Of a stretch of 64,000 nt of DNA, positions 1-64,000 are shown one piece after another. The DNA is from Achromobacter insolitus (GTDB taxonomy: Bacteria; Pseudomonadota; Gammaproteobacteria; Burkholderiales; Burkholderiaceae_B), in contig NZ_NJIF01000002.1 in assembly GCF_002209555.1 (NCBI RefSeq), positions 1 through 64,000 on the forward strand. The letters are read 5' to 3'. How positions within the stretch are numbered: the stretch's first letter is position 1; each line of letters starts with the position of its first letter. The position numbers and the translations under genes were made by a program. Below the pieces are notes generated by a model that saw only the letters and a list, made by a program, of their open reading frames with translations, was not told the DNA's origin and did no database searches.

Positions 1-452
1 TCCACCAGCTCGAGCAGCTCGGCGTCGTCAACCATGTCAGCCTTGTTCAGGAAGACGATGATGTACGGCACGCCAACCTGGCGCGACAGCAGGATGTGTT
101 CGCGGGTTTGCGGCATCGGACCGTCAGCGGCCGACACGACCAGGATCGCGCCGTCCATCTGGGCGGCGCCCGTGATCATGTTCTTGACGTAGTCAGCGTG
201 GCCCGGGCAGTCAACGTGCGCGTAGTGACGCGTTTCCGTTTCGTACTCGACGTGCGCGGTGTTGATGGTGATGCCGCGTGCCTTTTCTTCAGGAGCTGCA
301 TCGATCTGGTCGTAGCCCTTGGCTTCGCCGCCGAACTTGGTCGACAGAACGGTCGTGATGGCCGCCGTCAACGTCGTTTTGCCGTGGTCAACGTGACCAA
401 TCGTACCCACGTTCACGTGCGGCTTGGTACGTTCAAACTTGCCTTTTGCCAT
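1..452 (-). CDS. tuf: Elongation factor Tu, N-terminal part (runs off the window)
   Basis: GTP-dependent carrier of aminoacyl-tRNA to the ribosome. The reverse strand reads from ATG at 452 into [20 protein letters not shown], followed by the P-loop GHVDHGKTT, the switch region with RGITINTAH, the [12 protein letters not shown] box (G3) and NKADM (G4, NKxD). Only about 150 residues of the roughly 396 expected are inside the window; the rest lies to the left. The gene sits directly behind tRNA-Thr, as in the classical tRNA-Tyr/Gly/Thr-tufB unit, and is probably co-transcribed with those tRNAs. Confidence 0.97.
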
Positions 453-503
453 GGCTGACTCCTGACCTGGATTGCGCTTCTGACTGAAGAAAAGAGAAAT
501 TAG

Positions 504-578
<75 letters not shown>

Positions 579-588
579 AAATAAATCT

Positions 589-662
589 TGGAGCGGGTGA
601 AGGGAATCGAACCCTCGTCGTAAGCTTGGAAGGCTTCTGCTCTACCATTGAGCTACACCCGC
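589..662 (-). tRNA. tRNA-Gly (anticodon TCC)
   Basis: A 74-nt cloverleaf with acceptor GCGGGTG pairing CACCCGC, encoded CCA, GGTTCGATTCC T-arm and anticodon loop CTTCCAA giving TCC. It is the middle member of the tRNA-Tyr, tRNA-Gly, tRNA-Thr series. Confidence 0.97.
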
Positions 663-809
663 GGCATACCCTTTCACCTTCTCTTTCCCAAACCTCTTTC
701 AATCTGAAGCCTTGAGCACATTACAGCCTTCTTTGCGAAGGTTGCTCAGCGCTTTGAGCTTCACATTGTAAATCCAGGCCAACCGCGCCTGGATTTAGGT
801 ATGGGTCTC

Positions 810-896
810 TGGTGGAGGAGGTTGGATTCGAACCAACGTAGGCGCAAGGCCAACAGATTTACAGTCTGCCCCCTTTAACCACTCGGGCACTCCTCC
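810..896 (-). tRNA. tRNA-Tyr (anticodon GTA)
   Basis: An 87-nt class II tRNA with acceptor GGAGGAG/CTCCTCC, encoded CCA, a long variable arm and anticodon GTA. It is the first gene of the tRNA-tuf unit. The 147 nt between it and tRNA-Gly hold no recognisable gene. Confidence 0.97.
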
Positions 897-911
897 AGCG
901 GAGAATTCGAG

Positions 912-940
912 ATTATGAACACTTTCAAATCCGCTGTCAA
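912..940 (-). promoter_or_regulatory. Sigma-70 promoter of the tRNA-Tyr/Gly/Thr-tuf unit
   Basis: On the reverse strand a perfect -35 TTGACA (935-940) is followed after exactly 17 bp by the -10 CATAAT (912-917). This places the start of transcription a few bases before the tRNA-Tyr 5' end at 896. The close match fits a strong stable-RNA promoter. Confidence 0.8.
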
Positions 941-1009
941 ACGCTTCGGACGAAATATTCAAAATTCTTCTTCAACCACCGCTGCGTTTCCACGCAGAGG
1001 GGGCGAAGC

Positions 1010-2173
1010 TTACAGGTTTCCGCGAATTGCTGCACGGAAAAGATTGGAATACTGCTCCGGCGTGTAGTTGACGGGGTTGCTGCCGGCGGACGGATCCTCG
1101 GCGGCCATGCGCCCTACCCGCTCGGCCTGCGCATCATCGATGCCGATTTCCGCCAGTGTGTGGGGGATGCCCAGCGTCTCACGCAGGCGCAACACCCAAT
1201 CCAGTACCGCGGCCGGCCCGGGTTCCGGCAGGTCCAGATAGCGCGCCAGCGCCTCCAGTCTCGGCGCTACCGCATGCTGATTGGCCTTCAGGACATAGGG
1301 CATGAGGATGGCGTTCAGCGTGCCGTGATGCGCGTCGTACAGCGCCCCCAATGGATGCGCCAACGCGTGCATGGCACCCAACCCGCGCTGGAATGCGGTC
1401 GCGCCCATGCTGGACGCCACCAGCATCTGAAGCCGCGCCTGCAGGTCGCCGCCGTTGACCACCGCTTGAGGCAGATATTCCTTTACCAGGCGCATGCCCT
1501 CGATCGCAATGCCCGCCGCCATGGGATGGAAGAACGGCGAACAATAGGCCTCCAGATTGTGCGACAGCGCGTCCATGCCAGTCGCGGCGGTGATCTTCGG
1601 CGGCAGGCCCACCGTCAGTTCTGGGTCCAGGATCACGACGGCGGGCAACATGCGTGCGTGAAAGATGATGCGCTTGACCTCGGCGGCCTCGTCGGTGATG
1701 ACGGAGGCGCGCCCCACCTCGGAGCCCGTGCCCGCAGTGGTTGGCACCGCCACCACCGGCGCCATGCCGGCCACGTCGACCCGCAGGTAGTTGTCGCCGA
1801 TATCCTCGAAATCCCACAGGGGCCGCGATTGTCCCGCCATCAGCGCGATGGCTTTGGCGGCGTCCAGCGCAGAGCCGCCGCCGAAGGCGATCACGCCATC
1901 ATGCCGACCCTGGCGGTACGCCGCCACGCCGTCTTCGACATTACGGCCCGTAGGATTGCCTTTGATCTCGTGAAATATGCCGCATTCCTGGCCTGCATCC
2001 CGACATGCCTGCACCGCACCCGCCACCATGGGCAAGGCCGCCAGCCCCGGATCCGTCACAAGCAATGGACGCGCCATGCCGAGGCCGCGGCAGAGTTCGG
2101 GCAGTTCCTTGATGCGGCCGGGGCCGGCCTTGATGGCGGTGGGGTAGTTCCAATTGACGCTGGGCACAGTCAT
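1010..2173 (-). CDS. Iron-containing (group III) alcohol dehydrogenase
   Basis: NAD(P)-dependent alcohol/aldehyde oxidoreductase of the Fe-ADH family, 387 residues. The nucleotide site GGGSALDAAK is at about 98-107. The metal ligands of the family are all present: D201 and H205 in TGMDALSHNLEAY, H269 in GAMHALAHPLG and H283 in DAHHG. It is the last gene of a leftward operon (HisN-like phosphatase, GS-like ligase, ALDH, this gene), 24 nt after the ALDH. Neighbours suggest it oxidises an alcohol made from an imported amino-alcohol compound; the substrate cannot be read from sequence. Reduction of an aldehyde is equally possible. Confidence 0.9.
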   Translation of the reverse strand: MTVPSVNWNYPTAIKAGPGRIKELPELCRGLGMARPLLVTDPGLAALPMVAGAVQACRDAGQECGIFHEIKGNPTGRNVEDGVAAYRQGRHDGVIAFGGGSALDAAKAIALMAGQSRPLWDFEDIGDNYLRVDVAGMAPVVAVPTTAGTGSEVGRASVITDEAAEVKRIIFHARMLPAVVILDPELTVGLPPKITAATGMDALSHNLEAYCSPFFHPMAAGIAIEGMRLVKEYLPQAVVNGGDLQARLQMLVASSMGATAFQRGLGAMHALAHPLGALYDAHHGTLNAILMPYVLKANQHAVAPRLEALARYLDLPEPGPAAVLDWVLRLRETLGIPHTLAEIGIDDAQAERVGRMAAEDPSAGSNPVNYTPEQYSNLFRAAIRGNL

Positions 2174-2197
2174 GGTTCGTTTCCTGAAGGCGTCGTG

Positions 2198-3586
2198 TCA
2201 GACGCTGCGCAGATGAAAGGATTTGGCTTGCGTAAGCTGTTCGTAGCCGACCACGGACAGCGACACGCCGCGGCCGGAATTCTTCACGCCGGTCCAGGCC
2301 AGCGCGGGATCGAGATAGTCGCAGCGATTCATGAAAAACGTGCCGGTACGAACCTGCCGGCCAATGTGCAACGCCGCTTCCTCGTCCTGGGTAAAAGCTG
2401 CCGCCGTCAAGCCGTAGGGGCTATCGTTCATCAGGCCTATGGCTTCCTCGTCGCTATCGACGGCCATGATGCCAACGACGGGTCCAAAGCACTCGTCGCT
2501 CATGATGCGCATGCGGTGATCGACATCCGTCAACAACGCAGGGGCTACATAAGGCGAGCCTTTGCTCGCTTCTTTGAAATATGATGGATCAATCATATTT
2601 CTGGCGCCGGCCGAAAGCGCTTCGTCGACGATTCCGCGGATCTCGGCGGCGGCCTTGGCCCGCACGACCGGACCCAGCGTGGTCTCGGCGTTCAGTGGGT
2701 TTCCCAGAACGTAGCTGCGCGTCAGTTCCGCGGCACGCTCGACAAACTCGTCATACCGGACGCGCGCCACGTAGATGCGCTGGATGCCACAGCAGGATTG
2801 GCCCGAATTGAAGAACGCCCCATCCACCAGGGTTTCGACCGCATGATCGATCTTGGCGTCCTCCCGCACATAAGCGGGGTCGTTGCCGCCGAGCTCCAGG
2901 CCCGCGCCGATGAAGCGTCCTGCCGCGCTTTCTTCCACGGCATGGCCGGCGCGCACGGAGCCGGTGAACGAGACGTAGCCGATCTCGGGCGCGCGTATCA
3001 GGCGATGCACGATCCCATGGTTGGCGTGCAGGTACTGGAATACGCCCTTGGGCACCCCCGCTTCCCGAAACGCGCGTTCGATGAGTTCGGCGCAGAGAGG
3101 GGTCTGGTCGGAGTGTTTTAGGATGACGGCATTTCCAGCCATCAGCGCCGGCACGATACTGTTCACCGCGGTCAGCAAGGGATAGTTCCACGGCGCTATC
3201 GTCAGGGCGACGCCGATCGGTTCGCGGCTGATGAAGCGTGTGAATCCTGCCTGGGCCGGTACCTGGATGGGAGCCAGCGCCTCTGCCGCGATCCCAATCA
3301 TGTGGCGCGCACGCGTCTCGAAGCCCCCGACCTCGCCAGGCGTGTAGCGCAATGGTCGGCCCATCTGGATGGTGATGGCGCGTGCAATCTCATCCTTCGC
3401 GGCGACAAAGCGGTCCACCGCCGCGGACACGATGCGTCCTCGCGCCTCGACGCCCAACGCCTGCCACGCGGGCTGCGCGGCCTGGGCATCGGCGAGCGCC
3501 TGCGCGATCTGCGCCTCGCTGGCATAGGGGCGGCGCACGACCTCGCGCCCGTCGATGGGACTGATGGTGATGAGTTCCTGGGTCAT
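2198..3586 (-). CDS. NAD(P)-dependent aldehyde dehydrogenase
   Basis: Aldehyde dehydrogenase superfamily enzyme of 462 residues. The APWNYP motif (N134) stabilises the oxyanion, ELGGNDP carries the general base E231, and FNSGQSCCG carries the nucleophile C265. The ATG at 3586 is preferred because AGGACAG lies just upstream; a TTG five codons further upstream is possible but weak. It lies 31 nt downstream of the GS-like gene. In the gamma-glutamyl pathways known for putrescine and isopropylamine, an ALDH of this class oxidises the gamma-glutamyl aldehyde, which would suit this operon. That role is inference. Confidence 0.92.
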   Translation of the reverse strand: MTQELITISPIDGREVVRRPYASEAQIAQALADAQAAQPAWQALGVEARGRIVSAAVDRFVAAKDEIARAITIQMGRPLRYTPGEVGGFETRARHMIGIAAEALAPIQVPAQAGFTRFISREPIGVALTIAPWNYPLLTAVNSIVPALMAGNAVILKHSDQTPLCAELIERAFREAGVPKGVFQYLHANHGIVHRLIRAPEIGYVSFTGSVRAGHAVEESAAGRFIGAGLELGGNDPAYVREDAKIDHAVETLVDGAFFNSGQSCCGIQRIYVARVRYDEFVERAAELTRSYVLGNPLNAETTLGPVVRAKAAAEIRGIVDEALSAGARNMIDPSYFKEASKGSPYVAPALLTDVDHRMRIMSDECFGPVVGIMAVDSDEEAIGLMNDSPYGLTAAAFTQDEEAALHIGRQVRTGTFFMNRCDYLDPALAWTGVKNSGRGVSLSVVGYEQLTQAKSFHLRSV

Positions 3587-3617
3587 GTCTGTCCTGCGCA
3601 AGCGTAGTGGATCGGGT

Positions 3618-5003
3618 TCAGATGATTTCGAAATAGCGCGCCAGTTCCCAGTCGGTCACGTGCCGCCGGAATTGCCGCTCTTCCCACTCGCGCGTGGCCG
3701 CGAAATGTTCGACGAAAGCATCGCCGAACAAATGGCGCGCGGCCTCGGACTCGCGCAGCCGCTGCGCCGATTCCCACAACGTGTTGGGCAGGCGCAAATG
3801 CGCCGGAAACTGCTGCGTGTAGGCATTTCCTTGCACCATGGGTTCGGGCGCCAGACCTTGTTCGATGCCGTACAGCCCGGAAGCCAGTGCGGCGGACAAG
3901 GCCAGATAGGGATTGGCATCGGCCGAGCCGATCCGCACTTCCACGCGTTGCGATTTGTCGCTGCCGGGAATCAACCTCAAGGCGGTGGTGCGGTTTTCCA
4001 TGCCCCAGGTGGCATCAAGCGGCGCCCAATACCCAGGCACGAGGCGCGAATAGCTGTTGATGGTCTGCGCATACATGGCCATGAACTCGGGCAGATAGCG
4101 CTGCACGCCGGCCATGAAGGAGGCTTGGATCGCGCTCATTCCATGCGGCTGCGACTCGTCGTAAAAGGCAGAACGATTGGTCTTCCGGTCACGCAAAGAA
4201 AGGTGGATGTGCCCGCTCTGGCCGGGATGGTCGTGCGACCATTTCGCCATGAAGGTCGCCATCAGCCCGTTCTGCTGCGCCAGCGCCTTGGTGAAGGTCT
4301 TGAAGAGGAAAGCCTTGTCGCCCGCAGCAGCAGCCAGGTCCACCGCCAGGGCGGCTTCCAGCACGCCGGGCCCCGTCTCGGTATGCAGGCCTTCGATGGG
4401 CATGTCCATGCGTTCGCACATGTCCAGCAGCTTGCGGTAGAAATCACCTTCTACCGTGCTGCGCAGCACGGAGTAGCCGAAGTTTCCCGGCGTCCAGTTC
4501 TCCATGTTGCGATAGTTCTTGGCACGCACGGAATGCGGCGTTTCGCGGAACATGAAGAACTCGTATTCAAGCGCAGCGTAGACGTCGTAGCCCATGCCGG
4601 CGGCGCGATCCAGGGTTCGGTGCAGCAGCCGGCGCGGACAGATGGCGCCCGCATCGCCTTCAAATTCCGCGAGGAACAGCAGCATGTCCTCGCCGCCCGG
4701 CCCCTGCTCCAGCGGCAATCGGCGGCCACTTTGCGGAATGATCCTGAGCTTGGCGTCGGGATAAGCGGTGTGCCACCCCGTGTACTTCGTGTTGTCGTAA
4801 AGCTGGTCGTCCAGGTCCCAGCCGAACACCACGTCGCAGAACGCCAGCCCTGAACGCAGCGCGCCCAGGAATTTGTCGCGCCGCAAGTATTTGCCCAACA
4901 TGACGCCATCGACGTCGGACAAGCCTACTTTGATGTGCGAGAGCTGGCTGGCTTGCACCAGCCGCTCCGCGTCTTCCACCGTTGCTACCCCTAGTGCATG
5001 CAT
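3618..5003 (-). CDS. Glutamine synthetase family protein (gamma-glutamyl-amine ligase type)
   Basis: A 461-residue member of the glutamine synthetase family, closest in layout to PuuA/IpuC-type ligases that join glutamate to an amine using ATP rather than to ammonia. The N-terminal beta-grasp region holds KVGLSDVDGVMLGKYL. The catalytic domain has the glutamate pair region ALEYEFFMF, HTETGPGVLEAAL, and GQSGHIHLSL in place of the usual SGMHVHQSL, followed by the Arg-containing NRTTALRLIPG and RVEVRIGSADANPYL. There is no adenylylation-loop tyrosine context like that of GlnA. Its place between a phosphatase and an aldehyde dehydrogenase supports amine catabolism rather than nitrogen assimilation. 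Confidence 0.88.
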   Translation of the reverse strand: MHALGVATVEDAERLVQASQLSHIKVGLSDVDGVMLGKYLRRDKFLGALRSGLAFCDVVFGWDLDDQLYDNTKYTGWHTAYPDAKLRIIPQSGRRLPLEQGPGGEDMLLFLAEFEGDAGAICPRRLLHRTLDRAAGMGYDVYAALEYEFFMFRETPHSVRAKNYRNMENWTPGNFGYSVLRSTVEGDFYRKLLDMCERMDMPIEGLHTETGPGVLEAALAVDLAAAAGDKAFLFKTFTKALAQQNGLMATFMAKWSHDHPGQSGHIHLSLRDRKTNRSAFYDESQPHGMSAIQASFMAGVQRYLPEFMAMYAQTINSYSRLVPGYWAPLDATWGMENRTTALRLIPGSDKSQRVEVRIGSADANPYLALSAALASGLYGIEQGLAPEPMVQGNAYTQQFPAHLRLPNTLWESAQRLRESEAARHLFGDAFVEHFAATREWEERQFRRHVTDWELARYFEII

Positions 5004-5060
5004 GCTCGTTCACCCTGTGACTGAAGCGTTGCGTTGACCTGCGGGCGGGCGGCGCGGCGT

Positions 5061-5867
5061 TCAGGTCATGGCCGCCCCCAGCACCCGCATCGCCTGGCGA
5101 TGCAACTGCGGCGTGGCGGCCGCGACGACGCGGCCCTGCGATTCGAGGCCTAGCGGCAGCCCCGACCAATCAGTAATGACGCCACCAGCCCCTTCGATCA
5201 CGGGCATCAGCGCCAGATAGTCATACGGCTGCAGCCCGGACTCGACCACCAGATCGACATGCCCGCTGGCCAGCAGGCCGTAGCTGTAGCAATCGCCACC
5301 GTAACGGCGCATGCGCGCAGCCTGTGTCAACGCGTCGAAGGCGGCCAACTCCGCGCCGGCAAAAATGTCCGGCGAGGTGGCATACAGAATGGCCTGGCGC
5401 AGTTCGGTGCACGTGCTTGCGCGACAGCTTGCGCCGTTCAACTGGGCCGAGGCGCCGGCCACGCCAACCCAGCGCTCGTCCAGCATGGGCACGTCGATCA
5501 CGCCGAGCACAGGTCTGCCCCGATGCAACAACGCCAATAGCGTGCCCCACAGCGGATTGCCGGAAATGAAAGCCCGGGTGCCGTCGATGGGATCCAGCGA
5601 CCACACCAGCTCGGCCTCGGCATGCGAGACGCCGAATTCTTCGCCGAAGATGCCGTGGTCCGGATACTGCTGGCCGATAGCCTCACGCAAGGCGGCCTCT
5701 ACCTCCCGATCCGCCTGCGTGACGGGGCTCTCGTCGGCTTTGGTGTCAATGGCCAGCGGATGCCGGAACCACTTGCGCGACAAGGGACGCACACGGTCCG
5801 CCAGCGCCTGGGCGAACGAGGAGTACGCGGCCAGCTGCTGCTCGGATAACGGCGGTGAAGTTTGCAT
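5061..5867 (-). CDS. Inositol monophosphatase family phosphatase (HisN-like)
   Basis: Mg-dependent phosphate monoesterase of the IMPase superfamily, 268 residues. Metal-binding motifs are GEEFG (75-79) and LDPIDGTRAF (D92, D95), with GGDCYSY and QPYDYLAL toward the C terminus, typical of the histidinol-phosphatase branch. It is the first gene of the leftward operon and is divergent from the ABC importer genes, with 194 bp between the two start codons. Annotation pipelines would probably call it histidinol-phosphatase, but no histidine genes are nearby. The context suggests it removes phosphate from an imported phosphorylated alcohol or amine. Confidence 0.88.
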   Translation of the reverse strand: MQTSPPLSEQQLAAYSSFAQALADRVRPLSRKWFRHPLAIDTKADESPVTQADREVEAALREAIGQQYPDHGIFGEEFGVSHAEAELVWSLDPIDGTRAFISGNPLWGTLLALLHRGRPVLGVIDVPMLDERWVGVAGASAQLNGASCRASTCTELRQAILYATSPDIFAGAELAAFDALTQAARMRRYGGDCYSYGLLASGHVDLVVESGLQPYDYLALMPVIEGAGGVITDWSGLPLGLESQGRVVAAATPQLHRQAMRVLGAAMT

Positions 5868-6061
5868 CGATGAGCTCCAGGCGTGGCGCGGGGAGATGCG
5901 CCTACGCCAAAAAAACCCTTGAATACTGGTTTTTCCAGTCTAGACACGTTGCCACAAATTTGCAAACATACATAAAACTGCAACCCGCCGGACTTGTTGC
6001 AGAAGGCTGTCCACCTACGTAGCTCGCCACCGTTGCCGTGTATTCCAACCGGAGTCCCATC
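5868..6061. promoter_or_regulatory. Divergent control region between the catabolic and ABC operons
   Basis: The 194 bp between the start codons of the HisN-like gene and the solute-binding protein gene must hold both promoters. It is locally AT-rich around 5930-5980. A GGAG eight bases before 6062 serves as ribosome binding site for the rightward gene. I could not define a clear operator for the DeoR-type regulator encoded at the end of the rightward operon. Confidence 0.45.
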
Positions 6062-7069
6062 ATGCAATGTATGAAGAAGCTTAGCCTTGTGGTTGCAGTA
6101 ATTTCCCTAGGTTGGACGCAGGCCCACGCCGGCGCCATCACCGTCTACACCGCTCTCGAAGAAGACGAAATTGCGGCCTATCTGAAAGCCGCCAACGCCG
6201 CCATGCCGGATGTGAAGGTCAATGTGCTGCGCTTGTCCACCGGCGATCTCGGCGCCCGCCTGATCGCCGAGGCTTCCAACCCGCAGCAAGACGTGATCTG
6301 GGGCTTTGCCGTCAGCAATATGCTGGACCCGCGCCTGCAGAACCTGCTGGAACCGTATGCCGCCAAAGGCATGGACGCCCTGCCCGCCCAATACAAAGGC
6401 GCCGACCAGAAATGGTTCGCGGCCACGGGCTATGTGGCCGCCTTCTGTGTGAACACCGACAGGCTCAAGTCCAAGAACCTGCCCATGCCCACATCCTGGG
6501 AAGACCTGACCAAGCCGGTCTACAAGGGCGAAATAGTTATCCCCAGCCCGGCGGCCTCCGGCACTGGCTATCTGCAGATCGTCGCGCTGCTACAGGGCAT
6601 GGGCAAGGAAAAAGGTTGGGCGCTGCTCAAGGACCTGGACAAGAACGTGGCGCAGTACACCCCGTCGGGCTCGCGTCCGTGCAAAATGGCCCGCGCCGGG
6701 GAATATGCCATCGGCGTGTCCTTCGCTTTCCCCGCCATGCAATCCATCGAAGAGGGCTTTCCCATCAAGATGGTGATCCCCTCCAAATGGGTCGGCTACG
6801 AGCTGGAAGCCTCGGGGCTGATGAAGACGGCCAAGAACCCCACCGACGCCAAGCGCTTTCTCGACTGGACGCTGTCTGCGCAAGCCGGCAGCCTGTACAG
6901 CAAGTACAAGGAACTGGTGACGATACCTGGCGCCACGCCCAACAAAGCCGCCGAAGCCGCCGGCCTGCCCAAGGACCTGACCGCCGTGCTGTACCCCGTG
7001 GACTTCCCCAAATCCGCCGCGGAACGGGACGCCACCATCAAGACCTGGCAGGACACCATCAAGCGTTGA
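6062..7069 (+). CDS. Periplasmic solute-binding protein, 2-aminoethylphosphonate-type ABC importer
   Basis: Extracellular solute-binding protein of 335 residues that delivers substrate to the permease encoded downstream. A signal peptide (MQCMKKLSLVVAVISLGWTQ, cleaved after AHA) precedes a mature start GAITVYTALEEDE, the fold shared with iron/spermidine/phosphonate binders. I recognise the sequence type and the three-gene layout as the family usually named putative 2-aminoethylphosphonate transporter. The ATG at 6062 is chosen over an in-frame GTG at 6038 because of the GGAG spacing and the signal peptide. No phnW, phnX or other phosphonate-cleaving gene is nearby, so the real ligand may be another phosphorylated amine. 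Confidence 0.88.
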   Translation: MQCMKKLSLVVAVISLGWTQAHAGAITVYTALEEDEIAAYLKAANAAMPDVKVNVLRLSTGDLGARLIAEASNPQQDVIWGFAVSNMLDPRLQNLLEPYAAKGMDALPAQYKGADQKWFAATGYVAAFCVNTDRLKSKNLPMPTSWEDLTKPVYKGEIVIPSPAASGTGYLQIVALLQGMGKEKGWALLKDLDKNVAQYTPSGSRPCKMARAGEYAIGVSFAFPAMQSIEEGFPIKMVIPSKWVGYELEASGLMKTAKNPTDAKRFLDWTLSAQAGSLYSKYKELVTIPGATPNKAAEAAGLPKDLTAVLYPVDFPKSAAERDATIKTWQDTIKR

Positions 7070-7118
7070 CGGCCAGGCGGCCGGCGACAAGCCGGCCGCC
7101 GCCTGTCCTGGAGACGCC

Positions 7119-8126
7119 ATGTATCTGGAATTGCGCGGAATACGCAAGACGTTCGATGCCTCGGTAGCACTGGAAGACATCGACCTGTCCGTGGGCGAGC
7201 ACGAATTCGTCTGCCTGCTCGGCCCCAGCGGCTGCGGCAAGACCACCTTGCTGCGTATCGTGGCGGGCTTGCTGCCCTTCGACCGCGGGACGATCACACT
7301 GGGCGGGCGCGACTTGAGCGCGCTGCCTGCGCGCAAGCGCGGCTTCGGCATCGTGTTTCAGTCGTACTCCCTGTTCCCCAACATGACCGTCGCGGAGAAC
7401 GTGGGTTACGGCCTGCGCATCCGCGGCGAATCGCGTGAACGCATTGCGGCGCGCGTGAAGGAATTGCTGACGCTGATCAAGCTGCCCGACCACGCCGAAC
7501 GCTATCCGCACCAGCTGTCCGGCGGCCAGCAACAGCGCGTGGCTCTGGCTCGCGCGCTGGCCGTGGACCCCGCGCTGATCTTGCTGGACGAACCCCTGTC
7601 CGCGCTGGACGCGCGCGTGCGCACCGATATGCGCGCCGAGATCCACGACGTCCAGCGCCGGTTGAAGATTCCCACGGTGATGGTGACGCACGATCAGGAA
7701 GAAGCGCTCACGCTTGCCGACAAGATCGTCTGCATGAACGACGGGCGCATCGAGCAGGTGGGCTCGCCTTCCGATTTGTACCTGCGGCCGCGCACGCGCT
7801 TTGTGGCAAATTTCGTGGGACTGAGCAATCTGCTGCCCACCGACTGGGTGCGCGAGGCCATGCCCCAGTTGCTGGCGACGCGCCCCGAGGGCGCCAGCGA
7901 GCGCTACGAGGCCTGCCTGCGGCCGGAAAACCTGCGTATCGCCGCGGACGAGCACGGACCTGGCCGGGTGCAGGACATGACTTTCATGGGCAATCTCACT
8001 CGCTTGCGGGTGGCCTGGCAGGGACGCGAACTGCTGGTGGAACAGCATGGCGCGGCCGGGCTGTCACGCGGCGCCTCCGTGCGGCTGGACATGGAGCCCG
8101 GCCAGTGCGCCTGGGTAAGCGTATGA
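7119..8126 (+). CDS. ABC transporter ATP-binding protein, 2-aminoethylphosphonate type
   Basis: ATPase subunit of the importer, 335 residues. Walker A GPSGCGKTT is at about 35-43, followed by Q-loop QSYSLFP, signature LSGGQQQRVALARAL, Walker B LILLDEPLSALD and switch histidine VMVTHDQEEA. The last 100 residues form a TOBE-like regulatory domain typical of the Fe/spermidine/phosphonate subclass. It follows the binding protein by 49 nt. Confidence 0.93.
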   Translation: MYLELRGIRKTFDASVALEDIDLSVGEHEFVCLLGPSGCGKTTLLRIVAGLLPFDRGTITLGGRDLSALPARKRGFGIVFQSYSLFPNMTVAENVGYGLRIRGESRERIAARVKELLTLIKLPDHAERYPHQLSGGQQQRVALARALAVDPALILLDEPLSALDARVRTDMRAEIHDVQRRLKIPTVMVTHDQEEALTLADKIVCMNDGRIEQVGSPSDLYLRPRTRFVANFVGLSNLLPTDWVREAMPQLLATRPEGASERYEACLRPENLRIAADEHGPGRVQDMTFMGNLTRLRVAWQGRELLVEQHGAAGLSRGASVRLDMEPGQCAWVSV

Positions 8127-8157
8127 CGGGTCACACCTTGCCTGCCGGAGCCGCCGC

Positions 8158-9840
8158 TTGAGCGCCGCCCACGCCAGCACGGCCATCGCGGCGCCAGCCG
8201 GCCGCGCGCCCTGGTCGGCGGACCGTGTACTGCTATGGAGCTGCGTTGGCATACCCCTGGCGGGCCTGGCGCTGTTCTTTCTTTATCCGCTGGCGACCGT
8301 GGCCTGGCGCAGCCTGGTGGAGAAGGACGGCTCGGTCGGCCTGGGCAACTACGCCGAGGTATTCGCCACCCGCGGGGTGCTCACCGCCACCCTGAACAGC
8401 CTGGTCATGAGTGCCGCCACCACGGTGGTCAGCGTGGCACTGGGCTTTGCCATCGCCTATGGGCTGGACCGCAGTTGCATGCGCGGCAAGGCCGCCGTGC
8501 GGCTGGCATTGGTGCTGCCCCTGCTGGCGCCGTCGCTGGTGCAGGGCCTGGGGCTCATCTTCCTGGTGGGTCGCAATGGGCTGGTGCACCGCTGGACTGG
8601 CTGGGAAATCGATATCTACGGCTTCTGGGGCCTGCTGATCTCGAACGTGTTCTACGCCCTGCCCCAGGCCGTGCTGATCCTGCAGGCGGCCTTGCGCAAC
8701 ATGGATGCGCGTTACTACGACGCAGCCGAGGTCATGGGCGCTTCCAGCGCGCGCCAATTCTTCGACATAACCCTGCCCAACTGCAAGTTCGGCCTGCTGA
8801 GCGCCGCCTTCGTGGTATTCGTCATCACCATTACCGACTTCGGCAACGCCGCGGTGATCGGCGGCAACTACCGGGTTCTGGCCACCGAGATCTACAGCCA
8901 GGTATCCGGGCAGATGAACTTCGGCATGGGCTCCGTGGTGGGCATCCTGCTGTTGCTGCCTTCGCTGATATCGGTGCAGATCGAGCGTGTCGCCTCCCAA
9001 CGGCAGTTCGGCTCGGCCTCGCCCAGCGGCCAGAGAGTCACGCCGCAACGGGCCCGGGGACGCGATGCGGCGTTTACCGCCGGCGTGCTGCTGGCCAGCG
9101 GCACAATCATCCTGACGGTGGCCACGGTCGTATTCGCGAGCTTCATGCGGCTGTGGCCGTACCGCATGGAATGGACGCTGAAGCACTACGACATCACGGT
9201 AAGTGGCGGTTATGCGCCGCTATGGACGTCCCTGTACATCTCCCTGGCGGCAGCGAGCGGTGGCGTGCTGTTGCTGTTCTTCCTGAGTTTCGGGGTTTGC
9301 CGCATCCCCAGGGCGTGGGCCAAGCTGGTGTATCTGGTGTCGGTACTGCCGGTAGGCGTTCCTGGCCTGGTGCTGGGCTTGTCATACATCTTCGCCTTCA
9401 ACGCCCCCGGCACGCCCCTGTACGCGCTTTATGGCAGCGCCGCGCTGATCGCCATGTGCAACTTCTACCACTATCACACGCAAGGCTTCCTGACGATGAT
9501 GACCGGTATGCGCGCCGTGCCGCAGGCCCTGGAGGAGGCTGTCAGTTGCCTGGGCGGCGGCACGCTGCGGGTGCTGCGCGACGCGGTGTTGCCCTTGATC
9601 GGCCCGACCGTGCTGGGCGTGTTCTTCTTCCTGTTCATGCGGTCCATGGTGACTCTGTCGGCAGTAATCTTCCTGGTCACGCCCTCGGTCAGCGTGGCGC
9701 CGGTCTCCGTCCTGCGCCTGGACGAAGCCGGGTTCGTTTCGCAGGCCGCAGCCTATTCAACCCTTATCATGCTGGTCGTGGGAGGTTCCCTGCTGGCATT
9801 GCGCGCGCTGATCGCCGCAGCCGCGAGGCGCCGGACATAG
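8158..9840 (+). CDS. ABC transporter permease, fused double-module type
   Basis: Inner-membrane permease of 560 residues with two complete sets of membrane segments in one chain (roughly 25-285 and 305-550), as in FbpB-type and 2-aminoethylphosphonate-type permeases. Each half carries the EAA-type cytoplasmic loop: DAAEVMGASSARQFF near 185 and EEAVSCLGGGTLRVL near 460. Start is TTG at 8158 with GGAG seven bases upstream; the ATG overlapping the previous stop at 8123 is out of frame. One subunit therefore supplies both halves of the channel. Confidence 0.92.
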   Translation: MSAAHASTAIAAPAGRAPWSADRVLLWSCVGIPLAGLALFFLYPLATVAWRSLVEKDGSVGLGNYAEVFATRGVLTATLNSLVMSAATTVVSVALGFAIAYGLDRSCMRGKAAVRLALVLPLLAPSLVQGLGLIFLVGRNGLVHRWTGWEIDIYGFWGLLISNVFYALPQAVLILQAALRNMDARYYDAAEVMGASSARQFFDITLPNCKFGLLSAAFVVFVITITDFGNAAVIGGNYRVLATEIYSQVSGQMNFGMGSVVGILLLLPSLISVQIERVASQRQFGSASPSGQRVTPQRARGRDAAFTAGVLLASGTIILTVATVVFASFMRLWPYRMEWTLKHYDITVSGGYAPLWTSLYISLAAASGGVLLLFFLSFGVCRIPRAWAKLVYLVSVLPVGVPGLVLGLSYIFAFNAPGTPLYALYGSAALIAMCNFYHYHTQGFLTMMTGMRAVPQALEEAVSCLGGGTLRVLRDAVLPLIGPTVLGVFFFLFMRSMVTLSAVIFLVTPSVSVAPVSVLRLDEAGFVSQAAAYSTLIMLVVGGSLLALRALIAAAARRRT

Positions 9841-9857
9841 ATTAGGAAGCATCGGAC

Positions 9858-10619
9858 ATGTGGCAAGAAGAGCGGTATCAGAGAATCCGCGCCCTGCTGT
9901 CTTCATTGCAGCAGGTATCGACCGACCGTATCGTCGGCGAACTAGGGGTCTCGCGGGAAACGGTCAGGCGTGACCTGTTGGAGCTGGAGGCAATGGGGGA
10001 ACTGCGGCGCGTGCATGGCGGCGCCGTGCCGGTGCACAGCGAGCCGCCCATCGCGGAACGCGTGCATACGCGCGTCAAGTACAAGCGCGCCATCGCGCGC
10101 GCAGCCGCCGGCCTGGTTTCCAGCGGGCAGACATTGTTCCTGGATGCGGGCAGCACCACCAGCGTGCTGGCCGACGAGCTGGCCAAGCTGTCGGGCCTGA
10201 CCGTCATCACCAACTCGTTCGACGTAGCCTTGAAAGTAGGCACGGCCGGCAATGGCGCGAACCAGCTGATCATGCTGGGTGGATCCGTGGGCGGGCCGGT
10301 CTGCGCCACGGCTGGCGACATCACGATCGCCGAGATCCACCGTTATCGCGCGGACCTTGCGCTGCTGTCGCCGGTGGGCGTGGACGCCGAGTTCGGCGCC
10401 ACCAACTACGATCTGCGCGAGGCGGAGGTGGCGCGAGCGATGGCGGCCAATGCCAAGCAGCTGGTGCTGTTGGCCGACTTCAGCAAGATCGGCCTGTGCA
10501 GCCGCGTGTCGTATTGCAGCGCGGACCGCATCGACCATCTGGTCACCAACACCAGCGCGCAGAAGTCGCCCGCCTACGCCGCCTTGAAATCCGCGGTTGG
10601 CAAAGTCGTGGCGGTGTAG
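9858..10619 (+). CDS. DeoR/GlpR-family transcriptional regulator
   Basis: A 253-residue repressor-type protein. The N-terminal winged helix reads RYQRIRALLSSLQQVSTDRI then SRETVRRDLLELE, the recognition helix signature of the family, then RVHGGAV. The C-terminal DeoRC domain has the LFLDAGSTTS loop that binds phosphorylated sugars or related phosphate esters in this family. It lies 17 nt after the permease and so probably controls both divergent operons. A phosphate-ester inducer would agree with the phosphatase in the leftward operon; that link is inference. Confidence 0.92.
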   Translation: MWQEERYQRIRALLSSLQQVSTDRIVGELGVSRETVRRDLLELEAMGELRRVHGGAVPVHSEPPIAERVHTRVKYKRAIARAAAGLVSSGQTLFLDAGSTTSVLADELAKLSGLTVITNSFDVALKVGTAGNGANQLIMLGGSVGGPVCATAGDITIAEIHRYRADLALLSPVGVDAEFGATNYDLREAEVARAMAANAKQLVLLADFSKIGLCSRVSYCSADRIDHLVTNTSAQKSPAYAALKSAVGKVVAV

Positions 10620-10638
10620 CGCAGGCGGGGCCGCAGCG

Positions 10639-11640
10639 TCAGTCCAGCGATACGCCGGCAGTCTTCACCATATCGGCCCAATACACAGTGTCTTCCTGCA
10701 GCCGCGTCTTGAATGCGGCGGGCTGGCCGCCAACCGCCCAGCTGCCGCCGCTGTTTATCTTGGCGATCACTGCTGGCGATTTCATTGCCTGCGCCACGGC
10801 TTGCGCCAGATAGGCGATGCGCTCGGGCGGCGTCCCCGCGGGTGCGAACAAGCCGTACCAATCGTCGGCGGTGATGCCCTCCATGCCCGCCTGCTTGAGC
10901 GTGGGCGCCCCCTTGAAGATGCCGATGCTGTTCTCGTGGCTGAGCGCGAGAATGCGCAGCTTTCCGGCGGCGACCATGGGCTCGGCCGACGCGGGCGAAG
11001 TTATCAACATGTCCACCGTGCCGCCCATCAGGTCGGTGATGGCGGGCGCCGCCCCGCGGTACGGCACATGCACGAGCTTCACGTCTGCCTTCTGCGACAA
11101 CAGCGCGCCCATCAAATGGCTCATGGTGCCGTTGCCGGGCGTTGCGTAGGTAATGACGCCGGGTTGCTTGCGCGCGGCCTCCAGATAGTCGTTCAGCGTC
11201 CGGTACGGGCTTTCGCTGCGCGCCACCAGCACGAGCGGCGCGGACGTGATCTGCGAGATCGGCGTGAAGTCCTTGACCGGGTCGAAGCCCACGTTCTTGT
11301 ACAAGCGCGGGTTGACCGCCATCACACTGGTTTGCGACATCACCAGGGTGTAGCCGTCGGGCTTGGCTCGCGCGACCTGCGCCGTGCCCAGGTTGCCGCC
11401 CGCGCCGGAGCGATTTTCGACCACCACGCTTTGGCCCGTGATGGCGCCCAGCTCCTGCGCGAGCAGCCGCGCAACGCCGTCATTGCCGCCCCCCGGCGGA
11501 AATGGCGAGACGACCGTGATGGCCTGCTTGGGATAGTCCGGCAAGGGCGCGGGCGCCTGTGCGTGGACTGCGCCCGCCCACAGCAAACCGGCCATGGCCG
11601 CGGCAGCGGCCTTGCTTACGTGCAATGCATGGTGCTTCAT
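10639..11640 (-). CDS. Bug-type tripartite tricarboxylate transporter receptor (orphan)
   Basis: Periplasmic binding protein of the Bug/TctC family, 333 residues from ATG 11640, preceded by AAGGGG. The signal peptide ends near AGAVHAQA. Family features are YPKQAITVVSPFPPGGGNDGVARLLA, VVENRSGAGG and the GYTLVMSQ stretch. No TctA or TctB gene is adjacent, so it is one of the many orphan Bug receptors typical of Bordetella and Achromobacter. It follows the rhodanese gene in the same direction with a 163-nt gap containing a GC-rich hairpin, so it may have its own promoter. Ligand unknown. Confidence 0.9.
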   Translation of the reverse strand: MKHHALHVSKAAAAAMAGLLWAGAVHAQAPAPLPDYPKQAITVVSPFPPGGGNDGVARLLAQELGAITGQSVVVENRSGAGGNLGTAQVARAKPDGYTLVMSQTSVMAVNPRLYKNVGFDPVKDFTPISQITSAPLVLVARSESPYRTLNDYLEAARKQPGVITYATPGNGTMSHLMGALLSQKADVKLVHVPYRGAAPAITDLMGGTVDMLITSPASAEPMVAAGKLRILALSHENSIGIFKGAPTLKQAGMEGITADDWYGLFAPAGTPPERIAYLAQAVAQAMKSPAVIAKINSGGSWAVGGQPAAFKTRLQEDTVYWADMVKTAGVSLD

Positions 11641-11714
11641 CTGGTTTCCCCTTGTGGTTGGCGACCGGATACTCGGCCGTCCTTTGCATTTCGGTTCGGC
11701 AAGAACCGTCCGCA

Positions 11715-11735
11715 CCCCGGCCGTGAAGGCCGGGG
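11715..11735. other. GC-rich hairpin between the rhodanese and Bug receptor genes
   Basis: A perfect inverted repeat CCCCGGCC, 5-nt loop, GGCCGGGG. It sits just downstream of the leftward rhodanese gene, but no T-run follows on that strand. It may be a weak or factor-assisted terminator, or an attenuating structure ahead of the receptor gene. Confidence 0.45.
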
Positions 11736-11803
11736 CGTACTTTTCGGGTTGATGCGTTTGCGGTGTCGCGAGGCCGGGTCAGGCCTGCACGGCGGTTCCG
11801 GTA

Positions 11804-13402
11804 TCAGCGGACCGGAAAGCGATAGCCCGCCAATTCGCGTTCGTCGATCTGCTTGACCAGATTGGTCTCCCAGGCCAGGTACTGGCGCGCGGCCGCCTTA
11901 TTGCCGTCGTGGCGGTCATGCACGAAAAACAGATAGTCGATGCACTCGGCGTCGGCAGGCTCGGCAGGCGTGGACGCCAATGCGATTCCTTGCGCGGCCC
12001 AGCCCGAGGGATCGCCGGTGTTGACCTGGATGTCATGCACGCCCGACGCCCGGAGATCCTGCGCTGCCCAGGCGGCCAGGGCGGCGTCTTCGGCGAGCAG
12101 CACCACGGGACGCGTTCTGTCCAGGCGCAAGCCGGCCAGACGCGGGCGGATGGACCAGCGCGCGCCCACGATATGGTTGGCGCGATAGCGCATGCTGGGA
12201 CGAAGGTCGACCAGTTGCGCGTCTTGCGCAAGCGCGGCGGCAAGCTGTGCGTCGCTCAGCAGTGGCACTGGCGGCGCCAGCACCTTTTCCACAGGGTTGT
12301 CCAGGCGGGCTTGAACGCCTTCACGCAGCACGCTGGCGTCCCAGCCCATCTGCCGCAGCCAGCTCGCGACCACAGGCGCGCGTACGCCTTCAGCGTCAAA
12401 CACGACGATGCGCGCGCCCCGCACGGCCACGTATTGGTCCGTGGCCTGGATCAACTGGCCGCCGGGTGCGTGTTGCGCGCCGGGCAAGGAACCTTGCGCG
12501 TACTCTTCGGCGCTGCGCACATCGCACAGGAAGGTGCTGCGAGCCGTATCGCGCAACCAGGCCTGCACTTCGTCCGCATCCACCATGGGCACGCCATGGC
12601 TCTCGGCCAGCTGCAATGACCGCTGGGTCAGCGCCGGCAGGTCCTGGGGCGCGATATTGTCTTCGTAGCGGCGACGCGCGCCGTGTTCGAGTTGCAGGTC
12701 TTCGAGATACCAGCCTTGAGTGCCGTTCTCCAATGCATAGACAGGATTGGGCACGCCCAGGTTGATGAGCGTTTGCGCGCCGATGATGCTGCGCGTGCGG
12801 CCGGCGCAGTTCACCACGATAGTGGTGCGGGGGTTGCGTGCCAGCGTATGGGCGCGCAGCGCCAGCTCTCCATTGGGGCAACAAACGCCGCCGGGGATGC
12901 TCATCTTCTGGTATTCGGCAAACGGCCTGCCGTCCAGCACGATCAGATCGTCGCCGCGGCGTTGGCGTTCGGCAAGTTCACGCGCGCCGATGCGGGGGGT
13001 GTGGAAAACTTCTTCGGCCAGCTCCCCGAAGGTTTTGCTGGGCACGTTCACGCCGGCAAAGACGGCGTAGCCGTCGCGCTGCCATTGCGCGATGCCGCCG
13101 GCCAAACGGTGCACGTTGCGGTATCCGAGCGCAGCCAGCGCATGCGCGGCGCGATACGCCGTGTCGTCGGCGCCGCCGTCGTCGTAGATCGCTACCCGCA
13201 CATCCCGCCTCGGCGCCAGACGCACGATATCCACTTCCAGCCGGCTATACGGCACGGGCGCGGCGTAGAACAGGTGCCCTTCGCCATACTGGCCATGTTC
13301 GCGCACGTCCAGCAGCGCGATCTCGGCGCCGTCGTGCAGCCATTGCTTGAGCGTGTGAGGATCGATGTCGGCAACGGAATGGTCTTGGATGGGGTGCATC
13401 AT
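11804..13402 (-). CDS. Four-domain rhodanese-like sulfurtransferase
   Basis: About 532 residues arranged as four rhodanese modules (roughly 10-110, 135-230, 270-375, 385-480) plus a short C-terminal extension. Only the second module has the catalytic cysteine loop (VVNCAGRTR, near residue 200). The matching loops of the others read IYDDGG, VFDAEG and LLAEDA, so they should be catalytically dead. Sulfane-sulfur transfer is the expected chemistry. The gene follows the cystathionine beta-lyase gene. ATG at 13402 is taken; a TTG at 13411 overlapping the upstream stop is the alternative and would mean translational coupling. The context points to handling sulfur released from cysteine or a related thiol. 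Confidence 0.88.
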   Translation of the reverse strand: MMHPIQDHSVADIDPHTLKQWLHDGAEIALLDVREHGQYGEGHLFYAAPVPYSRLEVDIVRLAPRRDVRVAIYDDGGADDTAYRAAHALAALGYRNVHRLAGGIAQWQRDGYAVFAGVNVPSKTFGELAEEVFHTPRIGARELAERQRRGDDLIVLDGRPFAEYQKMSIPGGVCCPNGELALRAHTLARNPRTTIVVNCAGRTRSIIGAQTLINLGVPNPVYALENGTQGWYLEDLQLEHGARRRYEDNIAPQDLPALTQRSLQLAESHGVPMVDADEVQAWLRDTARSTFLCDVRSAEEYAQGSLPGAQHAPGGQLIQATDQYVAVRGARIVVFDAEGVRAPVVASWLRQMGWDASVLREGVQARLDNPVEKVLAPPVPLLSDAQLAAALAQDAQLVDLRPSMRYRANHIVGARWSIRPRLAGLRLDRTRPVVLLAEDAALAAWAAQDLRASGVHDIQVNTGDPSGWAAQGIALASTPAEPADAECIDYLFFVHDRHDGNKAAARQYLAWETNLVKQIDERELAGYRFPVR

Positions 13403-13407
13403 GGAAC

Positions 13408-14517
13408 TCAAAGGGAACGGGAAGACAGGGAGAGTTTGGCAAACGCCTGTTCGAGATCGGCGATGAGATCATCGGGATCCTCCAGGCCGACATGCAGACG
13501 CAGCATGGCGCCGCGCGGCACAGGATCCGGCAGGGAACGCGCGGCAGCCAGGCGCACGGGGATCACCAGGCTTTCGAACCCGCCCCACGATGCGCCGATG
13601 CCAAAGAGCCGCAGGCTGTCGATAAGCCGCTCGGCATCGTCCTCGCTGACCGAGCTGACGAACTCCACGGTCAAGAGGCCGTTGGCGCCGCTGCAATCGC
13701 GTCGCCACAAGGTATGGGAGGGATCGCCGGGCAAGGCCGGACACAGAACGCGCGCGACTTCCGGACGGCCCAGCAGGAAATCGGCCACGCGCAAGGCCGC
13801 CCGGGCGTGCTGGGCCAAGCGCAGCGGCAGCGTGCGGATGCCGCGCAAGACGAGATAGGCGTCATCGGCGCCGACGGTCTGGCCCAGGTCCACAGTGGCG
13901 CGTTCCACGGCATTCCATGCACGCGAGTTGGTGATCACGGCGCCCATCATCACATCGGCATGACCGCCCAGGTACTTGGTGGCGGCCAGAATGGAAATGT
14001 CCGCGCCCAGCGTGAGCGGCTTGTACAGCAACCCGGACGCCCAGGTGTTGTCCACAGCCAGCCAGCAATCATGCGTGCGCGCCAGTTCGGCCAATGCCGG
14101 CAGATCGGGCATCTCGTAAGTGAGTGAGCCCGGAGATTCCGCGTAGATCATGCGGGTTTCAGGCCTGATAAGCGCCTCGATGCCCACGCCGTCCGGCCGA
14201 TAGTATGTGTACGCGATGCCCAAGCGCGAGAGATGCTCCGCGCAGAAACGCCGCACGGGCTCGTACACGGCGTCCGTGATCAGCACGTGGTCGCCCGCGC
14301 CGAGATATGCCAACAACACAGTGGCGATGGCCGCTTGTCCGGTTGGATAGAGCTTGGCGCGATAGCCAGCTTCCAGTTCTACCAACGCGTCTTCCAGCGC
14401 GTGCGTGCTATCGGTGCCACGCGCGCCGTAGGACGGCAGGCGTTCCTGGTCGCGCCGGCTGCGCGTGTCACGCCAATCCTGCACGCTATCAAAAACGTAA
14501 GTGCTGGCGCGCGTCAC
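13408..14517 (-). CDS. metC: Cystathionine beta-lyase (PLP), 5' end apparently frameshifted
   Basis: PLP-dependent Cys/Met metabolism enzyme that splits cystathionine or other thioethers/cysteine to pyruvate, ammonia and a thiol. The open frame (369 residues from GTG 14517) contains the cofactor region ASGLLYKPLTLGADISILAATKYLGGHAD with the Schiff-base lysine in ATKY, and the family pattern VTRASTYVFDSVQDW right at its start. The normal N terminus is found in another frame directly upstream (ATG 14591, see separate entry), so a single missing base appears to separate the two parts. If the base is truly absent, the product lacks its first 25 or so residues or is not made. Full length would be about 394 residues. 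Confidence 0.85.
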   Translation of the reverse strand: MTRASTYVFDSVQDWRDTRSRRDQERLPSYGARGTDSTHALEDALVELEAGYRAKLYPTGQAAIATVLLAYLGAGDHVLITDAVYEPVRRFCAEHLSRLGIAYTYYRPDGVGIEALIRPETRMIYAESPGSLTYEMPDLPALAELARTHDCWLAVDNTWASGLLYKPLTLGADISILAATKYLGGHADVMMGAVITNSRAWNAVERATVDLGQTVGADDAYLVLRGIRTLPLRLAQHARAALRVADFLLGRPEVARVLCPALPGDPSHTLWRRDCSGANGLLTVEFVSSVSEDDAERLIDSLRLFGIGASWGGFESLVIPVRLAAARSLPDPVPRGAMLRLHVGLEDPDDLIADLEQAFAKLSLSSRSL

Positions 14518-14591
14518 GGGGTGTTCACCCAGCCGCGTTGCGGGCGACCTGCGCGCAACAGGCGCGTCGCGGACCGATAGGGCTTGTCCAT
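14514..14591 (-). other. Detached N-terminal reading frame of the cystathionine beta-lyase gene
   Basis: From ATG 14591, two bases after the cysteine dioxygenase stop, the frame reads MDKPYRSATRLLRAGRP and then QRGWVNTP before TGA at 14516-14514. The end matches the family's usual N terminus, where VNTP continues into VTRASTYVF. The continuation exists one base out of frame from GTG 14517. The junction is a run of four C on the coding strand (ACACCCCGTG), a plausible site for a one-base loss or a read error. Confidence 0.8.
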
Positions 14592-14593
14592 GA

Positions 14594-15181
14594 TCAGCGG
14601 CGCGTCTGCACGCCGATCGGCATGACTTTGCAGGTGCCGGCGTCCAGATCGAATGCCAGACGTTCGGTCAGCGTTTCCAGCGCGCGACCATACATGTGCA
14701 GGTGGCGGATGACGCTGTCGCCCTGAATTTCAACCGCATGGATATCGTCCGGCATGAGCGCAATACCCGTGCCGGGGCCGACCACCACGGTGCCGGTCTT
14801 TTCCAGCCGGCCCACGCCAGGCACGGAACCATCGTCGCTACGGTCGTAGACGTAGTTGTATTCCACGCCTTCAACGGCCGCGATACAGGCCCAGGTCGTG
14901 TGATTGTGGGGGACGATCTGCTTGCCGGGACGCATCACGTTCAGATAGAGGGCGTAGCTTTTGTCGGCATCTTCGGCGATCAGGTAGCGCGCCTGGCGCT
15001 CTCCGTCTTCCGGCGCCGGGTAGCGATCCGCCGCCCACCAATCGGTGTGGCTGGCCAAGCCAACCAGTTCGTCCAGTACGGACTTGAGGCTGTCTCGGTT
15101 CAGCCCCTTATTTCCTACAGTTTTTTTAATATTTCCGATGGCCTGCGCGATGCCGGCTTGATGGGGATGCGTAGTGGTCAC
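14594..15181 (-). CDS. Cysteine dioxygenase family protein (thiol dioxygenase)
   Basis: Non-heme Fe(II) cupin enzyme, 195 residues, that oxidises cysteine to cysteine sulfinate or a related thiol such as 3-mercaptopropionate. The iron ligands are H92 and H94 in VPHNHTTWA and H148 in PDDIHAVE. An Arg near 65 (QARYLI) sits at about the spacing where cysteine dioxygenases hold the substrate carboxylate; mercaptopropionate enzymes have Gln there. This favours cysteine but is an alignment by eye. It is the first gene of the leftward sulfur operon and is divergent from a LysR regulator. Confidence 0.88.
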
Positions 15182-15243
15182 TTTGAATTTTCCCTATTTT
15201 CATGACATATGGGATTGAATGTATCCGCCCCGCCCGCCGGGAA

Positions 15244-15283
15244 CAATTTAAATTGCCTTAAAATTCCATTAGCATCGCTAATG
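15244..15283. promoter_or_regulatory. Two palindromes in the cysteine dioxygenase/LysR divergent region
   Basis: A perfect 12-bp palindrome CAATTTAAATTG (15244-15255) is followed by a 7-3-7 inverted repeat CATTAGC ATC GCTAATG (15267-15283). They lie in the 116 bp between the two divergent start codons, where LysR-type regulators bind. The second repeat ends 14 bp before the LysR start codon, so it may serve autoregulation. Confidence 0.65.
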
Positions 15284-15297
15284 TTTTTCACACCCTC

Positions 15298-16188
15298 ATG
15301 CGCAACCTGGATCTGGACCTGCTTCGCACCCTCACCGCCATCGCCCGGCACGAGACGTTCTCCGAAGCCGCCAACCGTCTCCACAAGACGCAGTCGGCGG
15401 TGACGCAGCAGATGCAGCGGCTGGAATCCCTGATCGGCCAGCCGCTGTTCGAAAAGCAGGGCCGCAACAAGGTGCTGTCGTCGCATGGACGCCGACTGGT
15501 CGAGTACGCGCGGCATATGCTGGCCATCAACGACGAAGCGTTGCGCGCCCTGCAGGACGGACCGCTGGAGGGCGACCTGAGGCTGGGCGCACCGCTGGAC
15601 GTGGCGGACTCCATCCTGCCTACCCTGCTTACGCACATCGCGCGGTCGGCACCGCGCGTGAAACTCGAAATCCGCACGGACCGCAGCCCCTTCCTGATGG
15701 ATGCCCTGCGCGCGGGAGAACTCGATCTCACGATATCCACCCGGTTCGACCAGGACTTCGAAGGCGTGGCGCTGCGCACCTCGCCCACGGTCTGGCTGGC
15801 ATCCGCGGACTATGTGCACGACATGCATGCGCCGGTGCCGCTCGTGCTGGCCGACGAACCGAGTATCTTCCGCCGCCTGGCGCTCACGGCCCTGGAACAG
15901 GCGCGCGTGCGCTGGCACACCAATTACGTGGCGCCGACGCTGGTGGGAATCAAAGCCGCCTTACGCGCGGGTTTGGGGGTGACGGCGCGCAGCGTGGAGT
16001 TGCTGGGGCCGGAGATGCGGGTACTGGGCGAGAAAGAAGGATTGCCGCCGCTGCCCGACGTGACGTACTTCCTGTGGATAAGACCTGACCTGATCAATCC
16101 GCTGACGCGCCAGGTCTATGACATGCTCAGGACCAGCCTCGGGCTGGCCCAGCAAGGCGGGGGCGATTCAGCCGCCGCGCATCAATAG
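15298..16188 (+). CDS. LysR-family transcriptional regulator
   Basis: A 296-residue LysR-type regulator. The N-terminal winged helix reads LDLDLLRTLTAIARHETFSE, AANRLHKTQSAVTQQMQRLE and GQPLFEKQGR, and the rest is the effector-binding domain. It is divergent from the cysteine dioxygenase operon and most likely regulates it. Its last 7 bp overlap the convergent asparaginase gene. Confidence 0.92.
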   Translation: MRNLDLDLLRTLTAIARHETFSEAANRLHKTQSAVTQQMQRLESLIGQPLFEKQGRNKVLSSHGRRLVEYARHMLAINDEALRALQDGPLEGDLRLGAPLDVADSILPTLLTHIARSAPRVKLEIRTDRSPFLMDALRAGELDLTISTRFDQDFEGVALRTSPTVWLASADYVHDMHAPVPLVLADEPSIFRRLALTALEQARVRWHTNYVAPTLVGIKAALRAGLGVTARSVELLGPEMRVLGEKEGLPPLPDVTYFLWIRPDLINPLTRQVYDMLRTSLGLAQQGGGDSAAAHQ

Positions 16189-17186
16189 CGGTCGAACAAA
16201 TCCTGCAGGGCAGCCGGATCGCGGGTAAGCGACAAGCCCAGCATCAACAGGATGCGGGCTTTCTGGGGGTTCAAGTCGCGTGCGGCGACGAATCCCAGAC
16301 GGGCGTCGTCCAGCTCGACGTCGCGCGCCACAAACCCGCTGCCAGTGCGGCTGGAGCGCACGACCGCCACGCCGTTGGCCGCGGCGCGGCCAAGGCCTTC
16401 AATGGCGAGATCGGTGGCATTGCCGTCGCCCACTCCGGCAAGCACGATGCCGTCCGCGGCATCGGCGAGGAAATCAATCAGGTCAGCCTGCAGATTGGCG
16501 TACGCATAGACGATATCGACGCGGGGCCAGCCGGCCTTTTCCAGCAATGCGAGTGAAAACTCGCTTTTGTCGGTGTGCGTAGTGGTGTTGCGCGAATAGA
16601 AGAACGGAACTCCGCCATGCATGACGCCCGCGCGGCCCCGATTGGGCGATGCGAAGGCGCACAGCCCCGCGCTGGCGATTTTCTGGATCTCGCGGGCGTA
16701 ATGCACGTCTTCGTTCATGACGACAAGCGGTCCGCGGCCCCGCGCGTCGGGGTGGCGCGCCAGCGCCACGGCGTTGTACAGATTGGCAGGCCCCTCGGCG
16801 CCCAGCGCCGTGGCGGGACGCATGGCGCCCACAAGCACCACGGGCTTGTCATGGGGTATCACCAGGCTCAGGAAGTACGCCGTTTCCTCAAGCGTATCGG
16901 TGCCATGGGTAATGACAATGCCGGCCACCGAAGCGTCTCGGCACAACGCGTCCACGCGTTGCGCCAACGCGCGCCACACGGCATGCGTCATATTCTGGCT
17001 GCCGACGTTGGCGACCTGTTCGGCTCGGATCTCGGCAAGGCCGGCCAGTTGCGGCACGGCGTCCAGCAAGTCGTTGACCGAGAATGAACCTGCCTTGTAG
17101 CCAGCGGCAGTCGCGTTGGCCTGGGCGCCGGCAATCGTGCCGCCCGTCGCCAGTACCGCGATGACAGGCAGCGCGCGGTCAGGCAT
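16182..17186 (-). CDS. L-asparaginase (type II-like)
   Basis: Hydrolyses asparagine to aspartate and ammonia. A product of 334 residues carries both catalytic Thr motifs: VLATGGTIAG at the N terminus and GIVITHGTDTLEETAYF near 90. ATG 17186 is taken; it overlaps the parB stop by 8 bp (ATGCCTGA), which suggests coupled translation at the end of the mnmG-parB operon. There is no clear signal peptide from this start, so a cytoplasmic location is more likely than periplasmic. Confidence 0.9.
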   Translation of the reverse strand: MPDRALPVIAVLATGGTIAGAQANATAAGYKAGSFSVNDLLDAVPQLAGLAEIRAEQVANVGSQNMTHAVWRALAQRVDALCRDASVAGIVITHGTDTLEETAYFLSLVIPHDKPVVLVGAMRPATALGAEGPANLYNAVALARHPDARGRGPLVVMNEDVHYAREIQKIASAGLCAFASPNRGRAGVMHGGVPFFYSRNTTTHTDKSEFSLALLEKAGWPRVDIVYAYANLQADLIDFLADAADGIVLAGVGDGNATDLAIEGLGRAAANGVAVVRSSRTGSGFVARDVELDDARLGFVAARDLNPQKARILLMLGLSLTRDPAALQDLFDRY

Positions 17187-18099
17187 CCACCACCCCGGAC
17201 AGGCCCTGGCGCTCAAGCAGGGAATTCAGGTGTTCCCAGCCGTGGAAATCAATGACGATCTGGCCCTTTTCCTTCGCACCCACCTTCAGCGCGACGCGCG
17301 TGCCCAGGTGGTCGGACAGGGCTTCTTCCAGGCGTGTCAGATCGCGCGAGACCCCATTGGTCTTCTTTTTGGAGACCGCGGAGGACTCCACTTCCTTGGC
17401 GGTCTTGGCGACCAGCTTTTCGGCTTCGCGCACCGACAGGCGGCGCGCGATGATCTGGTTGGCCAGCTGGATCTGCGTGGCGGCATCCACGGCGAGCAGT
17501 GCGCGCGCATGGCCCATGTCTACATCGCCCGCCAACAACATGGTCTGCACGGCCGCGGCCAGGTTCAAGAGGCGCAATAGGTTACTGGTGGCCGAGCGCG
17601 AGCGCCCGATCGCCTGCGCGGCCTGCTCGTGCGTCAAACCGAATTCGTCCAGCAGACGGCGCACGCCCTGCGCCTCTTCAAGCGGATTCAAGTCTTCGCG
17701 CTGGATGTTCTCGATCAGCGCCATGATGGCTGCGTTCTCGTCGGCCACTTCACGCACCAGCACCGGCACTTCCTTCAAGCCAGCCAGCTGGGCCGCGCGA
17801 AAGCGCCGTTCACCGGCGATGATTTCATAGTGGCCGGGCGCAGCTTCGCCCAGTGCCCGCACAAGAATGGGTTGCATGATGCCTTGCGTGCGGATCGATT
17901 CGGCCAATTCGCCCAATGCGCCCTCGTCCATGCGCGTGCGCGGCTGATATTTGCCTGCGCGCATCTTCGAGACGGGCAAGGTGGACGGCGGACCCTCGGG
18001 CTTGGCGGTGGCCTTGCCGATGTTATCGATGGCAGGCGCGTCCGCGCCGAGCAAGGCGTCCAGTCCGCGGCCCAATCCCTTGGGTTTCTTGGTGGCCAT
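17179..18099 (-). CDS. parB: Chromosome-partitioning protein ParB
   Basis: CTP-dependent clamp that loads at parS sites and spreads to form the partition complex. The 306-residue product starts at ATG 18099 behind GAGGA with the typical MATKKPKGLGRGLDALLG. The N domain has QPRTRMDEGALGELAESI, then GHYEIIAGERRFRAAQLAG (CTP/arginine patch), and ENIQREDLNPLEEAQG. The helix-turn-helix is LTHEQAAQAIGRSRSATSNLLRLL. A dimerisation domain closes the protein. Its targets, eight parS sites, lie 4.3-5.7 kb upstream. A GNAT gene separates it from parA. Confidence 0.97.
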   Translation of the reverse strand: MATKKPKGLGRGLDALLGADAPAIDNIGKATAKPEGPPSTLPVSKMRAGKYQPRTRMDEGALGELAESIRTQGIMQPILVRALGEAAPGHYEIIAGERRFRAAQLAGLKEVPVLVREVADENAAIMALIENIQREDLNPLEEAQGVRRLLDEFGLTHEQAAQAIGRSRSATSNLLRLLNLAAAVQTMLLAGDVDMGHARALLAVDAATQIQLANQIIARRLSVREAEKLVAKTAKEVESSAVSKKKTNGVSRDLTRLEEALSDHLGTRVALKVGAKEKGQIVIDFHGWEHLNSLLERQGLSGVVDA

Positions 18100-18142
18100 A
18101 GTTAAATCCTCTTTCCTTCTGTTTTTGTATCCCGAGCCAGGC

Positions 18143-18970
18143 TCAGGCGGCGTCCGTCTGCTCGGCGGGCAGGCGATACCAATACGCGTAACAGTCTTTG
18201 AAACCGTAGCGGCCATACAAGGCGCGCGCGGCTGTGTTCTCCGGCTCCACCTGCAAATAGGCGGTCGTGGCGCCACCGGCGGCGCCTATTGCCAACAAGT
18301 GTTCAATCAGCGCGGCGGCGTAGCCTTTACGCCGCTGCCCTGGATCCGTAACGATGTCGAACAGGCCCAGCAGGTCGCCGTCGCGGACGGCCAGGCCCGC
18401 AGCGACGCACTGCCCCGTCGCGTCCGTTGCCAGCACCGGCGAGATATCCACAGCCAGGCCTTGCAGGCGCGCCCCATGTTCGGCGATGTGCCCGGATTCC
18501 GAGTTGCGCATCGCCCCGACCGCCGCCGCAAAGCGCGCGGTATCGACAATATTGAAAAGCAGATCGCTCCGGGCGCCGGGCCTGGGAGCGAGCGGCGTAA
18601 ACATGACTCGGGTCTCGCCGGTAAGGATATAACCGCGGGACTCCAGTTCGGCGTCGAGGGAAAAATCGGGGCCGATGGAGGTAATGCGCAACACCATGGG
18701 CAAGCCATGACGCGCATACAACGATGAACAATACGCCAGCCGCTCGTCCAAAGGACGTGTGGATAACCCCAGCACATTGATACTGCGCACGCGCTTGGCC
18801 AGCGAAGGCGCGAACCGCACCAGCCAGCCATCATAGAGCACCTGCGAGGCGACCGCCGTCGCGTTCAGCGCTGCTTCTTCCAGACGCGCGCGCAGGCTGT
18901 CGCGCGCATCAACGCGCGGCGTGCCGGAGGCTTGCGATTCAGTCTGGGAAAAGAGCGTGACAGCGGACAT
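18143..18970 (-). CDS. GNAT-family N-acetyltransferase inserted between parA and parB
   Basis: A 275-residue protein with a C-terminal GNAT acetyl-CoA domain: LFDIVTDPGQRRKGYAAALIE is motif A with the pyrophosphate-binding RRKGYA, and YLQVEPENTAARALYGRYGF is motif B. The N-terminal 130 residues resemble a second, degenerate GNAT fold. It lies 9 nt after parA and 43 nt before parB, in the same direction. Substrate unknown. The position suggests it is only carried along in the operon, though an effect on a partition protein cannot be excluded. Confidence 0.85.
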   Translation of the reverse strand: MSAVTLFSQTESQASGTPRVDARDSLRARLEEAALNATAVASQVLYDGWLVRFAPSLAKRVRSINVLGLSTRPLDERLAYCSSLYARHGLPMVLRITSIGPDFSLDAELESRGYILTGETRVMFTPLAPRPGARSDLLFNIVDTARFAAAVGAMRNSESGHIAEHGARLQGLAVDISPVLATDATGQCVAAGLAVRDGDLLGLFDIVTDPGQRRKGYAAALIEHLLAIGAAGGATTAYLQVEPENTAARALYGRYGFKDCYAYWYRLPAEQTDAA

Positions 18971-18979
18971 GGTCGAGGC

Positions 18980-19780
18980 CTACTTCAGGTCCTTCTTCAC
19001 GCGTTCGATCATTTCGGCGCCAAACGAGATATAGGCCTGCGCGCCGCGCGAGCCCCGGTCGTACACCACGCCAGGCATGCCATAGCTGGGCGCTTCGGCC
19101 AGGCGCACGTTGCGCGGCACGACGGTCTTGAAGACCTTGTCGCCGAAGTGCGCCTCGAGCTGCGCGGACACCTGCTGTTGCAAGGTCATGCGCGGATCGA
19201 ACATCACGCGCAGCAGGCCGATGACGCGGAGATCATCGTTGATGTTGCGGTGCACGCGCTTGATGGTGTTGACCAGGTCGGACAGGCCTTCCAGCGCGAA
19301 GTATTCGCACTGCATCGGAATTATGACGCCGTGGGCAGCGGCCAGGCCGTTCAAGGTCAGCAAGGACAGCGTGGGCGGACAATCGATCAGCACGAAGTCG
19401 TACTGGGTAGCGACGGTGTCGATCGCGGCCTTCAATTGCCGCTCGCGCTGCTCCATCTGCACCAGATCGATCTCGGCGCCGGACAGTTCGCGGTTGGCGG
19501 GCAGCACGTCGTAACCGCCCGATTCGGATTTGACACGGGCCTGCTCGATGCTGGATTCGCCGATCAGCACCTGGTACAGGTTCGACTCCAGCGAGTTCTT
19601 GTCGATGCCGCTACCCATCGTCGCATTGCCTTGCGGGTCCAGATCCACCAGCAGCACACGTTGGTTGTGCGTGGCAAGGCCCGCCGCCAGGTTGATGGCG
19701 GTCGTCGTCTTGCCCACACCGCCCTTCTGGTTGGCAATGCAGAAAATGCGGGCGGTGGTGCTGGGGGGTATGTTCTTCAT
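18980..19780 (-). CDS. parA: Chromosome-partitioning ATPase ParA (Soj)
   Basis: Deviant-Walker ATPase that moves ParB-parS complexes over the nucleoid, 266 residues. Walker A KGGVGKTT is at 19-26 with the signature lysine K19. Walker A' DLDPQGNAT and Walker B DFVLIDCPPTLSLLT follow. The start codon overlaps the rsmG stop (ATGA), indicating an operon. The short N terminus without a DNA-binding domain is that of chromosomal ParA. Confidence 0.97.
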   Translation of the reverse strand: MKNIPPSTTARIFCIANQKGGVGKTTTAINLAAGLATHNQRVLLVDLDPQGNATMGSGIDKNSLESNLYQVLIGESSIEQARVKSESGGYDVLPANRELSGAEIDLVQMEQRERQLKAAIDTVATQYDFVLIDCPPTLSLLTLNGLAAAHGVIIPMQCEYFALEGLSDLVNTIKRVHRNINDDLRVIGLLRVMFDPRMTLQQQVSAQLEAHFGDKVFKTVVPRNVRLAEAPSYGMPGVVYDRGSRGAQAYISFGAEMIERVKKDLK

Positions 19781-20466
19781 AGGGTTCCTTGACTACGGCG
19801 CATCCAGATAAGGCAGCGCTCGGCCTGCAATTCAGGCACGCGCAACGGCTGGATGTGATCGACTTGCCATTCTCCGCGCGCATGCAGCGCCTGAATTTCG
19901 TCCTCGGGGACCTTGCCCTTCATGGCGACGAGGGTACCATCGTTGCGTACATGGCGACCTGCGAGTTGCGCAAAATCGTCCAAGGATGCAAAGGCGCGCG
20001 ACGTCACAATATTGCAGTCCGCGGGCGCGAGCGTTTCGATACGGGCGTGGCAGGCCTGCAGGTTGGGCAAAGCCAGTACGCCGCTCATCTGCCGCACGAA
20101 TGCTGTCTTCTTTTCGACCGCGTCCACGCAGGTCACGGACCAATGCGGCCGCATGATCGCCAGGACGACGCCAGGCAGCCCGCCACCCGATCCGACGTCG
20201 TAGACCTTGGCTGGCATCTCGGACGCGCCCAGCGCCTCGCTGAACGGTCCTACGGCGGCCATGCTGTCGAACAGGTGCTGGATCAGCATCTGTTGAGGAT
20301 CGCGGATGGCGGTGAGGTTGTAGGTCCGGTTCCAACGCTGCATCTGGGCCAGATAATTCAGCAGCTTGGCCAGCGCGGCGGCATCGGCCTCCAGCCCCAA
20401 TTGCTCGCATGCGCGAGACAGGCGGCCGGCCATGTCCGCGCCGGCCGTGTCGGTGAGCGCGCTCAT
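19777..20466 (-). CDS. rsmG: 16S rRNA (guanine527-N7)-methyltransferase RsmG
   Basis: SAM-dependent methyltransferase (GidB) for G527 of 16S rRNA, 229 residues. [24 protein letters not shown] is the family signature, [17 protein letters not shown] is the SAM site, and [12 protein letters not shown] follows. The start overlaps the mnmG stop by ATGA and its own stop overlaps parA. Confidence 0.96.
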
Positions 20467-22382
20467 GCCGCTTGTTTGCGCGAGCCGTAGTGCAGGCGCT
20501 TCAGATGGATCAGCAGCAATGAAATTGCAGCGGGGGTAACGCCCGAGATACGCGCGGCCTGGCCGATGGTTTCCGGGCGGTGCGCTTTGAGCTTCTGGCG
20601 GACTTCGAACGACAGGCTGGTCACCGCGTCGTAATCGACATCGGTGGGAATCGCCTGCTGTTCATGCGCTATCTGCTTCTGCACTTCGACCTGTTGGCGG
20701 TCGATGTAGCCCGCGTACTTCACCTGGATCTCGACCTGCTCGGCCAGCACGTCATCTTGCACGACACCGGGACCGGCCAGCAGCGAACCGTCGGTGTTAC
20801 GCGCAGCCATCAAGGCTTCATACGAAACATTCGGGCGTTTGAGCAAATCTGCAAGTGAGTACTCACGTTCAATCGCCTTGCCCAACAGAGGTTCAGCAAC
20901 TTCCGCGGGTAGCACACGCGGATTGACCCAGGATGATTTCAGGCGTTCGACTTCGGCAGCCACGGCGTCGCGCTTGCGGTTGAAAGCGTCCCACCGTGCA
21001 TCGTCGACGATTCCCAGCCGACGGCCGATCTCTGTCAGACGCAGATCGGCATTATCTTCGCGCAGGCTCAACCGGTATTCAGCCCGCGAAGTAAACATCC
21101 GGTACGGCTCGGTCACGCCTCGCGTAACCAGGTCGTCTACCAGCACCCCCAGATAAGCTTCGTCACGACGCGGCGTCCACTGCTCGCGGTCTTGGGAAAA
21201 CAACGCGGCATTGACGCCGGCCAGCAATCCTTGAGCAGCCGCTTCTTCATAGCCTGTGGTGCCGTTGATCTGTCCCGCGAAATACAAGCCAGCAATGGCC
21301 TTGGTTTCGAGCGTGCTCTTCAATCCACGTGGATCGAAGTAGTCATATTCAATGGCGTACCCAGGACGCAAGATGTGCGCATTTTCCAGGCCAGGCAAAG
21401 AATGGATCAGGGCCAGCTGCACGTCGAACGGCAGGCTGGTGGACACGCCGTTTGGGTAGACCTCATGGGTGTCCAGCCCTTCGGGCTCCAGGAACACTTG
21501 ATGCGATTCTTTGTCGGCAAAGCGATGGATCTTGTCTTCGATGGACGGACAGTAGCGCGGCCCCACTCCTTCGATCACACCGCTGTACATCGGCGAACGG
21601 TCCAGCCCGCCGCGAATGATGTCGTGGGTCCGGGCGTTTGTGTGCGTAATCCAGCAGGGCAGCTGGCGCGGGTGCATCCCCACGTTGCCCATATACGAAA
21701 ACACGGGGATCGGATCGAGATCGCCAGGCTGCTCTTCGAGGATGCTGTAGTTGATCGAACGGCCATCGATCCGCGGTGGCGTTCCTGTCTTCAGACGACC
21801 CTGCGGCAGCTTGAGCTCCTTCAGGCGCTGGCCTAGTGAGACGGCGGGAGGATCGCCCGCACGGCCGCCCGAATAGTTCTGCAGCCCCACGTGAATCAGG
21901 CCATTCAAGAACGTGCCAGCGGTAAGTACCACGGACTTCGCGCGAAACTTCAGGCCAATCTGGGTTACCGCGCCGACCACGCGGTCACCTTCCACCATCA
22001 GATCTTCGACTGCCTGTTGGAACAACAAGAGGTTCGGTTGATTTTCCAGGCGGCCGCGGATCGCCTTGCGGTACAGCACTCGATCCGCTTGGGCGCGGGT
22101 AGCACGGACCGCAGGCCCCTTGGAGCCGTTCAGGATGCGGAATTGGATACCCGCTTCATCCGTAGCCAAAGCCATGGCGCCGCCCAGAGCGTCGACTTCT
22201 TTGACAAGATGGCCCTTGCCAATCCCACCGATCGAGGGATTGCAAGACATTTGGCCTAGGGTTTCGATGTTGTGCGTCAACAGCAGCGTCTGCGCGCCAG
22301 TGCGGGCAGCAGCCAACGCTGCTTCGGTGCCGGCGTGGCCGCCACCGACGACGATGACATCGAATTCGCGGGGATAGTCCAT
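20463..22382 (-). CDS. mnmG: tRNA uridine-34 5-carboxymethylaminomethyl synthase subunit MnmG (GidA)
   Basis: FAD-dependent partner of MnmE in wobble-uridine modification, 639 residues, normal length. FAD site [17 protein letters not shown] is at 11-27; family signatures [29 protein letters not shown] and the C-terminal [17 protein letters not shown] are present. It is the first gene after the parS/oriC region, so transcription leads away from the likely origin. The partner gene mnmE lies about 15 kb to the right. Confidence 0.97.
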
Positions 22383-22435
22383 GATGGGGGGAGGTAAGAG
22401 AGCGTTCGGTGCTCATTATAGAGGCAGGCCTGCCA

Positions 22436-22451
22436 TGTTTCACGTGAAACA
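22436..22451. other. parS site 1
   Basis: Perfect 16-bp palindrome TGTTTCACGTGAAACA, the canonical ParB binding site. Confidence 0.95.
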
Positions 22452-22560
22452 TGCTTCGGCGCAACATGAAAGCGGGAAAGGTCCGATTTGCCGCATATCC
22501 CTGAGGCCAAAGGCTCCCTACCCGTGAATATGTCGGCAATTGCCCCCGCTTTCGATTGCA

Positions 22561-22576
22561 TGTTTCACGTGGAACA
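22561..22576. other. parS site 2 (asymmetric variant)
   Basis: TGTTTCACGTGGAACA, one change from the canonical site in the right arm. Confidence 0.9.
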
Positions 22577-22700
22577 TCACTTGAAGACCGCTTCCTACAA
22601 CCCTTTGAGAGCCGCCAGCGGGCGAGTTGCCACAGTAGGCCATTCTCTGTGCATTCCCTCATATGCTCTTCGCGGAGTGCCCCGTACAGGGCCCGGGCGG

Positions 22701-22716
22701 TGTTTCACGTGAAACA
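22701..22716. other. parS site 3
   Basis: Perfect TGTTTCACGTGAAACA. Confidence 0.95.
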
Positions 22717-23022
22717 TCCCCCACCGATTCCTACGACCACTCGCAGCCCCGACAAGCACGTGAAAACTGCGCACCCCGATGCCTAATATGCCCCCAAGAG
22801 CAGTCTGTGCTCATCGCGAGAGGTAAAGGTTGGTCAGCGGCAACCTTCGCTACCTCGGACGGAATGCCGGGAATAGCCAGCATCAATATGCTGAACCACC
22901 ACGTGAATCTTCCGCCCTGCCGCCGCCACGAAGTCCTGCAAGGGCCATACTCCTCTCGCGGACGTGAGGAATTAGTGGGTCCTGTTAACCCCAATCTCAG
23001 GTGCATCAGACTTCGCTTGCAA

Positions 23023-23038
23023 TGTTCCACGTGAAACA
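23023..23038. other. parS site 4 (asymmetric variant, inverted)
   Basis: TGTTCCACGTGAAACA, the reverse complement of the variant at site 2. Confidence 0.9.
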
Positions 23039-23060
23039 TCGGGTATGCCTGCCTTCCGTA

Positions 23061-23076
23061 GGTTTCACGTGGAACA
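23061..23076. other. parS site 5 (variant)
   Basis: GGTTTCACGTGGAACA, with two changes from the canonical site; the start is 38 bp after the start of site 4. Confidence 0.8.
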
Positions 23077-23130
23077 TCCTGCACGTGGAAACGCGGCGAT
23101 TTCACACTCACGTTGCCCCCGCGACAATCA

Positions 23131-23146
23131 TGTTTCACGTGGAACA
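23131..23146. other. parS site 6 (asymmetric variant)
   Basis: TGTTTCACGTGGAACA, identical to site 2. A decayed half-site (GCACGTGGAAAC) lies about 50 bp before it. Confidence 0.9.
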
Positions 23147-23362
23147 CCGCGGCACGGGGGCACGAAGATTCGGAAATATCGCGCGAGCAGCAGCTCGGCG
23201 AAGGATTCCCGCGACATATCCCGACGCGAAACTTGACTGGACTATGCTGCCCACCTACTCGTCCGCGAAACACGGAATTGCAGTTTTATGAAGATTCATC
23301 CACAAAAAAAACGATTTTCACGGCCCTACCTTACCCCTTACCCAAAACAAGAGCTCTTTTTG

Positions 23363-23378
23363 AGTTTCACGTGAAACA
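23363..23378. other. parS site 7
   Basis: AGTTTCACGTGAAACA; the 14-bp core palindrome is intact and only the outer base differs. Confidence 0.9.
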
Positions 23379-23758
23379 GGCGGTATGACGAACATCGGGA
23401 GGTGACCGGGAAACAATCAAATAAGTGTTCCGGAGCAGAAACCCAAGCGCACCCGGAGATTGCCAAAATTCCGCAAAAGCCGACGGGTGAGACAGCTATC
23501 TCTGCTTGGCCAATGTTCACAAAACTGGCGGAAACCTGAAATCGTCAACCACAACGCATCCCAAAAACACTGTTATCCCCTTGCGCGGACAGCGTGGCGA
23601 CAAACGACCCGAGGGGTCTAAATAAGGAGAAGGAAGGCGGAGTGCCGCTAGAGAGCAAGCCACCAAACGCCATCAACTTTCGTCCGGTTGGAGCCACTCG
23701 AATTCTGCACAGCGTTATCAACAAGCATCGCTGGCCTACACCCCACTTCGTAGCCAGG

Positions 23759-23774
23759 CGTTTCACGTGGAACA
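23759..23774. other. parS site 8 (variant)
   Basis: CGTTTCACGTGGAACA, two changes from canonical. It is the parS site nearest the DnaA-box half of the region; a TTATCCCCA-like sequence follows within 20 bp. Confidence 0.8.
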
Positions 23775-23993
23775 ACTCTGGGGATAAGTTGATTAGCGCC
23801 GCACAACATGGGCGAGAAAAGCAGCGCAACCCCGGCTGGCATGTTGAATGCAAAGATTCATGAAAAACCACAATTGCACAACAAGCTTCCCTATGGCGCC
23901 GATCGATTACAGCTATCTGGCAAGCTGGCCACAACGGGAAGCTCCGCGCTACGGTGTTCCGCTAAAACCATCGCCACAGACCGTGGAAAACTT

Positions 23994-24002
23994 TGTGGAT
24001 AA
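23994..24002 (-). other. Perfect DnaA box in the oriC candidate
   Basis: TTATCCACA on the reverse strand (TGTGGATAA as written). Confidence 0.75.
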
Positions 24003-24805
24003 GATCTGCGCTGGTTTACGTGGAGTATTTAAAACGGGCTGACACGGCGCGGCCATTCTGAAACGGGCCGGGAACTCTAGCGACCAAATAGGATCAAATC
24101 GCGGCTAAATATTAAGCCGGTGAATTGTCCACAGAGCTATCCACGCATGTTCGTCTTGCGGGCCGCCCCTACGCACATCCCGCGTGCCGCTGCATGGATT
24201 ATTTGACCGGACAACTATCTTGCTCCGCCACGGGAAACCACGCCATCATCCTTATGGGTGAGATCGCCCGCGTCCCATCAGGCCATCTGTGGACAACTTG
24301 CCCGCCAAGATCCGCATCCGCGCCGAGCTAAAGACAAGCCTTATGTTGTGGAAGGCACCGCGCGCTTCCCTCCGGCAAGTGGACCTCAAACCGGCAATCC
24401 CGCCCAAGCACCCCATCCTTCCGAGCCTATCCCCATTTCTATCCACAGGCTGACGGGGCCGAATTGGGCGCCAAACGGCGTAATTCTGTGCATAACCGGT
24501 ATGGGGATATCTTTGTGAACAACCACGGGTCTTAGGGCCCCAATAAGGCCGAAGCTACCGAAGCGAATAATCAAGACCGGCCTCAGACTCGGAGCTACAA
24601 GCGCTCGAAAACCCCGTTAAATGCCTGTATTCCCTGGGGAAAGGGCATCTTTGAGCACAACCGGTCGTGAAGGGAAAGGTGAATGGAAGGCCGACGACCA
24701 TATTCGGAAACCGTTCCAATGAAGGTGGGATAACTGTGCAAAACCCAGCCCGGATGCGCAAATTGCTTCATTGCTGAGCATAAAAATACTCATGCCGAGG
24801 AATAA

Positions 24806-24826
24806 TTATCCACAAACTTATCCACG
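24806..24826 (+). other. Tandem DnaA boxes at the right edge of the oriC candidate
   Basis: TTATCCACA (24806-24814) and TTATCCACG (24818-24826), spaced 12 bp start to start, in an AT-rich segment. Confidence 0.75.
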
Positions 24827-24899
24827 GCTGAAAAACATGTTAGTGAATACTAACTATTCATCTGGCGGTGTAGGAAATGCTACCGCCGCCAAATGAAAC

Positions 24900-24930
24900 A
24901 ACGCCCCAGACTGTGGAGTCTTGGGGCGTT
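24900..24930 (-). terminator. Rho-independent terminator of the cold-shock gene
   Basis: A hairpin with arms AACGCCCCA and TGGGGCGTT, followed on the reverse strand by a T-rich stretch, 45 nt past the cold-shock stop. It marks the right end of the oriC region. Confidence 0.75.
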
Positions 24931-24975
24931 GTAGCCAGGTCGAACCTGGCGGACGGGAAATTGGGATTTCCCGAT

Positions 24976-25182
24976 TTAGAGCGGGCGAATTTCGGCCGCT
25001 TGAGGTCCTTTCGGACCATCCTTGACTTCAAATTCGACTTCCTGGCCTTCGTTCAGGCTGCGATAGCCGCGGCCCTGGATGGCGGAAAAGTGTGCGAAAA
25101 CATCGGTGCCACCAACGTCCGGCGTGATGAAACCGTAACCCTTGTCAGCGTTAAACCACTTAACTTTGCCCTTCTGAGCCAT
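24976..25182 (-). CDS. Cold-shock domain protein (CspA family)
   Basis: A 68-residue single-domain nucleic-acid chaperone. RNA-binding motifs RNP1 KGYGFITP and RNP2 VFAHF are present, with the start [11 protein letters not shown] and the end [10 protein letters not shown]. It is transcribed toward the oriC region. The 232-nt gap upstream holds no gene and is AT-rich around 25370-25400; it probably contains the promoter and a long leader, as is common for this family. Confidence 0.96.
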
Positions 25183-25414
25183 TTTTTCTAGCGTCCTGTA
25201 ATTAACTCGAAATGCAATGAATCAAGGACGCCGTGAGAACTGAACGACCGGTAGTAGTACCTGCGTTGCTGCTGCGTTCCCGCCTGCCGCCTAGCTGCAG
25301 AACGAGTCCGCGCGCTGCTTGAATCAACTGCGTAATCAGCATACTCAGCACACATTACAGACTCATATAGTTGTTTACCCCAATGTCGTATTTTTAATAC
25401 TGGATCTCGTTTCG

Positions 25415-26485
25415 CTAGGCCGCATCCCTCTGCCGCGACGCCAGAAAAGCGTAGATCGGCCCCGTCACTATCACCACGAAAACCATGCGCGTGACGTGGA
25501 ATGCGGTGACTACCGGCACCCCTAGCTGCAGCACTTTGGCCGTAATGGCCATCTCGGCAATACCGCCCGGCGTGGTGCCGAGAATCAGGGTTGGAATGGG
25601 GGCCGCAGACCACAGTGACAGCAAGGCGCCCAGTCCGAAAGCCAGAGCCAGGGCGGCTACCGTGAAGCCGGCCACCGCAGCGATGAAACGCGGAGCGGCC
25701 CGAAAGAAATCCGGGCGATAGCGATCCCCCAGCGACCAACCAATCAGCAGCTGGCCCACCTTCGGGACGTAATCCGGCAGTGCCGACAACTCGATGCCAT
25801 TGGCGGTAAGGACCATGGCGGCCAACATCGGGCCCAGCACCCAGGGATTGGGCAGGCGCAGTTTCATGAAGGCCATGCCGCCGATGCTGGTCAGGCCGAC
25901 CAGCGCCGCCAGCCCCCAGCCATGGACGACCTTGGGTCCGGGTACGGTGGGATCCAGGCCCGCAACGCCCCACCATTGGAAGATGAAGGGCACCGTCACC
26001 ACCACCATGAGTACGCGCACACTGTGCGCCGTGGCCACGCGATCGATGCGCGCCCCATGGCGCTCGGCCAGGTTCGCCATCTCGCTGGCCCCGCCTATGG
26101 CCGACGAAAACCACGCCGTCTTGAAATCCGCGTCCGTGTAGCGACGAAGAATCGCTGTGCCCATGAACGCCAGGCCTAGCGCGAACAACATGCCGGCGAC
26201 GATGGGTCCTGCATTGCTGCCAATGTGGCCGATAACCTGTGGCGTGAAATACAGACCCAAGGACGTGCCGATCACCCATTGGCCGGCATTGCGCGCAGGC
26301 CTGGGGCAGGCAGTGCCCAAGCCAGCGATGCGTGTCGCCGCGGTCACGAGCAACGCCCCCAGCATCCAAGGCAGCGGAATATGCGCCCAAACGGCCAGCA
26401 ACGCCCCTGCCAATGCGATCGCCAGACCGCCCAAAACCCTCCACAACATGTTCTGAACCACGATACCGCCGTGCCTTAAGCTCAT
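25415..26485 (-). CDS. AbrB-family integral membrane protein
   Basis: A 356-residue membrane protein with about ten hydrophobic helices made of two similar halves (LPWMLGALLVTAA near 38-50 and NPWVLGPMLAAMV near 212-225), the duplicated layout of the Gram-negative AbrB/YbcA-like membrane family (COG3180). It is often labelled an ammonia monooxygenase or AidB regulator, labels that rest on little. Probable transporter. ATG 26485 is used; MLWRVLGG at 26449 is an alternative. It is divergent from the aminotransferase gene with a gap of about 75 bp. Confidence 0.82.
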   Translation of the reverse strand: MSLRHGGIVVQNMLWRVLGGLAIALAGALLAVWAHIPLPWMLGALLVTAATRIAGLGTACPRPARNAGQWVIGTSLGLYFTPQVIGHIGSNAGPIVAGMLFALGLAFMGTAILRRYTDADFKTAWFSSAIGGASEMANLAERHGARIDRVATAHSVRVLMVVVTVPFIFQWWGVAGLDPTVPGPKVVHGWGLAALVGLTSIGGMAFMKLRLPNPWVLGPMLAAMVLTANGIELSALPDYVPKVGQLLIGWSLGDRYRPDFFRAAPRFIAAVAGFTVAALALAFGLGALLSLWSAAPIPTLILGTTPGGIAEMAITAKVLQLGVPVVTAFHVTRMVFVVIVTGPIYAFLASRQRDAA

Positions 26486-26561
26486 GAGAAAACCGAATTA
26501 TGAGTTAGTGGGATACTTACGAAAACTCTCTCTGCTAGCAACGTTCCCTCTCGCGTCCACC

Positions 26562-27728
26562 ATGATCCGATCCAAACTTCCCGACGTTGGCACCACCATC
26601 TTTACCGTGATGAGCCGCTTGGCCATCGAGCACAAAGCCATCAACCTGGGCCAGGGCTTCCCCGACTTCGACCCCGACCCCGCCTTGTGCGCGCTGGTAT
26701 CCAAAGCGATGGCCGACGGCCACAACCAGTATCCCTATATGCCCGGCGTCGCGCCGCTGCGTGAGGCCATTGCCGCCAAGACGCGCGAACTCTACGGCCA
26801 TGCCTACGATCCCGAAACCGAGATCACCGTCACCAGCGGCGCTACCGAAGCGCTGATGGCAACCGTGCTGGCCGCCGTGGGCAGCGGCGACGAAGTGGTG
26901 GTCATCGAGCCCTGCTACGACTCCTATCTGCCGGCAATTCGCCTGGCGGGCGGAACGGCGGTGCCCGTGCCCCTGCGCGCGCCCACCGAAGCCGATCCCT
27001 ACTACCGCATCGACTGGCAGCGCGTACGCGACGCCATCACGTCCAAGACGCGCCTGCTGATGCTGAATTTTCCGCACAACCCAACGGGCGCGGTGCTTGA
27101 CGACAGCGACCTGGACGCGCTCGAAGCCATTGTCCGCGACACTGGCGTGCTGCTGGTGTCAGACGAGGTCTACGAACACATCGTGTTCGACGGCAAGCCC
27201 CATGCCAGCGTGGCGCGCCGCCCGCTGCTGGCCGAACATGCCTTCGTGATCTCTTCCTTCGGCAAGACCTATCACACTACAGGCTGGAAAATCGGCTACT
27301 GCTGCGCGCCGCGCCAGCTGAGCGCCGAACTGCGCAAAGTACATCAGTTCATGGTGTTCACCGTACCCTCGCCCATGCAGTTCGCACTGGCGGAGTTCAT
27401 GCGTGATCCCAAGCCTTACCTGGATTTGCCGGCTTTTTATGAAGCCAAGCGCGACCGCCTGGCGCAAGGCCTCGCCAAGACCCGCTTCCGGCCCTTGCCC
27501 AGTCCTGGCACGTTCTTCCTGCTGGCCGACTACAGCCAGATATCCAGGCAGAACGAAGCCGACTTCGCGCGCGACCTCACGGTGAATCACGGCGTCACGG
27601 TAATTCCGGTGTCCGCGTTTTACCGTCAGCCCGACGCGGCCGAATCCAACCATCGCATCGTGCGTTTCTGCTTCGCCAAAAAGGATGCAACGCTCGATGC
27701 CGCGCTGGAACGGCTGGCCCGGGTCTGA
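26562..27728 (+). CDS. Class I PLP aminotransferase (methionine/kynurenine aminotransferase type)
   Basis: A 388-residue fold-type I aminotransferase of the YbdL/KAT group. INLGQGFPDFDPDP is near the N terminus, NFPHNPTGAVL holds the Asn that contacts PLP, SDEVYEHIVFDG follows, and the Schiff-base Lys is in SSFGKTYHTTGWKIGY. The C-terminal VRFCFAKKD carries the substrate-binding Arg. Expected to transaminate methionine or aromatic 2-oxo acids. ATG 26562 is chosen; upstream frame extensions lack family similarity. Confidence 0.9.
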   Translation: MIRSKLPDVGTTIFTVMSRLAIEHKAINLGQGFPDFDPDPALCALVSKAMADGHNQYPYMPGVAPLREAIAAKTRELYGHAYDPETEITVTSGATEALMATVLAAVGSGDEVVVIEPCYDSYLPAIRLAGGTAVPVPLRAPTEADPYYRIDWQRVRDAITSKTRLLMLNFPHNPTGAVLDDSDLDALEAIVRDTGVLLVSDEVYEHIVFDGKPHASVARRPLLAEHAFVISSFGKTYHTTGWKIGYCCAPRQLSAELRKVHQFMVFTVPSPMQFALAEFMRDPKPYLDLPAFYEAKRDRLAQGLAKTRFRPLPSPGTFFLLADYSQISRQNEADFARDLTVNHGVTVIPVSAFYRQPDAAESNHRIVRFCFAKKDATLDAALERLARV

Positions 27729-27757
27729 GAGTTCTAGAATTCTTGAAAAATCTCGCC

Positions 27758-27780
27758 ACCCCTATATTCAAGGGGTTTTA
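27758..27780 (+). terminator. Terminator of the aminotransferase gene
   Basis: ACCCCT, 7-nt loop, AGGGGT followed by TTTTATT, 30 nt after the stop. Confidence 0.75.
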
Positions 27781-27790
27781 TTCAAAAACA

Positions 27791-27805
27791 TGAATAAATA
27801 CTCGC
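27791..27805 (+). repeat. 15-bp repeat, copy 1
   Basis: TGAATAAATACTCGC, identical to 35151-35165. It lies between the aminotransferase terminator and the tctA terminator. Confidence 0.6.
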
Positions 27806-27841
27806 GTTTAAGAGTTCGGCAATCCGTATGGATTCATGAAT

Positions 27842-27870
27842 AAAAAAAGGGCGCCCATAAGGCGCCCTTT
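27842..27870 (-). terminator. Terminator of the tctCBA genes
   Basis: Stem AAAGGGCGCC / GGCGCCCTTT with a 5-nt loop, followed on the reverse strand by a seven-T run. Confidence 0.88.
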
Positions 27871-27934
27871 GCAATATCCGGTTCAGATCCCGCGGCCGGC
27901 TGCTGCCCTTTACAACAGCCGCGCCGCCATCGGA

Positions 27935-29461
27935 TCAGACCGGACCAGCGGCAAGCTTTTTCGCTGCGCGCATGCGGCGCATGATTTGCGGCAGGATCAC
28001 GACCGCGGCCGCCCCCACCCACATCGCGATCGACACCGGGCTGGCAAACAGCACTGCCACGTCGCCGTCGGTCATGGACAAGGCGCGACGCAGGTTCTGC
28101 TCCATCATGTTGCCCAACACCACGCCCAGCACCAGCGGTGCCATCGGGACACCGAACTTGCGCAAGAAATATCCCAGGGCACCGATGCCGGCCACCAGCA
28201 GCAGGTCGAACGTGCCCGCGTTAATGGCGTAAACGCCGATATAGCTGATGCAGAGGATGCCAGGCACCATCAGCCATCCCGGCACCGACAACACTTTGGA
28301 GAAGAACCGTACGAGCGGCACGTTCATGATGAACAACAATACGTTCGCCACGAACAACGAAGCGATCAAACCCCACACGAGCTCGGGCTTGGAATCGAAC
28401 AGGACCGGGCCCGGTGTGATGTTGTAGAGCGTCAGCGCGCCCATCATCACGGCAGTAGTACCCGAGCCCGGTACGCCCAGCGTAAGCATAGGGACGAACG
28501 AACCTATGGCCGAAGCGGTAGCAGCAGCTTCCGGCGCCACCAGACCACGCATATCGCCCTTGCCGAACTTGGCTTCGGGATCCTTGGCCTCGATGATGCG
28601 CTTTTCCTGCGAATACGCCACGGCTGCAGCCACGCTTGCGCCGGCGCCAGGCAATACGCCCACGCCAAAGCCCACCAGCGAACTGCGCACCACGCTCCAC
28701 CAGGTGAGCGCCATTTCCTTCAGGTTGAAAAGTTTGCGACCACTGGGCTTGACCTCGACGCTGTGGCCGGACATCACTTTCTCAAGCATTTCCAGCATTT
28801 CGCTGACTGCAAACAGCGCGATCACCACGACCACGAATTCGATACCGTCGGCCAGGTGCACCGATTCGAAGGTATAGCGATACACGCCCGAGTTAGCGTC
28901 CACGCCCACGACCGAAATCGACAGGCCGATCATCGCCGCCAGCACACCCTTGACGGGCTGCTTGCCCAGCAGGCTGGTCAGGCAGCAGAACGCGAAAATC
29001 ATCAGCACGAAATATTCGGCAGGGCCAAAGGCGAGCGCCCATTTGGCCAGCAAGGGCGCCAGCAGGATGATGCCCAACACCGACACGATGGCCCCGAAGA
29101 AGGCCGACCATGCCGACAGCGACAGTGCCACGCTGGCCAGGCCCTGGCGCGCAAGCGGATATCCGTCCAGTGTCGTCATGATGGCACTGGCCTCGCCCGG
29201 CACATTAAGCAGGATCGCGGTGATGCGGCCGCCATACTCAGCGCCTACGTACACGGCCGCCAACAGAATCAGCGCAGTCTCCGGCGGCAGGTTCATGGCG
29301 AAAGCGATCGGTATCAGCATGGCCACGCCGTTGACCGGTCCCAGGCCGGGCAGCACGCCCACCATGGTTCCGATGAACGAACCGATCAATGCCACCAGGA
29401 TATTTGTCAGCGAAAAGGCTACGCCAAAGCCGATCGCCAAGTGATCAAGGATGCCGCTCAT
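27935..29461 (-). CDS. tctA: Tripartite tricarboxylate transporter, large membrane subunit TctA
   Basis: A 508-residue polytopic membrane protein that forms the transport channel of a TTT-type secondary importer. The N terminus MSGILDHLAIGFGVAFSLTN and the signature GVLPGLGPVNGVAMLIPI are characteristic, repeated in the second half as GVGVLPGAGASVAAAVAYSQ. ATG 29461 overlaps the tctB stop (ATGA), so a longer upstream frame is rejected. It is the last gene of tctC-tctB-tctA. Confidence 0.93.
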   Translation of the reverse strand: MSGILDHLAIGFGVAFSLTNILVALIGSFIGTMVGVLPGLGPVNGVAMLIPIAFAMNLPPETALILLAAVYVGAEYGGRITAILLNVPGEASAIMTTLDGYPLARQGLASVALSLSAWSAFFGAIVSVLGIILLAPLLAKWALAFGPAEYFVLMIFAFCCLTSLLGKQPVKGVLAAMIGLSISVVGVDANSGVYRYTFESVHLADGIEFVVVVIALFAVSEMLEMLEKVMSGHSVEVKPSGRKLFNLKEMALTWWSVVRSSLVGFGVGVLPGAGASVAAAVAYSQEKRIIEAKDPEAKFGKGDMRGLVAPEAAATASAIGSFVPMLTLGVPGSGTTAVMMGALTLYNITPGPVLFDSKPELVWGLIASLFVANVLLFIMNVPLVRFFSKVLSVPGWLMVPGILCISYIGVYAINAGTFDLLLVAGIGALGYFLRKFGVPMAPLVLGVVLGNMMEQNLRRALSMTDGDVAVLFASPVSIAMWVGAAAVVILPQIMRRMRAAKKLAAGPV

Positions 29462-29895
29462 ATCAGGGTCTCCAGCAAACCGGTAGGCAGGACGACGTCC
29501 AGCACCTTGTCGAACAGCAAGAAAAACAAAACGCTCATGACGGCGCCGCCAATCGCGCATTTGATCCAGCCGCCTCCGAACAGGCGGCCCACGAATATCG
29601 TCATCAGGGTGGTTGCGATCACGAAACCCAGCCACTGGAACAGGAAGGCATACGCCACGGCGAACCCCATCATCAGCGCGATGCGGGCGTTTGCGCCGGG
29701 AGGATTGGCCTCGACCTGATGACCGCCCTTGTAGATGAGCCATAAGCCGCACAGGCCGATGATCAGCGCCAGCAGCAGCGGAAAGGCGCGCGGGCCCACC
29801 GGCTCATAGGCGAAGGGGGCTTCGATTCCCCAACCCGCCGCGGTCATGAAGGCGGCCAGCGCAAGCGCCGCCACGCCCAGTATTCGATCGTTCAT
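29458..29895 (-). CDS. tctB: Tripartite tricarboxylate transporter, small membrane subunit TctB
   Basis: 145 residues with four hydrophobic helices, the size and layout of TctB. MNDRILGVAALALAAFMTAA begins the first helix, FAYEPVGPRAFPLLLAL is a family motif. ATG 29895 is used; the upstream frame is low in similarity. It overlaps tctA. Confidence 0.9.
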   Translation of the reverse strand: MNDRILGVAALALAAFMTAAGWGIEAPFAYEPVGPRAFPLLLALIIGLCGLWLIYKGGHQVEANPPGANARIALMMGFAVAYAFLFQWLGFVIATTLMTIFVGRLFGGGWIKCAIGGAVMSVLFFLLFDKVLDVVLPTGLLETLI

Positions 29896-30006
29896 GATCA
29901 CTTTTCCGTTGTAGTCGCATCGCGCGGCGCAGCACTCCCCTGCCGCCGCGGCAATGCCGGCGGCGGGGAATCCTGATTGGCGCAACAGGGAGAAACGCCT
30001 TGCGGC

Positions 30007-31005
30007 TTACTTCTTGACCAGGCCGAAGGAGTCGGCCAGTTCGCCGTAGACCTTGACCTGGTTCTTCACGTAGGCGTCGAGGTCGGGACCCGTCTTGTTG
30101 AAGGGAAACAGGCCTTGCTGCTGGCGCAGCTTGTCGAACTCGGGCGAAGCCGTGGTCTTGTTGAAAGCGTCGACCCAGAACTGGTAGTCGCTGTCCGACA
30201 CCTTCGGGCCCACATAGAAGCCGCGGATGATGGGCCAGACGATGTCGTAACCCTGCTCCTTCGCGGTGGGCACGGTGCCCAGCTTGCCAGGCAGGCGCTG
30301 ATCGTTGAACACGGCCAGCACGCGGATAGGGGCGCCGCCTTCCAGCATGGTGAACGCTTCCGCCGCATCGCCCATGTAGGCCTGGATGTGGCCGCCGCGC
30401 AAAGCCGTCACGGCCTCGCCGCCGCCTTCAAAGGCCACGAAGCGCATCTTCTTGAAATCCACGCCTGCAGCCTTCGCGGTCAATGCGGCCTTCATCCAGT
30501 CCTGGCTGCCCACGGTGCCACCGGCGCCGAGAACGATCTTGGTCGGATCCTGTTTAAAAGCTTCCATCAGGCTCTTCAGGTCCGTGTACGGAGAATCGTT
30601 GCGGACCACTGCCACGCCGTAGTCAGTACCGATCGCGGCCAGCCAGCGCACGTCATTGACGTTGTACTTGCCGAACTTGCCCTGGGCCAGGTTCAACAGC
30701 GAACCGCCCGAGAAGGCCACGATGGTGCCCGGCTCGTTCGGGTGTTGCGCCACGATGTTGTTGTAGGCCACGGCACCGATCCCGCCGGGCATGTAGACGA
30801 TGCGCATGGAGGTCTTGAGCGCACCGCTTTGCTTCAGGCCTTCGGTGGCCAGACGGCAGGTCAGGTCGAAACCGCCGCCGGGCTGGGCAGGCGCGATGCA
30901 TTCCGGGCGGCGCGGCTCTTCGGCCGCGTGAGCGGCGCCCAGGTTCAGGGTAATCGCGCCCAGCGCCGCGAAGGCGGCCAGGCGAAGTTTCAGACGAGTC
31001 TGCAT
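30007..31005 (-). CDS. tctC: Tripartite tricarboxylate transporter receptor TctC
   Basis: Periplasmic substrate receptor, 332 residues, with signal peptide MQTRLKLRLAAFAALGAITL ending at AAHA. The mature protein starts EEPRRPECIAPAQPGGGFDLTC, the TctC-type pattern, which differs from the Bug receptor at 10639 (PFPPGGGND). First gene of tctCBA and downstream of the tctDE sensor pair, which fits citrate or a related carboxylate as ligand by analogy with the Salmonella tct locus. Confidence 0.92.
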   Translation of the reverse strand: MQTRLKLRLAAFAALGAITLNLGAAHAAEEPRRPECIAPAQPGGGFDLTCRLATEGLKQSGALKTSMRIVYMPGGIGAVAYNNIVAQHPNEPGTIVAFSGGSLLNLAQGKFGKYNVNDVRWLAAIGTDYGVAVVRNDSPYTDLKSLMEAFKQDPTKIVLGAGGTVGSQDWMKAALTAKAAGVDFKKMRFVAFEGGGEAVTALRGGHIQAYMGDAAEAFTMLEGGAPIRVLAVFNDQRLPGKLGTVPTAKEQGYDIVWPIIRGFYVGPKVSDSDYQFWVDAFNKTTASPEFDKLRQQQGLFPFNKTGPDLDAYVKNQVKVYGELADSFGLVKK

Positions 31006-31125
31006 TTTTTGCGTCTCCGAGATTTATAGGTCTAGGTATGGCTGGAAGCTCTGCTCAGACAGTTCTTTGCGCAATAACGCCCCCAGTGAACGCAACCGTA
31101 CAAAACCCAAGCTTTCCAAAAGCTT

Positions 31126-32613
31126 TCAAAAACCGCTGTTTTCCTGGTGCGTCGCAGCATCGGACCCGCTTTCCAGGGTAAACACCAATGCCGCCCTCAA
31201 GCCAGGCAGGGGCACGCGGTTCTCCAGTACCAGCCGCGCCCCAAGGATCTCGGCGATGGTCCCTACGATGGCGAGCCCCAGGCCGGCGCCAGGCTTGTTT
31301 TTGCCCGCGGCGCCCCGGCGAAAACGAATGCAGGCGCGGGCGATGTCTTCCGCCGACATGCCGGGGCCGCTGTCCTCGACCACCAGCCTCGCCAGCCCAG
31401 GCTCGATGAGGACCTTCACCGTCACTTCCCCCGCTGGCGATGTGTAACGGATGGCATTGTCGACCAGATTGCTGACAGCCTCCCTCAGTAGCCACTCCGC
31501 TCCTTGGACGACCACAGGCCGTGTTTCGGCCTCCAGACCGACATCGAGCTGGCGGGCACGGGCCGTGGGAAGCAGGCTGCGGATGACGGCGTCGGCCAAC
31601 TCGACCAGGTCCACCGGTTCCGGGTTGAACCCGCCTTCGGCCAGGGAGGCGTCTTTAGCGCGCGCCAGAGCGAGCATCTGGTTGGTGGTGCGTACGGCCC
31701 TGTCCAACCCTTCTTGCATCGCCAGAAGGGCTGTACGGACCTCCTGGGGGTCTGTTTCGCGCAAGGCGTAGGCCGTCTGGGTCCGCAAAACCGACAAAGG
31801 GGTGCGCAACTGGTGCGATGCGTCGTCCAGGAACTGACTCTGGACCCTCGCCTGGGCCGCAAAACGGGCCATGTGGAGGTTTACGGCCGCAACTAGGGGT
31901 AGGACCTCCCCTGGCATGTCCGAAGCGCCTACGGGGCTTAAATCGTCCGCAGAACGCCCTTCCACCTCCTGGCGCAACCTGGCCAGGGGGCGCAAGGCCA
32001 TGAAAACCCCCAGGATGATCACCAGGACGCTGATCAGGATCACGGCAAGATCCCGCTCCACGGAACGAACAAGCACCTGGTGCAGGAAGGCCTGACGGGT
32101 ATCCAGGCCCTCGGCCACCTGCACAATCACCCGTCCCCCTTTATTTGCATAGAGCGGCGGATCCATGGTCCGCGCCAGTGCTGCGACCCGCACAGGCGTT
32201 CCCTGGTAGTCGGCATAGAAAAAGCGTGGTTCACCGGAAACGAGCGGGTCGGCGGGCATGGGCAGCCCCGGGCTGCCGATTTCCGCCAGCCCGTCCTCGG
32301 TAGCGACTCGGTAGAACACGCTGCCATTGGCCGTCAGCTCGAAAAATTCCAGCATCAGGTATGGCTGCTCCATGGCTAATCCACCGCTGGCTGTGGATAT
32401 GTTGTGGTCGATGGCGCGCAGCGCTCCAGCGAGCGACCGGTCATAGGCAGTGTCGACCTGATTGCGCAACTGATGGTTCGACAGCCACAAGGCTCCCATC
32501 ATCACGAAAACCAACGTCGGAATCAGCCACCAGAGAAGTTGGGTTTTCAGGGTGCGATTGCGTCTTTTCGCCGCGAAAAATCCATTTTTTTCCGCACTTC
32601 TAGTTGTCAACAA
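31126..32613 (-). CDS. tctE: Sensor histidine kinase TctE-like
   Basis: Membrane-bound sensor kinase, 495 residues. A cytoplasmic N terminus and helix LLWWLIPTLVFVMMGALWL precede a periplasmic sensor domain; a second helix is AVILISVLVIILGVFMAL. The HisKA box DDASHQLRTPLSVLRTQ has the phosphorylated His. NAIRYTSP, VEDSGPGM and GAGLGLAIV are the ATP-binding N, G1 and G2 boxes. It starts at TTG (32613 or 32610) and overlaps the tctD stop, so translation is coupled. It lies 120 nt before no further gene of its own; tctC begins on the same strand after it in map order, upstream of tctE's end. Confidence 0.9.
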   Translation of the reverse strand: MLTTRSAEKNGFFAAKRRNRTLKTQLLWWLIPTLVFVMMGALWLSNHQLRNQVDTAYDRSLAGALRAIDHNISTASGGLAMEQPYLMLEFFELTANGSVFYRVATEDGLAEIGSPGLPMPADPLVSGEPRFFYADYQGTPVRVAALARTMDPPLYANKGGRVIVQVAEGLDTRQAFLHQVLVRSVERDLAVILISVLVIILGVFMALRPLARLRQEVEGRSADDLSPVGASDMPGEVLPLVAAVNLHMARFAAQARVQSQFLDDASHQLRTPLSVLRTQTAYALRETDPQEVRTALLAMQEGLDRAVRTTNQMLALARAKDASLAEGGFNPEPVDLVELADAVIRSLLPTARARQLDVGLEAETRPVVVQGAEWLLREAVSNLVDNAIRYTSPAGEVTVKVLIEPGLARLVVEDSGPGMSAEDIARACIRFRRGAAGKNKPGAGLGLAIVGTIAEILGARLVLENRVPLPGLRAALVFTLESGSDAATHQENSGF

Positions 32614-33277
32614 GGTTCTCCAGGCAGTAGCCCATGCCCCGCATGGTCACGATTTGCACACCGGTATCCGCCAATTTCTTGCGCAACCGGTGCACTACGA
32701 CCTCGATGGCTTCCAGGTTTATGTCCGCATCGTCGGTCAGGATGCGATCCAGGATCTGCTGCTTGTTGATGGGTTCGCCGCTTTTCTGGATCAGTACACG
32801 CAGGACCGAGTGTTCACGTGGGGATAACTGCAAGGGCTGTCCGCCAACCGTGAATTTTTGAGCAGAAGTCTCGAAAACCAGGTTTCCAAGCGTGAGCCGC
32901 GGATGTTCCCGTCCGCGGCTACGTCGGATGAGCGCGATCAATCGCGCTTCCAACTCTTCCACAACAAATGGCTTTGGCAGGAAGTCGTCCGCTCCCTGAT
33001 GCAGCGTGCCGATTTTTTCGGCTAGCGAATCGCGCGCGGTCAAGACCAGGACCGGCGTACGGTCGTCCCGCGCGCGAATCTTCGCGAGCAAAGTATGGCC
33101 ATCCATGCCCGGAAGTCCGAGATCCAGGATGACCGCGTCGAATTCTTCCATTGCCAGCCGTCTTTCGGCGACCAGCCCGTCATCAGCCCATTCAACAACG
33201 AAACCCGCGTGCCTGGCCAGGCTTCTTGAAAGCCAGCGAGCAAGTTCGGCTTCGTCTTCTATCAGGAGGATGCGCAT
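32600..33277 (-). CDS. tctD: Response regulator TctD-like (OmpR family)
   Basis: 225-residue OmpR/PhoB-type regulator. The receiver domain has acidic pocket EDE near the N terminus, phospho-acceptor D51 in VILDLGLPGMDG, T in VLVLTARD and K in FLPKPF. The C-terminal winged helix includes LQLSPREHSVLRVLIQKSG and EVVVHRLRKKL, GMGYCLE. First gene of the leftward tctDE pair, with the AT-rich 33.3-33.8 kb gap as promoter region. Confidence 0.93.
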   Translation of the reverse strand: MRILLIEDEAELARWLSRSLARHAGFVVEWADDGLVAERRLAMEEFDAVILDLGLPGMDGHTLLAKIRARDDRTPVLVLTARDSLAEKIGTLHQGADDFLPKPFVVEELEARLIALIRRSRGREHPRLTLGNLVFETSAQKFTVGGQPLQLSPREHSVLRVLIQKSGEPINKQQILDRILTDDADINLEAIEVVVHRLRKKLADTGVQIVTMRGMGYCLENLVDN

Positions 33278-33766
33278 GGACGGAGTCCGGGGGGGGATGG
33301 CTGGGCGGAATGGGAGAGCATGTTTGGCTTTTCCTTAATTTCTCTTTATATAAAGACTAATGATTAATAAGGCCTGTGGATAACTACCTTAACCTTGAAA
33401 ACCTCTTTTTTTTCATCCACTTGGAAGCGTTTTTGCCTGTGCAAGAACTCTGTGTGGGAAAAAAGCTGAAGTTGGACAAGATTTTGGACCCTGGCCAAAA
33501 CCCCTGCTTGTTCAACTTGCCTCCACAAAATGTGCACAAGGCGTCTCCTTAGGAGTTATCCACAGGCCCTTTCTGCCTGACCGGTCCCAAAACCGGCACT
33601 TTTACCCCGAAAAATGCCCTGCTGCCTACCCGCTTTTTTGCCTTCCAGGACGCCTTCAGAGGGCCTGTAGGGCGTTCGCGGAAAGGGGGGTTCCAGGGGA
33701 TGTGCGCAGCGATTCTTGACTGGGAACTGAACAAAAAGTGAGCAGCTTCCGCCGTAGAATCCCGCC
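33278..33766. promoter_or_regulatory. AT-rich divergent gap with two perfect DnaA boxes
   Basis: This 489-bp gap between tctD (leftward) and clcB (rightward) has no supported gene. It is unusually AT-rich at 33339-33372 (TTTATATAAAG, TTAATAA). It carries perfect DnaA boxes at 33375-33383 (minus) and 33556-33564 (plus), plus looser copies such as TCATCCACT near 33415. It must hold two promoters. The boxes could be regulatory or DnaA-titrating. Confidence 0.6.
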
Positions 33767-35134
33767 ATGGCGACAGAAATCAGAATCAAGAAATCGGGCT
33801 GGGCGATCTGGCTCAGAACCCGTCTGCTGGCGGACAATTTGCCGGCCACGCTCTGCGCGGCGGCGCTGATGGGCTTGCTGGGGGCGCTGGCCACCGTGGT
33901 CTTCCGCGAAATGCTTGGCTGGACGCAAACTTTGCTGGGAGGAGAAGACGTGCCTCACGGCATGGTGTCGCTGGCGCGAGGCCTGAATCCTTGGGAACGC
34001 TTTCTGATGCCTGCCATCGGCGGCGCCATTGCCGGCGTGATCCTCCAAATGGCGGCCAAGTGGCTACCCAGGCGCGGCGCAGCGGACTATATGGAGGCAA
34101 TTTCAGTCGGGCGCGGAGTCATCGGCTTTCGCCAGACGGTCGCGCGCAGCCTGTCATCGATCTTTTCCATCGGCTCCGGCGCTTCCATCGGCCGTGAAGG
34201 CCCCATGGTGCAATTGGCGGCGATGTTGTCATCCCTGACTGGCCGCTACCTGGTCCTGCCGCCCCGGCATTTGCGCTTATTGGTTGCCTGCGGTGCCACT
34301 GCGGGAATCACGGCCGCGTACAACGCGCCCATCGCCGGCGCCTTGTTCATTTCAGAGATCGTCTACGGAGCGATTGCATCGGCCACGCTGGTACCGCTGG
34401 TTGTATCGTCGGTCGTCGCCAATATCGTGACGCGCCAGATCCTGCATTACGACGCCGTTTTTCACATGCCCCCTTTCACGTTCATGTCGGGATGGGAGGT
34501 CATCAATTACCTGGGGCTCGGTGTGATCGCCGGCCTGGCGGCGCCACAGTTCCTGCGCTTTCTCGATACGGCGCGGGCCGCATTCGCCCGTGTGCCCGCG
34601 CCGCTATGGGCCCGCATGGCACTGGGCGGTTTGATCGTCGGCGCTTTGTCGGTGGTGAACCCCGAGGTCTGGGGCAATGGGTATAGCGTAGTCAACAGCA
34701 TGTTGCACACGCAGTGGGCCTGGCAGGCCGTGGCCGCCATCCTGCTTTTGAAAACGTTGGCTACCGCGGCAAGTGTGGGATCAGGTGCGGTCGGCGGTGT
34801 ATTTACGCCCACGCTGTTCGTGGGGGCGGCACTTGGAGCCCTGTACGGCACGGGCTTGCAGGCCTTGTTTCCAGCGGGCGACCTGTCAGCGGTGTCCAGT
34901 TACGCCGTGGTGGGCATGGGCGCGTTGCTGGCTGCGACTACGTATGCGCCCTTGATGTCGATCCTGATGATTTTCGAGATGACGCTCAGCTATGAAGTCA
35001 TGCTGCCGTTGATGTTGGCTTGCATAACGGGCTATGTGATCGCGCATCGGATACGGCCCGATTCCGTCTACGCGAAGTCGCTGGCCAGCAACCGCCGCGC
35101 GCAGCGCGTGATGGCCGGGACGCGCGAGCCGTGA
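33767..35134 (+). CDS. clcB: ClC-type voltage-gated chloride channel/transporter (ClcB-like)
   Basis: 455-residue inner-membrane ClC family protein. The selectivity-filter regions are GSGASIGREGP (136-146, with gating glutamate E144) and GSGAVGGVFTPTLFVGAALG near 345. AGITAAYNAPIAGALFISE is the third signature. The length without CBS domains agrees with bacterial ClcB. Likely a H+/Cl- exchanger or channel involved in acid response. Confidence 0.92.
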   Translation: MATEIRIKKSGWAIWLRTRLLADNLPATLCAAALMGLLGALATVVFREMLGWTQTLLGGEDVPHGMVSLARGLNPWERFLMPAIGGAIAGVILQMAAKWLPRRGAADYMEAISVGRGVIGFRQTVARSLSSIFSIGSGASIGREGPMVQLAAMLSSLTGRYLVLPPRHLRLLVACGATAGITAAYNAPIAGALFISEIVYGAIASATLVPLVVSSVVANIVTRQILHYDAVFHMPPFTFMSGWEVINYLGLGVIAGLAAPQFLRFLDTARAAFARVPAPLWARMALGGLIVGALSVVNPEVWGNGYSVVNSMLHTQWAWQAVAAILLLKTLATAASVGSGAVGGVFTPTLFVGAALGALYGTGLQALFPAGDLSAVSSYAVVGMGALLAATTYAPLMSILMIFEMTLSYEVMLPLMLACITGYVIAHRIRPDSVYAKSLASNRRAQRVMAGTREP

Positions 35135-35150
35135 TCAGGTTTTATTTATG

Positions 35151-35165
35151 TGAATAAATACTCGC
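35151..35165 (+). repeat. 15-bp repeat, copy 2
   Basis: TGAATAAATACTCGC, identical to 27791-27805. Both copies lie just downstream of a rightward gene and before a terminator-like hairpin on the other strand. Confidence 0.6.
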
Positions 35166-35182
35166 ATCTTATCGGAATGATT

Positions 35183-35210
35183 AAAAAGCCCTTATTTAAA
35201 GGGCTTTTTT
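35183..35210. terminator. Bidirectional terminator between clcB and the GNAT gene
   Basis: AAAAAGCCCTT / AAGGGCTTTTTT with a short AT loop has T-runs in both directions. The right arm includes the stop codon region of the leftward GNAT gene, whose TAA lies in the loop, so the hairpin would form as translation ends. Confidence 0.85.
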
Positions 35211-35645
35211 CATGAAGACGCGCTTCAAGCCTATCTCTTCGGCTCGATGGGTTTCCACATATCCGTACCGCGTGTAGATAGCGATGTTCTCGGTCATTTT
35301 TTCCTGCGTGTAGAGGCGGATGCTGGCATAGCCCGCCAGGCGAGCCGCGCTTTCGGCGAACCGCAGCAAGTCTCGGCCGTAGCCTTTGCCCTGCGCCGAA
35401 GGCGCAACCGCGATATTGTCGAGCAGCATGCAATCTGCCTCGGGAATCAGCACCAGGACGGCCTGCACCACCCCTTGGGCGTGCAGCACATGGACCACGC
35501 CTTGCGCGACACGGGTGGCGTAATCGTCCCGCATCGGGCCGGGTATTGCACCGATGCGCTTGACGTAGTGTCCGTAGGCTTGGGCGACGATTCGCTCGAT
35601 GTCGGCCAGATCGTCGGGGGTGGCGAGGCGTATGTCTGGGACCAT
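35196..35645 (-). CDS. GNAT-family N-acetyltransferase
   Basis: A 149-residue acetyltransferase. LLDNIAVAPSAQGKGYGRDLLRFAE is acetyl-CoA motif A (QGKGYG), and ENIAIYTRYGYVETHRAEEI is motif B with the NxxxYxxxGY pattern seen in amine or amino acid acetylases. ATG 35645 gives the usual family start (VPDIRLATPDDLADIERI); the longer frame to 35717 is less likely. Substrate unknown. Confidence 0.88.
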   Translation of the reverse strand: MVPDIRLATPDDLADIERIVAQAYGHYVKRIGAIPGPMRDDYATRVAQGVVHVLHAQGVVQAVLVLIPEADCMLLDNIAVAPSAQGKGYGRDLLRFAESAARLAGYASIRLYTQEKMTENIAIYTRYGYVETHRAEEIGLKRVFMKKAL

Positions 35646-35831
35646 GCCGAATCCTGAATGATGCGGAAGTGACCGCCGGAAGGAATACCGGAATATAAGC
35701 CGCGGGGCGGGCGGCAAGATTGTTTTATCAATTAGTTATAAAATTTATAACTAATCGTTTGCGTGTATACCCCGAAGATGATGAGCGATCACCGAAGAAA
35801 CTGGCTGAGTGATCCCATACCAGGAGTGTCA

Positions 35832-36167
35832 ATGGCACCTAATACGTCGTTTCCGGCCCATGGCGAGCCCGAAAACTTATGGACCGAGTACGCAAGATTC
35901 CATGAGGCATGTTCGGGCGTTCTTGCGCGGGTAGAGCAGCGCCGCGACGGCGGTATCGCCTTGTCGGAAAGCGAGCAGGCGGAGTTGAGAACCATGGCGC
36001 TCAACCTGAACGCATTTGGCAGGGTGCTGCATGGCAAGAGAGCCAAGGAAATGCGCGCGCTGGCCGAGCGTGTCGAGCGGGTATTGGTCAACGCCGGTTC
36101 GGTACCCCATGCTGTCGCCCAGGAGACCACTGAGTCTGAAGACAGCTCTGCCGCCGTGACGGGCTGA
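35832..36167 (+). CDS. Hypothetical protein, helical
   Basis: A 111-residue soluble protein I do not recognise. ATG 35832 has AGGAG six bases upstream, which decides the start. The body is mostly charged alpha helix (LWTEYARFHEACSGVLARVE, GRVLHGKRAKEMRALAERVE) with a Ser/Glu-rich tail. Base composition matches its neighbours. A competing antisense frame has poor composition, so this strand is favoured. Confidence 0.6.
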   Translation: MAPNTSFPAHGEPENLWTEYARFHEACSGVLARVEQRRDGGIALSESEQAELRTMALNLNAFGRVLHGKRAKEMRALAERVERVLVNAGSVPHAVAQETTESEDSSAAVTG

Positions 36168-36194
36168 GTTCGCGTACGCGAGAACTTCATGCCG

Positions 36195-36752
36195 TCAGGC
36201 GGGCCGTCGTCGCAACATCGTACGGCCCAACGCAGCGATCATCTTGAGCGTGTACAACACGAACAAGGATCCCGTAATGTCTCCGGTCAGCATAGCTATG
36301 AAGCCGTCCGCCAGCGCTGCCCTTTCTCCCTGGAGAAAGAACCAGAGATGATGAATCGTGGAGTTCATCAACGCATAGACCAGCGCGCAGATCAGAAGGC
36401 GCCAGGCCGTGAGATTGCCAAGGTCGGGTTGCAGCCGCAGTGTCGACCTGGCCCAACGGTAGGCGAGATACGGCGCGGTGGCCGCCATGATGCCGCCGGC
36501 CAGGGAACGGAGTACGTCGTCGGGAAAGTAATAGAAAAAGCAGGCGATCCAGGAACCGGCCAACAGCCCTAGCGCTGCAGGCAGTCCGAACAGCAACGTG
36601 CATATCAGGCGCACGCCTGCCGGCAGATAGATCCAGTTAATGCCGCGCACAAACTCCAGGTTGGTGAACACCCACTCATTGACTGCCAGACTGCCAAGGA
36701 ACAGCACCACTGTCACCAGAGCCCATTTGCCCTGATCTAGAATGTTCTCCAT
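36195..36752 (-). CDS. Conserved inner-membrane protein of unknown function
   Basis: 185 residues with about five hydrophobic helices (ALVTVVLFLGSLAVNEWVF, GVRLICTLLFGLPAALGLLAG, and so on). The segment INWIYLPAGVRLICTLLFG recalls the start of MASE1-type membrane sensor domains, but no output domain follows. Divergent from the winged-helix gene at 36795 across a gap of 42 bp. Function unknown. Confidence 0.75.
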   Translation of the reverse strand: MENILDQGKWALVTVVLFLGSLAVNEWVFTNLEFVRGINWIYLPAGVRLICTLLFGLPAALGLLAGSWIACFFYYFPDDVLRSLAGGIMAATAPYLAYRWARSTLRLQPDLGNLTAWRLLICALVYALMNSTIHHLWFFLQGERAALADGFIAMLTGDITGSLFVLYTLKMIAALGRTMLRRRPA

Positions 36753-36794
36753 ACCTCTAATCCCGCCGCTTATCGGTCGCTGCGTCCATTATCC

Positions 36795-37151
36795 ATGAAA
36801 GAAAAAAAGAGGCCCGCCGACATTTACATGCGCTTTTTGCGCCTGGCCGACGCACTGCGCGGCCTGCCTTCCTTGCCGTCGCTCGACCCCATGGAAGAAC
36901 GCATACTTACGTTGATCGCACGCGCGTCACAGGAAGAGCGCCGGCTGTCCGTGCGCGATGTCATGGCAGTCGATAGCATCGGTTCGCCTGCGACCCTGCA
37001 CGCCCGACTGAAGTCGATGCGGGAAAAAGGCTGGGTGTTGCTTGTCGATACCGAGGATGCGCGCCGCAAGCAGGTGGAGCTCAGCCAGGCCGCGTTGCTG
37101 CATTTCGACCGCTTGTCTGAATGCCTGGTGGAAGCGACGCGCAAACCTTGA
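36795..37151 (+). CDS. Small winged-helix (MarR-like) DNA-binding protein
   Basis: 118 residues resembling the central winged helix of MarR proteins: LDPMEERILTLIARASQEE, then VRDVMAVDSIGSPATLHARL as helix-turn-helix, KSMREKGWVLLVDTEDARRKQVELS as wing. It lacks the long dimerisation helices of full-length MarR proteins. Divergent from the membrane protein gene at 36195, so it may regulate that gene or itself. Confidence 0.75.
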   Translation: MKEKKRPADIYMRFLRLADALRGLPSLPSLDPMEERILTLIARASQEERRLSVRDVMAVDSIGSPATLHARLKSMREKGWVLLVDTEDARRKQVELSQAALLHFDRLSECLVEATRKP

Positions 37152-37195
37152 ACTTCCAGATGCAGCTGCGGCGGCGCAGCACGCTGCATTGCACG

Positions 37196-38548
37196 CTATT
37201 TCCCGATACAGAAGCTCGAGAAAATCTCCCCCAGCAGATCGTCACTGGTGAACTTGCCCGTAATGCTCGACAGGCTGTCGTGCGCCAGCCGTAGTTCTTC
37301 CGCAAACAGATCCAGTACCCGGTCGTCTTGTTGCGCGTGCACGCCGGCAAATTCGAGGTGTTCCGCCGCGTCCTGCAAGGCATGCAGATGCCGCTCGCGC
37401 GCCAGCCAGGGAGATTCGCCCCCGGGGTTCCAGCCGGCGATGCGCAGCAATTCGGCGCGCAACGCGTCCAGGCCTGCGCCGCGCTTGGCGGATATGCCGA
37501 GTTCCTGAGGGCCGGCTGCGAAGGGTGTGGATAACAAGTCCACCTTGTTGAAAACCTTCAGGACCGGCGTGCGCGGCGGCAGGCGCGCGGTGATCTGGGC
37601 GTCGAGCTCGTCGCCTGGCTGGGTGGCATCCTGCAAATGAAGGATAACGTCGGCGCGCTCGATTTCCTGCCACGTGCGTGCGATACCTATGCTCTCCACG
37701 GTGTCCTCTGTTTCCCGCAGACCTGCCGTGTCGACAATGTGGAGGGGGACGCCGTCGATATGGATTTCCTGGACGACCTTGTCGCGGGTCGTGCCCGCAA
37801 TCGGAGTGACGATGGCAATGTCGTCGCCGGCCAGCGCGTTGAGCAGGCTGGACTTGCCCACGTTAGGTTGTCCGGCCAGAACCACGTGCAGGCCTTCGCG
37901 CAGGATTACGCCCTGACGGGCTTGCGCGATCAGCTTGGAGAGATCCGCGGTCAGCGCTTCCAGGGTGGGGCGGGCCTGATACTTTTCCAGGAAGTCGATT
38001 TCTTCCTCAGGGAAATCCAGGGTGGCCTCTACCAACATGCGCAAATGGATGATGCGATCCGACAGATCATTGACACGTGCCGAAAATTCCCCCGACAGCG
38101 ACGCCATGGCGCCGCGCGCGGCGGCCGTCGACGAGGCCTCGATCAAGTCGGCCACGGCTTCGGCCTGGGCCAGGTCCATGCGGTCGTTCAAAAAGGCGCG
38201 GCGCGTGAATTCGCCGGGCTCGGCCAGCCGGATGCCGAGGTCGCGGCCGGCGGCGAGACAGCTTTCCAGCACGCGGCGCAGCACGGCGGGCCCGCCGTGT
38301 CCCTGCAGTTCGAGCACGTCTTCGCCGGTATAGGAATGCGGCGCGCGAAAGTAAATGGCGATGCCTTCGTCCAGCAATTCGCCGGCGCCGGATTTGAATG
38401 GCAGGTAATGCGCATGGCGCGGTGTGAGTTCCCGCTGGAACAGGCGCCGCACCAGTTCAGAGAGGTCCGCGCCGGAAATGCGAACGACGCCGATACCGCC
38501 TCTTCCGGGGGCGGTTGCAATGGCGGCAATGGGGGCGTAGGCGGACAT
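37196..38548 (-). CDS. mnmE: tRNA modification GTPase MnmE
   Basis: Potassium-dependent GTPase that works with MnmG on wobble uridine 34, 450 residues, full length. The N-terminal folate-binding domain has [20 protein letters not shown]. The G domain has [16 protein letters not shown] (G1), TTRD (G2), DTAGLRET (G3) and FNKVDLL (G4). The protein ends in the invariant FCIGK. In many relatives mnmE follows yidC directly; here about 12.8 kb of transport and catalase genes lie between them. A perfect DnaA box occurs inside at 37526-37534. Confidence 0.97.
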
Positions 38549-38663
38549 ATTTCGGGCAAGGCAAGGCGAGAACAATAAGGGAATATAACTGTTGCGCCGT
38601 CCCTTGTTTGCTGGTTAATGTGGCCCGGAGGTTCAAAACCCGAAACAATCCTGGGAGATCACA

Positions 38664-40250
38664 ATGGCATCTCGGTTTTCGCGTGTCTTGGCCTGCGGCT
38701 CGGCCGCGGTAATGTTGGCCTTCGGCACATTCAGTTCGGCTATGGCCCGCGATCTGGTGATCGCCTTGAAGACCGAACCGTCCTCCATGGATCCGCAGTA
38801 TCACGCGCTCACGCCCAATACGCAGATCTCCCAGACCATTTTCGACACGCTGGTCGCCACGGATGCGCAGCTAAAACCGCAGCCCGCGCTTGCCGAGTCC
38901 TGGACCGTGGACGGCAAGGTCTGGACTTTCAAGCTGCGTCCCAATGTGAAGTTCTCCGACGGCACGCCGTTCACGGCGGAAGACGTGGTCTTCACTTATG
39001 CGCGTGTGCCGAAGGTACCGAACAGCCCTTCGCCATTTACGCTGTACTTGGGTTCGGTCGAGAAAACCGAAGCCGTGGATCCCAGCACTGTGCGCATCAC
39101 CACGAAGGACGTGGCGCCTAATCTGCTGGTCAACCTGGCGCAATTGCCCATCATGTCGAAGAAAGCGGCGTCCGGCCCCGCCGCGGAAGGCAAGACGACC
39201 ACGGAACTCAATAGCGGCGACGGTTTGATCGGCACCGGTCCTTATAAGTTTGTGTCATGGAAGCGTGGCGCTGAATTCGTGCTGGCGCGCAATGACAACT
39301 ATTGGGGCAAGAAGCCCGAATGGGATCGCGTGGTCTACCGCCCGATCAGTAATGCCGCCGCGCGCGTGGCGGCATTGCTTGCCGGGGACGTCGATATGAT
39401 CGAGGATCCTCCGACCGATGACCTGCCCAAGCTGAAAGGCGACAAGAAGCTATATGTAGAGGAAACGCCATCGGTGCGCGTCGTGTATGTGGCGCTGGAC
39501 CAGTTCGCCGAGCCCTCGCCCGGCGTGCAGGGCACGGAGAAAAACCCGATGAAGGACAAGCGGGTGCGCGAGGCCCTGTCCCTGGCCATCAACCGCGATG
39601 CATTGGTCGAGCGTGTGATGGGGGGCGTGGCGCTGCCCGCGGGCAATCTGCTGCCCTACCCGATGTTCGGTTCCAGCAAGGAACATTCCAAGGCGCCCAA
39701 GGCCGACGTGGAGAAAGCCAAGGCGCTGCTGAAGGAGGCAGGCTATCCCAACGGATTTTCCATCACACTGGGCTCGCCGTCGGGACGTTACGTCAATGAT
39801 TCGAAGGTGGCGCAGGCGATTGCATCGATGTGGACCCGCATCGGCGTGAAGACCAGCGTGGATGCGATGGCGCCCCCGGTGTTCTTCAAGAACCGGGACA
39901 GCTACGCGTTCTCGGCCTATCTGGCGGGTTGGTCCGTGACCAGCGGCGAGATGTCCAACGCGCTGACTTCGCTGCTGGTGACGCGTAACCCGGAAGCGGG
40001 TCTGGGCACCACCAACCGCAGCCGCTATTCGAATCCCAAGATGGACGCGTTGGTGAAGGAAGCGTCGTCGACCATGGATGACGCCAAGCGCGCGGATCTG
40101 TTGTCCAAGGCCAGCAATATCGCCATGGACGACTACGCCATGCTGCCCGTGCATTTCGAACTGTCGGTGTGGGCCATGAAGAGCGACATCCGCTATCAAG
40201 GCCGGCCCGACCAGGTCACGCTTGCGCAGTTTGCAACGCTGAAGAAGTAA
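38664..40250 (+). CDS. Oligopeptide/dipeptide ABC transporter substrate-binding protein
   Basis: Periplasmic SBP family 5 protein, 528 residues, with a signal peptide ending at SSAMA and mature start RDLVIALKTEPSSMDPQYHALTP. TAEDVVFTYARV and KDKRVREALSLAINRDALVERV are family signatures. First gene of a five-gene rightward unit with two permeases and two ATPases; an M20 amidohydrolase follows. Preceded by GGGAG. Ligand is likely a peptide or acylated amino acid. Confidence 0.92.
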   Translation: MASRFSRVLACGSAAVMLAFGTFSSAMARDLVIALKTEPSSMDPQYHALTPNTQISQTIFDTLVATDAQLKPQPALAESWTVDGKVWTFKLRPNVKFSDGTPFTAEDVVFTYARVPKVPNSPSPFTLYLGSVEKTEAVDPSTVRITTKDVAPNLLVNLAQLPIMSKKAASGPAAEGKTTTELNSGDGLIGTGPYKFVSWKRGAEFVLARNDNYWGKKPEWDRVVYRPISNAAARVAALLAGDVDMIEDPPTDDLPKLKGDKKLYVEETPSVRVVYVALDQFAEPSPGVQGTEKNPMKDKRVREALSLAINRDALVERVMGGVALPAGNLLPYPMFGSSKEHSKAPKADVEKAKALLKEAGYPNGFSITLGSPSGRYVNDSKVAQAIASMWTRIGVKTSVDAMAPPVFFKNRDSYAFSAYLAGWSVTSGEMSNALTSLLVTRNPEAGLGTTNRSRYSNPKMDALVKEASSTMDDAKRADLLSKASNIAMDDYAMLPVHFELSVWAMKSDIRYQGRPDQVTLAQFATLKK

Positions 40251-40257
40251 GGTTCTA

Positions 40258-41232
40258 GTGCTTGCAACGATCGTAAGAAGGCTGCTGCAGACCATCGTCG
40301 TCATGCTCGTCATGTCGGCGTTGGTCTTTGCCGGTATCTACATGGTGGGCGATCCGGTGTCTATGCTGGCGAGCCCCGAGGCGACCGAAGCGCAGCGCGC
40401 AGCGGTGCGCGCATCGTTGGGGCTGGACCTGCCATTGTGGCGGCAGTACCTGATCTTCATGGGCCAGGCTGTGCGTGGGGATTTTGGCAACAGCTTCCTG
40501 ACGGGCGAACCGGCCATCAGGCTGATCCTGGAACGCATGCCGGCTACCGTGGAGCTGGCCTGTGTGGCCATGCTGCTATCGGTGCTGATCGGCGTGCCGC
40601 TTGGCATTCTGGCAGGCCTCAAGCCCAAGGCGGTCGGTTCACGCGCCATCATGACGGGCTCGGTGCTGGGATTCTCGCTGCCCAATTTCTGGGTAGGCCT
40701 GATGCTCATCATGGTGTTCGCGGTGATCCTGGGCTGGGTGCCGGCGGGCGGACGCGGACAGACCGTCAGTATCGGGTCGCTGCAGCTCAGCGTGCTGACC
40801 TTCGACGGCTGGCTCAGCCTGGCGTTGCCCGCGGCGACGATTGCGTTCGCCAAGTGCGCGATGATCATCCGCGTGACGCGGGCGGCCACACGGGAAGCCC
40901 TGCCGATGGACTACATCAAGTTCGCGCGCGCCAAGGGCCTGTCTGAAAAGCGCGTGCTCGGCGTGCACCTGCTCAAGAACATCCTGATTCCCGTGGTGAC
41001 GGTGGCGGGGCTGGAGTTCGGCCAGGTGATGGCTTTCGCCGTCGTCACCGAAACGGTTTTTTCCTGGCCAGGCATGGGCAAGCTGCTGATCGATTCCATC
41101 ATCAACCTGGACCGTCCGGTGGTGGTGGCGTATCTCCTGCTGATCGTGTTCTTCCTAGTCATGTTGAATCTGGTGGTGGACATCATCTACACGGTGCTGG
41201 ACCCCCGCGTACGCTTGGATAGCCGCCGATGA
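40258..41232 (+). CDS. Oligopeptide/dipeptide ABC permease (DppB type)
   Basis: 324-residue inner-membrane permease with six helices. MLATIVRRLLQTIVVMLVMSAL begins the first helix, GDPVSMLASPEATEAQRAAVRASLGLDLPLWRQY is the periplasmic region typical of DppB, and ATREALPMDYIKFARAKGLSEKRVL is the EAA loop contacting the ATPase. Start is GTG 40258, 7 nt after the binding protein stop. Confidence 0.92.
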   Translation: MLATIVRRLLQTIVVMLVMSALVFAGIYMVGDPVSMLASPEATEAQRAAVRASLGLDLPLWRQYLIFMGQAVRGDFGNSFLTGEPAIRLILERMPATVELACVAMLLSVLIGVPLGILAGLKPKAVGSRAIMTGSVLGFSLPNFWVGLMLIMVFAVILGWVPAGGRGQTVSIGSLQLSVLTFDGWLSLALPAATIAFAKCAMIIRVTRAATREALPMDYIKFARAKGLSEKRVLGVHLLKNILIPVVTVAGLEFGQVMAFAVVTETVFSWPGMGKLLIDSIINLDRPVVVAYLLLIVFFLVMLNLVVDIIYTVLDPRVRLDSRR

Positions 41233-42149
41233 ACACACCTGCCACTGCGGCCTCGCCGCCGGTCCAGGCCAAGGAGCAGACGCCTTGGCGCCGCTTTCTG
41301 TCGGACTTCTTCGCCAGCAAGTTGGCGACGCTGGGCCTGGTCATGCTGGTCGTGATAGTGGGGGCGGCACTGCTTGCGCCATGGATTGCGCCGCAGAATC
41401 CCTACGACCTGGCGACGCTGGACATCATGGACTCCAAACTCAAACCGGGCAGCGAGAGCGGCGATGGCAGCATGCGCTACTGGCTGGGTACGGACGGCCT
41501 GGCACGCGATCTGTTTTCGGCCATTCTGTATGGCATGCGCACCAGTCTGCTTGTGGCCAGTGTGTCGGTGTTGGCAGCGTTCGGAATCGGGGCTACGGTG
41601 GGTTTGGTGGCGGCGTATTTTGGCGGGCGGATCGACGCCTTGCTGATGCGGGTTGTGGATATCCAGTTGTCGTTTCCCGCCATCCTGGTCGCATTGATGC
41701 TGCTGGCGATCCTGGGCAAAGGTGTGGATAAGGTGATCATCGCCCTGATCGTGGTGCAGTGGGCGTATTTCGCGCGCGCCGCACGCGGCGCCGCGCTGGT
41801 CGAGCGCGGCAAGGAATACGTGGAAGCAGCGCGCTGCATGTCGCTTTCCTGGGGGCGCGTGCTGTTTCGCCACGTGCTGCCCAATTGCATGCCGCCCTTG
41901 ATCGTCATCGCCACCATTGACCTGGCGCACGCGATTGCGCTGGAGGCCACATTGTCGTTCCTGGGCGTGGGCGTGCCCGTGACCGAGCCTTCGCTGGGCA
42001 TGCTGATCTACAACGGCTTCGAATACCTGTTGTCCGGCCAATACTGGATTTCCTTCTTCCCGGGCATTGCGCTGGCGCTGGCCATCATCGCCATCAACCT
42101 GGTGGGAGATCACCTGCGCGATGTGCTCAACCCGCGCCATGCGAACTGA
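41229..42149 (+). CDS. Oligopeptide/dipeptide ABC permease (DppC type)
   Basis: 306-residue permease partner with an N-terminal extension before the first helix, as in DppC. TDGLARDLFSAILYGMRTSLLV and VEAARCMSLSWGRVLFRHVLPNC (EAA loop) are family features. ATG overlaps the previous TGA. A perfect DnaA box lies in the coding sequence at 41723-41731, where GTG GAT AAG encodes Val-Asp-Lys. Confidence 0.92.
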   Translation: MNTPATAASPPVQAKEQTPWRRFLSDFFASKLATLGLVMLVVIVGAALLAPWIAPQNPYDLATLDIMDSKLKPGSESGDGSMRYWLGTDGLARDLFSAILYGMRTSLLVASVSVLAAFGIGATVGLVAAYFGGRIDALLMRVVDIQLSFPAILVALMLLAILGKGVDKVIIALIVVQWAYFARAARGAALVERGKEYVEAARCMSLSWGRVLFRHVLPNCMPPLIVIATIDLAHAIALEATLSFLGVGVPVTEPSLGMLIYNGFEYLLSGQYWISFFPGIALALAIIAINLVGDHLRDVLNPRHAN

Positions 42150-42159
42150 GGCCGGCGCG

Positions 42160-43167
42160 ATGCAGATACCTGTGGAAAAGTCCTCGTCCAGTTCGGCGCC
42201 CATCCTGGAGGTGCAAGGCCTGAAGACGCATTTCTTCACGCGTAACGGCGTGGTGAAAGCGGTGGATGGCGTGGACCTGACGTTGGCGCAGGGCGAGATC
42301 CTGGGACTGGTAGGCGAATCGGGATCGGGCAAGAGCATTACCGGCTTTTCGCTGATGGGCTTGCTGGACGAGCCGGGCCGCATAGTCGACGGTACATTGC
42401 GTTTCAACGGTGAAGATCTGCGCAGTGCGACGCCCGCGCGTTGGCGCGAGCTCCGGGGCCAGGAGATCGCGATGATCTTCCAGGATCCGATGATGACCCT
42501 GAACCCCGTGTTGCGCGTGGATACGCAGATGATCGAGGCGGTGCAGGCGCACGGCAACGCCTCGCGCGAGCAGGCGCGCCAGCGCGCCTTGCAGACGCTG
42601 GCCATGGTGGGCATCCCATCGCCGGAAGAGCGCCTGCGCGCATACCCGCATCAATTGTCGGGGGGCATGCGGCAACGGGTGGCGATTGCGATTGCGCTGC
42701 TGAATTCGCCACGCCTGATCATCGCGGATGAGCCCACCACGGCGCTTGATGTAACCATACAAGGGCAGATCCTGTTCGAAGTGCAGAAGCTCTGCCAGGA
42801 AACCGGCACCGCGCTTATCTGGATCACTCACGATCTGGCGGTGGTGGCGGGACTGGCGGACCGCGTGGCGGTCATGTATGCGGGACGCGTGGTGGAGACC
42901 GGCACCACGCAGGCCGTCATCAGCCATCCCATGCATCCGTACACGCATGGCCTGATCGCTTCCATTCCCACGCCGGAATCCCGCGGCAGGCCGCTGGTTC
43001 CGATTCCCGGCATGACTCCATCGCTGCTCAACCTGCCGCAAGGCTGTGCGTTCCGCGGCCGTTGCCCGCGCGCGACCGAAGCCTGTCTGGTCGAACCGCA
43101 GCCCGTGGAGGTGCGTCCGGCGCAATGGGTGCGTTGCTGGCACGCCGGAGGGCCAGACATCAAATGA
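42160..43167 (+). CDS. Oligopeptide/dipeptide ABC ATP-binding protein (DppD type)
   Basis: 335-residue ATPase. Walker A GESGSGKS, signature [15 protein letters not shown], Walker [13 protein letters not shown] and switch ITHDLAVVA are intact. The C-terminal [15 protein letters not shown] is the cysteine-rich oligopeptide-type motif that may hold an iron-sulfur cluster. ATG 42160 has GAGG eight bases upstream; ATG 42139 inside the previous gene is the alternative. Confidence 0.92.
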
Positions 43168-44183
43168 ACGCCGCAGAACGCGATCCCGCCATTCCCATCT
43201 TGTCGCTGCGCGAGGTCGAGCTGCGCTTTGTGCAGCCTGTGGACCTGGCGGGCCGCATTGCCAATCTGCTGGGCGCGGGTTTGAAGACGCAGGTCGTGCA
43301 TGCAGTGGCGGGTGTGGACCTGGACGTGCGCCCTGGCGAAGTGATCGGCATTGTGGGCGAATCAGGTTGCGGCAAGTCCACGCTGGGCCGGATCGTGTCG
43401 GGCATCCTGCCGCAAACCGCGGGCGAGGTGAGCTACAAGGGCAAGCCGGTCAAGGCCATGACGGGTCAGGAGCGGCGGGCCTACGAGCTTGGCGTGCAAA
43501 TGATCTTCCAGGATCCCTACGCTTCGCTCAACCCGCGCATGCGCGTGCGCGAGATCATCGGCGAGGCGCCCGTGGCGCATGGCCTGGTGCGCTCTCGCGA
43601 CAAGGCCGAGTACGTTGCCGGCTTGATGCGCCAGGTGGGACTGGATCCTGCTTTTGCACAGCGTTATCCCCATCAGTTCTCCGGCGGCCAGAGGCAGCGC
43701 GTAGGAATTGCGCGGGCCTTGGCGCTCAAGCCATCGGTCATCGTCTGCGACGAGGCGGTTGCCGCGCTGGATGTGTCGATCCAGGCGCAGGTGCTTAATC
43801 TGTTTGAACAGTTGCGCGCCGACCTGGACCTGACCTATCTTTTCATCAGCCACAATCTCAGCGTGGTCAGCCACATATCGGACCGCGTGGCGATCATGTA
43901 CCTCGGCCGCGTCGTGGAGCTGGCGCCCACCGACACGGTCTTCCAGCACGCCAACCATCCTTACACGCAGGCCCTGCTGAAGGAATTGCCGACGCTGCAG
44001 CCGGGGCGGCGCGCATACCAGCCCATCAAGGGCGAACTGCCCTCGCCGCTGGATCCGCCTGCGGGCTGCGCGTTCCACCCGCGTTGCCCGCATGCCATGC
44101 CCCGTTGCAAAACGGAGCGGCCGCTGCTGCGGGAGGTCGCGCCGGGCCAGTTCAGCGCTTGCCATCTAAACGATATGGCCTAG
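43164..44183 (+). CDS. Oligopeptide/dipeptide ABC ATP-binding protein (DppF type)
   Basis: 339-residue second ATPase. Walker [24 protein letters not shown], signature [15 protein letters not shown], Walker [22 protein letters not shown], and the C-terminal [15 protein letters not shown] cysteine motif. Note DEAVAALD where most members have DEPVSALD. ATG 43164 overlaps the DppD stop (ATGA), so the longer frame is rejected. Last transporter gene of the operon. Confidence 0.92.
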
Positions 44184-44280
44184 CCAGGATGGCGCATCCA
44201 CTGGACCTCGCAGGGCCAGACAGCGAGAATTCCCGTATCGGCAGGCTACTGACTTCAACTCTTACGGTTTATCCACAGCC

Positions 44281-45480
44281 ATGAAAACCATAGACGAAAT
44301 CGAACGCGCCCACGGCGACCTCACCGCGTTGCGACGGGATATTCATGCGCATCCCGAGCTGGCTTTCCAGGAGACGCGCACGTCCGCGCTGGTTGCGGAG
44401 CGCTTGCGCGGCTGGGGACTGGAAGTCCACACCGGGCTGGGGAAAACTGGTGTGGTCGGCGTTTTGCGCGCGGGGAGCGGCAAGAAGACTATAGGCCTGC
44501 GTGCCGACATGGATGCGCTGCCCATGCCCGAACACAATCGATTTGCCCACAAATCGACCATCAGTGGACGCATGCACGGCTGTGGCCACGATGGGCACAC
44601 GACCATGCTGCTGGGGGCGGCGCAGTACTTGTCCACGCATCGCGATTTCGATGGAACGGTGGTGTTCATCTTCCAGCCGGCCGAGGAAGGCGGCAACGCC
44701 GGCGCGCGTGCCATGATGCAGGACGGGCTGTTCGATAAATTCCCTTGCGATGCGGTATTCGGCATCCACAACATGCCTGGCATGCCGGTCAATCAGTTTG
44801 GGTTCCGTGCAGGGCCGACGATGGCCTCCAGCAATCGCTGGGACATCGTCATCAAGGGCGTGGGCGGCCATGCGGCGCAGCCGCATGCCTCGGTCGACCC
44901 CATCATCGTCGCGGCCGACATGGTGCATGCCTTGCAGACGGTGATTTCCCGCAGCAAGAATCCGCTGGAGCAGGCGGTGCTGTCGATCACGCAGATCCAC
45001 GCGGGCGATGCGTACAACGTGATTCCGGGCGAGGCCGTGCTACGCGGCACCGTGCGGACCTACTCGGTGGAGACCCTGGACAAGATCGAGGCGGATATGC
45101 GCCGCATCGCGACTACCTTGCCACAAGTCTACGGCGGCACGGGCGAACTGGATTTCGTTCGCGCATATCCGCCCCTGGTCAATTGGGAAAAGGAAACCGC
45201 CTTTGCCGCCCAAGTGGCCGAAGACGCGTTCGGCGCTGAAAACGTGCAGCGCGAAATGCCGCCTTTCATGGGCGCCGAGGACTTCTCTTTCTTCCTCGAG
45301 TCGGTGCCGGGAACATATCTGTTCCTGGGTAATGGCGATGGCGACCACCGCATGGAAACCTATCACGGCATGGGTCCATGCCAGCTCCACAACCCGAATT
45401 ACGACTTCAACGACGCCCTGCTGCCGGTGGGCGCAACTTATTGGGTGAAGCTGGTGCAGGCATTCTTGCCTAAGGCTTGA
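44281..45480 (+). CDS. M20 family amidohydrolase (hippurate hydrolase/N-acyl amino acid hydrolase type)
   Basis: 399-residue metallohydrolase that cleaves N-acyl amino acids or similar amides. Metal motifs are RRDIHAHPELAFQE, GLRADMDALPM, RMHGCGHDGHTTMLLGAA and FQPAEEGGNAGARAM; the dimerisation domain has the catalytic GVGGHAAQPHASVDPI; MGAEDFSFF and QLHNPNYDFND close the site. It follows the oligopeptide transporter by 97 nt and likely processes what it imports. The sequence TTATCCACA (44269-44277) sits 3 nt before the ATG, where a Shine-Dalgarno sequence would be expected; none is obvious. Confidence 0.92.
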   Translation: MKTIDEIERAHGDLTALRRDIHAHPELAFQETRTSALVAERLRGWGLEVHTGLGKTGVVGVLRAGSGKKTIGLRADMDALPMPEHNRFAHKSTISGRMHGCGHDGHTTMLLGAAQYLSTHRDFDGTVVFIFQPAEEGGNAGARAMMQDGLFDKFPCDAVFGIHNMPGMPVNQFGFRAGPTMASSNRWDIVIKGVGGHAAQPHASVDPIIVAADMVHALQTVISRSKNPLEQAVLSITQIHAGDAYNVIPGEAVLRGTVRTYSVETLDKIEADMRRIATTLPQVYGGTGELDFVRAYPPLVNWEKETAFAAQVAEDAFGAENVQREMPPFMGAEDFSFFLESVPGTYLFLGNGDGDHRMETYHGMGPCQLHNPNYDFNDALLPVGATYWVKLVQAFLPKA

Positions 45481-45500
45481 TCAGCGCAAGTCATTGATTT

Positions 45501-45536
45501 AAAAGGCGCGGACGCTCGGCGGTCCGCGCCTTTTTT
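45501..45536 (+). terminator. Terminator of the oligopeptide/M20 operon
   Basis: AAAAGGCGCGGAC and GTCCGCGCC arms with an 8-nt loop, followed by six T. Confidence 0.9.
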
Positions 45537-45550
45537 CATGCTGGAGGCCT

Positions 45551-45674
45551 GTTATGCACAGGCTGTCCACCTGCTATTCACCGGCTATCCACCGGGATAT
45601 CCCCTGACAATCCACCGCTTTTCCCTGGCTTGCCACCAGGCTTATCCCAAGACTTATCCACAGGCCTGGCACAG
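45551..45674 (+). repeat. Helically phased array of DnaA-box-like elements
   Basis: Eleven 9-bp elements related to TTATNCACA start at 45552, 45563, 45574, 45585, 45597, 45608, 45619, 45629, 45642, 45654 and 45665, with steps of 11, 11, 11, 12, 11, 11, 10, 13, 12 and 11 bp. The first (TTATGCACA) and tenth (TTATCCACA) match the DnaA consensus; those between share a C-T-A-T-C-C-A-C-C-like pattern. All point the same way. A short 63-codon frame crosses it, but an 11-bp period cannot reflect a protein repeat. It lies in the 387-bp gap between the M20 terminator and the taurine-type operon. Confidence 0.65.
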
Positions 45675-45867
45675 GCAGTTTCCGGTGCTCCGCGCATGGC
45701 GGGAGCCCCTCGCGCGGATAAGCTTATAGCTGCAATGCGATAGCGCGCCATATGACGCGCAGGCTTGAACAAAGGCCGAATAATTCGTTTGCGTAGGGGT
45801 TGCGCGTTTTCATAATGGATCGTTCCTGAGCCGGCCTGGCCGGCGGCATTCGCGCAAGGAGCGATCC

Positions 45868-46773
45868 ATGTCCCAGAGCAACGCGCTGCGCCGGTCCGAG
45901 GCGTATGCCGAACCCGCGACGCAAGATTTTTCGATTCGTCCGCTTGCAGCCGTGACGGGCGCTGAAATCGTCGGCATCGATCTGTCGCGCGAGCTGGCAC
46001 CAGCCGATTTCGCCAAGGTGCATCGCGCGCATCTGGATCACCACCTGCTGGTGTTCCGCGACCAGCGCATCACGCCGCAACAGCACATCGACTTCAGCCG
46101 CCGTTTCGGCCGGCTGATGATCCATGTGCTGCATCAGTTCCATCTGCCCGGGCACCCCGAAATCCTGATCGTCTCCAACATCGTTGAGGACGGCAAGCCT
46201 ATAGGGCTGGGCGACGCCGGCAAGTACTGGCATTCGGACATCTCGTACAAGGAATTGCCCAGCCTGGGCTCGCTGCTGCATGCGCAGGAACTACCCTCGC
46301 AAGGCGGCGACACGCTATTCGCCGACATGCATGTAGCGTACGACACCCTGCCCGCAGCCTTGCGCGATGCCATCGAGGGCAAGCGCGCCGTGCATTCCTA
46401 CCTGGCCAAATACGGGCAACTGCAAAAGGAAGGCGCCTGGCGCCCCAACCTCAGCGCGCAGCAGGTCGCGCAAGTGCAGGAGGTGGTGCATCCGGTGGTA
46501 CGGACGCACCCGGAAACGGGACGTCGCGCCCTGTTCGTGAGCGAAGGCTTCACGACACGCATTGTCGGCCTGCCTGACGACGAAAGCCGCCAGATCCTGG
46601 ACGAACTGTTCGCCCACAGCATCCGGTCCGAACACATCTACCGCCATCAGTGGCAGCCGCAAGACCTGGTCTTCTGGGACAACCGGTCGCTGATCCACCT
46701 GGCCGGCGGCACGCCGGATCACCTGCGCCGCAAGCTGTACCGCACCACGATCGAAGGCGACACGCCCTTTTGA
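45868..46773 (+). CDS. TauD/TfdA-family Fe(II)/2-oxoglutarate dioxygenase
   Basis: 301-residue dioxygenase that hydroxylates a sulfonate such as taurine, or a related anion, releasing sulfite in the TauD case. Iron ligands are H122 and D124 in YWHSDISY and H277 in DNRSLIHLAGG; the C-terminal RRKLYRTT holds the 2-oxoglutarate Arg. It is upstream of a sulfonate-type ABC importer in the same direction, so it likely attacks the imported compound. The gene order tauD-A-B-C differs from the E. coli tauABCD order. Confidence 0.88.
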   Translation: MSQSNALRRSEAYAEPATQDFSIRPLAAVTGAEIVGIDLSRELAPADFAKVHRAHLDHHLLVFRDQRITPQQHIDFSRRFGRLMIHVLHQFHLPGHPEILIVSNIVEDGKPIGLGDAGKYWHSDISYKELPSLGSLLHAQELPSQGGDTLFADMHVAYDTLPAALRDAIEGKRAVHSYLAKYGQLQKEGAWRPNLSAQQVAQVQEVVHPVVRTHPETGRRALFVSEGFTTRIVGLPDDESRQILDELFAHSIRSEHIYRHQWQPQDLVFWDNRSLIHLAGGTPDHLRRKLYRTTIEGDTPF

Positions 46774-46805
46774 CTTCGGGGCCGCCGCAATTTCGCGCAA
46801 ACCAA

Positions 46806-46814
46806 TTATCCACA
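46806..46814 (+). other. DnaA box just upstream of the sulfonate-binding protein gene
   Basis: Perfect TTATCCACA ending 9 nt before the ATG at 46824; part of the dispersed box set described in the findings. Confidence 0.55.
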
Positions 46815-46823
46815 GGGTACGCC

Positions 46824-47867
46824 ATGGGTTTTTCTTCCGCTCTACGTGATCGCTTGGTCCAGACCGCCACCGGCGCGGGCCTGGCGCTGATACTTGCCGT
46901 ACTGGCCCTGGCTTCGCCCACGCCAGCCATGGCCGAAGGCCGCATCCGCATTGCGGAGCAGTACGGCATCGTGTACTTGTTGTTGAACGTGGCGCGCGAC
47001 CAGCAGTTGATTGAAAAGCACGGCAAGGCCGAAGGTGTGGATATCTCGGTCGAATGGGCCAAGCTGTCTGGCGGCTCGGCCGTGAATGACGCGCTGTTGT
47101 CGGGCGCTGTGGATATCGCGGGGGCCGGCGTGGGGCCGCTGCTGACGATCTGGGACCGCACGCGCGGCAAGCAGAACGTGAAGGGCGTGGCTTCGTTGGG
47201 CAACTTCCCCTATTACCTGGTCAGCAACAATCCCAACGTCAAGACGATTGCGGATTTCACCGAAAAGGACCGGATCGCAGTGCCGGCGGTAGGCGTGTCG
47301 GTGCAATCGCGCGTGCTGCAGCTGGCATCCGCCAAACTGTGGGGCGATGCGCAGTTCAACAAGCTGGACAAGATATCCGTTGCCTTGCCACATCCGGATG
47401 CGGCAGCCGCCATCATCGCCGGCGGCACGGAAATCACGGGGCATTTCGGCAATCCGCCTTTCCAGGAGCAGGAGCTGGCCGAAAATCCCAAGGCGCGCAT
47501 CGTGCTCAATTCCTATGACGTGCTGGGCGGACCCAGCTCGTCGACGGTGCTGTTTGCGACCGAGAAATTCCGCAAGGACAATCCCAAGACCTACAAGGCG
47601 TTCCAGGCTGCGTTGAAGGAAGCTGCGCAATTCGCCGCCGCCAATCCCGAGCAGGCCGCGGACACCTATCTGCGCGTCACCGGCGCCAAGCTGGATCGCA
47701 ATTTCCTGATCAAGGTGATCAAGAACCCCGACGTGCAGTTCAAGCTGGAACCGCAGAATACCTATGCGCTGGCCGAGTTCATGCACAAGGTAGGCGCGAT
47801 CAAGAACGCGCCCGCAAGCTGGCGCGACTACTTCTTCGACGATCCCGTCACGGCGCAAGGCAGCTGA
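46824..47867 (+). CDS. Taurine/sulfonate/nitrate-type ABC substrate-binding protein
   Basis: 347-residue periplasmic binding protein. Signal peptide MGFSSALRDRLVQTATGAGL through ASPTPAMA precedes mature EGRIRIAEQYGIVYLLLNVA. The TauA/SsuA family fold shows in EWAKLSGGSAVNDALLSGAVDIAGAGVGPLL. ATG 46824 gives the signal peptide, so a longer upstream frame is rejected. The ligand is unproven; the neighbouring TauD-type dioxygenase suggests a sulfonate. Confidence 0.9.
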   Translation: MGFSSALRDRLVQTATGAGLALILAVLALASPTPAMAEGRIRIAEQYGIVYLLLNVARDQQLIEKHGKAEGVDISVEWAKLSGGSAVNDALLSGAVDIAGAGVGPLLTIWDRTRGKQNVKGVASLGNFPYYLVSNNPNVKTIADFTEKDRIAVPAVGVSVQSRVLQLASAKLWGDAQFNKLDKISVALPHPDAAAAIIAGGTEITGHFGNPPFQEQELAENPKARIVLNSYDVLGGPSSSTVLFATEKFRKDNPKTYKAFQAALKEAAQFAAANPEQAADTYLRVTGAKLDRNFLIKVIKNPDVQFKLEPQNTYALAEFMHKVGAIKNAPASWRDYFFDDPVTAQGS

Positions 47868-47868
47868 G

Positions 47869-48702
47869 ATGGGACTGAGCGCCGCCGCCCCTGTGGATAA
47901 CACCGAAAAGGCCACGCCTTTGCTGGCTGTGGATAAGGTGTCGATCGAATACAAGACGCGCGAACGGCGCGTGCGTGCCACGCATCAGGTCAGTTTCGAG
48001 GTACATGATGCGGAGCGATTCATCCTGCTGGGTGCATCCGGCTGCGGCAAGTCCACGCTGCTCAAGGCGGTTGCGGGCTTCATCGACCCGACCGAAGGCC
48101 GCATCGCCCTCGATGGCAAGCCTGTGCGCGGACCCGGGCCCGACCGCATCGTGGTGTTCCAGGAATTCGACCAATTGCCACCGTGGAAAACGCTGCGCCA
48201 GAACGTGGCTTTTCCGCTCGTGGCCTCGCGCAAGCTGGGACGGCGCGAGGCGGACGAGCGCGCGATGCACTACTTGGAGAAGGTAGGCCTGTCTGCATTT
48301 GCCGATGCCTATCCGCACACCTTGTCGGGCGGCATGAAGCAGCGCGTGGCCATTGCGCGCGCGCTGGCGATGCAGCCGCGCGTATTGCTGATGGACGAAC
48401 CCTTCGCTGCGCTCGATGCACTGACCCGGCGGCGCATGCAGGAAGAGTTGCTGGCGCTATGGGAAGAGGTGCGCTTTACGCTGCTCTTTGTCACCCATTC
48501 GATCGAAGAGGCCCTGGTGCTGGGCAGTCGAGTGCTGCTGCTGTCGCCGCATCCCGGACGTGTGCGCGCGGAGCTGAATGCTCATGCCTTCGGGCTGCAT
48601 AGCCAGGGCTCGGCGGCCTTCCAGTCGGCTGCCAGACGCATCCACGACCTGCTGTTCGACACGGCGCCGGCGGAGCAAGCAGCCGAACGTGCCGCGGCCT
48701 GA
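47869..48702 (+). CDS. Taurine/sulfonate-type ABC ATP-binding protein
   Basis: 277-residue ATPase of the TauB/SsuB class. Walker [29 protein letters not shown], signature LSGGMKQRVAIARAL, Walker B LLMDEPFAALD, VTHSIEEAL. It starts one base after the previous stop. Two perfect DnaA boxes fall in its first 25 codons (47892-47900 and 47928-47936, both TGTGGATAA as written). Confidence 0.93.
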   Translation: MGLSAAAPVDNTEKATPLLAVDKVSIEYKTRERRVRATHQVSFEVHDAERFILLGASGCGKSTLLKAVAGFIDPTEGRIALDGKPVRGPGPDRIVVFQEFDQLPPWKTLRQNVAFPLVASRKLGRREADERAMHYLEKVGLSAFADAYPHTLSGGMKQRVAIARALAMQPRVLLMDEPFAALDALTRRRMQEELLALWEEVRFTLLFVTHSIEEALVLGSRVLLLSPHPGRVRAELNAHAFGLHSQGSAAFQSAARRIHDLLFDTAPAEQAAERAAA

Positions 48703-48713
48703 GGGATAGACGC

Positions 48714-49592
48714 ATGAGCAATGCTTACGTGGGCGCCGTGCCCGTCCGCCCCGAAGCCGAGTACGAACTGCCGCCGTTGCCGCCGCAGGCCGCCGAGACG
48801 CCCCTGCCCTGGCACGAGCGCCTATGGCAACACGCCGGCCTGCGCAAGCTGGCGATACTGGCGTTGCTGGCCGCCATCTGGGAGTTGGCGGCGCGCTACA
48901 CCGATAACGATCTTCTGCTGCCCAGCGCATCGCAAACCGCTGTGGCCTTCGTGCAGGGGATCGCCGGCGGCGAGTTGCTGGCGCGGGCCGGCCAATCATT
49001 GCGTGTATTGGCGCAAGGCTATGCGGCGGGCGTGGCACTGGCCTTCGTGCTGACCACGCTAGCGGTGTCGACGCGCTTCGGACGCGATCTGCTGTCTACG
49101 CTGACCGCCATGTTCAATCCGCTGCCCGCGATCGCGCTATTGCCGCTGGCGTTGCTGTGGTTCGGCCTCGGTGAAGGCAGCCTGGTGTTCGTGCTGATCC
49201 ACTCGGTGTTGTGGGCATTGGCGCTGAATACGTATGCGGGTTTTCTGGGGGTATCGGAGACCCTGCGCATGGCGGGCCGCAATTACGGTTTGAGCGGCTT
49301 GCGCTATGTGCTGCAGATACTTGTGCCTGCGGCGCTGCCGGCCATCCTGGCGGGGCTGAGGATAGGGTGGGCGTTTGCGTGGCGTACGCTAATCGCGGCG
49401 GAACTGGTGTTTGGGGCTTCCAGCGGCAAGGGCGGACTGGGCTGGTACATCTTCCAGAACCGCAACGAGTTATACACAGATCGTGTGTTCGCGGGTCTGG
49501 CGGCCGTGGTGATCATTGGCCTGCTTGTGGAAAACCTGGTGTTCGACACCGTTGAGCGTTTCACGGTCAGGCGTTGGGGCATGCAGCGCTGA
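48714..49592 (+). CDS. Taurine/sulfonate-type ABC permease
   Basis: 292-residue permease of the TauC/SsuC class with six helices after a proline-rich cytoplasmic N terminus. NPLPAIALLPLALLWFGLGEGS and the EAA-type loop LRMAGRNYGLSGLRYVLQILVP are family features. Last gene of the operon. Confidence 0.92.
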   Translation: MSNAYVGAVPVRPEAEYELPPLPPQAAETPLPWHERLWQHAGLRKLAILALLAAIWELAARYTDNDLLLPSASQTAVAFVQGIAGGELLARAGQSLRVLAQGYAAGVALAFVLTTLAVSTRFGRDLLSTLTAMFNPLPAIALLPLALLWFGLGEGSLVFVLIHSVLWALALNTYAGFLGVSETLRMAGRNYGLSGLRYVLQILVPAALPAILAGLRIGWAFAWRTLIAAELVFGASSGKGGLGWYIFQNRNELYTDRVFAGLAAVVIIGLLVENLVFDTVERFTVRRWGMQR

Positions 49593-49624
49593 TTCTTCGC
49601 TGCAGCGGCATCGCATCAACGAAA

Positions 49625-49648
49625 AAGGCGGCCCTTGCGGGCCGCCTT
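49625..49648 (-). terminator. Terminator between the sulfonate operon and katA
   Basis: AAGGCGGCCC, TTGC loop, GGGCCGCCTT, with a T-run on the reverse strand; it ends the catalase transcript and may stop the sulfonate operon as well. Confidence 0.8.
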
Positions 49649-49668
49649 GCTCATGATGTAGTCGCGGA

Positions 49669-51114
49669 CTACAGCTTCAGTCCAAGCGCCTTGGCTACCC
49701 CGGCGGCATAGGCCGGATCGGCCTTGCGGAAGTGTTCCAGCTGTCGACGCTGGATCTCTTCGGGCACGCCCGCCATGTGGCGGCCAATGTTGCCGAACAG
49801 CAACTCCTGCTGTGCCGGCGTCATCAGGCGGAATAGCGCACCCGGCTGCGAGTAGTAATCATCATCCACGCGATGGTTCCAGCGCGCCGCGGCCTGGCCG
49901 TCCAAGGCCAGCGGCGGCTCGCCTGCCGACGGTGTTTCCTTCCATTCGCCGAAGCTGTTTGGCTCGTAGTTCAGCGTCGCTCCTGCGTTGCCGTCGACGC
50001 GGCCGGCGCCATCGCGGTGAAAGCTGTGGAACGGGCAGCGTGGCGCGTTCACCGGGATCTGGTGGTGATTGATGCCCAACCGGTAGCGGTGCGTGTCGCC
50101 ATACGAGAACAGACGGCCTTGCAGCATCTTGTCCGGTGAGAAGCCAATGCCCGGGACGACGTTGGCGGGCGTGAAGGCCGCCTGCTCTACTTCCGCGAAA
50201 TAGTTTTCGGGGTTCTTGTTCAGCTCCAGGACCCCCACTTCGATCAGCGGGTAGTCGCCGTGCGGCCAGACTTTGGTGAGGTCGAACGGGTTGATGTGGT
50301 AGGTCGCGGCTTCGGCCTCGGGCATGATCTGCACCTTCAGCGTCCACTTGGGGAAATTGCCCTTCTCGATGTTTTCGAACAGGTCGCGCTGCGAGCTTTC
50401 GCGGTCATGGGCGACCACTTGCGCGGCTTCCTCGTCGGTCAGACAGGCGATGCCTTGCTGCGACTTGAAGTGGAACTTCACGTAGAAGCGCTCTCCGTCC
50501 TTGTTGATGAAGCTGAACGTGTGCGATCCGAAGCCGTGTTGCTGGCGCAAGTTGGCGGGAATGCCGCGGTCGCTCATCAGTGTCGTGACCTGATGCAGCG
50601 ATTCGGGGTTGAGCGACCAGAAGTCCCAGGCGGCGGTGGCGCTGCGCAGGTTGGTCTTGGGGTCGCGCTTCTGCGTATGGATGAAGTCCGGGAATTTCAG
50701 CGGATCGCGGATGAAGAACACCGGCGTGTTGTTGCCCACCAGGTCCCAGTTGCCTTCCTCGGTGTAGAACTTGATGGCAAAGCCACGCACGTCGCGTTCG
50801 GCGTCCGCCGCGCCGCGTTCGCCGGCCACGGTGGAAAAGCGCAGGAACAGCGGAGTCTGCTTGCCAACCTGGGAAAAGAGGCTGGCACGGGTGTAGCGGG
50901 AGATATCGTGGGTAACGGTAAAGGTGCCGTAGGCGCCGGAGCCCTTGGCATGCACGACGCGTTCGGGGATGCGTTCACGATCGAAGTGGGCGAGCTTTTC
51001 AATCAGCCAGAAGTCTTCCAACAGCGCCGGGCCGCGGGGGCCTGCGGTCAGCGTGTTGTTGTTGTCGGCCACGGGCGCGCCTGCGGCGGTGGTCAGATGC
51101 TTCTTATCGGTCAT
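49669..51114 (-). CDS. katA: Monofunctional heme catalase KatA
   Basis: 481-residue small-subunit catalase that decomposes hydrogen peroxide. The distal His is in [13 protein letters not shown], the distal Asn in [12 protein letters not shown], and the proximal heme-ligand Tyr in [17 protein letters not shown] 51114 gives [18 protein letters not shown], the usual start; the frame extends upstream without family similarity. It stands alone between the sulfonate operon and yidC. Confidence 0.95.
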
Positions 51115-51227
51115 AGCACACTCCCTATGAAATACCTGGAATGCGGGGTCCGCACTGGACCCGCGCTGTGTCTGGGACAGCCCCGGCATTGCCGGCCAAG
51201 GGGCTATCTCCGACACATCATAGGGGT

Positions 51228-51290
51228 CTTGTCTTACTATGTGAAGTTGATTGATTCACAAAAATTGATAAATAATAACTATCACGAACG
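51228..51290 (-). promoter_or_regulatory. katA upstream region with a possible OxyR half-site
   Basis: An AT-rich stretch upstream of katA. On the reverse strand ATAGTTATTATTTATC resembles one half of the OxyR pattern ATAG-n7-CTAT (one change), and TGTGAA-n9-TTCACA is an inverted repeat nearby. The second OxyR half is poor. Control by OxyR is likely from the gene's function but is only weakly shown here. Confidence 0.4.
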
Positions 51291-51326
51291 CTTGGAATGG
51301 ACCTGAAACCGGGGCGCGGGCGAAAA

Positions 51327-51354
51327 AAAACCGGTCCGCATGGGACCGGTTTTT
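51327..51354 (-). terminator. Terminator of the rpmH-yidC transcript
   Basis: AAAACCGGTCC / GGACCGGTTTT with a short loop and T-runs on both sides, 16 nt after the yidC stop; probably works both ways. Confidence 0.85.
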
Positions 51355-51369
51355 CGCAGGAAGCGGATA

Positions 51370-53049
51370 TCAGCGGTTGGCCGCGGCTTCCGCCTTGCGC
51401 TGCATGGCGCGCGTGATGGACCACTGCTGCGCGATCGACAGGATGTTGTTGACGCACCAGTAGAGCACCAGACCGGCCGGGAAGAAGAACATCATCCCGC
51501 CGAACACCAGGGGCATGATCATCATGACCTTGGCCTGGACGGGGTCCGGGGGCGTCGGGTTCAGTTTGATCTGCAGGAACATGGTGGCCATCATGATGGC
51601 GGGCAGAATGAAGAACGGGTCGCGGATCGACAGGTCATGCACCCACAAGATCCACGGCGCGCCGCGCATTTCCACGCTGGCCAGCAGCACCCAGTACAGC
51701 GAGATGAACACCGGGATCTGCACCACCATGGGCAAGCAGCCACCCAGCGGATTGATCTTCTCGGTGCGGTACATCTCCATCATGGCCGCATTGAGTTTCT
51801 GCTTGTCGTCGCCGTACTTTTCCTTGAGCGCTTGCAGGCGCGGAGCCACCTGCTTCATGCGAGCCATGGAGCGGTAGCTGGCGGCGGCCAAGGGGTAGAA
51901 CACGGCCTTGATCAGCACGGTCAGCGCCACGATGGTCCAGCCCCAGTTGCCCAGGATGGAGTGCAGCCACGTCATCAGCTTGAACAGCGGCTTGGCGATG
52001 ATGGTCAGCCAGCCGTAGTCGACCACCAGCTCCAGGCCGGGGGCCAGGGCCGCCATGGCCTTCTGGTCTTGCGGGCCGACCCACAGGTGCGAATCGACGC
52101 GCGTGGCCGCGCCAGGGGCGATCTCGCCTACGGCTTCGATGCTGCGAGCGGCGTACAGGTTCTTTTGCACTTCCAGCAGCTCATTGGTGCGCTGCTTGCC
52201 TTGCGGGGGTACCCAGGCGGTGGCGAAATAGTGCTGGACCACGGCGATCCAGCCGTTATCCGATTGCTTGATGTAGCTGGCCTTCTTCTTCTCGATGTCG
52301 CTGAAGGTGATCTTCTGGAACTTGTCCTGTTCCGAGTAGACGGCGAAACCGGTGAACGTGTGATAGAAGCTGGACGTGTCGGCCGGGTCGTTGCCGTCGC
52401 GTTCAAGCTGCAGGTACAGGGCGGGCGACACCGGCGCGGCGCCGACGTTGGCCAGGTCGTGGCGCACGTCGATGTCATAGCGGCCGCGGTGCAGGGTAAA
52501 GGTCTTGGTGACCTTCACGCCGCCCGATTCGCCTTCGAAGGCCACCACGAGGTTGTCGCCGGACAGCTGGCGATCCGAGGACACGACGCGGAAAGGCGTC
52601 TGGTGCGTGGGGAAGCTCTGGCCGTTGGGGGCGCCGACCACGCCGGTCTGCACCACGTAGTTCAGGCCGGCGGCGCGGTCGAGCAGGACCGTGGGCTTGT
52701 CGGGCTGGCCGGTGGCCGGGTACTTCAGCAGTTCGGCACGCACCAGCTGGGCGCCCATGGTGTCGAAAGTCAGGCGCAGCACATCGGTCGTGACGACGAC
52801 TTCTTCCGAGCGCGCCGCAGCAGCGGGCGCGGCGGCGCCGGGCACCGCGGACGGAGTGGCCGTTGCAGGCACGGGCGCGTTGGGCACCGAGGGCGTCGCG
52901 TTGTTCGCGGCGGCTTGCGGTTCGCTCGTGGTGGCGGCCGGCGTGGGGCCGAACAGCGACGGCTTGCCGTTATGGATCTGCCAGTTGTTCCATAGGAGCA
53001 ACAGCGAGAAGGAAAAAATCATCCAGAGGACGGTTCGTCGGATATCCAT
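51370..53049 (-). CDS. yidC: Membrane protein insertase YidC
   Basis: 559-residue insertase. The N-terminal helix is RRTVLWMIFSFSLLLLWNNW, followed by an Ala/Pro-rich linker and the large periplasmic domain. The conserved insertase core begins near 350 with the helix GWTIVALTVLIKAVFYPLAA and includes the cytoplasmic loop MKQVAPRLQALKEKYGDDKQ and GGCLPMVVQIPVFISLYWVL. It ends with VNNILSIAQQWSITRAMQRK. Follows yidD as in most bacteria; mnmE is not next to it. Confidence 0.97.
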   Translation of the reverse strand: MDIRRTVLWMIFSFSLLLLWNNWQIHNGKPSLFGPTPAATTSEPQAAANNATPSVPNAPVPATATPSAVPGAAAPAAAARSEEVVVTTDVLRLTFDTMGAQLVRAELLKYPATGQPDKPTVLLDRAAGLNYVVQTGVVGAPNGQSFPTHQTPFRVVSSDRQLSGDNLVVAFEGESGGVKVTKTFTLHRGRYDIDVRHDLANVGAAPVSPALYLQLERDGNDPADTSSFYHTFTGFAVYSEQDKFQKITFSDIEKKKASYIKQSDNGWIAVVQHYFATAWVPPQGKQRTNELLEVQKNLYAARSIEAVGEIAPGAATRVDSHLWVGPQDQKAMAALAPGLELVVDYGWLTIIAKPLFKLMTWLHSILGNWGWTIVALTVLIKAVFYPLAAASYRSMARMKQVAPRLQALKEKYGDDKQKLNAAMMEMYRTEKINPLGGCLPMVVQIPVFISLYWVLLASVEMRGAPWILWVHDLSIRDPFFILPAIMMATMFLQIKLNPTPPDPVQAKVMMIMPLVFGGMMFFFPAGLVLYWCVNNILSIAQQWSITRAMQRKAEAAANR

Positions 53050-53097
53050 GGTGCCTACTGAAGTGAATACGGGCCAGCAAAGCCCGCCAGTTTAGCG

Positions 53098-53370
53098 TCA
53101 ATCATGCTCGGTGCGGTGGCTGTGGGAACAGCACGAGGGGCCATTGGTTCCCTTGGCCGGCGGAACCGGATCCAATCCGCCGGGCGACCACGGGTGGCAG
53201 CGGCCAATGCGCCGGACTGCCAGCCAGAAGCCGCGCCAGGCGCCGTGGCGCTCGATCGCTTCGATCGCATACGCCGAGCAAGTCGGGGTAAAGCGGCATT
53301 GCCTGCCGATCCAGGGACTCAGGAAAAACCTGTAGAACCGGATCGGGGCAATGAGTAAAGCCTTGATCAT
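53098..53370 (-). CDS. yidD: Membrane protein insertion efficiency factor YidD
   Basis: 90-residue small membrane-associated protein. [29 protein letters not shown] and the [13 protein letters not shown] segment with its conserved cysteines define the family. Its start overlaps the rnpA end by 4 bp. Confidence 0.95.
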
Positions 53371-53738
53371 CGCGCGATCCGCTCAAAGTGAGCGTCCACT
53401 TCGGCTCTGGCCGCGCGTTTCAGCGCGGTGAGCGTGGCGGGCGCAACCTTGCTATGCAGGCGCACGACATAATCTTTTGCCGGCAACCCCAGACGCCGAT
53501 GGCGGAACGCCTCGCGGATGACCCGCTTGATGGCGTTACGCGTACTGGCGTGGGCGGCGAACCGCTTGGCGATCACCAGGCCCAGGCGCGCACAGGCATC
53601 CTGGCCCGGAGGCAGATCATTGGGAGCCGCGCTCACAATGAAGAACGCCCCTCGGGCAAGACGCCTGCCTTTGAGGGCAGCGGCGAACTCGGAGGGGCGA
53701 TGCAGCCGCGCCTCCGGCGGAAGCGTGGAGCGCGGCAT
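53367..53738 (-). CDS. rnpA: Ribonuclease P protein component
   Basis: 123-residue basic protein subunit of RNase [30 protein letters not shown] is the RNA-binding RNR signature. ATG 53738 is preferred over the TTG at 53747. It lies 49 nt after rpmH in the usual order rpmH-rnpA-yidD-yidC. Confidence 0.93.
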
Positions 53739-53787
53739 GGACTGCAAATCAGGCGTCAGGTTTCCGGACGAGCCGGAAAACCAGGAC

Positions 53788-53922
53788 TTAGACGGCCAGA
53801 CGCTTGCGGCCCTTGGCGCGGCGGGCGTTCAGGATGGCGCGGCCAGCGCGGGTTTTCATGCGCACGCGAAAGCCATGGGTGCGCTTGCGGCGGGTAACGG
53901 AAGGTTGGTAGGTACGTTTCAT
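53788..53922 (-). CDS. rpmH: 50S ribosomal protein L34
   Basis: 44 residues beginning [20 protein letters not shown] and ending [11 protein letters not shown], a complete and typical L34. First gene of the leftward unit that includes rnpA, yidD and yidC. Confidence 0.98.
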
Positions 53923-54317
53923 GGACGATCCACAAAAAGAACAAAAGTCAGAAGGGACCTGCCCGGAGGGTTCCTGGTCGCGTATTCAGGAAGCGGGTAT
54001 CTAATGAGCATTTTTGCAACAGGTGCAAAAAATCAGCTCGTAGACGGGGCTCTGACCGGGGAAATCCCGGGCGACCTATAGAAGCTAAGACGAGGCAGTT
54101 GCGTGGGCAGCGGAGTCATTACAAACCACTGCCAACAAAGCGCGGCTAAGCTCTTTCTGGAACCTTCTGACAGACAGAATTCGGAAAAGCCCACCATTTC
54201 AGCAAGTTTTCCCTGTCTTGTCAAACAGTTAAGACCGGGGGGCGTGGACTCTTATGCCCTACCCTGTGGATAACCCCAGCCCAGGCAAGGTAGAATCGAG
54301 GTTTGAATAAGAGCGAC
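53923..54317. promoter_or_regulatory. Divergent rpmH/dnaA control region
   Basis: This 395-bp gap holds both promoters. A perfect DnaA box on the reverse strand (54265-54273, TGTGGATAA as written) lies 45 bp before the dnaA ATG, well placed for DnaA autoregulation. A TTTTTGCA/TGCAAAAA inverted repeat occurs at 54010-54030. In pseudomonads this gap is oriC; here only one perfect box is present, so I favour the mnmG-side region as the origin. Confidence 0.65.
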
Positions 54318-55781
54318 ATGAAAGAATTCTGGCAGACCTGCGTCAGTCGTCTTGAGCAGGAACTCCCCCCCCAACAAATCAGCGCGTGGATACGACCGCT
54401 GGTCCCGCTTGCGTACGACGAAACGCAGGCGGTGCTGCGCGTTGCCGCTCCCAACCGGTTCAAGCTGGATTGGGTGCGCAAGAACTTTTCCCACCAGATC
54501 GAAGCGTTGGCCGCGGAGTGGTTCGAGCGTCCGGTGCAGGTGCTGTTCGAGTTGCCCACGCAAGGCGCCGCGCCGCGCATGCCGGTCGCCCCGGTACGCG
54601 CCGCGCCCGCCGTGCCCGCGCATCCGTCCGCTGCTTCGCCCTCAGGCGGAGCGCCGCCACCAGCGCCTGCGGCAGTGTCCGCTCCGCCTGTAGCCGCGCC
54701 CGCGACGACAGCGGCCGCGCAGGCGGTGAATGCCGATGCAGCCAGCATCGTGTACGAGCGCTCGCGCCTGAACACGGATCTGACGTTCGAGAACTTCGTG
54801 ACGGGTAAGGCCAACCAGTTGGCACGCGCGGCCGCGCTGCAGGTGGCCGAGAACCCGGGCACGTCCTACAACCCGTTGTTCCTGTATGGCGGCGTGGGCC
54901 TGGGCAAGACCCACCTGATCCATGCCATCGGCAACGCGATGGTGGCTGCCGGCACGGGTGTGCGCGTGCGCTATGTGCATGCCGACCAATACGTGTCCGA
55001 CGTGGTGAAGGCGTACCAGCGCAAGGCGTTCGACGATTTCAAGCGCTACTACCACTCGCTCGATCTGTTGCTGATCGACGATATCCAGTTCTTCTCCGGC
55101 AAGAACCGCACGCAGGAAGAATTCTTCTATGCGTTCGAAGCGATGGTGGCGCAGCGCAAGCAGATCATCATCACCAGCGACACCTATCCGAAGGAGCTGT
55201 CCGGCATCGACAGCCGCCTGATCTCGCGCTTTGATTCCGGGCTGACTGTGGCCATCGAGCCGCCGGAACTGGAAATGCGCGTGGCGATTCTGCTGCGCAA
55301 GGCGGAATCCGAAGGCGTGCCCATGCCCGAGGAAGTGGCTTTCTTCATTGCCAAGCATCTGCGCAGCAACGTGCGCGAACTTGAAGGCGCGCTGCGCAAG
55401 GTGCTGGCCTATGCCCGCTTCCACGGCCGCGACGTGCTGACGGTGGATGTCTGCAAGGAAGCGCTGAAGGACCTGCTGTCGGTGTCCAACGGACAGATCA
55501 CCGTGGAGAACATCCAGAAAACGGTGGCGGATTTCTACAAGATCAAAGTGGCCGACATGTACTCGAAACGCCGGCCCGCCAATATCGCTTTGCCGCGCCA
55601 GGTGGCGATGTACCTGGCCAAGGAGCTGACTCAGAAAAGCCTGCCGGAAATCGGCGATCTGTTCGGTGGCCGTGATCACACCACCGTGCTGCATGCCGTA
55701 CGCAAGATTTCCGACGCCCGCGCCAAGCAAGCGGAGCTCAACCATACCCTGCACGTGTTGGAACAAACTCTAAAAGGATGA
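54318..55781 (+). CDS. dnaA: Chromosomal replication initiator DnaA
   Basis: 487-residue AAA+ initiator. Domain I is at 1-80 ([20 protein letters not shown] onward), a Pro/Ala-rich linker at about 82-140, and the ATPase at about 150-370 with Walker [10 protein letters not shown] (191-199) and Walker [10 protein letters not shown]. Domain IV ends with the DNA-binding signature [18 protein letters not shown] 54318 gives the usual start; a TTG at 54303 is in frame and less likely. First of dnaA-dnaN-gyrB. Confidence 0.98.
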
Positions 55782-55783
55782 AC

Positions 55784-56893
55784 ATGCAACTCGTACAAAC
55801 CACACGCGATGCATTGCTGAAACCGCTGTCGACTGTGGCGGGCATCGTCGAAAGACGCCATACCCTGCCCATCCTGGCGAACATCCTGATGCGCAAGGAA
55901 GGCAACAAGGTTGCTTTCATTGCGACCGACCTGGAAGTACAGATCACCACCCATGCCGACTTCGGCGTGGGCCAAGACAACGAATCCACCACGGTCGCGG
56001 CGCGCAAGCTGCTGGATATCCTGAAGGCGCTGCCGGACACGGGCGACGTGCGCCTGGCATTGGCCAGCAACAAGTTGTCGGTGCAGTCGGCCAAGAGCCG
56101 CTTCGCGCTGCAGACGCTGGCTGCCAGCGAATTCCCCACCGTGGCTCAGCCCGAGCAGTGGGACGTGTCGCTGACCATGCCGCAGCGCACGCTGCGCCAC
56201 CTGTTCAACATGGTGCACTTCGCCATGGCGCAACAGGACATCCGCTATTACCTGAACGGCATGCTGCTGGTGTTCGAACCGGGCCGCGTGCGCGCGGTCG
56301 CCACCGACGGCCACCGCCTGGCGCATTGCTCGACTGAAGCCGATGGCATCAGCGAACGCCACGAAGTGATCGTGCCGCGCAAGACCGTGCTGGAAATGCA
56401 GCGCCTCCTGGAAGACTCCGACGAGCCGGTTTCCATCGACGTGGCGCCGGGCCAGATCCGCTTCCGCTTCGGCGACGTGGAATTGGTGTCCAAGCTGGTG
56501 GAAGGCAAATTCCCCGACTTCACGCGCGTGATTCCGACGAACTACACGCGCCACTTCCTGGTTGGCCGCGAAGCGCTCCAGGGCAGCCTGCAGCGTGCCG
56601 CCATCCTGACCACCGACAAGTTCAAGGGCGTGCGCCTGCAACTGGCGCAGAACCAGATGAAGATCTCGTCCTCCAACGCCGAGCAGGAAGAGGCGCAGGA
56701 AGAAATCGACATCGACTACGGCCATGAGCCGCTGGATGTGGGTTTCAACGTCGGCTACCTGCTCGACGTGCTGTCCAACGTCAAGGTGGACAGCATCCAG
56801 TGGTCGGTCATGCCCGATGCCAACGCGTCGGCGCTCATCACCCTGCCCGAAGACGACCAGTTCAAGTACGTCGTCATGCCCATGCGGATTTGA
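55784..56893 (+). CDS. dnaN: DNA polymerase III beta sliding clamp
   Basis: 369-residue clamp with three similar domains. It starts MQLVQTTRDALLKPLSTVAG and ends in the conserved YVVMPMRI. ATG 55784 is preferred because AAGGA lies five bases before it; an ATG at 55778 overlaps the dnaA stop. Translation is probably coupled to dnaA. Confidence 0.97.
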   Translation: MQLVQTTRDALLKPLSTVAGIVERRHTLPILANILMRKEGNKVAFIATDLEVQITTHADFGVGQDNESTTVAARKLLDILKALPDTGDVRLALASNKLSVQSAKSRFALQTLAASEFPTVAQPEQWDVSLTMPQRTLRHLFNMVHFAMAQQDIRYYLNGMLLVFEPGRVRAVATDGHRLAHCSTEADGISERHEVIVPRKTVLEMQRLLEDSDEPVSIDVAPGQIRFRFGDVELVSKLVEGKFPDFTRVIPTNYTRHFLVGREALQGSLQRAAILTTDKFKGVRLQLAQNQMKISSSNAEQEEAQEEIDIDYGHEPLDVGFNVGYLLDVLSNVKVDSIQWSVMPDANASALITLPEDDQFKYVVMPMRI

Positions 56894-56970
56894 TCCGCAC
56901 CCATCGTGGGTTTGTGCCGCTTGCGGGCCTGAGGGCTCGTGGGCGGTCCGGCCGCCAGGCCGTTCTTTAA

Positions 56971-59436
<2,466 letters not shown>

Positions 59437-59460
59437 TCGGCAAGACCCCGTCCGAGGTTA

Positions 59461-59490
59461 AAAAGGGCTGCTCCAGGGCAGCCCTTTTTT
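59461..59490. terminator. Terminator of dnaA-dnaN-gyrB
   Basis: AAAAGGGCTGC and GGCAGCCCTTTTTT arms, 24 nt after gyrB; the reverse strand also has a T-run, so it may also end the convergent GNAT transcript. Confidence 0.9.
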
Positions 59491-60119
59491 CATTCCGCGG
59501 TTGGTCTTGGTTCGATGATGGGCACGTGCGCGGCGGCATTGCGCGGGAGGTGGCCCGTCAATCTGGGGTCGACCTGAACCTCGATGCGAGTCGCATAGGG
59601 GCGGAATCCGGATCGGATATAAAAGGCGAGAGCCGCCGGGTGGTCGTAGCTGCACGTATGCACCCACATGCGGCGAATATCCTTCGACCAAGCCATCCGG
59701 ACAGCGGCGTTCATTACGGCGCGTCCATATCCTTTGCCGGTAAGTCCCGCGATAAATCCCAGGAAGGTGAGTTCGCAGCTGTGCGGCTGCCGGTAATCCA
59801 GTTCGAGCAGGCCGATATCCTCGCCTTCTTGCCGAATGACGAAGGTCTCGACCTGGCTGTCGTCCAGGATGGCGGCCAACTCGTCATCGGGCATCAGCAG
59901 GCGCGAATACCAGAGCCAGTCCGCGCCTATCTTGCGGAACAAGGCGCGGAAGGCGCCGGGGTCGGCTTGGTCCATGGGTGCCAAGACCAGGCCCTCGGGC
60001 AGGCGGTCCGGGGAAGGCGCCGGTGGCGCGCGCATTTCCAGGTCGGTCACCACGCTTGCGATATGGCCTGCCGGGACGTCGGTATATCCCAGCGGCAGGG
60101 TAAATGTCGTAGCGCTCAT
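59490..60119 (-). CDS. GNAT-family N-acetyltransferase
   Basis: 209-residue acetyltransferase. ELTFLGFIAGLTGKGYGRAVMNAAVRMAW is motif A with GKGYG, and HTCSYDHPAALAFYIRSGFRPY is motif B. ATG 60119 directly follows the LysR gene stop at 60123 (two-gene leftward operon). Substrate unknown. Confidence 0.88.
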   Translation of the reverse strand: MSATTFTLPLGYTDVPAGHIASVVTDLEMRAPPAPSPDRLPEGLVLAPMDQADPGAFRALFRKIGADWLWYSRLLMPDDELAAILDDSQVETFVIRQEGEDIGLLELDYRQPHSCELTFLGFIAGLTGKGYGRAVMNAAVRMAWSKDIRRMWVHTCSYDHPAALAFYIRSGFRPYATRIEVQVDPRLTGHLPRNAAAHVPIIEPRPTAE

Positions 60120-60122
60120 CAC

Positions 60123-61046
60123 CTACACCTGCACATCATTGGCCCAGGGCTCGGCCGTCAGGCGCTCGGCCAGATACTCGATGAAGGCTTGTACCCGGGC
60201 CGGGCGCCTGCGCCCGGGGGGAGTGACGATGTGCAGGGCGATAGGGTCGACTTGCCAGTCGTCCATGACGGTTTCCAGCGCGCCCGATTGCAGGTCCTGC
60301 CAGGCCAGGAACTCCGGCTGCAGGGCCAGCCCCATGCCCGCCTGCAATGCCGGTGTCAGGGCTTCCGCGTTGTTCACGTTCAGAAGCACGGGCATGGACT
60401 GCGAGAACTCGCCATGCTTCTCATGGCGAAAGCGCCAGCTGGATCCATTGCGCGCATACATGTATTGCAGCGCGGTGTGCTGCGCGAGGTCTTTGGGATG
60501 CTTGGGACGCCCCGCGCGCTTGAAATAGCTCGGCGCGCCTACCAGCAGGATGCGCACGGAACACAGGCGCCGCGCCAGCAACGTGGAGTCCACCAGGTTG
60601 GAGATCCGCAGCGCCAGATCGAAGCGTTCCGAGACCAGGTCGGCCTGCTTGTCGCTGAATTCGATTTCCAGGGCCACGTCGGGATTGGCCTGCATGAATG
60701 GCGGCAGCATGGGCGCCAGATGCGTGACGCCGAAAGACATGGGCGCGGACAGCCTGATCTTGCCGCACAGGCTGGTTGATTTCTCTCGTACTTCGCTTTC
60801 GACCGCTTCGCCTTCTTCAAGGATGCGGGAAGCGCGTTCAAGCGCCGCGTACCCGGACTCGGTCAGCGTCATGCTGCGGGAAGTGCGATGGAACAGGGTG
60901 GCTTTCATGCGGGCTTCCAGACGGCTGATGGTCTTGGAAACCGTGGCTTGCGACAGGGAAAACTCGGCCGCCGCCTTGGCGAACGATCCGGTCTCGGCGA
61001 CCTTGGCGAATATCGCCCAACCTTCCAGATCTGGCAGCTTGTTCAT
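60123..61046 (-). CDS. LysR-family transcriptional regulator
   Basis: 307-residue LysR-type regulator of the CrgA/AphB-like subgroup. The helix-turn-helix is FAKVAETGSFAKAAAEFSLS QATVSKTISRLE, and the effector domain follows with KIRLSAPMSFGVTHLAPMLP. It is divergent from the YcaC-type hydrolase gene and is co-transcribed with the GNAT gene. Confidence 0.92.
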   Translation of the reverse strand: MNKLPDLEGWAIFAKVAETGSFAKAAAEFSLSQATVSKTISRLEARMKATLFHRTSRSMTLTESGYAALERASRILEEGEAVESEVREKSTSLCGKIRLSAPMSFGVTHLAPMLPPFMQANPDVALEIEFSDKQADLVSERFDLALRISNLVDSTLLARRLCSVRILLVGAPSYFKRAGRPKHPKDLAQHTALQYMYARNGSSWRFRHEKHGEFSQSMPVLLNVNNAEALTPALQAGMGLALQPEFLAWQDLQSGALETVMDDWQVDPIALHIVTPPGRRRPARVQAFIEYLAERLTAEPWANDVQV

Positions 61047-61332
61047 CTCTTGCTCTCGGGAAATGCTCGCGCCGATGATAGCCGTTGCCTATGGCATGGA
61101 CAAGAACGGTGGTGAACGCGGCGCAGCAAAATCCGGTCCGCGGCCAGCATCATGCAAAAAATGGAAAGGATGGAATTCCGCGCTGCGGGTTCTCAGGACC
61201 ACGGCCTCTCCCTACTATGAACACACCGACAAACAGGGCGTGCCGGATTCTTCCAGATGCACTCCCGGTGGTCGCTGAACCGGCCCTAGCCGACCCTATT
61301 CCCCGCTAGTTTTCCTGAAAGAGAGACCTGCC
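61047..61332. promoter_or_regulatory. Divergent LysR/hydrolase control region
   Basis: 286 bp without a supported gene between the LysR and YcaC-type genes. It should contain both promoters and the LysR operator. A purine-rich GAAAGAGAGA precedes the hydrolase ATG. I saw no clear long palindrome. Confidence 0.45.
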
Positions 61333-62019
61333 ATGTCCGCCAACAAGTACCTCGAAGTCCTGACCCCGCAGAACAGCCAGATCATCTTCATCGACCAGCA
61401 GCCGCAAATGGCGTTTGGCGTTCAATCCATCGATCGCCAGACCCTGAAGAACAACGTGGTGGGCCTGGCCAAGGCCGCTCGCGCGTTCAACATCCCGACC
61501 ACCATCACCACCGTCGAAACCGACAGCTTCTCGGGCAACACCTACCCTGAGTTGCTGGCCGTGTTCCCCGAGCACAAGATCCTGGAGCGCACCTCCATGA
61601 ACTCCTGGGACGATCAGAACGTGCGCGATGCGCTGGCTGCCAACGGCCGCAAGAAGGTCATCGTTGCCGGACTGTGGACCGAGGTCTGCAATACCACTTT
61701 CGCGCTCTGCGCCATGCTCGAAGGCGATTACGAAATCTACATGGTGGCTGACGCCTCGGGCGGCACGTCGGTGGATGCGCACAAGTACGCCATGGACCGC
61801 ATGGTGCAGGCCGGCGCCGTGCCGGTGACCTGGCAGCAAGTGATGCTGGAATGGCAGCGTGACTGGGCGCGCAAGGAAACCTATGACGCCGTTACCGGCA
61901 TCGTCAAAGAACACTCCGGCGCGTACGGCATGGGCATCGACTATGCGGTGACGCATGTGCACAAGCTCGAAGAGCGCGTCAAGCACGGCGAACGCATTGG
62001 CCCCAACCCCGCTCAGTAA
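61333..62019 (+). CDS. Isochorismatase-family cysteine hydrolase (YcaC-like)
   Basis: 228-residue cysteine hydrolase. The catalytic Asp is D21 in IIFIDQQPQMAF and the nucleophile is C119 in VAGLWTEVCNTTFAL. The C-terminal extension after residue 185 is typical of YcaC. Family members hydrolyse amides or isochorismate-like compounds; the natural substrate of YcaC proteins is not settled. Divergent from LysR. Confidence 0.9.
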   Translation: MSANKYLEVLTPQNSQIIFIDQQPQMAFGVQSIDRQTLKNNVVGLAKAARAFNIPTTITTVETDSFSGNTYPELLAVFPEHKILERTSMNSWDDQNVRDALAANGRKKVIVAGLWTEVCNTTFALCAMLEGDYEIYMVADASGGTSVDAHKYAMDRMVQAGAVPVTWQQVMLEWQRDWARKETYDAVTGIVKEHSGAYGMGIDYAVTHVHKLEERVKHGERIGPNPAQ

Positions 62020-62026
62020 CCGCGTG

Positions 62027-62070
62027 CCGGGCCGCCGAGACCAATGCTCGGCGCAGCCCGGCTTTTGCTT
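62027..62070 (+). terminator. Terminator of the YcaC-type gene
   Basis: A long two-part stem: GCCGGGC pairs with GCCCGGC and inside it GCCGAG pairs with CTCGGC, then TTTTGCTTTT. Confidence 0.8.
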
Positions 62071-62133
62071 TTGAGTACGGCGGGCGGCGGGACTTTTAGT
62101 CCGGAGCAGCCTCGCGCGATCTAGGAGAGTCCC

Positions 62134-63723
62134 ATGCCAGAAATAAAGACCAAAGCGCCAGGCACCTTTGCGCCCTTGCGCCAGTCCGTGTTCGCCGTGC
62201 TGTGGGCCGCGACGGTGCTGGGCAACGTTGGGAGTTTCATGCGGGACGTGGCCAGCTCCTGGCTGGTGACGGACCTGTCGGCCAGCCCTACTGCCGTGGC
62301 GCTGATCCAGACGGCTGCGACGCTGCCGATATTCCTGCTGGCGATCCCGGCGGGCGTGCTTTCCGACATCCTGGACCGCCGCCGTTTCCTGATATTCGTG
62401 CAGGTCCTGCTTGCCTGTGTCAGCGGCACGCTGCTGCTGCTGTCGCACTTTGGCGCCCTGACCGTCGACTACCTGATTGCGCTGACCTTCGTCGGCGGCA
62501 TCGGCGCCGCCCTGATGGGACCGACCTGGCAATCCATCGTCCCCGAACTCGTGCCGCGCGAAGAGCTCAAGGGGGCTGTCGCGCTGAATTCGCTGGGCAT
62601 CAATATCGCCCGGGCCATCGGTCCGGCGGCTGGCGGCTTGATCCTGGCCAGCTTTGGCGCGGCGGTCACATATGGAATGGACGTACTGAGCTACGTGTTC
62701 GTTATTGCGGCGTTGCTGTGGTGGAAACGCCCCGCGACCGTCGATAGCGCGCTGTCGGAGAACTTCTTTGGGGCGTTTCGCGCGGGGCTGCGTTACACGC
62801 GGGCCAGCAAGGAACTGCATCGCGTGCTATTGCGCGCAGCCGTCTTCTTCCTGTTCGCCAGCGCCGTCTGGGCGTTGCTGCCCTTGGTGGCACGGCAGAT
62901 GTTGGGCGGCTCGTCGGGCTTCTACGGCGTGCTGCTGGGCGCGGTAGGCGCGGGCGCGATCATCGGCGCGCTGGTCATGCCCAAGCTCAGCGCCCGTCTG
63001 AATGCCGACGGGCTGGTGCTGGCGGCCTCCGTGGCCAGCGCGGCGGTCATGGCCGTGCTGGTGTTTGCGCCGCCCCAATGGCTGGCCGTGCTGATGCTGG
63101 TCTTTTTGGGCATGGGTTGGATCACTGCGCTCACCACGTTCAACGGCGTGGCCCAGGCCGTACTGCCAAACTGGGTGCGCGGCCGCGGATTGGCGGTGTA
63201 CCTGATGGTCTTCAACGGCGCGATGGCGGCCGGCAGCTTGGGCTGGGGCCTGGTCGCGCGGGAGATCGGCGTGCCTTACGCCTTGGCGGTAAGCGCCGCC
63301 GGCTTGGTCGTGGTGGCGCTGCTGTTCCACCGTGCCCGCCTGCCCATTGGTGAAGCGGACCTTCAGGCCTCGAACCACTGGCCCGAGCCGCTGGTGGCCG
63401 AGCCCGTCGCCAATGACCGTGGGCCGGTGTTGGTGCAGGTTGAGTACCGCATCCGCCAGGAGGATCGGCCAGCCTTTCTCGACGCCATGAAACGTCTGTC
63501 GCAAGAGCGGTTGCGCGACGGAGCATACGCGTGGGGAGTCGTGGAACATACCGGCGATCCGCAGCGGGTGGTCGAGTGGTTCTTCGTGGAATCCTGGGCC
63601 GAACACTTGCGCCAGCATCACCGGGTTTCCCACGCCGACGCCGATCTGCAGGCCGAAGCGCTGCGCTTTCACATAGGTCCGGACAAGCCCGAAGTGCATC
63701 ACTTCCTGGCCCTCAAGCACTGA
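62134..63723 (+). CDS. MFS transporter with C-terminal ABM-like domain (EntS/MFS_3 type)
   Basis: 529-residue protein. Residues 1-410 form a 12-helix major facilitator of the enterobactin-exporter-like MFS_3 group (SVFAVLWAATVLGNVGSFMRDVASSWL, DILDRRRFLIF, RAIGPAAGGLILA). The last 110 residues are soluble (VLVQVEYRIRQEDRPAFLDA to HHFLALKH) and look like an antibiotic-biosynthesis-monooxygenase-like ferredoxin fold. The combination is known in this family. Export substrate unknown. Confidence 0.88.
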   Translation: MPEIKTKAPGTFAPLRQSVFAVLWAATVLGNVGSFMRDVASSWLVTDLSASPTAVALIQTAATLPIFLLAIPAGVLSDILDRRRFLIFVQVLLACVSGTLLLLSHFGALTVDYLIALTFVGGIGAALMGPTWQSIVPELVPREELKGAVALNSLGINIARAIGPAAGGLILASFGAAVTYGMDVLSYVFVIAALLWWKRPATVDSALSENFFGAFRAGLRYTRASKELHRVLLRAAVFFLFASAVWALLPLVARQMLGGSSGFYGVLLGAVGAGAIIGALVMPKLSARLNADGLVLAASVASAAVMAVLVFAPPQWLAVLMLVFLGMGWITALTTFNGVAQAVLPNWVRGRGLAVYLMVFNGAMAAGSLGWGLVAREIGVPYALAVSAAGLVVVALLFHRARLPIGEADLQASNHWPEPLVAEPVANDRGPVLVQVEYRIRQEDRPAFLDAMKRLSQERLRDGAYAWGVVEHTGDPQRVVEWFFVESWAEHLRQHHRVSHADADLQAEALRFHIGPDKPEVHHFLALKH

Positions 63724-63804
63724 CGGACCGCGGCGGGAGCTAGCTCATGAACCACACGAACCATGTCGCCACGATTTGCCATTGCCCGACCTGGGAGACG
63801 CGCG

Positions 63805-64000
63805 ATGATTGAGCGCCGCCCTCTTGCAAGCCTGGGCCATGCCCGCCGCGGCTGGCTAGACGTGAAGCATCATTTTTCCTTCGCCAATTACCAGAATCCC
63901 GCCCGCATGCGCTGGGGCGCGTTGCGCGCATGGAACGACGAAACGATAGCGCCGGGCGCGGGCTTTCCTCCCTCGCTGCATGCGGACATGGAAATCATTA
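63805..64000 (+). CDS. Pirin-family protein, N-terminal part (runs off the window)
   Basis: The first 65 residues of a cupin of the pirin/YhaK type: HHFSFANYQNPARMRWGALR, then ETIAPGAGFPPSLHADMEII, which aligns with the metal-binding PHxHxDMEI region of pirins. In most members the motif reads PPHGHRDMEI; here the first His is replaced (PPSLHADMEI). YhaK-type members show similar changes. Start ATG 63805. Confidence 0.85.
   Translation, partial: MIERRPLASLGHARRGWLDVKHHFSFANYQNPARMRWGALRAWNDETIAPGAGFPPSLHADMEII

Follow-up and report, generated by a model that had tools for sequence, protein, structure and literature searches.

An ordered array of DnaA-box-like elements outside the probable replication origin of Achromobacter insolitus and its relatives

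Ordered arrays of weak DnaA sites are known from replication origins. In E. coli oriC the low-affinity sites, with 2 bp between them, fail to bind DnaA on their own and are filled cooperatively from a strong box, and positions 1-4 of the 9-mer have been suggested to set the preference for ATP-DnaA (PMC6727663). T. maritima DnaA pairs best on two same-direction boxes 2 bp apart (PMC10316083). B. subtilis and Streptomyces have DnaA-box clusters outside oriC as well (PMC5295017, PMC5742627), and these are described as repressing untimely initiation (PMC5742627). A single B. subtilis cluster restored at various places partly relieved early initiation, and the same review holds that no cluster with a significant role has been identified in this organism, unlike in E. 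coli (PMC5295017). E. coli DnaA is reportedly titrated by the chromosome (PMC12371093). The E. coli datA locus has a single IHF site beside its DnaA boxes, depends on IHF and follows the terminator of a tRNA operon (PMC10950094). It is described as always lying close to oriC; moving it near terC caused asynchrony, whereas positions closer to oriC gave a near wild-type result (PMC4585315). These descriptions, and the comparisons built on them below, follow excerpts of the cited papers.

The DNA examined here is a 64-kb stretch of the A. insolitus genome (the window). Eleven DnaA-box-like 9-mers fill positions 45552-45673 on the plus strand, starting at 45552, 45563, 45574, 45585, 45597, 45608, 45618, 45629, 45642, 45654 and 45665, i.e., in steps of 11, 11, 11, 12, 11, 10, 11, 13, 12 and 11 bp. 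This bears out an earlier note on the sequence, which had described eleven elements of one orientation at steps of 10-13 bp with the first and the tenth fitting the DnaA consensus. Box 1 (TTATGCACA, 45552-45560) and the strong terminal box 10 (TTATCCACA, 45654-45662) indeed fit the consensus TTATNCACA, and the others are weaker. The eight weak boxes between them (45563-45650), several of which are CTATCCACC-like, agree with 4-6 of the 8 fixed consensus positions and are predicted to be low-affinity cooperative sites. Element 11 (CCTGGCACA, 45665-45673), weak as well and with agreement in the same 4-6 of 8 range, lies beyond the conserved block and is probably not part of the functional array. 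The further statement that all boxes face roughly one side of the helix is ruled out by simple arithmetic, since the ten steps between the first and the last start add up to 113 bp, which is ten turns of 10.5 bp plus 8 bp.

The upstream gene, encoding an M20-family peptidase (44281-45480, plus strand), marks the position that we call locus A. It is followed by a candidate IHF site on the minus strand (AATCAATGACTTG, 45487-45499), a perfect match to WATCAANNNNTTR, which we take to be the IHF consensus. Between this site and the array lies a hairpin with a T tail (45501-45536, plus strand, z -4.6), a probable terminator that a consensus terminator scan did not list. The downstream gene belongs to the TauD family (45868-46773, plus strand) and is not always the neighbor of the array in relatives. 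The array region has 58% GC and is 8.6 kb from dnaA (54303-55781, plus strand) and 21 kb from the mnmG-side origin, so its neighborhood, including the position after a terminator, is as first described. Three other identities were discarded. A minus-strand ORF of 140 codons spans most of the array, but a period of 11 bp does not preserve a reading frame; for a mobile element there was no match among phages and one partial match among plasmids, a Buchnera pTrp repeat; and in the window only three tRNAs reach the gathering score of a known RNA family.

The array is real, conserved and beyond chance. Chains were scored by their matches to TTATNCACA (8 fixed positions), with steps of 10-13 bp allowed. 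The array itself is the top 11-element chain in the window: it scores 61, compared with a mean of 45.9 (sd 1.2, maximum 50) in 60 order-2 Markov simulations of 64 kb on both strands; the chance periodicity against which the earlier note had warned does not reach this score. Among the plus-strand chains listed, the only other one above 50 outside the array region is at 24739 (score 54), in the probable oriC. Chains with a fixed 11-bp step also exceeded the simulated maxima, with four elements (25 vs. 21) and with six (31 vs. 28), and Tandem Repeats Finder reported periods of 11 bp (45553-45595) and 22 bp (45548-45593). A pattern of three phased TnTCCAC units, with one mismatch allowed, occurred in 26 of the 43 genus genomes and its reversed control in none of them. 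In 200 genomes drawn from the family this pattern was found in 17, four of them of the same genus, and the control in one. Twenty-five of the 26 genus matches are the arrays of loci A and B (see below) and one, in G047, is another cluster. With three mismatches allowed, the source genome gave four matches, two in the array and two elsewhere (2 and 3 mismatches), and no control match. Tandem Repeats Finder, the genus-wide pattern with its control and the simulated chains are independent tests of the array. The matrix behind the scores for C arrays, for steps and units and for box positions was built from the arrays themselves, so those scores are descriptive and are no test of the arrays.

An array is present at locus A in 12 of the 43 genus genomes, at locus B in 13 and at locus C in nine, i.e., 34 genomes have a clear array, one has a weak one (G007) and eight have none. 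The gap after the M20 gene could be read in 42 genomes, 12 with the array and 30 without. Across the 12 locus-A arrays the columns show 92% mean identity and 68% are invariant, against 77% and 24% for the 45 bases before the array and 49% and 0% for the 36 bases after it; the stretch with the IHF-like site reaches 92% and 66%. The steps are 11, 11, 11, 12, 11, 10-11, 10-11, 13 and 12 in 11 of the 12 arrays, while the twelfth (G048) has one extra 11-bp unit; G055 has one extra base. Spacing is therefore conserved among relatives, the comparison that the earlier note had called for: it is nearly fixed, and differences in length are mostly whole 11-bp units. Arrays at loci A and B alike end with two long steps and then a strong box, and in all 25 of them this last box agrees with at least 7 of the 8 consensus positions. 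Different sequence follows the same locus-A array in G055, G057 and G058, and the TauD side of G001 lies about 3 kb off, which indicates that the array and the TauD operon are not linked as a unit. Array and dnaA share a contig in 11 of the 12 genomes and are 8.6 to about 12 kb apart there, with the contigs of G016 and G057 assumed to be circular.

Locus B, readable in 41 of the 43 genomes, adjoins a DUF2809 gene and an MFS or SpecificRecomb gene. None of its 13 array genomes also has a locus-A array. All 13 arrays consist of 5-9 units in steps of 11 with a final 12, 12, and in the seven genomes with a shared contig they lie about 307-405 kb from dnaA. A whole-genome search of the 43 genomes with a sequence-only four-unit model, for which stricter filters lose weak matches, recovered exactly the 25 A and B genomes at 36.9 bits or more, and the best match outside those arrays scored 21.3. 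Locus C, 0.4-7 kb past the M20 gene, carries a variant array on the opposite strand (e.g., AAAGTTATCCCCATTCGTCCACAGCCAATTCACAGGCAATCCACAGGAATTCCACAGG) in nine genomes (G002, G008, G015, G019, G024, G044, G045, G047 and G056), about 5 kb from dnaA in the five that share a contig (G002, G008, G015, G024 and G056). The cluster of G007 is weaker (24.4 bits) and 163 kb from dnaA. In the genome search nothing above 16 bits was found in G003, G005, G018, G020, G041, G049, G050 (78% complete) and G054; since these eight array-less genomes of 43 include a clade of six, the array is dispensable. A second, weaker DnaA-box cluster occurs in G047 (L306), where it follows the apparent C-terminus of SSB, in G019 (L307) and possibly in G008 (L357, a match of 21.3 bits), so that a single copy in each genome is strictly the rule only for the strong arrays of loci A and B.

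In a tree of the M20 gene from 42 genomes, the place of the array follows the clades. The locus-A genomes form one group (87/87) and the C genomes together with G008 one branch (100/99), while locus B requires two changes; the total is five changes, with G008 scored as having none, against 23.2 in shuffles. An AGTTATCC element lies 10 bp ahead of the first unit in 12 of the 13 B arrays and occurs as AGTTATYC in all nine C arrays. We read loci A, B and C as probable relocations of one module; the alternative is that the arrays at different loci arose independently under the same constraint.

Similar arrays occur beyond the genus. By eye, runs of boxes at 11-12 bp were seen in eight of ten examined genomes of genus g59, of the same family, and no such run in the other two (G129 and G217). 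On one side of the run is a gene for an amino-acid kinase, read as argB; on the other side is a MerR-family gene in G239 and a heavy-metal ATPase gene in G151. On shared contigs the run is 508-665 kb from dnaA in G100, G151, G170 and G239 and 625 kb in G188, which has different flanking genes; these distances make up about 0.09-0.11 of the genome length. In both genera, no array that has dnaA on its contig is farther from it than about 11% of the genome. In G120 a similar array adjoins mnmG (GidA family). Scanning 84,980 species genomes for exact three-unit matches gave at least 118 stretches, and among the 80 matches listed across bacteria 23 have dnaA or dnaN in a stretch of at most 8 kb. 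Two of the 80 listed are named Achromobacter: the A. piechaudii stretch (L109) reads as the G046 array (locus B) and that of A. veterisilvae (L133) as the G055 array (locus A).

The probable oriC region of the source genome (22400-24950) lies beside an mnmG-like ORF (20463-22382, minus strand), identified as mnmG by alignment with G120. It has many DnaA boxes on both strands, lower GC and several TGTTTCACGTGAAACA-like sites, presumably parS; the minimum of the cumulative GC skew is nearer 33 kb. The window contains 56 near-matches to TTATNCACA where 19 are expected, many of them at 16-50 kb, which amounts to a general enrichment in DnaA boxes. In its anatomy the array resembles the weak arrays of E. 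coli oriC (left R5M, tau2, I1 and I2; right C1-C3 and I3), having weak same-direction 9-mers about 2 bp apart beside strong boxes, and its spacing is that at which pairing is best in the DnaA-oligomerisation region of T. maritima oriC. Those arrays are inside oriC, whereas the present ones lie kilobases to hundreds of kilobases away; the 58% GC and the lack of conservation in the following sequence do not fit an adjacent AT-rich unwinding element. The consensus score does not set apart the weak arrays of E. coli oriC, whose best 5-chains reach 26 and 23, and datA is equally unremarkable, so that the likeness rests on published spacing and anatomy.

The datA locus, a DnaA-inactivating site that stimulates hydrolysis of ATP-DnaA and the loss of which leads to untimely initiation, shares with the array an origin-proximal position after a terminator and, at locus A, the combination of an IHF-like site with DnaA boxes. 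The window has two strict matches to the IHF consensus, one being that at 45487-45499. Measured from start to start, such a match lies 64-65 bp ahead of every one of the 12 locus-A arrays; it was found in none of the 30 array-less locus-A gaps and, within 600 bp, in none of the 13 array-bearing locus-B gaps. In 3-kb stretches the consensus occurs about 0.9-1.3 kb from the array in eight of the 13 B loci and is absent from 14 array loci (five of nine C, G007 and eight g59). Because, among the loci scanned, the close site is found at locus A only, IHF was dropped as a general component of the array. The box arrangement of datA is also different, with near-consensus plus-strand boxes 67 and 162 bp apart and no 11-bp array by the same score: the best plus-strand 5-chain reaches 26 in the datA region (L354) and 30 here, a coarse test given that the consensus score fails to single out E. 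coli oriC as well (26). With a different box arrangement, and a close IHF site at locus A only, the array is probably not a member of the datA class; its resemblance to datA at locus A is worth noting, yet it does not extend to the other loci.

As in the oriC-proximal clusters of B. subtilis and those of Streptomyces, several close boxes occur here outside oriC and above chance, and the partial function of a B. subtilis cluster at various places recalls the different loci of the array. These organisms belong to other phyla, and B. subtilis has six clusters against one main array here. Together with the 2-bp-spaced sites of E. coli oriC and the T. maritima pairs, as they appear in the excerpts, they make the claim that no element of this form had been described too strong. 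A run on the Buchnera pTrp plasmid (NZ_LT667502; L355:1-123) is also similar, with about 11 head-to-tail TTATCCACCGG units and an 11-bp period, although it is on a 2.9-kb endosymbiont plasmid; it is perhaps a DnaA-dependent origin. The literature on Bordetella (DnaA box, oriC) and Achromobacter (DnaA box) yielded, at the level of titles, none on such an array. As far as the literature was searched, the array is thus known in kind, and an oriC-type array of weak boxes away from the origin, at clade-specific and origin-proximal places, is a new combination.

The explanation that we favor, and consider somewhat probable, is that the array is an off-origin DnaA-oligomerisation site that titrates DnaA or helps to inactivate it, as datA or the clusters of other bacteria do. 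The earlier suggestion of an array apart from the origin that would suit a cooperative filament or a titration site is supported by the spacing and by boxes conserved in relatives. DnaA would bind the strong end boxes first, chiefly the downstream TTATCCACA, and would then be passed along the weak boxes, the spacing of which would suit head-to-tail contacts. The resulting oligomer of about ten DnaA molecules, probably in the ATP form, would remove DnaA from the pool and might promote ATP hydrolysis. An origin-proximal array would double soon after initiation, and re-initiation at oriC would be held back. A DnaA oligomer nucleated at a strong box would be the simplest reading of the sequence, and titration or promoted hydrolysis near the origin its most likely use, in view of the B. 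subtilis and Streptomyces clusters, the titration of DnaA in E. coli and the lack of a SeqA match in the source genome (the E. coli control was positive). In the DnaA of this genome, domain IV can be aligned with 1j1v and the DHTT stretch is retained; ARPRQ has leucine in place of its first arginine.

Several observations favor this off-origin oligomerisation site: the array is non-random, 25 of the 43 genomes have one strong copy, conservation is above that of the flanks, and the steps are near-fixed. The 2-bp spacing excerpted for E. coli and T. maritima, the co-occurrence with dnaA or dnaN in 23 of the 80 listed loci, the origin-proximal places and the lack of a SeqA match point the same way. 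It is weakened by the array-less genomes, by the restriction of the close IHF site to locus A and by the unremarkable score of E. coli oriC. Departures of the inner boxes are only partly at the positions linked to ATP preference, and some ten sites are few beside 56 near-matches in the window alone. The excerpted view of the B. subtilis review on clusters also argues against it, and the sign of the effect is not readable from the sequence. We infer binding of DnaA, its nucleotide preference and a negative effect on initiation.

That last point leaves room for the opposite sign. In a positive, DARS-like site an oligomer of ADP-DnaA would release ADP and recharge the protein, and the DnaA-box clusters of DARS sites do also make ADP-DnaA oligomerise, according to the excerpted source (PMC5742627). 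We regard such a site as unlikely: the origin-proximal places of the array resemble those of datA, and the inner boxes fit the consensus less well at positions 1-4 (65%), the suggested ATP-preference positions, than at positions 6-8 (89%). The latter argument is weak, since departures are mostly at positions 1 and 9, with most of the loss within positions 1-4 at position 1. An operator role, with DnaA bound at the array controlling transcription of a flanking gene, is more doubtful still. At locus B and in g59 the array is upstream of a gene start (in g59 that of the MerR or metal-ATPase gene), but the flanking genes differ by locus (M20 peptidase and TauD; DUF2809 and MFS or SpecificRecomb; amino-acid kinase and MerR or metal ATPase), the sequence 3' of the locus-A array varies in G055, G057, G058 and G001 as noted above, and no sigma-70-like promoter was found in 45400-45900.

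The proximity of the array to the mnmG-side origin and to dnaA, and the G120 array next to mnmG, would also suit a relic or satellite half of a replication origin; the GC content, the distances of hundreds of kilobases to dnaA measurable at seven B loci and the non-conserved sequence after the array make this improbable. The variable number of units, as in simple repeats, could point to a tandem repeat that is neutral or is bound by some protein other than DnaA, but this is very improbable given the conserved unequal steps and end boxes, conservation exceeding that of the flanks, the single strong array of each A or B genome and the enrichment beside dnaA across phyla among the matches listed.

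Within the favored reading of an off-origin oligomerisation site, arrays at differing near-origin places in relatives suggest a portable sponge or off-switch against over-frequent copying. More tentatively, and as a possibility on which we would not yet rely, a portable oriC-like DnaA array, mostly in one strong copy per genome, may have moved repeatedly among unrelated intergenic sites while staying origin-proximal and may regulate initiation, selection keeping the ordered array and its gene dosage and not its address. If so, nature would have produced a relocated equivalent of datA, built on another architecture. What is known of how bacteria without SeqA prevent re-initiation comes largely from a small number of model species. 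Comparable arrays, found at three or more places among sister clades, and species without any together form a natural position experiment in which titration versus hydrolysis and copy-number timing become directly testable. They also indicate that weak-box arrays typical of oriC occur as free-standing modules.

Further runs and boxes of this kind were observed. A Dependentiae MAG (L124) has about 15 TTATCCACCAC units with an 11-bp period, and no dnaA or dnaN was found in that stretch. A long intergenic run of TTATCCACCCGG-like units is present in G242 (L332), of another genus of the family. In the window itself, two TTATCCACA boxes 36 bp apart lie on the minus strand at 47892-47936, in the start of the ORF at 47869 and about 2.4 kb past the M20 gene, which is roughly the place of the C array in some relatives.
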